Origin: a virus
Strand: one strand, 5' to 3'
Length of the DNA stretch: 20,508 bases
Virus record (IMG/VR): IMGVR_UViG_3300017742_000174
Span: 1-20,508 of that record
Of the stretch, positions 1 through 20,508 are shown in pieces. Both the position numbers and the translations under genes were made by a program. Under the pieces are notes generated by a model. The model was given only the letters and a program-made list of their open reading frames with translations. It searched no databases and had not been told where the DNA came from. Numbering within the stretch: position 1 is the first letter of the stretch; the number at the start of each line of letters is the position of its first letter.

Positions 1-2547
1 CTTGAGTGGGACTTAATTAAGAAGAAGGAAGAAGAGACAGGTTCATCTGGTGTCACAGATAACAGGGCCACAGGTGTTATTAATACTGGTGGCGCAGGTG
101 GCGGTGCTGCTGGTGGGGCTGGTGCAATAGGCTCTGGTACACCTTACACTGGTCCTAACTTTGTAAGCACACCTAACATTGGTGCTGTTACTCCAGTTTA
201 CGGAGATGGTCAGACTGGTCTTACTGAAGTAAACATTCCTACCTATGAGGCTGGTCTAGGTAAACAAGCTACTCAGTTTGCTAATAGAGCTACGTGTCAA
301 GCAAGTTTCTACAAACCTCAAACGTTAGAGGAACAACAAGCTGCTGGAACAGCTCCATCCTTTGAAAACGTACTGTACCGTAACAGATTTGGTATGAGCA
401 TGTACGTGCAACACATTAACGGTGTGCCCTCCCAGCCTATTCCTCCTGGTTACTCAAGAGTTCAGCAGTTTACTACTGAGAGCCAAATGCAAGGCCAGAA
501 CCAAGGTGGTATGATCCAAGGGTTTAATCCAGGTGGCACAGTAAACCCTGCCATCAACTTTCAACCTGGAGGAAAAGTAGTCCAAGTAGGTAACTCCTTT
601 AAGATTCAATATCCAGACGGTACATTCTCACAGGCATATGACACATCTTTAAATGCTAACTCCGCCCTAGGTATGGGAAATGAAGGCCTAGGTTTACCTG
701 ACTACAGTACATACTTAGAACAACAAGGGTACAATTCAACTCTACCTGGCTTTGATCAAGATACTATGTATGGGATGTACACGTCCTACCTTCAAGATCC
801 AGCTACTCTAGAAAATATTAATCAACAGAAACAGCAGGAACAAACGGAACAGGTAGTTGATCAAACTGCTGGTGTAAATCAAGACTTTGTTACTGGGCAA
901 ACAGAAATAACTAAAGAAGATTTAGGTCAATATCAAGCTAACCTAAATGCTCAAGCATACGCTAATCCTGCGGGGGCTGTAGCCGCTGCTCCTGTGTCAT
1001 ATATTGATCCTAATGCCATGGGTACAGTCCTTGAATCTACTGCAGGTCAGGCTCAAGCTACTGCACCTATGGTTCAAGAAGATCAGGTAGCACAGATTGG
1101 AGCTGCTACCACTGCTGATGTTCCTGTTGGGCAGGGGGCTACAACCTACAACGCTAATCAAGCGTATTCTGACGTACAAAATGCTACAGCAAACATGGCT
1201 GCAGAAACGTCTACTGGACCTACTTCAACTATTACCGCTGAGGAGCAAGCAACTTCGTCTGTCTCAGGACTTACGTCTGCCAATGGTGACTCTGTAGATG
1301 TTACTGGTGCCCCAACTCGTACACTAGAAACTATAGATGGTCAAAGTGAGTTAATTACTGGAACTGGGGTAGATCAGTCTAAAGTACTTAGTGCTTTTGG
1401 AGAGGGCGAGATTAAAGCTGCATCTGTTCAGGACGAACTAACTGGTCTGATGCAACAGTTTGAGGGTGGCGAAACACCAGCTTGGGCTGCAGGTTCTATG
1501 AGATCAGCTATGGCTACCCTTGCTGCTAGGGGGCTAGGTGCTTCAAGCATGGCAGGACAAGCAGTAATACAAGCTGCTATGGAATCCGCTCTTCCTATTG
1601 CCCAGATTGATGCTGGTAACAAGCAACAGATGGCTCTGTTTAAAGGGGAGCAGAGAGCTAAGTTCTTACAGATGGACTTCGATCAAGCATTCCAAGCTAA
1701 GGTTATGAATGCTGCGAAGGTATCTGAGATTGCTAACATGAACTTCACTGCTGAACAGCAGATTGCTTTGGAGAACTCTAAAGCTGCTAACACTATGGAG
1801 TTGCAGAACCTAAGTAATGATCAAGCATTAATTATGGCAGAGGCGGCTGCTCTTTCTCAGTTAGAAACTCAAAGCCTAAGTAACAGGCAGCAGACTGCGG
1901 TGCAAAATGCTCAGAACTTTTTGCAGATAGACATGGCTAACCTGGCTAATGAACAGCAGACTGCCTTGTTCAAACAACAGTCTTTGGTAAACACTATCTT
2001 AAGCGACCAGGCTGCAGCTAACGCTGCCCTACAATTTAACGCAACTTCAGAAAACCAAACTGATCAGTTCTTCTCAAATCTTTCAGCTTCAGTAAATCAG
2101 TTCAATGCTGCGCAGATGAATGCCATGAAGCAGTTTAATGCTGACGAAGTTAACTCTCTTTTAGAGTTTAACGCAGGTATGCAGAACCAAAGGGAAATGT
2201 TTAACGCACAGAACTACCTTGTTGTAGCCCAAGCCAACGCCCAGTGGAGACAGAACTTAGCTACTATTAACACTGCTGGTGCTAACGAAAGTAACATGGC
2301 ATATACACAGGCTGTCAACGGTTTGACTATGACATCTTTAGATGAGATATGGCAGAGAGAAAGAGACATTCTTTCTATGGCCTTTCAAATATCAGAGAAC
2401 AGTGCTAACAGGGCTAATGAAATCGTACTTCAAAAACTATCGGCTGACGCTGGAACAGATGCTGCAAAACTACAGGCAGAGATTGAGGGTGCTTCGTCAA
2501 CAGGTGATTTTGTAAAAGAAGTATTTTTAAAAATTATAGGAATTTAA
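1..2547 (+). CDS. Virion structural protein, hendecad-repeat rich (5'-truncated by window)
   Basis: The reading frame is open from the first base, so this is the 3' part of a longer gene with 848 residues visible. The ATG at 394 has no good ribosome binding site, and 131 in-frame codons precede it without a stop, so I treat it as an internal Met. The visible N-terminal part has a Gly/Ala-rich stretch (about residues 30-45). Next comes a segment rich in Gln, Gly and Pro, then an Ala/Gln/Thr-rich low-complexity middle (about 220-480). From residue 537 to 778 the chain is built of consecutive 11-residue repeats. There is no signal peptide or catalytic motif I recognise. The late-gene neighbours (transglycosylase-like, large internal protein) suggest a virion component, perhaps an internal core or tail-associated protein comparable in role to the T7 gp14-16 group. 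That role is inferred from position and composition, not homology. Confidence 0.8.
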   Translation, partial: LEWDLIKKKEEETGSSGVTDNRATGVINTGGAGGGAAGGAGAIGSGTPYTGPNFVSTPNIGAVTPVYGDGQTGLTEVNIPTYEAGLGKQATQFANRATCQASFYKPQTLEEQQAAGTAPSFENVLYRNRFGMSMYVQHINGVPSQPIPPGYSRVQQFTTESQMQGQNQGGMIQGFNPGGTVNPAINFQPGGKVVQVGNSFKIQYPDGTFSQAYDTSLNANSALGMGNEGLGLPDYSTYLEQQGYNSTLPGFDQDTMYGMYTSYLQDPATLENINQQKQQEQTEQVVDQTAGVNQDFVTGQTEITKEDLGQYQANLNAQAYANPAGAVAAAPVSYIDPNAMGTVLESTAGQAQATAPMVQEDQVAQIGAATTADVPVGQGATTYNANQAYSDVQNATANMAAETSTGPTSTITAEEQATSSVSGLTSANGDSVDVTGAPTRTLETIDGQSELITGTGVDQSKVLSAFGEGEIKAASVQDELTGLMQQFEGGETPAWAAGSMRSAMATLAARGLGASSMAGQAVIQAAMESALPIAQIDAGNKQQMALFKGEQRAKFLQMDFDQAFQAKVMNAAKVSEIANMNFTAEQQIALENSKAANTMELQNLSNDQALIMAEAAALSQLETQSLSNRQQTAVQNAQNFLQIDMANLANEQQTALFKQQSLVNTILSDQAAANAALQFNATSENQTDQFFSNLSASVNQFNAAQMNAMKQFNADEVNSLLEFNAGMQNQREMFNAQNYLVVAQANAQWRQNLATINTAGANESNMAYTQAVNGLTMTSLDEIWQRERDILSMAFQISENSANRANEIVLQKLSADAGTDAAKLQAEIEGASSTGDFVKEVFLKIIGI
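1609..2334 (+). repeat. Tandem 11-residue (33-bp) protein repeats
   Basis: Residues 537-778 of the first protein divide into 22 consecutive 11-residue units with no insertion or deletion. Typical units are NATSENQTDQF, NAAQMNAMKQF, NADEVNSLLEF and NAGMQNQREMF. Many units start with Asn-Ala and end with Phe, Met or another hydrophobic residue. The DNA is diverged, so this is a protein-level repeat rather than a recent duplication. Hendecad periodicity normally indicates long straight or slightly right-handed helical coiled coils. Confidence 0.75.
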
Positions 2548-2548
2548 T

Positions 2549-3361
2549 ATGTCACTAGATGCAAGACAAGAGCGGCAAAGACTATCTGTTTTTAATTCTG
2601 CTTTAGAAGACTGGAGATCAAACTCAACTCAGGATGCTCAGGATAGTATTAGAAGAGGGCGTGGCCTGATTCAGGATACAAGACAATCGCAGAGTGATGC
2701 CGCAAGAAGAGTTAAGGCTTCTATGCGGCAAGGGGAATCAAGTAGGGCTGAAAAATCTACTGACCCTAATAAAGAAATAGTATCTTTCCTTGGAAGCTGG
2801 TCTTCAATAATTGATGAGGAATTTGGCGGGGAGCCATACGCAGAGGACGAAGAGAGACCAAACTTAGGTGAAGATTCAAAATCAGATAGGCCTCCAAGGG
2901 TAACTCAGCGCGAGGCAGACGAAGGTATGTTTATGCCATTTGACCTTGAAGAAGATATGGATAATGCCTTGTCTGCCCTTGGATCAATTGAGAGTTCTAA
3001 GGACTACAGTGCTCTTGGCCCTGTTATAAATATTAAAAAGAGTATGTACTATGGGGACAGGGCACATGGGTACTATCAAGTTATGGGTAAAAATGTTGGG
3101 CCTTGGACAAAGAAATATCTTGGAAAAGAAATGACAAAAGAAGAGTTCCTCGCAGACCCAGAGTCACAGGATAAACTTGCGAAAACTTTTTTAACTAAAG
3201 AATATAAGAAGCATGGAACTATCGAAGATGCAATCTCTGTATGGTTTACTGGTAGCCCTTTAGCTAAGGCTAAAAAGAAAGGCGCAGCAGATCAGAACAT
3301 ATCGGTCAACGAGTACGTTGAAAGATGGAGACAGGACTACGTTAAGTTATTAGAAGGTTAA
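2549..3361 (+). CDS. Lytic transglycosylase-like virion protein
   Basis: This 270-residue protein starts one base after the preceding stop, with AGGA seven bases upstream of the ATG. Residues 1-125 are charged, helical and low in complexity. The C-terminal half resembles the lysozyme-like fold of soluble lytic transglycosylases. IESS (Glu148) would be the catalytic Glu motif, GYYQVM (174-179) matches the second motif (GxxQ), and VWFTGSP (231-237) lies where the third motif usually carries Tyr-Asn-Gly. The likely role is local cutting of peptidoglycan by a virion protein during DNA entry, like the N-terminal domain of T7 gp16 but here a separate gene. The third motif is divergent, so activity is not certain. 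Of 19 Arg codons I counted 10 AGA and 5 AGG. Confidence 0.65.
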   Translation: MSLDARQERQRLSVFNSALEDWRSNSTQDAQDSIRRGRGLIQDTRQSQSDAARRVKASMRQGESSRAEKSTDPNKEIVSFLGSWSSIIDEEFGGEPYAEDEERPNLGEDSKSDRPPRVTQREADEGMFMPFDLEEDMDNALSALGSIESSKDYSALGPVINIKKSMYYGDRAHGYYQVMGKNVGPWTKKYLGKEMTKEEFLADPESQDKLAKTFLTKEYKKHGTIEDAISVWFTGSPLAKAKKKGAADQNISVNEYVERWRQDYVKLLEG

Positions 3362-3365
3362 ACCA

Positions 3366-3911
3366 ATGCCAGCACTGAACAGACCAATACCAGGGCAGTC
3401 CCTTACGGATGAGCCAAAAAACTATGCTTGGGAAAGACCTCCAGAAATCACAGACCCAAATGAAGCTGTGAAGTACCACCTCGAAAGGGTGGCTGACCCA
3501 GAGGTTATAGACAACGTGTTCTACGCACTTGATATGGGTATGCCTGTTAAGACATTGACAGATTCTATGATGACTGGAGCTTACGCAAAAGGTATCCACA
3601 ACATAGACCTTGGTCTTCTTGTAGAACCGTTAGTGCGTAGAGCGGTTATGAAAATTGCAGACAGAGCTAAGGTTCCTTACAAAGAAACCTTTGACGAAGA
3701 AGAAGCAAGCATAGATGAACGTGCTGCCAGAATGGTAAGGATTGTTGAGTCTACTCCAGAAGAAGAACGTGATGCTGGTTATGATTTCTTATCTGAAGTT
3801 AGTTCAAATGTTAAAGAAACACCTTCTCCTGATTTAGAGATGAGTGAAGAACCTGAAATGTCAGAGGACACAATGGTTGAACAGAAACCTAAAGGTTTGA
3901 TGGCGAGGTAG
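3366..3911 (+). CDS. Hypothetical late-gene protein, acidic C-terminus
   Basis: This 181-residue protein starts four bases after the upstream stop, behind a GAAGG-like ribosome binding site. I cannot assign a function. The N-terminal 20 residues are rich in Pro. Residues about 30-105 look like a compact helical domain (segments such as VIDNVFYALDMGM and LGLLVEPLVRRAVM). The last 60 residues are strongly acidic with many Glu, Ser and Pro and are probably disordered. Similar helical proteins occur in the structural modules of marine phages as far as I recall, but I cannot name the family. Its place between the transglycosylase-like gene and the large internal protein suggests a virion or assembly role. 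Confidence 0.75.
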   Translation: MPALNRPIPGQSLTDEPKNYAWERPPEITDPNEAVKYHLERVADPEVIDNVFYALDMGMPVKTLTDSMMTGAYAKGIHNIDLGLLVEPLVRRAVMKIADRAKVPYKETFDEEEASIDERAARMVRIVESTPEEERDAGYDFLSEVSSNVKETPSPDLEMSEEPEMSEDTMVEQKPKGLMAR

Positions 3912-3915
3912 TACT

Positions 3916-4881
3916 ATGGGATTTTTTGGTAAAGTTGCGTTAAGCTCTGCTCTTGGTGGTCTTGCTGATGACATGAAAGAGAATAGGCAGTATGCAAAAG
4001 ACAAGTCCGAAAGGGTGCAGGACTACCTGTACCAACGTGGCTTGGAGAGAAGGCAAGAGGTTAATAAAACTCGTAATGCCTTACAGAATTCAGTAGAGTA
4101 CCTGCAGTCTAAGGACATGGACAGCAGATCTCTTAATGCACTGTTGATGCAAAACCCAAAGGAAGTTCTTAGGCTTGCTCAAGCCGCTCAAGAGGCTGAA
4201 CAGGAAGGAAGACTTACTAAGTCTATTCTTAATCAAGCTGTTGACGTTGCTTCAGACTTTGATGATCAAGGTCTTACTGCTTCTGAGTTAATAAAGAGAG
4301 CAACTCCAGACTTCGTGTCAGGAGCAGCCTTAAAGAAACCAGAAGAAGTAGAACGAAACGCTATGCAAAAATTGTTTGGCAGAAAATCTTCCCAAGATAT
4401 TCTTTACGATGTTTACTCCGAAAGTTTGTTTGGAGATAAAACTACTGGCGCTGACGTGGCTGCGAGTGTCTCTGCCCCTACAATTAAAGGACGTAAGGAG
4501 GGGCCAAACGATGTGTCTGTAGACCTTGGTGTTCTGGCTGAAAATGAAACCTATGACAGCACATACAAAATTAATGCGGCAAAGGATATTAAAGATAATT
4601 ATGATAGGTTTCTTACAGAAGAAACAAAAAGGATAGCTGACGAGATTGAGGCTGAAGAAGATCCAACAGCTAAAGATATTTTGCTGGCTCAACAAGCAGA
4701 ACTAACAAGAATTAACAATATAGAAAACGCTGCAACTAGATACTATGAGTTAATGAAGGCCGACCCAAGTATTGTAGAAAACATTATGGTTCCTGGTTAC
4801 CTGGTAGTTCTTTCTGATCCAGATTATTTTAAAGATGGTACTGCAGATCTTTTCACAAGTTCTGATTCTGATGAGGATTAA
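3916..4881 (+). CDS. Hypothetical late protein, helical, probably virion-internal
   Basis: This 321-residue protein starts four bases after the preceding stop; the sequence GCGAGG in front serves as a weak ribosome binding site. The N-terminus (MGFFGKVALSSALGGLADDM) is short, hydrophobic and glycine-rich, like the membrane-active starts of some ejection proteins. Most of the rest is predicted by eye to be helical and highly charged, with heptad-like stretches at about residues 20-100 and 215-265. The C-terminus ends in a Ser/Asp/Glu-rich acidic tail. No enzymatic motif is visible. It sits directly before the 1168-residue protein, which makes an internal virion or ejection complex a reasonable but unproven role. 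Confidence 0.75.
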   Translation: MGFFGKVALSSALGGLADDMKENRQYAKDKSERVQDYLYQRGLERRQEVNKTRNALQNSVEYLQSKDMDSRSLNALLMQNPKEVLRLAQAAQEAEQEGRLTKSILNQAVDVASDFDDQGLTASELIKRATPDFVSGAALKKPEEVERNAMQKLFGRKSSQDILYDVYSESLFGDKTTGADVAASVSAPTIKGRKEGPNDVSVDLGVLAENETYDSTYKINAAKDIKDNYDRFLTEETKRIADEIEAEEDPTAKDILLAQQAELTRINNIENAATRYYELMKADPSIVENIMVPGYLVVLSDPDYFKDGTADLFTSSDSDED

Positions 4882-4886
4882 TAAGG

Positions 4887-7800
4887 ATGAGCACATATCA
4901 AGAGCTACAAGAGCAAATTACAAAACGCAGAGAAGAACTTGCGGCTCAGAATCCTGAGGTAGGACAGCGGGAAGAAGAACCAGAACAAGAGGGAATGACC
5001 CTCATTGAAACTCTGTCTACTGACCAAAACTTTAAAACAATAAACAGTTACATGTCTGATAGATTTGGTATGGAGGAAGACAAGTATTCTAAAAGAGAAA
5101 TTATTGACTCTTACATAAATCAAATGAGGGGGTTTAACGCTGGTCAGTCTGTCATAACAGTATCTGAGTTAGCACATTTAAACTCTGGGGAAGGGGATAA
5201 GCTGGCGAGTAGAAGAAGAACAGCTGCAGAAGCTTACGAACTCTTCGACAGTCTTGGTGGTGCTTTCAGTGAGGATAGAACCTTCGGGGAAAAAGCTGAT
5301 GCTGTAGGGGACTACGCCAGAGCACTTCTGATAGACCCCCTTAACTTAGTAACCCTTGGTGTTGGTAAAATTTTTACTCAGGCTGCTGCAAAAGGAACTA
5401 CTCAAGGCGTTAAAATGTTAGCCTTTAGGGCAGGTAGACAAGCTGCCTATGAGGCTTTGAAGAAAGGCTCTTCGAAAAAAGCTGCGGAACGGATCCAAAG
5501 AGAGGCAACACAAAGAGCTTTCCAAGAGGCGCTAAAAAGATCTAAAACAAAAGCTATACTAAACAAAGCAGACAAGAAAGGTATCTACGCTAGTCTTGGT
5601 TTCGACATGGCAGCAGCAGGTGGGATCGACGCTTTGCAGCAAAAGGCTGAAGTAACGTCTGGCTTTAAAGAGGAGATAGACTGGTTTCAAACTGGTATAT
5701 CTACAGCCACTGGTGCTTTGGGCGGAGGCCTTCAACTAGGGTTGATAGCAATAAAAAATAAAAAGAATATACCACTCGCCTCTATTCAACTTCATAGGTC
5801 AAGACTAGTTCAACAAGCTACCGATGATTCTATACAAGCCCTTAGTAAAGAACAAAGAAAAGAAATTCTTGCTAGTGAAAACGTAACTGAATCTTTGCTG
5901 CAACTAAAGAAGAGAACTGAGGCTTGGGCAAGCAAGGTAGCGGAAGGTAAAAAACTTTTAAAGGTTGGAGATAATCCTAAGTCTTCTATAGACTACGACA
6001 CTGAGTTTGCTCAAATGTTTTTTATAGGGAATAAAACTGCACAACTAGAAGATGGGGCAGTCTCAGGGTTCAAAGGACTTATAAATATTATAGGTGAAGC
6101 AGGGTACAAACAATCAAACAATATGAACTTTACTGATTTTATGGGTGAAGCTCTTGGAGATCTATCAGAAGAAAATAAAAAGATTGTTGTAGATGCTTAC
6201 GAAGTTTTGAGAGAAACCTCAGAGCAACTAAAGCCTTTTAATTTTGAAGAGTTTATAAAAATAGATGCAGCCTCTGTTTCTGAAGCTGCAAGAATTATGC
6301 AGGTTAAATCACAAGCACAGCAAATGTTTAACAAAATTGGGTTAAGCGCAACTGAGGCAGATGCCGCTACAGCAGCAAAAGTTTTGCTTGATCCTGCCGA
6401 TGAAGAAACAGTGAAGGGTATCTTTAGTAAGTTTAGACCTTTACAAGATAACTTAATAAGAAGTATTGTAACCCACCCAGGTACAACGGCTCTTAACTTA
6501 GTAGGTTGGAAAGCCGCAACAGTAAATCAAAGTCTGTCTGATCTGGTGCGTTCTGCATTGTACAGTGGGGCTGCCGCTGGAAGCTTAATAGCATTCAACA
6601 AAACTAACGCTACTAAATACTTTAAAATGAGCAGACAAATGATGGACCTTCAAAGGCAGAAGGTCAGGAATATGGTTGATCCTTACGGAACTAAGGACTC
6701 AGTCATGGATTATTTGGCAGTAAGGCCTGAGGCCCAAAAAGAAATGTTTAGATACATCAATGGTGGTGTGGAAGTAAAAGGTATCCTTGATGATTTTGAG
6801 TTAAATCCTAACGCAGTTCCAAACAAAACAAATTTTCAAAAGTACAATGAGTTCTTTGAGACCTTGTACGCAGTTAAAGCTCAAGACTTTATTACAAAGA
6901 CACAAGAGTTTTCTTATGCTTTAGATAAACAGATGAGACTAAAGTATGATAAGACTTTATCTGAATTTTTAAATGATCCTGAGTTAGTACAATATCTATC
7001 TGAACCAGGAACAAAAAGATTTAAAGAGTTTGCTGAAATCGAGGCGGCTGCAGTTGAGGATGCCTTGCGTAACACCTTCTCAAAGAAGTTTGGCGACAAC
7101 AAATCGTTTGTAGGCCAGGCTGCTGGAATTATTGAAGCACTAAGGACCATCCCTGGTCTTGGTGCTCTTGCTCCTTTCGGTCAATTCTGGAACAATAGTG
7201 TAGCGTTTATGCTTGATCACTCTGGTATAAGTCTTATTAATAAGTACACTGTAAAAGCAGGAGGTGCCAGAGCAGTAAGTCGAGACTCTATGGATCTCCT
7301 GACTAAGTCTGCTGTTGGTTGGGGTGCTGTAGGTATAGGGGTTTACAAACAATTAGACAACCTTGAACAAGGTTTGGCCTGGTACGAAGACAGAGATGAC
7401 TTCGGCGCTGTTAGAAGTTCTTTGTATGACTACCCAAGAAACGTACCAATGCTGGTTGGTCGTATGGGGGCACACCTTGTTAGGGACGGTAAGATTCCAT
7501 CAGATTTGACTGAAGCCTTTGTGGACAACTTCGGAACTCGTGCTTTAACTAGGGATCTTGGTGATGCTTATGGCGCTGTATCTGAAGGCTTTCAAATGGC
7601 TGCAGAGGCGGATGATGTAGAAGTGCTTGAGGTTATCAAGAACATGCTTGGCTCCATGATCTCTCAGTACGCATCTGGATTTACAAGAAGGTACGAACCA
7701 GTAAATCAAATAATGGCTATGAGAAGAGGAGAGGACTACGAGTCCGTAGATAAAAAACAAGGCGCTCAATGGGTTAACGACTCGACAAGGTATGTCGATC

Positions 7801-8393
7801 AAATCTTTGAGGCTATAACTGACATGCAGCCAACAGAACTTATTACCGATAGACCACAGAAAAAAACTAATGCTCTATCTGCTGAGCCTCTTCCTGTTCC
7901 TATTGGAAAGATCACTGGTTACAGAGAAATCTTACCTTCATCTACAATTGAAAAGTTGTTTAATGATATTGGAAGATCCAAATGGAAGACTGAAATTAGA
8001 AGTAAATCTCCTGAGGCCGCCAATACTTTTAATGATTTTGTAAGACCACAGATAGAAATGCTTGCTGAAATTGTTATGTACAATGGGGAGTGGGATGGTA
8101 AGAACCTTGAAGAGAAACAAAAAATAGTAGATACTATTCTTAAAGTAGCTAAAGGAAATGCTATGGATAGTTTAGAACTGTCTATTGATCCTGTCGAAAG
8201 AAAAACAAAACTTATCTTTGACGTTAAAAAAATAACCACTAAAAAGAACTTAGGTAAAGTTCTTAAATACTTTGACATTAAAGAGGAAGAGATGTGGAAG
8301 CTTGACGTGAACGAGCTTCTTATTGTCGAAGACTTCTTAAAGTCTATGAAAGAAGATGATGCTGGCCTCAGTAAAAGGCTGGGTATTGAATAA
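4887..8393 (+). CDS. Large internal virion / DNA-ejection type protein
   Basis: At 1168 residues this is the longest gene and the last of the late operon. The ATG lies five bases after the upstream stop, with GAGG ten bases and AAGG immediately in front of it. The protein starts with a charged helical segment. It has several short Gly/Ala-rich hydrophobic stretches (about residues 145-160, 270-285, 560-570 and 805-820) that could insert into membranes. Elsewhere it is helical and charged. I see no polymerase, protease or muramidase motifs. Size, position and composition match the large ejection proteins of podoviruses (T7 gp16-like in role), with the muramidase activity apparently moved to the separate 2549-3361 gene. 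Sequence-level homology was not tested. Confidence 0.75.
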   Translation: MSTYQELQEQITKRREELAAQNPEVGQREEEPEQEGMTLIETLSTDQNFKTINSYMSDRFGMEEDKYSKREIIDSYINQMRGFNAGQSVITVSELAHLNSGEGDKLASRRRTAAEAYELFDSLGGAFSEDRTFGEKADAVGDYARALLIDPLNLVTLGVGKIFTQAAAKGTTQGVKMLAFRAGRQAAYEALKKGSSKKAAERIQREATQRAFQEALKRSKTKAILNKADKKGIYASLGFDMAAAGGIDALQQKAEVTSGFKEEIDWFQTGISTATGALGGGLQLGLIAIKNKKNIPLASIQLHRSRLVQQATDDSIQALSKEQRKEILASENVTESLLQLKKRTEAWASKVAEGKKLLKVGDNPKSSIDYDTEFAQMFFIGNKTAQLEDGAVSGFKGLINIIGEAGYKQSNNMNFTDFMGEALGDLSEENKKIVVDAYEVLRETSEQLKPFNFEEFIKIDAASVSEAARIMQVKSQAQQMFNKIGLSATEADAATAAKVLLDPADEETVKGIFSKFRPLQDNLIRSIVTHPGTTALNLVGWKAATVNQSLSDLVRSALYSGAAAGSLIAFNKTNATKYFKMSRQMMDLQRQKVRNMVDPYGTKDSVMDYLAVRPEAQKEMFRYINGGVEVKGILDDFELNPNAVPNKTNFQKYNEFFETLYAVKAQDFITKTQEFSYALDKQMRLKYDKTLSEFLNDPELVQYLSEPGTKRFKEFAEIEAAAVEDALRNTFSKKFGDNKSFVGQAAGIIEALRTIPGLGALAPFGQFWNNSVAFMLDHSGISLINKYTVKAGGARAVSRDSMDLLTKSAVGWGAVGIGVYKQLDNLEQGLAWYEDRDDFGAVRSSLYDYPRNVPMLVGRMGAHLVRDGKIPSDLTEAFVDNFGTRALTRDLGDAYGAVSEGFQMAAEADDVEVLEVIKNMLGSMISQYASGFTRRYEPVNQIMAMRRGEDYESVDKKQGAQWVNDSTRYVDQIFEAITDMQPTELITDRPQKKTNALSAEPLPVPIGKITGYREILPSSTIEKLFNDIGRSKWKTEIRSKSPEAANTFNDFVRPQIEMLAEIVMYNGEWDGKNLEEKQKIVDTILKVAKGNAMDSLELSIDPVERKTKLIFDVKKITTKKNLGKVLKYFDIKEEEMWKLDVNELLIVEDFLKSMKEDDAGLSKRLGIE

Positions 8394-8395
8394 AA

Positions 8396-8422
8396 AAACC
8401 CCCAGGTACAAGCTGGGGGTTT
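8396..8422. terminator. Bidirectional intrinsic terminator between convergent operons
   Basis: A perfect 10-bp stem, AAACCCCCAG (8396-8405) with CTGGGGGTTT (8413-8422), encloses a 7-base loop. It lies between the stop of the late plus-strand operon (8393) and the stop of the last minus-strand gene (8426). The seven A residues at 8392-8398 give a good U-tract for leftward transcripts. Rightward transcripts get only UUU followed by AGUU, so termination may be weaker in that direction. Confidence 0.85.
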
Positions 8423-8425
8423 AGT

Positions 8426-8671
8426 TCATGACGATTTATCTTTTTGTTTTTTGTAATCTAGCATTAGGCATGAATAACAGAATGCTTGATTAACGATCTC
8501 GTCTGATCGTCCATGTACCCCAGAGGCTAGGAGACCTGAAAGGGCTGCTCCTGCGAAGTAATCTCTGGAAGGTATCTCTCCACTTATTATTGGTTTCTGT
8601 GTGAACTCTTGAGCTTCTTGCTCAAGGGTTTTCTTTTTTATGCTACTTCCGTTAGTCTCTTTAGATACCAC
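8426..8671 (-). CDS. Short conserved phage protein (RDYFAG-type)
   Basis: This is an 81-residue protein with a GTG start. GGAG lies eight bases upstream of the GTG and no in-frame ATG exists, so I accept the 34-base overlap with the preceding gene. The core SRDYFAGAALSGLLA (residues 35-49) resembles a short phage hypothetical family that I remember with the pattern RDYFAaxALxGLLA followed by a helix containing Ala-Asp-Ala-Met. Here the second helix carries CYSCLML instead. The function of that family is unknown to me. It is the last gene of the leftward operon, ending just before the terminator hairpin. Confidence 0.7.
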   Translation of the reverse strand: MVSKETNGSSIKKKTLEQEAQEFTQKPIISGEIPSRDYFAGAALSGLLASGVHGRSDEIVNQAFCYSCLMLDYKKQKDKSS

Positions 8672-8913
8672 TGGGCTTTCTCCAAGTCTTGAGTTCCATT
8701 CTTATACCGCCATCTGTGCATGTACTTTGCAATGTTCCCTCGAAGATAGCCAATAAATTCTTCTGTTGTTAGGAAGTCTTTGATGTAGTCAATACACTCA
8801 ATATCCCCCTGACCATAGTGACTAGGTCTTTCTACTGCGTCAAACAAATTATCACACTCCCCACATACACCGTTATCATCTAGTAAGTTAGCACAAACAC
8901 TACAATACGTCAT
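8638..8913 (-). CDS. DUF3310 (SaV-like) protein with N-terminal zinc ribbon
   Basis: This 91-residue protein has two parts. Residues 4-20 hold Cys4, Cys7, Cys17 and Cys20, a CxxC...CxxC zinc ribbon. Residues 28-89 match the DUF3310 pattern: RPSHY, then IECIDYI, then GNIAKYMHRW, KNG and DLEKAQWYLKRL. DUF3310 domains are widespread in phages and are also found at the end of T7 gp1.7, a nucleotide kinase; their own activity is not established. The start ATG overlaps the upstream TGA (ATGA), suggesting translational coupling. Confidence 0.85.
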   Translation of the reverse strand: MTYCSVCANLLDDNGVCGECDNLFDAVERPSHYGQGDIECIDYIKDFLTTEEFIGYLRGNIAKYMHRWRYKNGTQDLEKAQWYLKRLTEVA

Positions 8914-9392
8914 ACGTCCACCACATGTGAGGCGTGTTCTTTAACGTAGTCTAAAGGAAGGATCGTAATTAGGTCACCCCTTCCTGGCCTAGACAGCAAA
9001 CCAAACTCACCCTTAAAGTACTCAGTACACTTCTTTCTGAGATCATCTATGATGTTAACTGGATTAACCAAGTAAAAAGATTTCTCTGAACGGACAGCAA
9101 CAAACCTGTCTATACCGTTGGGTACACCCCAACCTTCTGTGGGCTTCCAGGCTGGGGGTCTTTTTACTGTACGTAATTCCCACCAAATAGTATAGTCTAC
9201 TGGTCCCCTTCTTTCAAAACGCTTGGCTGCTTTGACATCAACCTTGCCAAACTCAGAGTCAAGAACATCCCAATGTTCAAATATGTCTTCTTCTCTAGTA
9301 GCCGACCGTACAAATTTATCTCCCCGTAGGTTAATAAACTCTTTCTCTGCTGCGGTTCCTTCCCTAATAGAAGAAGCGTTTCTTTTTTTCAT
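8910..9392 (-). CDS. PD-(D/E)XK-like nuclease-fold protein
   Basis: This 160-residue protein has a conserved Glu (Glu18, in AAEKEFINLRG). It is followed by EHWDVL (Asp42) and, after a short loop, by GKVDVKAAKR with Asp52-x-Lys54. That order, Glu then Asp then (D/E)xK on adjacent strands, is the signature of the PD-(D/E)XK fold. The rest contains several Trp-rich strands. I infer a small phage endonuclease or resolvase-like protein; the substrate is unknown, and a non-catalytic member of the fold is possible. Its ATG overlaps the DUF1289 gene stop by four bases, and its own stop overlaps the DUF3310 start in the same way. Confidence 0.65.
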   Translation of the reverse strand: MKKRNASSIREGTAAEKEFINLRGDKFVRSATREEDIFEHWDVLDSEFGKVDVKAAKRFERRGPVDYTIWWELRTVKRPPAWKPTEGWGVPNGIDRFVAVRSEKSFYLVNPVNIIDDLRKKCTEYFKGEFGLLSRPGRGDLITILPLDYVKEHASHVVDV

Positions 9393-9577
9393 TTGTCTTG
9401 ATCCCTATACTTTAGTTCGTGGATAAGTTTAGTCTGCTCGTAGCTAGACAGTATCATCCAATCCCGTATCTCGTCAAGTGTCCTTTTACACCCCACGCAA
9501 TAACCTTTCTCTATGCGGCAGGTTTTTACGCAGGGTGATGGGACAGTACCTAGTTTTTTTCTACGTTGTCTACTCAC
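9389..9577 (-). CDS. DUF1289-family cysteine-rich small protein
   Basis: This is a 62-residue protein with the DUF1289 pattern SPCVKTC, then GYCVGCKRTLDEIRDW. The cysteines are Cys16, Cys20, Cys27 and Cys30, likely to bind a metal or Fe-S cluster. The family is common in proteobacterial chromosomes and has no firmly known role. The GTG start overlaps the end of the RNR gene by eight bases. No clear ribosome binding site precedes it, and a small hairpin (9578-9593) lies directly in front of the GTG, so expression probably depends on ribosomes finishing the RNR gene. A later start is possible, but no ATG lies before the cysteine motif. Confidence 0.8.
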   Translation of the reverse strand: MSRQRRKKLGTVPSPCVKTCRIEKGYCVGCKRTLDEIRDWMILSSYEQTKLIHELKYRDQDK

Positions 9578-11327
9578 ACTGGCGAAGACCAGTAGTTACA
9601 TCAAAGTAACAAGCACCGCCTTCGTCTACGAAATCCTGTGTCTCTTCAACCACCTTCTCTTCAACTACTTCTTCAGAGGCAGATGCGTTCATGATACCGT
9701 AACGTTTACCTGACGCTCTGAATGTTGTGCAACCAGAGGAGCCACCATCGTAAGCATCCATGTAAACTTTCTTGAAGTCTTCCCAAGATATATCTGCGCC
9801 AACGTTACAAGTCTTTGAACAAGCAGAGTCAACAAAACGTGAGGCAACATTAAGAACTTTAACGTGGTCAAACACTGACAGTTGGTCTGCAGTCTGACCC
9901 TTCACACCAAACACTCTGTAGCCATAGTCTTCCACTCGTTCAACCCTAGGCCCGTCAAAGGTTTGGATAGTTCTATCGTAGAAGTGGGAGAAGACTGGCT
10001 CAATACCTGAGGATACGTTGTCTGCTGATAGGCTAATAGTTCCTGTTGGAGCAACAGAAAGCAAATGACTATTACGAATACCATGCTTACTAATCATATC
10101 CCGAATATCATCAGGCAAAGATTTAGCAAAATCAGATTCTAAGTAAGCCTGAGTAAAGAGAGGGAAGGCTCCCTTCTCAATAGAAAGCTCAACAGATGTG
10201 CGGTATGCCACATTTCTAATCACCCCCATAATTTCTTCAAGGGTCTGTAAAAATCTATCACTACCATACTCAAAGCCTAGTGCTTCAATAGCATTTGCTA
10301 CACCAGTAACACCAAGACCCATACGTCTTTTGCTCTTAGCTTCTAACTCTTGTTCTTCAAGTGGGTAGGTGGCCCGATCAACAACGTTATCCATAGCGCG
10401 AACAACATGAGGTATATCGTTACGCAATTGGTTCATGTTGAATGTGTACTTACCCTCATACTCAAATACGTACTTAGCTAAGTTAAATGAACCAAGTAGA
10501 CAGGCACCATTAGGGGGCAGGGGCTGTTCGCCACATGGGTTGGTGGCGGCGATGGTCTCACAGTAGTGAAGGTTATTCTTCTTATTAATACGATCAATGA
10601 AGAGGATACCAGGCTCTGCCCAGTCCCATGTCGAACGTAAAATCTGATCCCATAATGCAGTAGCACTTACTGTTTTGTAGACACGCCCTTGAAAGGTGAG
10701 GTCAAAGTCTTTGTCTTCTTTTACTGCAGTCATAAACTCGTCTGTCACACCCACAGATATGTTGAACTGTGTAAGTGTGTCACTGTTATTCTTTGCTGTA
10801 ATAAACTCTTCGATGTCTGGATGATCTACACGTAGAACTCCCATTTGGGCTCCACGTCGATGACCTGCAGAGGCAATAGTCCTACAGACAGCATCGAAGA
10901 TACCCATGAAGGATAGGGGGCCAGAGGATTTAGAGTCAAGAGACTTAATCAATGTTCCTCTTGGGCGTAGTGTACTGAAGTCGTAGCCGATACCACCACC
11001 TAGTCTCATAGTTTCTGCTGCTCGTCTTGCAGCCTCCATGATACCGTCCATGCTATCTTCAATAGTCGCAGACACGAAGCAGTTGTATGGTGTCACACGT
11101 CTAGGCGCTCCCATAGCTGACTGAACACGCCCTGCTGGCAAGAACCTTTGATTGTACAAAATGTTTCTAAAATTGTTGAAGTGACTTTCGTTATCTTTGA
11201 GTGCTTCAGCAACACGAGTCATAGCTTCTTTAAATGTTTCACCCTTACTACGGTATTTCATAGCATGAATCTCTTCTGAGATTGATATTGTTGGGCCGTA
11301 CTCTGGTTCTGTGTTAGGTATGTTCAT
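9570..11327 (-). CDS. nrdJ: Class II (adenosylcobalamin-dependent) ribonucleotide reductase
   Basis: At 585 residues this enzyme reduces ribonucleotides to deoxyribonucleotides for phage DNA synthesis. The catalytic loop is TNPCGEQPL: Asn263, Cys265 (thiyl radical) and Glu267. The redox pair is Cys83 (in YNCF) and Cys276, exactly 11 residues after Cys265 as in known NrdJ proteins. APTGTIS (426-432) is the phosphate-binding loop, SGCTTFRASGKR (531-542) is a typical C-terminal block, and Cys573 and Cys584 near the end are the likely tail cysteines that re-reduce the active site. No ATP-cone is seen at the N-terminus and no separate radical-generating small subunit is nearby, consistent with class II and a need for host cobalamin. 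The ATG overlaps the MazG-like gene stop by four bases. Confidence 0.93.
   Translation of the reverse strand: MNIPNTEPEYGPTISISEEIHAMKYRSKGETFKEAMTRVAEALKDNESHFNNFRNILYNQRFLPAGRVQSAMGAPRRVTPYNCFVSATIEDSMDGIMEAARRAAETMRLGGGIGYDFSTLRPRGTLIKSLDSKSSGPLSFMGIFDAVCRTIASAGHRRGAQMGVLRVDHPDIEEFITAKNNSDTLTQFNISVGVTDEFMTAVKEDKDFDLTFQGRVYKTVSATALWDQILRSTWDWAEPGILFIDRINKKNNLHYCETIAATNPCGEQPLPPNGACLLGSFNLAKYVFEYEGKYTFNMNQLRNDIPHVVRAMDNVVDRATYPLEEQELEAKSKRRMGLGVTGVANAIEALGFEYGSDRFLQTLEEIMGVIRNVAYRTSVELSIEKGAFPLFTQAYLESDFAKSLPDDIRDMISKHGIRNSHLLSVAPTGTISLSADNVSSGIEPVFSHFYDRTIQTFDGPRVERVEDYGYRVFGVKGQTADQLSVFDHVKVLNVASRFVDSACSKTCNVGADISWEDFKKVYMDAYDGGSSGCTTFRASGKRYGIMNASASEEVVEEKVVEETQDFVDEGGACYFDVTTGLRQCE
9578..9593 (-). 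other. Small hairpin at RNR / DUF1289 junction
   Basis: ACTGG and CCAGT pair with a closing T-G and a four-base loop. The hairpin ends at the base next to the GTG start of the DUF1289 gene and lies inside the last codons of the RNR gene. It replaces a normal ribosome binding site. It has no U-tract, so it is not an intrinsic terminator; a role in coupled translation is only a guess. Confidence 0.35.
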
Positions 11328-11704
11328 CTGTTATCTCCCGATCCTTTTAATGTTCCACGTTTCTGTCTGTCGTCTAGCTTGGCAATGTTTAAATCAATTA
11401 CTTCTCGTAGTCCACCGCCATAAATATTTGCTAGGGCAGTAGCATAAAACACTACATCTCCTAGCTCCTTTAGAATCTCTTCGTTAGAAAACCTACTCTT
11501 GTCTCTGATAAGTTTCTTAATTTTTTCAGCTACTTCTCCAGCTTCCCCTACAAGACCTAAAGTATTCTCAACCAATCTGTCTTGCCCATCTGTCATTATC
11601 TTTTTCTCTACCCACTCCGAATAACTGTCTGCCCATTTGCCTTTATTTGGTTTGTTAAACATATCGTAGTAGCCAAAGGCTTTTAGGTCTTCCGCACTTA
11701 TCAT
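11324..11704 (-). CDS. MazG-like nucleotide pyrophosphohydrolase
   Basis: This 126-residue protein has the all-alpha NTP pyrophosphatase motif: GEAGEVAE gives Glu54-x-x-Glu57, and ELGD gives Glu80-x-x-Asp83, with a spacing of 22 residues (family rule ExxE-12-28-ExxD). Enzymes of this family hydrolyse (d)NTPs or (p)ppGpp-like nucleotides to monophosphates. In phages they are thought to adjust nucleotide pools, which fits the RNR immediately downstream (ATGA overlap). The exact substrate cannot be read from sequence. The start overlaps the stop of a 51-residue gene, again ATGA. Confidence 0.85.
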   Translation of the reverse strand: MISAEDLKAFGYYDMFNKPNKGKWADSYSEWVEKKIMTDGQDRLVENTLGLVGEAGEVAEKIKKLIRDKSRFSNEEILKELGDVVFYATALANIYGGGLREVIDLNIAKLDDRQKRGTLKGSGDNR

Positions 11705-11856
11705 TTTTCTTTTACCTCTATTTCTTTCAGTTCTAACTCATCTATATCATATATGGTATCTTGAAGAAGATCTTCAAGACTTGTTGTCACACTGTCTGAA
11801 GCAATGAAATTTGCTTCAAGGTCTAGATCTATTAGCATTGTCACTTCAAACAACAC
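11701..11856 (-). CDS. Small acidic protein, GTG start
   Basis: This short gene encodes 51 residues. A GTG at 11856 lies five bases after a strong GGAGG (11862-11866), and the frame ends in a TGA that overlaps the ATG of the MazG-like gene. A shorter version starting at the ATG at 11838 would lack a ribosome binding site. The protein begins with alternating hydrophobic residues (LFEVTMLIDLDLEANF), like a beta hairpin, followed by acidic SLEDLLQDTIYDIDELEL. Small phage proteins with a beta-beta-alpha layout of this sort are common, but I do not recognise the family. The overlaps on both sides and the ribosome binding site make it convincing as a gene. Confidence 0.65.
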   Translation of the reverse strand: MLFEVTMLIDLDLEANFIASDSVTTSLEDLLQDTIYDIDELELKEIEVKEK

Positions 11857-11868
11857 AGGAACCTCCAA

Positions 11869-11896
11869 GTTATATAAACAATTTTAAATCCGTCAA
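11869..11896 (-). promoter_or_regulatory. Candidate sigma-70 promoter for the MazG/RNR segment
   Basis: On the minus strand TTGACG (11896-11891) and TATAAC (11874-11869) are separated by 16 bases of AT-rich sequence; each box has five of six consensus bases. The site begins just after the stop of the endonuclease I gene. Transcription would start within or next to the GGAGG of the 51-residue gene, so transcripts from here may favour the MazG-like and RNR genes. No experimental support. Confidence 0.45.
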
Positions 11897-11899
11897 CAA

Positions 11900-12292
11900 C
11901 TATTCTTCTAACCAAGTATCGGGAATTGATTTATTTGCGTATTTAAATCCGTACTTATCACACCAGTCTCCGTATGAAGACTTAGCGCCCTTATATAATT
12001 TTACTCTACTGTTTTGAAAAACAAATCTAATATCCAGATCAGGAAACTGTTTCTGGATTTCTTTATGTTTGCGTCTGTCGTTAGCTACAAACCGTCCCTT
12101 CGTTTCAATGATGATACCATTGCCTAGAACGAAGTCAGGTGTATACGTTCTTACTTTTAAATCAACCCACTTTATCTTTTCTTTTTCGTAGGTAAACTTA
12201 ACGCCCTTGGACTGTAGCTCTTTTGCAACATCATCCTCAAAGCCTGAACGATAACCTGCTTTAAGTGCTGATGCTCTGAATCTCTTGTTCAT
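11900..12292 (-). CDS. T7 endonuclease I-like Holliday-junction resolvase
   Basis: The protein closely follows T7 gp3: YRSGFEDDVAKEL, KGVKFTYE, YTPDFVL, IIETKG, then LDIRFVFQNSR, KLYKG and SYGDWC. Catalytic residues correspond to Glu19, Asp53, Glu63 and Lys65 (T7 Glu20, Asp55, Glu65, Lys67). The enzyme cuts branched DNA and, in T7, helps degrade host DNA and resolve recombination and packaging intermediates. I chose the ATG at 12292 (130 residues, near the T7 length of 149); it has AGAGGA about 11 bases upstream and leaves a 32-base overlap with the exonuclease gene. The frame is open further up to an ATG at 12334, which would add 14 residues with no T7 counterpart. Confidence 0.88.
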   Translation of the reverse strand: MNKRFRASALKAGYRSGFEDDVAKELQSKGVKFTYEKEKIKWVDLKVRTYTPDFVLGNGIIIETKGRFVANDRRKHKEIQKQFPDLDIRFVFQNSRVKLYKGAKSSYGDWCDKYGFKYANKSIPDTWLEE

Positions 12293-13145
12293 TGTAGGTA
12301 AGATCCTCTGGTACATTTGGTTTCTTAACCACATCTACCAAAAGAACGTCACCATTACCGTAGACAAATCTTCTAGCCTCAGGCCAGCACTTCTTGTTAA
12401 ACTCACAGAAGCCGCAAGAAGGATGTAGTTTTTTGTTGGGGCTTGTCTTTGATTGAGGTACAGGCTCAAAGCCTCTGTCTGGGATACCCCCTTTAACCAT
12501 TGACTTAACGTTCTCTACTTCCTTTTCCTTCTGCTCTAGCTCAGGAGTAAAATCGTAGACATCAAGACAGATAGACCCACTTACTTTACATACAACAAGG
12601 AAAGCTCCATGTGTTTTGTTTGTCACAAGAGGGTCGTCCTTGGCGGCGTACACGTAAGAACTTAGTTGACTGATATAACCAAAGGGATCTTCATCTCTTA
12701 AGTTACCTTCAGTAAACTTTTTAAAGGAGTAAGGAGAAGCAGACTTAACATCTACTGTCATACCATCAATCACTGCATCTCTGTGACCAGCTAGGCTGTT
12801 GATACGCATACGATCTTGCTGACCTGTCACGCTGTGGCCTGATGCCTGGACAATAGCAAGCACTAGCTCTTCGATCATGTCCCCGTAAAAGAACTTTAAA
12901 AGATCCGATGGGGCAAGGGGCTTTGCTGCATTAGTCTCGTTGATTTTGTACCACAGTTTTCTTTTACAAGGACTGCCAATAGAAGAGAAGGATAAGTACC
13001 CTCTTGGTTTTTGTGGTTCTTTAAATCTAGAAGAGGCTGCTCTACCAATACGTTCAGCCATCTCAAGGCTGATGATACGATCCCAACCCTTGAGCCCAAG
13101 GATGGTGTCTTCCATATCTTTAACAAGTGTTTTGATGTTAGCCAT
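12261..13145 (-). CDS. Cas4/RecB-like exonuclease with probable Fe-S cluster
   Basis: This 294-residue protein has the PD-(D/E)XK nuclease core: GHRDAVIDG (His121, Asp123), then TVDVKSAS with Asp132 and Lys134, then YISQLSSYVYA with Gln160 and Tyr164. Cysteines flank the core: Cys60 in GSPCKRKLWY, and Cys244, Cys247 and Cys253 in PSCGFCEFNKKCW. This is the arrangement of a 4Fe-4S cluster in Cas4 and AddB-type nucleases. The likely role is a phage recombination or host-DNA-degrading exonuclease, taking the place of T7 gp6. The ATG has AAGGAT about seven bases upstream. It overlaps the endonuclease I start by 32 bases. Not part of a CRISPR locus; no repeats or other cas genes are present. Confidence 0.82.
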   Translation of the reverse strand: MANIKTLVKDMEDTILGLKGWDRIISLEMAERIGRAASSRFKEPQKPRGYLSFSSIGSPCKRKLWYKINETNAAKPLAPSDLLKFFYGDMIEELVLAIVQASGHSVTGQQDRMRINSLAGHRDAVIDGMTVDVKSASPYSFKKFTEGNLRDEDPFGYISQLSSYVYAAKDDPLVTNKTHGAFLVVCKVSGSICLDVYDFTPELEQKEKEVENVKSMVKGGIPDRGFEPVPQSKTSPNKKLHPSCGFCEFNKKCWPEARRFVYGNGDVLLVDVVKKPNVPEDLTYNEQEIQSIST

Positions 13146-13166
13146 GTTCTATCCTTTTTGTTTGTA

Positions 13167-13190
13167 CCCCCACCCAGTTAAGGGTGAGGG
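13167..13190. other. GC-rich imperfect hairpin in SSB / exonuclease gap
   Basis: CCCCCACCC (13167-13175) pairs with GGGTGAGGG (13182-13190) except for one C-A mismatch, around an AGTTAA loop. On the transcribed (minus) strand it is followed by TACAAACAAAAAGG and not by a run of T, so it does not look like an intrinsic terminator. It could be an RNA stability element 21 bases in front of the exonuclease gene. Confidence 0.5.
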
Positions 13191-13194
13191 CTGT

Positions 13195-13227
13195 CTTCTA
13201 GGGAAAGGGAACAGGGAAACCTAGAAG
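13195..13227. other. 8-bp inverted repeat spanning the SSB stop codon
   Basis: CTTCTAGG (13195-13202) and CCTAGAAG (13220-13227) are perfect inverted copies separated by 17 purine-rich bases. The right-hand copy includes the stop codon of the SSB-like gene. Together with the neighbouring GC-rich hairpin it makes a structured intergenic RNA of about 60 bases. Confidence 0.5.
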
Positions 13228-13733
13228 GGGATCGAGTCCTCTGGTTCTTTTGAGGGAGAAGAAGCCCCAGCAGAACTCGAATGGTCTGTGAACATTGGTG
13301 GCTGGGAGGAACCACCTTCTGCTTCATAGACCACATGATTTAGGACTTGGAGTCCTAGCAAACGTGAACCTTTACGTGAACCTGCATCGTACAGTTCAAA
13401 CTTTACAATGCCTTCGCTACCATTGCCGATAAAACCTTTGTCATCAAGACTCCAAGTCTTACCTGTAATGTCAGCAACAACGGGCTGACCACCTTGCCAG
13501 TCGTACCGCCCTTTGTGTGGGCGATCCAGAGTGACAGCCCAACCATCGCTTGTTTCTTTGAATGATTTACCTAGTCCTTCTTTCTGCAAGGACTTCATGG
13601 TGGCTTCGTCAGTGGTGACTGTAACTTTGTACATACCGTCAGTCTCTGTGTGAAAGTCTGCACGATCACGATTGACCTCAAACACTTTGGCCCATTCAAT
13701 CTTACCTTTAATCTCGTGTTGTGTTGATGGCAT
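13221..13733 (-). CDS. Single-stranded DNA-binding protein (phage OB-fold type)
   Basis: I place the start at the ATG at 13733 because AAGGAGGG lies four to five bases before it; the frame extends to 13763 but that upstream Met has no ribosome binding site. The 170-residue protein has a beta-rich body (for example KGKIEWAKVFEVNRD near the start, MYKVTVTTDEATMKSL, and FELYDAGSRKGSRLLGLQV) followed by a Ser/Gly/Pro-rich linker. It ends in the acidic EPEDSIPF, the typical SSB tail that contacts partner proteins. Position between DNA polymerase and exonuclease fits the T7 gp2.5 role of coating single strands and stimulating polymerase and recombination. The OB-fold assignment is by pattern and context. 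Confidence 0.78.
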   Translation of the reverse strand: MPSTQHEIKGKIEWAKVFEVNRDRADFHTETDGMYKVTVTTDEATMKSLQKEGLGKSFKETSDGWAVTLDRPHKGRYDWQGGQPVVADITGKTWSLDDKGFIGNGSEGIVKFELYDAGSRKGSRLLGLQVLNHVVYEAEGGSSQPPMFTDHSSSAGASSPSKEPEDSIPF

Positions 13734-13760
13734 CTTGCCCTCCTTATTTTTAATATGTAA

Positions 13761-13789
13761 CACTTAGTCTTTCTCCCAATGTATGTCAA
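13761..13789 (-). promoter_or_regulatory. Weak promoter candidate ahead of SSB gene
   Basis: A consensus TTGACA (13789-13784) overlaps the polymerase stop codon. Seventeen bases downstream the sequence is TAAGTG (13766-13761), a poor -10 box. An AT-rich stretch then leads into the strong SSB ribosome binding site. The good -35 could be chance. Confidence 0.25.
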
Positions 13790-15747
13790 TGGGTGTCAGA
13801 CCAATTTTTTCCTACGTCAAATGAACCTGGCGTAGGTATCTTAAATCCTAACTCTTGACCAGTCTCAAGCATACAGTCTGCTTGGATCTGACCAAGACGT
13901 TTGGCCTCTTCTTCAGTACCGATAACCTCAACTTGGTATTCATCATGAATAAATCCTACCATCTTAAACCTGATCCCTTCCTTACGGGCAACGTCATGCC
14001 AGCGCAGTAGGGTGTGCTTCATGAGGCAAGCCTCTCCATTCTGCAGTATACCTGCGAGAGCCTTGTGGGTACTAGGTACTTTGACCCTACGCCCATCGTA
14101 TCCTTTGAACCAACCATTCTCCCCAACCTCTTTGATGTACCTGTTCTTAAGTTCAAAGAGACCACCGATACTCATTTCAAAACGGGTACGTGCATCTTGT
14201 GCTTCCTTCATACCAACCTTAAGTATCTGTGCAGTCTTAGCCACACCTGCCCCCAGCAGCCAAGCATAGATAAAAGTCTTTGCCATATCTCGTGTGCCAT
14301 TGGGTACATCAAGGGCGTTCTTGTTTACGTTGTGGATGTCTGTCTCGTTTTCTTTCTTACCTTCCATGATAGCCTTGGCATACTGGTCTTCATCAAACAT
14401 TCGCCAAAGATAATCAGCAAGCACACGTAACTGAATGCCATCTGCATCCGTACCCACAAGCCAAGAGCCAGAGGGAACAGTCCAACAGGCACGTAGGTGG
14501 ACATCGTACTGCCTCTTTACCTCTTCTACTGCAGTCTTAGCAGACCCATGAAAAGGAGAGGAGATGTTAGCTGTGTTAGGTTCTTTGTGGGAACACCTTC
14601 CAGTCCAAGCACCAACACTATTTATCCTACCATGTACACGACTATCATCCCTGCACTGCCCTATCCACTCCACCAGTGATGAACGTCTGCCTTCTAGTGT
14701 CAGCCACTGAGCGAGAGCCTTAGCCCCTGTAGGGGCATCATCAGGTAGTGTGTTAAGGTTGTCCTCCGATACAGTGAACCCATACTTTTCCAGATGTTTT
14801 TTCTTTTGATCGTAGAACTCTTGATCCATAGCCTCGACTGACTTACCGTAAGGCTCTCCAACTTTCTTACGTGCGAAGTTAATAGCTGTTTTAGTTTTAT
14901 CTACTGGTGACCAACCTGCATTCCATAAGGCATCTATCCGATCCTTGGGGGAGCCAGGTTTAAATTCAATCCAGTCAGAGCAAACAAGATCCTCTCCCTC
15001 TACGGTAGTAAGGGCAAACTTTTCTTTAGCCTTAGATACAGTAGCCATCTCAGCACCATCCTTCTTAAGGCGGTACTTGATACGGTTTACCTCAGTAAGT
15101 TTAGGTGGAAAGTCTACTTGAAACTGTTCTTCAAGTGTAGACATCTTTTCTTTTACTGAGCTAAGTAAGAACTCCGCTTTTGTCTTATCAAAGTAAAAGC
15201 CATAGTACTGTGTGCGTACCAGTTCTATCTGAACATCGTGTTCTGTCCTTAAAGACTTAGACCAAGAGCCATCCCAAATAATATCAGAGAAATGTTCATA
15301 AAGATTATGTGTAACCTCGATATCTCCATACCAGTACTCAACCATTTCGTCACTGAATTTATCAAACTCATGAAAGTCTCCTTTGTGTTTGTTTAATCTG
15401 ATACCCCAAGCCTGTAGGCTGTGAGGATACTTAGCACCTTTAGGTGTAGCTATGTCGTAGTCTACGAGTCGGCTCACTATGAGCGTGTCTATAACTTTCT
15501 TTGGGTCGATCAGTCTAGGCTTCAACAGTTTGTTTAACATGGGTGCATCAAACTGTATGAAGTTGTGACCAACAATTAAGTCTGCTGACTCATACCATGC
15601 GATAGCTTCTGCCTTAGCCAATGGATCTTCGTGACAGTTCTCAAACTTGTATACTTCACCAGTAGAAAGATCCTTTCCACCACAAAGCCACAGCTTACTA
15701 CTGTCCTCTAGCCCATTTGTTTCTATGTCACTGACAACTATCTTCAT
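13786..15747 (-). CDS. Family A DNA polymerase with 3'-5' exonuclease (T7 gp5-like)
   Basis: At 653 residues this is the replicative polymerase. Exonuclease motifs: DIETNGL (Asp7, Glu9), GHNFIQFD (Asp67) and YWYGD (Tyr138, Asp142). Polymerase motifs: TGRCSHKEPNTANI (382-395), motif A GTDADGIQLR (Asp434), motif B RDMAKTFIYAWLLGAG (Arg486, Lys490, Tyr494) and motif C FIHDEYQVEV (His601, Asp602, Glu603). All catalytic acids are present. Two usually conserved positions differ: the steric-gate Glu after motif A Asp is Gln439, and the Tyr766-equivalent (E. coli numbering) in motif B is Leu498. Tyr494 is the Phe762-equivalent, as in T7. No DnaJ-like insertion is visible. The ATG overlaps the primase-helicase stop (ATGA). 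Confidence 0.95.
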   Translation of the reverse strand: MKIVVSDIETNGLEDSSKLWLCGGKDLSTGEVYKFENCHEDPLAKAEAIAWYESADLIVGHNFIQFDAPMLNKLLKPRLIDPKKVIDTLIVSRLVDYDIATPKGAKYPHSLQAWGIRLNKHKGDFHEFDKFSDEMVEYWYGDIEVTHNLYEHFSDIIWDGSWSKSLRTEHDVQIELVRTQYYGFYFDKTKAEFLLSSVKEKMSTLEEQFQVDFPPKLTEVNRIKYRLKKDGAEMATVSKAKEKFALTTVEGEDLVCSDWIEFKPGSPKDRIDALWNAGWSPVDKTKTAINFARKKVGEPYGKSVEAMDQEFYDQKKKHLEKYGFTVSEDNLNTLPDDAPTGAKALAQWLTLEGRRSSLVEWIGQCRDDSRVHGRINSVGAWTGRCSHKEPNTANISSPFHGSAKTAVEEVKRQYDVHLRACWTVPSGSWLVGTDADGIQLRVLADYLWRMFDEDQYAKAIMEGKKENETDIHNVNKNALDVPNGTRDMAKTFIYAWLLGAGVAKTAQILKVGMKEAQDARTRFEMSIGGLFELKNRYIKEVGENGWFKGYDGRRVKVPSTHKALAGILQNGEACLMKHTLLRWHDVARKEGIRFKMVGFIHDEYQVEVIGTEEEAKRLGQIQADCMLETGQELGFKIPTPGSFDVGKNWSDTH

Positions 15748-17339
15748 CCGTTAAACACAACCTCTTCCAGGATGGTAGTCTCAGGATCATAGTACACTGA
15801 GCCTGCATTACCTAACTTAGCAAAGGGTCTGTTCTTATCAACAATGAACTGTGTTGTGTTACGAGTTACATCATCATCAGATTCCGTATCACGTTCAAGT
15901 TTGACACAGATAATTGCTTCCTCTTCAAGGGATGCTGCGTACTTAGTTCGACCATCCTCGTTGACCTGAGAGATAAAGACTACACCAATGTTCAACTCCT
16001 TAGCGAGTTGTGCCATACGTGCACCTAGTGTGGTGAGAGTACTGGTAGCAGCATCCACCCCTGAGTTAGACAGATAGGCCAATCGTTGTACGTGATCAAT
16101 GAATATAAACTCTGCCCCATAGACTGTTGAGGCTAGGCGTACATACTCAAGCAATTGCATGGGGTCATCATGCGCTTGCATCTCAAAGATGATAGTGCTT
16201 TCACCACCAGCCATCTTTTGTGCAGCCTGTATCACTTGATCCTCAGTGTAGCCCGTAGCTACAGCATCCTCTTTTGTACGTACATTCCAACCCAATTCAT
16301 AGGTTGCCATCGCACGATAGGTTGTAGACTTCATCTCTTCCATGTGAAGCAAAGCAATACGTGTCTGTTGCTTTAGTAAAGCCACTTCGAAATATCTGAC
16401 TAGCTCAGTTTTACCTTGCCCACGCATAGCCTTGATAAACGTAAGGCCACCCTTAACTAGGCCACGCATCTTATCGTCTAGGCCTGTGTGTCCTGTCGGT
16501 ACGTACTCGTATGGGTTTTCTGTCGTGATTGCTTTCTCTACCTCGAGGTCACCAACAAAGAAGTTGTCAGGACTGAATCGTTGAGGCTTGAGGGCTGCCC
16601 ACTTGAGATCCTCACTGTCACCTTCCATAAGGAATTCGTTTGCGTCTTTCCACTTGGACATAGGTACATAGTAAAACTTGTCGGGCATCATGCTGTACAG
16701 TTTCTGTGCTGCACCCTTACCTGCTGCGTCAAGCTCACCTCCGTACACCACCATCTCAAACGAGTTGATGTACTCGAAGTTGTCCTTGATAAACTTCTCT
16801 GACAGTGAGGCAGAAGGCAGCGACTTAACAGGGAATGATTTACCCAGCACCTGATACAGACTGGCGGCATCAAACTCACCCTCTGTAATGTACAAACGTT
16901 TGCTTGATCCTGCGTTAAAGTCAGGGCCATACAAATCAGTAGGTGCCCCACGTTCTTTAGTCCAGAACTTTTTCTCAGCATACCCACGATACTTGACGTT
17001 GTTAGGGTACTTGAAAGCATACCGCACTGGTGTGTTGTTCTCACCGTACTGCAGTTGGATGTTGTATAGCTTTGCTACGTCTTCATCCAGCCCACGAATA
17101 CCGTTGAACCTACCACTAATAATCTTGGTGCTGCGTAGGTCTACCTTAGGTGGCGGCGGTGGATAGGTGCCTTCAGCCCACGCAAATTTTTTGTCTCTCC
17201 CAGGGTATCCTCTATTGCACGACTGACAATGCCCAACCTTTGATAAGACATTGTAGCTAAAGGCATCACTGCTTGCGCAGTCCTCAAATGGGCAAGGCTG
17301 GTGTGTAACCTCGTTGCTGCTGTTTACTGCTGCTGTCAT
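15744..17339 (-). CDS. Bifunctional primase-helicase (T7 gp4-like)
   Basis: I use the ATG at 17339 (531 residues), with AAAGGAAAAGGA just upstream; a Met at 17378 lacks a ribosome binding site. The N-terminal zinc-binding domain has CPFEDC and GHCQSC (Cys16, Cys21, Cys38, Cys41). The TOPRIM primase core shows ITEGEFDAA (Glu153) and [11 protein letters not shown], where the usual DxD reads Glu202-Leu-Asp204. The RecA-like helicase has Walker A AMRGQGKT (Lys310, Thr311), Walker B FIFIDH (Asp415), and VVFISQ plus an Arg/Glu-rich segment near 460-485. It would unwind DNA and prime lagging-strand synthesis at the fork with the polymerase encoded next. The start overlaps the upstream small gene by 56 bases. 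Confidence 0.92.
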
Positions 17340-17616
17340 TGGACTGTTCCTTTTCCTTTGATCGTTGACGTTCTTCATGTGTCATAGCACGAATTTCTTT
17401 TGATGGCAATGTACTTTGTATTACATCCTCATACTTGTTGAATAGCTGCTGAAACTTCCACTGGTATAGCTGCTGCATCCCCATCAGTGTGTTCATCAGT
17501 TCATCATGGGTAGGGTCACGTTCACCGTCACCTATCTGCCTGAACACAACCTGTAGGTCATCACACACATGCCAACAGTCCATAATCATAGGCTCTAAGT
17601 CATGCAGTTTAGGCAT
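17284..17616 (-). CDS. Small helical hypothetical protein between thyX and primase
   Basis: The start is one of two adjacent ATGs (17619 or 17616) that follow GGAG; the second has better spacing and gives 110 residues. The frame extends to 17661 inside ThyX, but that would add a non-conserved segment. The protein begins [20 protein letters not shown], looks like an antiparallel helical pair up to about residue 65, and ends in a Lys/Glu/Ser/Gln-rich tail that overlaps the primase gene. I recall similar short proteins in marine phage replication modules but cannot give a function. Overlaps: 8 bases with thyX, 56 with primase-helicase. Confidence 0.72.
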
Positions 17617-18259
17617 CATCACTCTCCGTAAGTGCATCCCATGACACAGGGAATATCTCAATCATCTTACGATCAATCTGTTGTGCGACTAGTCGTGTCT
17701 CCGCCTGTGTGTCTGACTTGCAGCGTAGGTTACACATGTCAGAGAAGGCATCAAGGCTCCCACTCCAGTACAACTCAGTCATAGCTGATTGTGGTAGTTC
17801 CATACGGGCTTGTTCTGGGGCTACCCCAAGACCTATAAGATCTTTGTAGGCTTTAAGTGCTGCCCAATTAGCACTGCCCCAGTCACCCACATCAACGACA
17901 CCATCAGAGCCTTGCTTCTTATCAGCACTACGCCCACGCCATACGTCAGGCACATAGAACTCAGGATCATCGTCAACGTACCTGCGGCTGATCTCATTCC
18001 AGCGCAGGAACTTATGCTTGACTAGCTGTCGAGCAACAAAGATGGGTGCCTTGATGTGGAAGCTGGCGAAGCAATGTCCGAATGGGCTGATGTGCTTGTG
18101 CTTGGCAAGGTAACGTATCAGCTTGGCATCCTTATCCTTTAGGTAAGGTGGACCCCACATGTTCTCCTCCATCTCACTTTTCTTTCCGAAAGATACACGC
18201 GCAGCGTTAGCTACCGTCAAGTCTGTGCCCATGTGATCAATGTATGTTGCTTCAATCAT
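17609..18259 (-). CDS. thyX: Flavin-dependent thymidylate synthase ThyX
   Basis: This 216-residue enzyme makes dTMP from dUMP with methylenetetrahydrofolate, FAD and NADPH, working as a tetramer. Visible features are [19 protein letters not shown], then [18 protein letters not shown], the ThyX signature region. Its core RHRx7S reads Lys81-His82-Lys83...Ser91. Later come ARMELPQS and the C-terminal [12 protein letters not shown] block (Arg179 for substrate binding). The replacement of both Arg by Lys is conservative. Length fits the family. The ATG overlaps the upstream 59-residue gene by eight bases. Of 12 Arg codons, 11 are CGN and one AGG, unlike the AGA-rich late genes. Confidence 0.93.
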
Positions 18260-18431
18260 CTACCTGTATCCCTATACATTCTACTGTCTCATTCTTAGCG
18301 TTGACCATAACTAAAGCATCTCGCTGGCCAGTCTTACATAAGGTTTCGTTATCATATGTACCCAGATGATAATATCTAACACCATTCTCTGGCACTAAGA
18401 CGAGCCACAATAGTATCCATACAGTATTCAT
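18252..18431 (-). CDS. Short exported or membrane-anchored protein, 59 residues
   Basis: The ATG shares one base with the preceding TGA (TGATG) and sits ten bases after GGGGAGG. The protein opens with a hydrophobic stretch VWILLWLVLVP (residues 4-14) that could be a signal or membrane anchor. A small domain follows with two cysteines (Cys32 and Cys52) and the pattern YYHLGTYDNETLC, then ALVMVNAKNETVEC. Two Cys after a signal-like segment suggest a disulphide-stabilised periplasmic domain. I do not know a function; a membrane-linked phage accessory role is possible. Its stop overlaps the thyX start by eight bases. Confidence 0.7.
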   Translation of the reverse strand: MNTVWILLWLVLVPENGVRYYHLGTYDNETLCKTGQRDALVMVNAKNETVECIGIQVDD

Positions 18432-18583
18432 CAGAACGGCACCTCCCCTTTTGCGTTGCGTGGATCTACGTAAAAACCTGGCTGCATGTAGTTAGGCTTG
18501 GCTGTGCTGGGCTTAGGGTGGATACTCTCTAGTCCCATATCTTTAAGGAAATCCTTTAAGTCACCCTCAATTGTTGTAGCCAT
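18431..18583 (-). CDS. 50-residue hypothetical protein downstream of tRNA
   Basis: The ATG at 18583 follows AAGGGGAAG with seven bases of spacing, and the stop overlaps the start of the next gene. The product is short: a helical N-terminus (IEGDLKDFLKDMGLE), then a Pro-rich middle and the tail YVDPRNAKGEVPF. No family recognised. The ribosome binding site starts only about ten bases after the CCA end of tRNA-Arg, so the tRNA and this gene are on one transcript. Confidence 0.65.
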   Translation of the reverse strand: MATTIEGDLKDFLKDMGLESIHPKPSTAKPNYMQPGFYVDPRNAKGEVPF

Positions 18584-18602
18584 TGTCTTCCCCTTTCTTT
18601 TT

Positions 18603-18679
18603 TGGTCCACCCTGCAGGACTTGAACCTGCAACCTACGGTTTAGAAGACCGTTGCTCTATCCAGTTGAGCTAAGGATGG
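18603..18679 (-). tRNA. tRNA-Arg (anticodon UCU), CCA encoded
   Basis: The minus strand folds into a full cloverleaf of 77 bases. The acceptor stem CCATCCT pairs with AGGGTGG (one T-G wobble), with discriminator A and an encoded CCA. The D stem is GCTC/GAGC. The anticodon stem is ACGGT/ACCGT with loop CTTCTAA, anticodon TCT. The T stem is GCAGG/CCTGC with loop TTCAAGT. It reads AGA and, by wobble, AGG codons, which are abundant in the late genes. It is embedded in the leftward operon, so it must be cut from a longer transcript. Confidence 0.95.
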
Positions 18680-18689
18680 TATCTCTCGT

Positions 18690-18764
18690 TTACTTTAGTT
18701 TTCCAACCCAATGAGATACGTCATCATGTGGGTCATCATTTTCTTTTGTTGTCGCTCCACTCAA
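18690..18764 (-). CDS. Possible 24-residue microprotein, TTG start
   Basis: A TTG at 18764 lies eight bases after TAAGGA and opens a 24-codon frame ending ten bases before the tRNA. The product reads MSGATTKENDDPHDDVSHW followed by VGKLK, which has ordinary protein composition with an acidic middle and a basic end. It overlaps the end of the membrane-protein gene by 29 bases. Evidence is the ribosome binding site, the tight fit and plausible composition. The small size means chance is a real alternative. Confidence 0.4.
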   Translation of the reverse strand: MSGATTKENDDPHDDVSHWVGKLK

Positions 18765-18948
18765 TACTAAATTCCTTACCTGTATGCTGTTCGACAGCCT
18801 CAATCACAGAGTAAGCACCCTTCTCAAACCCCTCTTCATATGCTTCTGCAATATCTTCTTTGTCGTTATATTTTCTATATAAAAATCCGATTAAGAAAGA
18901 GAGAACTACAAGAAGAATTGTTAGGGGTTCAGGAATATAGATGGTCAA
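18736..18948 (-). CDS. Small single-pass membrane protein, TTG start
   Basis: I place the start at TTG 18948, which overlaps the preceding TGA (TTGA) and lies seven bases after GAGGG, giving 70 residues. The open frame extends to another TTG at 18981 but without a good ribosome binding site. The protein has a membrane segment at about residues 8-23 (PLTILLVVLSFLIGFLY), then a basic residue pair and a charged cytoplasmic-type tail containing EEGFEKGAYSVIEAVEQHTGKEF. The function is unknown. Confidence 0.7.
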   Translation of the reverse strand: MTIYIPEPLTILLVVLSFLIGFLYRKYNDKEDIAEAYEEGFEKGAYSVIEAVEQHTGKEFSIEWSDNKRK

Positions 18949-19145
18949 TGGTATGCCCTCAATTCTTTTTTGTCTTTCCAAACTTGAAACTCTTTTGGTG
19001 TTATGCCCTGCTCTTCCATAAATTCTTGAAGATCATAGACAGCCTCCATCAGTTCAGTGTTGGTAAGCATTATCTTTTTTATAAAATCGTCTGTGTCTCC
19101 CTCATTGAGTAAAGATAAAACCCTTTTATATTCTTCCTCTGTCAT
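18945..19145 (-). CDS. 66-residue acidic helical protein
   Basis: The ATG at 19145 is preceded by AAAGGGACAGG, so I prefer it to an upstream Met (frame open to 19250) whose extension would run through the inverted repeat and reads as non-protein-like. The product is helical and acidic (TEEEYKRVLSLLNEG, then ELMEAVYDLQEFMEEQGITP). No family recognised. It is the first gene after the structured intergenic stretch and so probably the first product of a transcript starting there. Confidence 0.7.
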   Translation of the reverse strand: MTEEEYKRVLSLLNEGDTDDFIKKIMLTNTELMEAVYDLQEFMEEQGITPKEFQVWKDKKELRAYH

Positions 19146-19163
19146 GTACCTGTCCCTTTCTTG

Positions 19164-19233
19164 TAGTATTACTAACAGTATCTTATCTCTATAAGAGATA
19201 TAAAGATATAAGTTTAAACTGTTAGTAATACTA
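19164..19233. repeat. 16-bp perfect inverted repeat with nested hairpin
   Basis: TAGTATTACTAACAGT (19164-19179) and ACTGTTAGTAATACTA (19218-19233) are exact inverted copies, 38 bases apart. Inside lies a second stem TATCTCT/AGAGATA (19184-19200) with a three-base loop. The region is strongly AT-rich and free of convincing coding. The short unit TTAGTA recurs once more right after the right arm (19234). It stands just upstream of the gene starting at 19145. Candidate roles are operator or promoter region, RNA structure in the leader, or replication origin. Confidence 0.8.
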
Positions 19234-19284
19234 TTAGTAGTTATACACAAAGAATTTCATTTCAAGTATGGCAGATTGTCACAC

Positions 19285-19356
19285 CTATCTTATCAGGTAG
19301 TACATCCATACATAGAACCCGATACAGAGGCCAAGAGTTAGTAGATCACCAGCCAT
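19285..19356 (-). CDS. Possible 23-residue membrane microprotein
   Basis: An ATG at 19356, five bases after the previous stop, opens a 23-codon frame: MAGDLLTLGLCIGFYVWMYY then LIR. The whole product is one hydrophobic helix with a positive end. The ribosome binding site is weak (TAGGT), so translation would probably depend on coupling. Small hydrophobic phage proteins of this size exist, but so do chance frames. Confidence 0.35.
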   Translation of the reverse strand: MAGDLLTLGLCIGFYVWMYYLIR

Positions 19357-19361
19357 ACTAC

Positions 19362-19748
19362 CTAGTCCAGACGAGATGCTGCATGTGCATCCAACCCAAA
19401 GGCATTAAGAATTCTGGCTGCCGCTCGTGCACCCGCTTCCTTGCATTCTACGTTCTGGAAGTGGGTACTGCTGGGGTTCCACCACTGGAATGTTTTACCA
19501 GTCCAGTCCAACTCCAAGCCCAGCGCACGAATTATCTTGCGTTCTTCACGCCCCAGCTTGGTGTTGCCCTTGTGCTTAGGCGTCACTGTCACCCAAGCAA
19601 ACCCACATGCGTATTTATCCTCACCGCCCAGATGTTTTTGAATATACTTGTCTGTTGCTACAACAGCTGAAGCCCAAGCCTCTTGACGGATAGTCGGGGC
19701 ATTTTCAATTGTCAGTTCCATTGCTTTCATCCCTTTTGTCGGTTCCAT
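19362..19748 (-). CDS. Conserved phage hypothetical protein with duplicated start region
   Basis: The most upstream start with a ribosome binding site is ATG 19748 (128 residues), nine bases after AAAGGG; a second equal start is ATG 19721 (119 residues), because a 27-bp tandem duplication copies the site. The body contains ACGFAWVTVTP, LGLELDWTGKTFQWWNPS, and the C-terminal CKEAGARAAARILNAFGLDAHAASRLD split over a helix and a strand. This last pattern (KEAGA, then A..L...G..A...SR.D) is one I know from a phage hypothetical family without assigned function. The gene ends 217 bases before the next firmly called gene. Confidence 0.8.
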   Translation of the reverse strand: MEPTKGMKAMELTIENAPTIRQEAWASAVVATDKYIQKHLGGEDKYACGFAWVTVTPKHKGNTKLGREERKIIRALGLELDWTGKTFQWWNPSSTHFQNVECKEAGARAAARILNAFGLDAHAASRLD

Positions 19749-19763
19749 TTCTTTCATCCCTTT
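19710..19763 (-). repeat. 2 x 27-bp tandem duplication of ribosome binding site and start
   Basis: Two directly adjacent 27-bp units (19763-19737 and 19736-19710 on the minus strand) match at 25 of 27 bases. Each contains AAAGGG, then ATGAAAG, then ATGGAAC. The length is nine codons, so the reading frame is kept. Confidence 0.85.
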
Positions 19764-19778
19764 CACTTTGATAATATC

Positions 19779-20168
19779 TTACTTAGTTTTTGTTGGCTGT
19801 AAATTCAATAGCCAAAGATCCATAAGTTCTTTTTCTTTTTTGTGTGCCTCTTTCTCTTGCCACCTGTCCCAGTAGTCGCTGGTTGTGTCCATCACCATAC
19901 ACTTTAGGTACTGTGATACGTGCACCATCTCATGAAACACAGTAAGAGCCATCTTGTTTAAAGGCATCAGCTGATTTAACCTGATAGAAAACTCTCTGTC
20001 ATCCTCAAACATTACATCACCACAGTAGCCATCCTTTCTGCGTATAGCTTCAAAGTTTATTTGGATGTCATCATCAGCTGGGAACATGTGCCCTTGAGAA
20101 AAGTCAACCAGTTGGCAGATCATGTCCTGTTTTCTTTTTGAAAACCTACCGTTAAAGAACACTATCAT
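19779..20168 (-). CDS. HExxH metallopeptidase-like protein
   Basis: This 129-residue protein carries LTVFHEMVHVSQY (His79, Glu80, His83), the zinc-binding HExxH motif, followed by a downstream WDRWQEKEAHKKE segment in which Glu105 or Glu107 may be the third ligand. The preceding strands (IQINFEAIRRKDGYCGDV, then FSIRLNQ) are like those in SprT-like and related phage metallopeptidases, where an extended sheet precedes the active helix. The target is unknown; early position suggests action on a host protein, but that is a guess. The ATG overlaps the upstream stop (ATGA) and has AGGA eight bases ahead. Confidence 0.72.
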   Translation of the reverse strand: MIVFFNGRFSKRKQDMICQLVDFSQGHMFPADDDIQINFEAIRRKDGYCGDVMFEDDREFSIRLNQLMPLNKMALTVFHEMVHVSQYLKCMVMDTTSDYWDRWQEKEAHKKEKELMDLWLLNLQPTKTK

Positions 20169-20350
20169 TTGTCTGTCCTGTTTAAAATGTTATTCTTTAC
20201 ATCCTTGAGTATTACCCTGTGCACCCCTTGCCTTTTTAGTAGACGCCTTTCCAATCTCTTCGCCTCTTCCATTGAAAAGACTGTTGTCACGAAGTCACCG
20301 TAGGGATCTCCCAAAAATTCGTAAACCTTTATTGCTCTTGCTGCTATCAT
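20165..20350 (-). CDS. 61-residue hypothetical protein, early region
   Basis: Both ends overlap neighbouring genes by ATGA, which supports it as real. The product looks like a strand (IKVYEFLGDPYGDFVTTVFS), a basic helix (MEEAKRLERRLLKRQG) and a second strand (HRVILKDVK). It is basic overall. No family recognised; a small nucleic-acid-binding protein is possible from charge alone. Confidence 0.7.
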   Translation of the reverse strand: MIAARAIKVYEFLGDPYGDFVTTVFSMEEAKRLERRLLKRQGVHRVILKDVKNNILNRTDK

Positions 20351-20508
20351 TGTGCTGACCCCTCCATGTTTAGTATGTCTTGTGTCATACGTTCAAACTT
20401 TTCTCGCAGTTCATCATGTTCAAAATATAAATACTCTTCAGGCACACGTCCATGCATAAAAGAGTTAACTTCCTCTTGTGTCCAGAGATACCAATCAGTA
20501 GGCAGAGC
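20347..20508 (-). CDS. C-terminal fragment of an early-region protein (cut by window)
   Basis: The minus strand is open from the last base of the window to a TGA that overlaps the start of the next gene (ATGA). 53 residues are visible, containing PTDWYLWTQEEVNSFMHGR and a helical charged stretch (EYLYFEHDELREKFERM). The 5' end lies outside the window. The aromatic-rich, charged composition and the stop/start overlap support it as the end of a real gene. No family recognised. Confidence 0.6.
   Translation of the reverse strand, partial: ALPTDWYLWTQEEVNSFMHGRVPEEYLYFEHDELREKFERMTQDILNMEGSAQ

Follow-up and report, generated by a model that had tools for sequence, protein, structure and literature searches.

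The window analyzed here is a 20.5-kb virus record (20,508 nucleotides) in which the forward strand carries late genes at positions 1–8393 and the reverse strand carries genes for replication and metabolism from ~20350 down to 8426, along with a tRNA-Arg gene with anticodon tct (18603–18679). The first late gene, P1 (1–2547, forward strand), is cut at its 5′ end by the window, leaving 848 residues, and its nearest full-length relative has 1,153 residues counted from the first Met. P1 is an orthologue of HMO-2011 gp25 and of CRP-9 gp40, the latter being the best named match at 65.6% identity. Its N-terminal half is hypervariable among relatives. There follow a conserved domain (residues 485–536, QQFEGGETPAWA...LAARGLGASS...ALPIAQ; 1453–1608), a proline-free array of 22 in-register 11-residue units that is predicted to be helical and has two hydrophobic faces (residues 537–778; 1609–2334), with the motif NAQWRQ inside unit 20 (residues 746–751; 2236–2253), and a C-terminal helical region (2335–2544) that is Gly-rich and hydrophobic in some relatives, three of which then carry a Peptidase_S74 domain.

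The family includes HMO-2011 gp25, CHOED_13, phiM6_25, and proteins of Slicky01, MQM1, and pelagiphages, all annotated as hypothetical except that one is wrongly labeled "huntingtin" and one record has no annotation. The record of Aeromonas phage 1233 contains a homologue (L094:5014–6642) where no gene is annotated. The S74 domain lies at the C-terminus of the relatives in CRP-3, CRP-738, and CRP-235 and is absent from P1 of the window and from most relatives. In the CRP-235 homologue (L095:4966–7578), the array is flanked by an N-terminal LysM domain, which is peptidoglycan-binding, and the C-terminal S74 domain. A scan of genome collections for P1 homologues gave nothing beyond phage contigs binned into metagenome-assembled genomes (MAGs); contigs of this kind (L181–L187) bear the labels Flavobacteriales, Neomarinimicrobiota, Rhodobiaceae, Euryarchaeota, and Blastopirellula, and their placement is probably due to binning errors.

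Downstream of P1, and on the same strand, lies P2 (2549–3361), a muralytic-like protein whose counterpart in L072 gave matches to the SLT and phage lysozyme domains, in agreement with a preliminary description of this DNA that had placed P1 in a late position beside a transglycosylase. P3 (3366–3911) accompanies P1, on its downstream side, in almost every relative, and has a conserved extended start (PIPGQSLT..PKNY.WERPP) and the motif GLMAR at its C-terminus. The late protein P4 (3916–4881) is very variable in length among relatives, from roughly 310 to 1,000 residues. P5 (4887–8393) is a large all-helical late protein of 1,168 residues, whose relative in HTVC033P has an LPD38 polyvalent-protein domain; a fold search with its predicted structure (pLDDT 61, pTM 0.52) gave no gp16-like match. 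PDB sequence and profile searches with the P1 array, P3, and P5 returned no usable match.

Structural modules of the HMO-2011 type occur in phages that rank among the most abundant in the sea. The DNA polymerase of the window (13786–15747, reverse strand) has none of the DnaJ-type CxxCxGxG motifs, of which the HMO-2011 polymerase has two. According to PMC8528129, CRP-9-type phages combine an HMO-2011-type structural module with a DNA polymerase that lacks DnaJ-type zinc motifs. The polymerase, together with the best match of P1 to CRP-9, thus marks the phage as a CRP-9-type mosaic. The array itself goes unmentioned in the available text of three papers on HMO-2011-type and CRP-9-type phages (PMC9038755, PMC8528129, PMC6918029).

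The eleven-residue register

Residues 537–778 divide into 22 consecutive 11-residue units, and the signal is specific to this period. The period-11 information of the array is 234.5 bits, compared with 123.9 ± 10.5 bits for shuffled sequences (z = 10.6), and its self-similarity at lag 11 (z = 5.9) lies above all 2,000 shuffles. Periods of 7, 10, 12, 15, and 18 gave nothing comparable, while period 22 reached z = 8.1; indeed, across much of the N-terminal half two unlike hendecads together make up a 22-residue repeat, with lag 22 scoring higher than lag 11, and the last 100 residues consist of simple hendecads of the QFNA type. The first position of the unit is Asn in 13 of the 22 units. It was fair to describe the units as commonly starting with Asn-Ala (8 of 22) and ending with Phe or Met (11 of 22). 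The units at 548, 658, 691, and 768 match the motif poorly and yet keep the spacing. The composition is strongly biased, with Ala, Gln, and Asn making up 48% and Gly 1%. No DNA-level tandem repeat is left inside the window array, so the register must be old and maintained.

The hendecads are therefore confirmed, and more strongly than first stated, with the decisive support for their register coming from a comparison across homologues. We defined array length as the distance between two conserved anchors, PIA in the pre-array domain and WRQ near the end of the array, and placed profile models of the anchors alone on every homologue fetched, named phages included, so that the array itself was not aligned in this measurement. 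The distance falls into a single class modulo 11 in 394 of 395 distinct homologues; the sole exception (L276) carries a single additional residue next to its C-terminal anchor. The homologues in register have 21 different array lengths (118, 151, 162, 173, 184, 217, 228, 239, 272, 283, 305, 316, 338, 360, 371, 426, 448, 536, 558, 668, and 778 residues), corresponding to 10–70 units and thereby providing the differing repeat counts that the preliminary description had called for. Because the homologues are related, the independent evidence lies in the changes among these lengths, which require at least 20 events, every one of them involving whole units. Across the homologue set, proline is found 0 times in 100,485 array residues, compared with 5.8% upstream of the array, and none of 2,450 windows of 66 residues has its Asn phase more than 90° off.

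The route by which an array may lengthen can still be seen in L441, where a 330-bp in-frame tandem repeat of 3.6 copies (2344–3525), each copy being ten hendecads, shows that this array grew by blocks of ten. The same record has a further 165-bp repeat of 2.1 copies (871–1224) in the N-terminal region. The 778-residue length is common to L441, L444, and L470, which come from different samples, and would extend to ~117 nm if straight (estimated at 1.5 Å per residue). A fixed spacer of 36 nm becomes less likely, given array lengths of 118–778 residues among relatives. SAR11 phages include two groups with arrays of 162 and 316 residues, twofold apart, which means that the host envelope cannot be the sole determinant of length; these two lengths, together with the sevenfold range, seen also within one host genus, argue against a ruler for envelope thickness, and that reading was rejected.

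In line with the earlier expectation of a helix rather than a globular fold, AlphaFold2, applied to single chains with an input of 73 window and metagenome sequences, predicts most of residues 494–845 to be helical, including one helix of 104 residues (670–773). The breaks are short (near 556–561, 602–606, 666–669, and 774–776), and the model is of moderate confidence (mean pLDDT 67.6, pTM 0.26) and is weak at ~580–630 and 660–670. A fold search with this model against the PDB found nothing; against BFVD it found three matches at E ≤ 0.001, the best being a 460-residue protein of the same length as CHOED_13. A β-solenoid with an Asn ladder, first suggested by periods of 2.2 and 2.75 residues, was rejected in view of the lack of proline, the 1% Gly, and the predicted helix.

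Hydropathy around the predicted helix

The canonical hendecad coiled coil has a hydropathy period of 11/3, and in an ideal one-core hendecad the one-face term would dominate. When the family as a whole was placed on an 11/3 helical wheel, the one-face hydropathy amplitude was only 0.018 (null 0.026), meaning that a single face is absent, whereas the two-face amplitude reached 0.585 (null 0.026 ± 0.014), with the faces centered at ~110° and ~290°. The continuous 11-residue units of the preliminary reading stand, but the pattern is not that of a standard one-face hendecad coiled coil. The result was the same under five definitions of hydropathy; the two-face term exceeded the one-face term in 38 of 38 non-redundant sequences, and power at 5/11 exceeded that at 3/11 in all 395 homologues. 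The dominant periods are 11/4 and 11/5, not 11/3. Harmonic 5 (the 11/4 period) is as strong as the two-face harmonic and has no simple α-helical meaning. An apolipoprotein-like lipid-binding helix needs one face and was rejected on that ground.

Between the two faces lie a charged sector at 35° and a Gln sector at ~196°; the mean direction of Asn is ~354°. The Asn residues are indeed conserved at a fixed phase, as had been remarked at the outset, but they are nearer the charged sector, and it is the Gln sector that lies opposite.

As controls, we examined one protein solved as a tube and one tape-measure protein (TMP). The heptad part of the H proteins of phiX174, alpha3, and G4, which belongs to the region whose solved phiX174 structure is a decameric DNA tube, lacks one-face hydropathy (p = 0.97) and has the two-face kind (p = 0.007), and the same test on the window array gave p = 0.997 and p = 0.002, respectively. 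The short hendecad part of H is significant for neither. The TP901-1 TMP shows the reverse of the P1 pattern: its hydropathy peaks at 3.66 residues, corresponding to one face, the 3/11 power of its best 121-residue stretch is ~26, and 5/11 shows nothing of note. A simple sequence signature, 11-residue hydropathy of the two-face or the one-face kind, thus told the solved tube and the tape-measure protein apart, with one control for each. The two-faced wheel fits a helix that is flanked on two opposite sides, as in the wall of a channel.

A possible role in genome delivery

We tentatively favor, at somewhat less than even chances, a reading in which P1 is an ejected virion protein that forms a multi-helix wall lining the path of the DNA, resembling the phiX174 H-tube by convergence. 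P1 would be present in the virion and would probably be ejected with the genome. Its array would be one continuous α-helix, and copies would pack side by side through the two opposite hydrophobic faces. The resulting wall of helices would most likely be a tube, with uncharged amide side chains along one side. The DNA would pass through this tube while crossing the envelope, and P1 would then act like the H-tube without being its homologue. We infer presence in the virion, ejection, oligomerization into a tube, the side that faces the lumen, and contact with DNA, and the role in DNA delivery rests on gene order, the domains of relatives, and analogy. The same holds for the channel wall of the preliminary description, of which the wheel bears out the wall helix while the virion, the channel, and ejection are argued from this context. 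Taken together, the evidence suggests, short of proof, that the P1 helix lines the path of the DNA.

Several observations from the context point the same way. P1 lies in a late block that contains the transglycosylase-like P2, P3, and the large helical P5, and its CRP-235 relative has the peptidoglycan-binding LysM domain. The S74 part of the CRP-738 and CRP-235 relatives matches the PHROG family "DNA ejection protein", and in the P22-like Pseudomonas phage AH02 an S74 protein directly precedes a "P22-like injection translocase". The mainly Asn, Gln, and Arg lining of the H-tube lumen (PMC7354561) and PMC8954989 were likewise among the grounds for an ejected, tube-forming protein. Against a conduit count the longest arrays, which at ~117 nm when straight reach far beyond the envelope, the twofold difference in length between SAR11 phage groups, the strong 11/4 term, the moderate confidence of the AlphaFold model, and the usual action of S74 domains on trimers. 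Comparison of P1 with solved ejection proteins and with the H protein, by sequence or profile and by fold, gave no match, and the available text of papers on these phages holds no virion proteomics that place P1 in virions.

In an alternative that we consider unlikely, the array would form a tape-measure-like or core rod, with its helices bundled within the virion, in the portal or tail channel or in an internal core, where it would set a length or hold the end of the DNA before leaving with it. Siphophage tape-measure proteins also consist of 11-residue units that are gained and lost whole (PMC3271669, PMC5099701), and the 330-bp in-frame duplications of ten units in L441 would suit such a rod. 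However, tape-measure proteins have a single hydrophobic face marked by W/F and, in TP901-1, almost nothing at 5/11; profile comparison of P1 with the TP901-1 TMP gave no match; and the phages with P1 are short-tailed (the tail of MQM1 is 9.2 nm), which leaves no long tail to be measured. Somewhat less probable still is an external trimeric helical stalk of a fiber or whisker, whose variable N-terminal part would be an adhesin and whose trimer would, in some phages, be folded by an S74 chaperone. The hypervariable N-terminal half and the freely variable array length would fit such a stalk, as would the S74 domains of the CRP-3, CRP-738, and CRP-235 relatives and the tail-fiber gene region upstream of the orthologue in HMO-2011, but the array lacks the single hydrophobic core stripe on which a trimeric coil depends, no receptor-binding domain follows the array, S74 is missing from P1 of the window and most relatives, and two of the S74 relatives match the ejection-protein family. 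It is improbable that the array is a non-specific helical filler or spacer of low complexity, packaged along with the DNA and in register simply through the ease with which duplications of 11 residues occur. The biased composition (48% Ala, Gln, and Asn) and very variable length would accord with such a filler; against it stand 21 in-register length classes with no drift and no proline, which indicate selection on packing, the absence of a DNA-level tandem repeat from the window array, and a slightly negative net charge, which also rules out a DNA-condensing protein.

A broader reading, which we hold with somewhat more doubt, is that a family of short-tailed dsDNA phages independently evolved an H-tube-like conduit with 10–70 one-register hendecads per chain, which could be lengthened unit by unit beyond 100 nm and would serve as a modular channel wall in genome delivery. 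Hendecads in the phiX174 H-tube and the gain and loss of whole units in tape-measure proteins are already known, but the literature searched seems to contain no description of a tailed phage that combines a two-faced pattern with 10–70 strictly in-register units; of the four papers on hendecads and bacteriophages that a full-text search gave, only the H-tube paper concerned DNA delivery. P1 occurs in abundant marine phages, in which it is annotated as hypothetical. A helix that keeps strictly in register and occurs naturally in about 20 lengths offers a testable handle on the design of DNA conduits, for which lengthening or shortening by whole units is expected to be tolerated and breaking of the register is not.

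Comparison with known systems

The closest counterparts of P1 are its orthologues gp25 and gp40 in HMO-2011-type and CRP-9-type marine podoviruses, which sit in the same structural module and differ in that they are annotated only as hypothetical. P22-like S74 proteins (Pseudomonas AH02, Vibrio 1.275.O) resemble the CRP-3, CRP-235, and CRP-738 relatives in having a Gly-rich hydrophobic segment followed by a C-terminal S74 domain, and they occupy a slot before injection-type proteins. However, no hendecad array is seen in them and they have no profile match to the P1 core, and P1 of the window lacks S74. The ejection proteins of T7 (gp14, gp15, and gp16) are likewise encoded in a late block of several helical proteins, the large one last, with muralytic activity nearby. 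They have no profile similarity to P1 or P5, and unlike in T7, the muralytic function here resides in a separate gene and P1 is an extra member. Siphophage TMPs such as that of TP901-1 (PMC3271669, PMC5099701) share with P1 tandem 11-residue helical units gained or lost whole, and have a role in DNA delivery, but differ in their one-faced hydropathy with W/F markers, their long tails, and the lack of a profile match.

Protein H of phiX174 is described in PMC7354561 as a DNA-translocating tube (PDB 4JPP). It differs from P1 in several respects: there is no detectable homology (hhalign probability 0.2%); H has three hendecads plus heptads in ~120 residues, without expansion of an array; and it belongs to a small ssDNA phage and was solved as a decamer, whereas P1 is known from single-chain predictions. 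The lumen of the H-tube is lined mainly by Asn, Gln, and Arg; the P1 array has a Gln sector at ~196°, on one of the sides that might face a lumen. Both proteins have long proline-free helices (predicted in the case of P1) with units of 11 residues, alongside units of 7 in H, both are amide-rich, and the heptad part of H is, like the array, two-faced with no single face. H is a DNA pilot protein, to which P1 may, by analogy, be likened.
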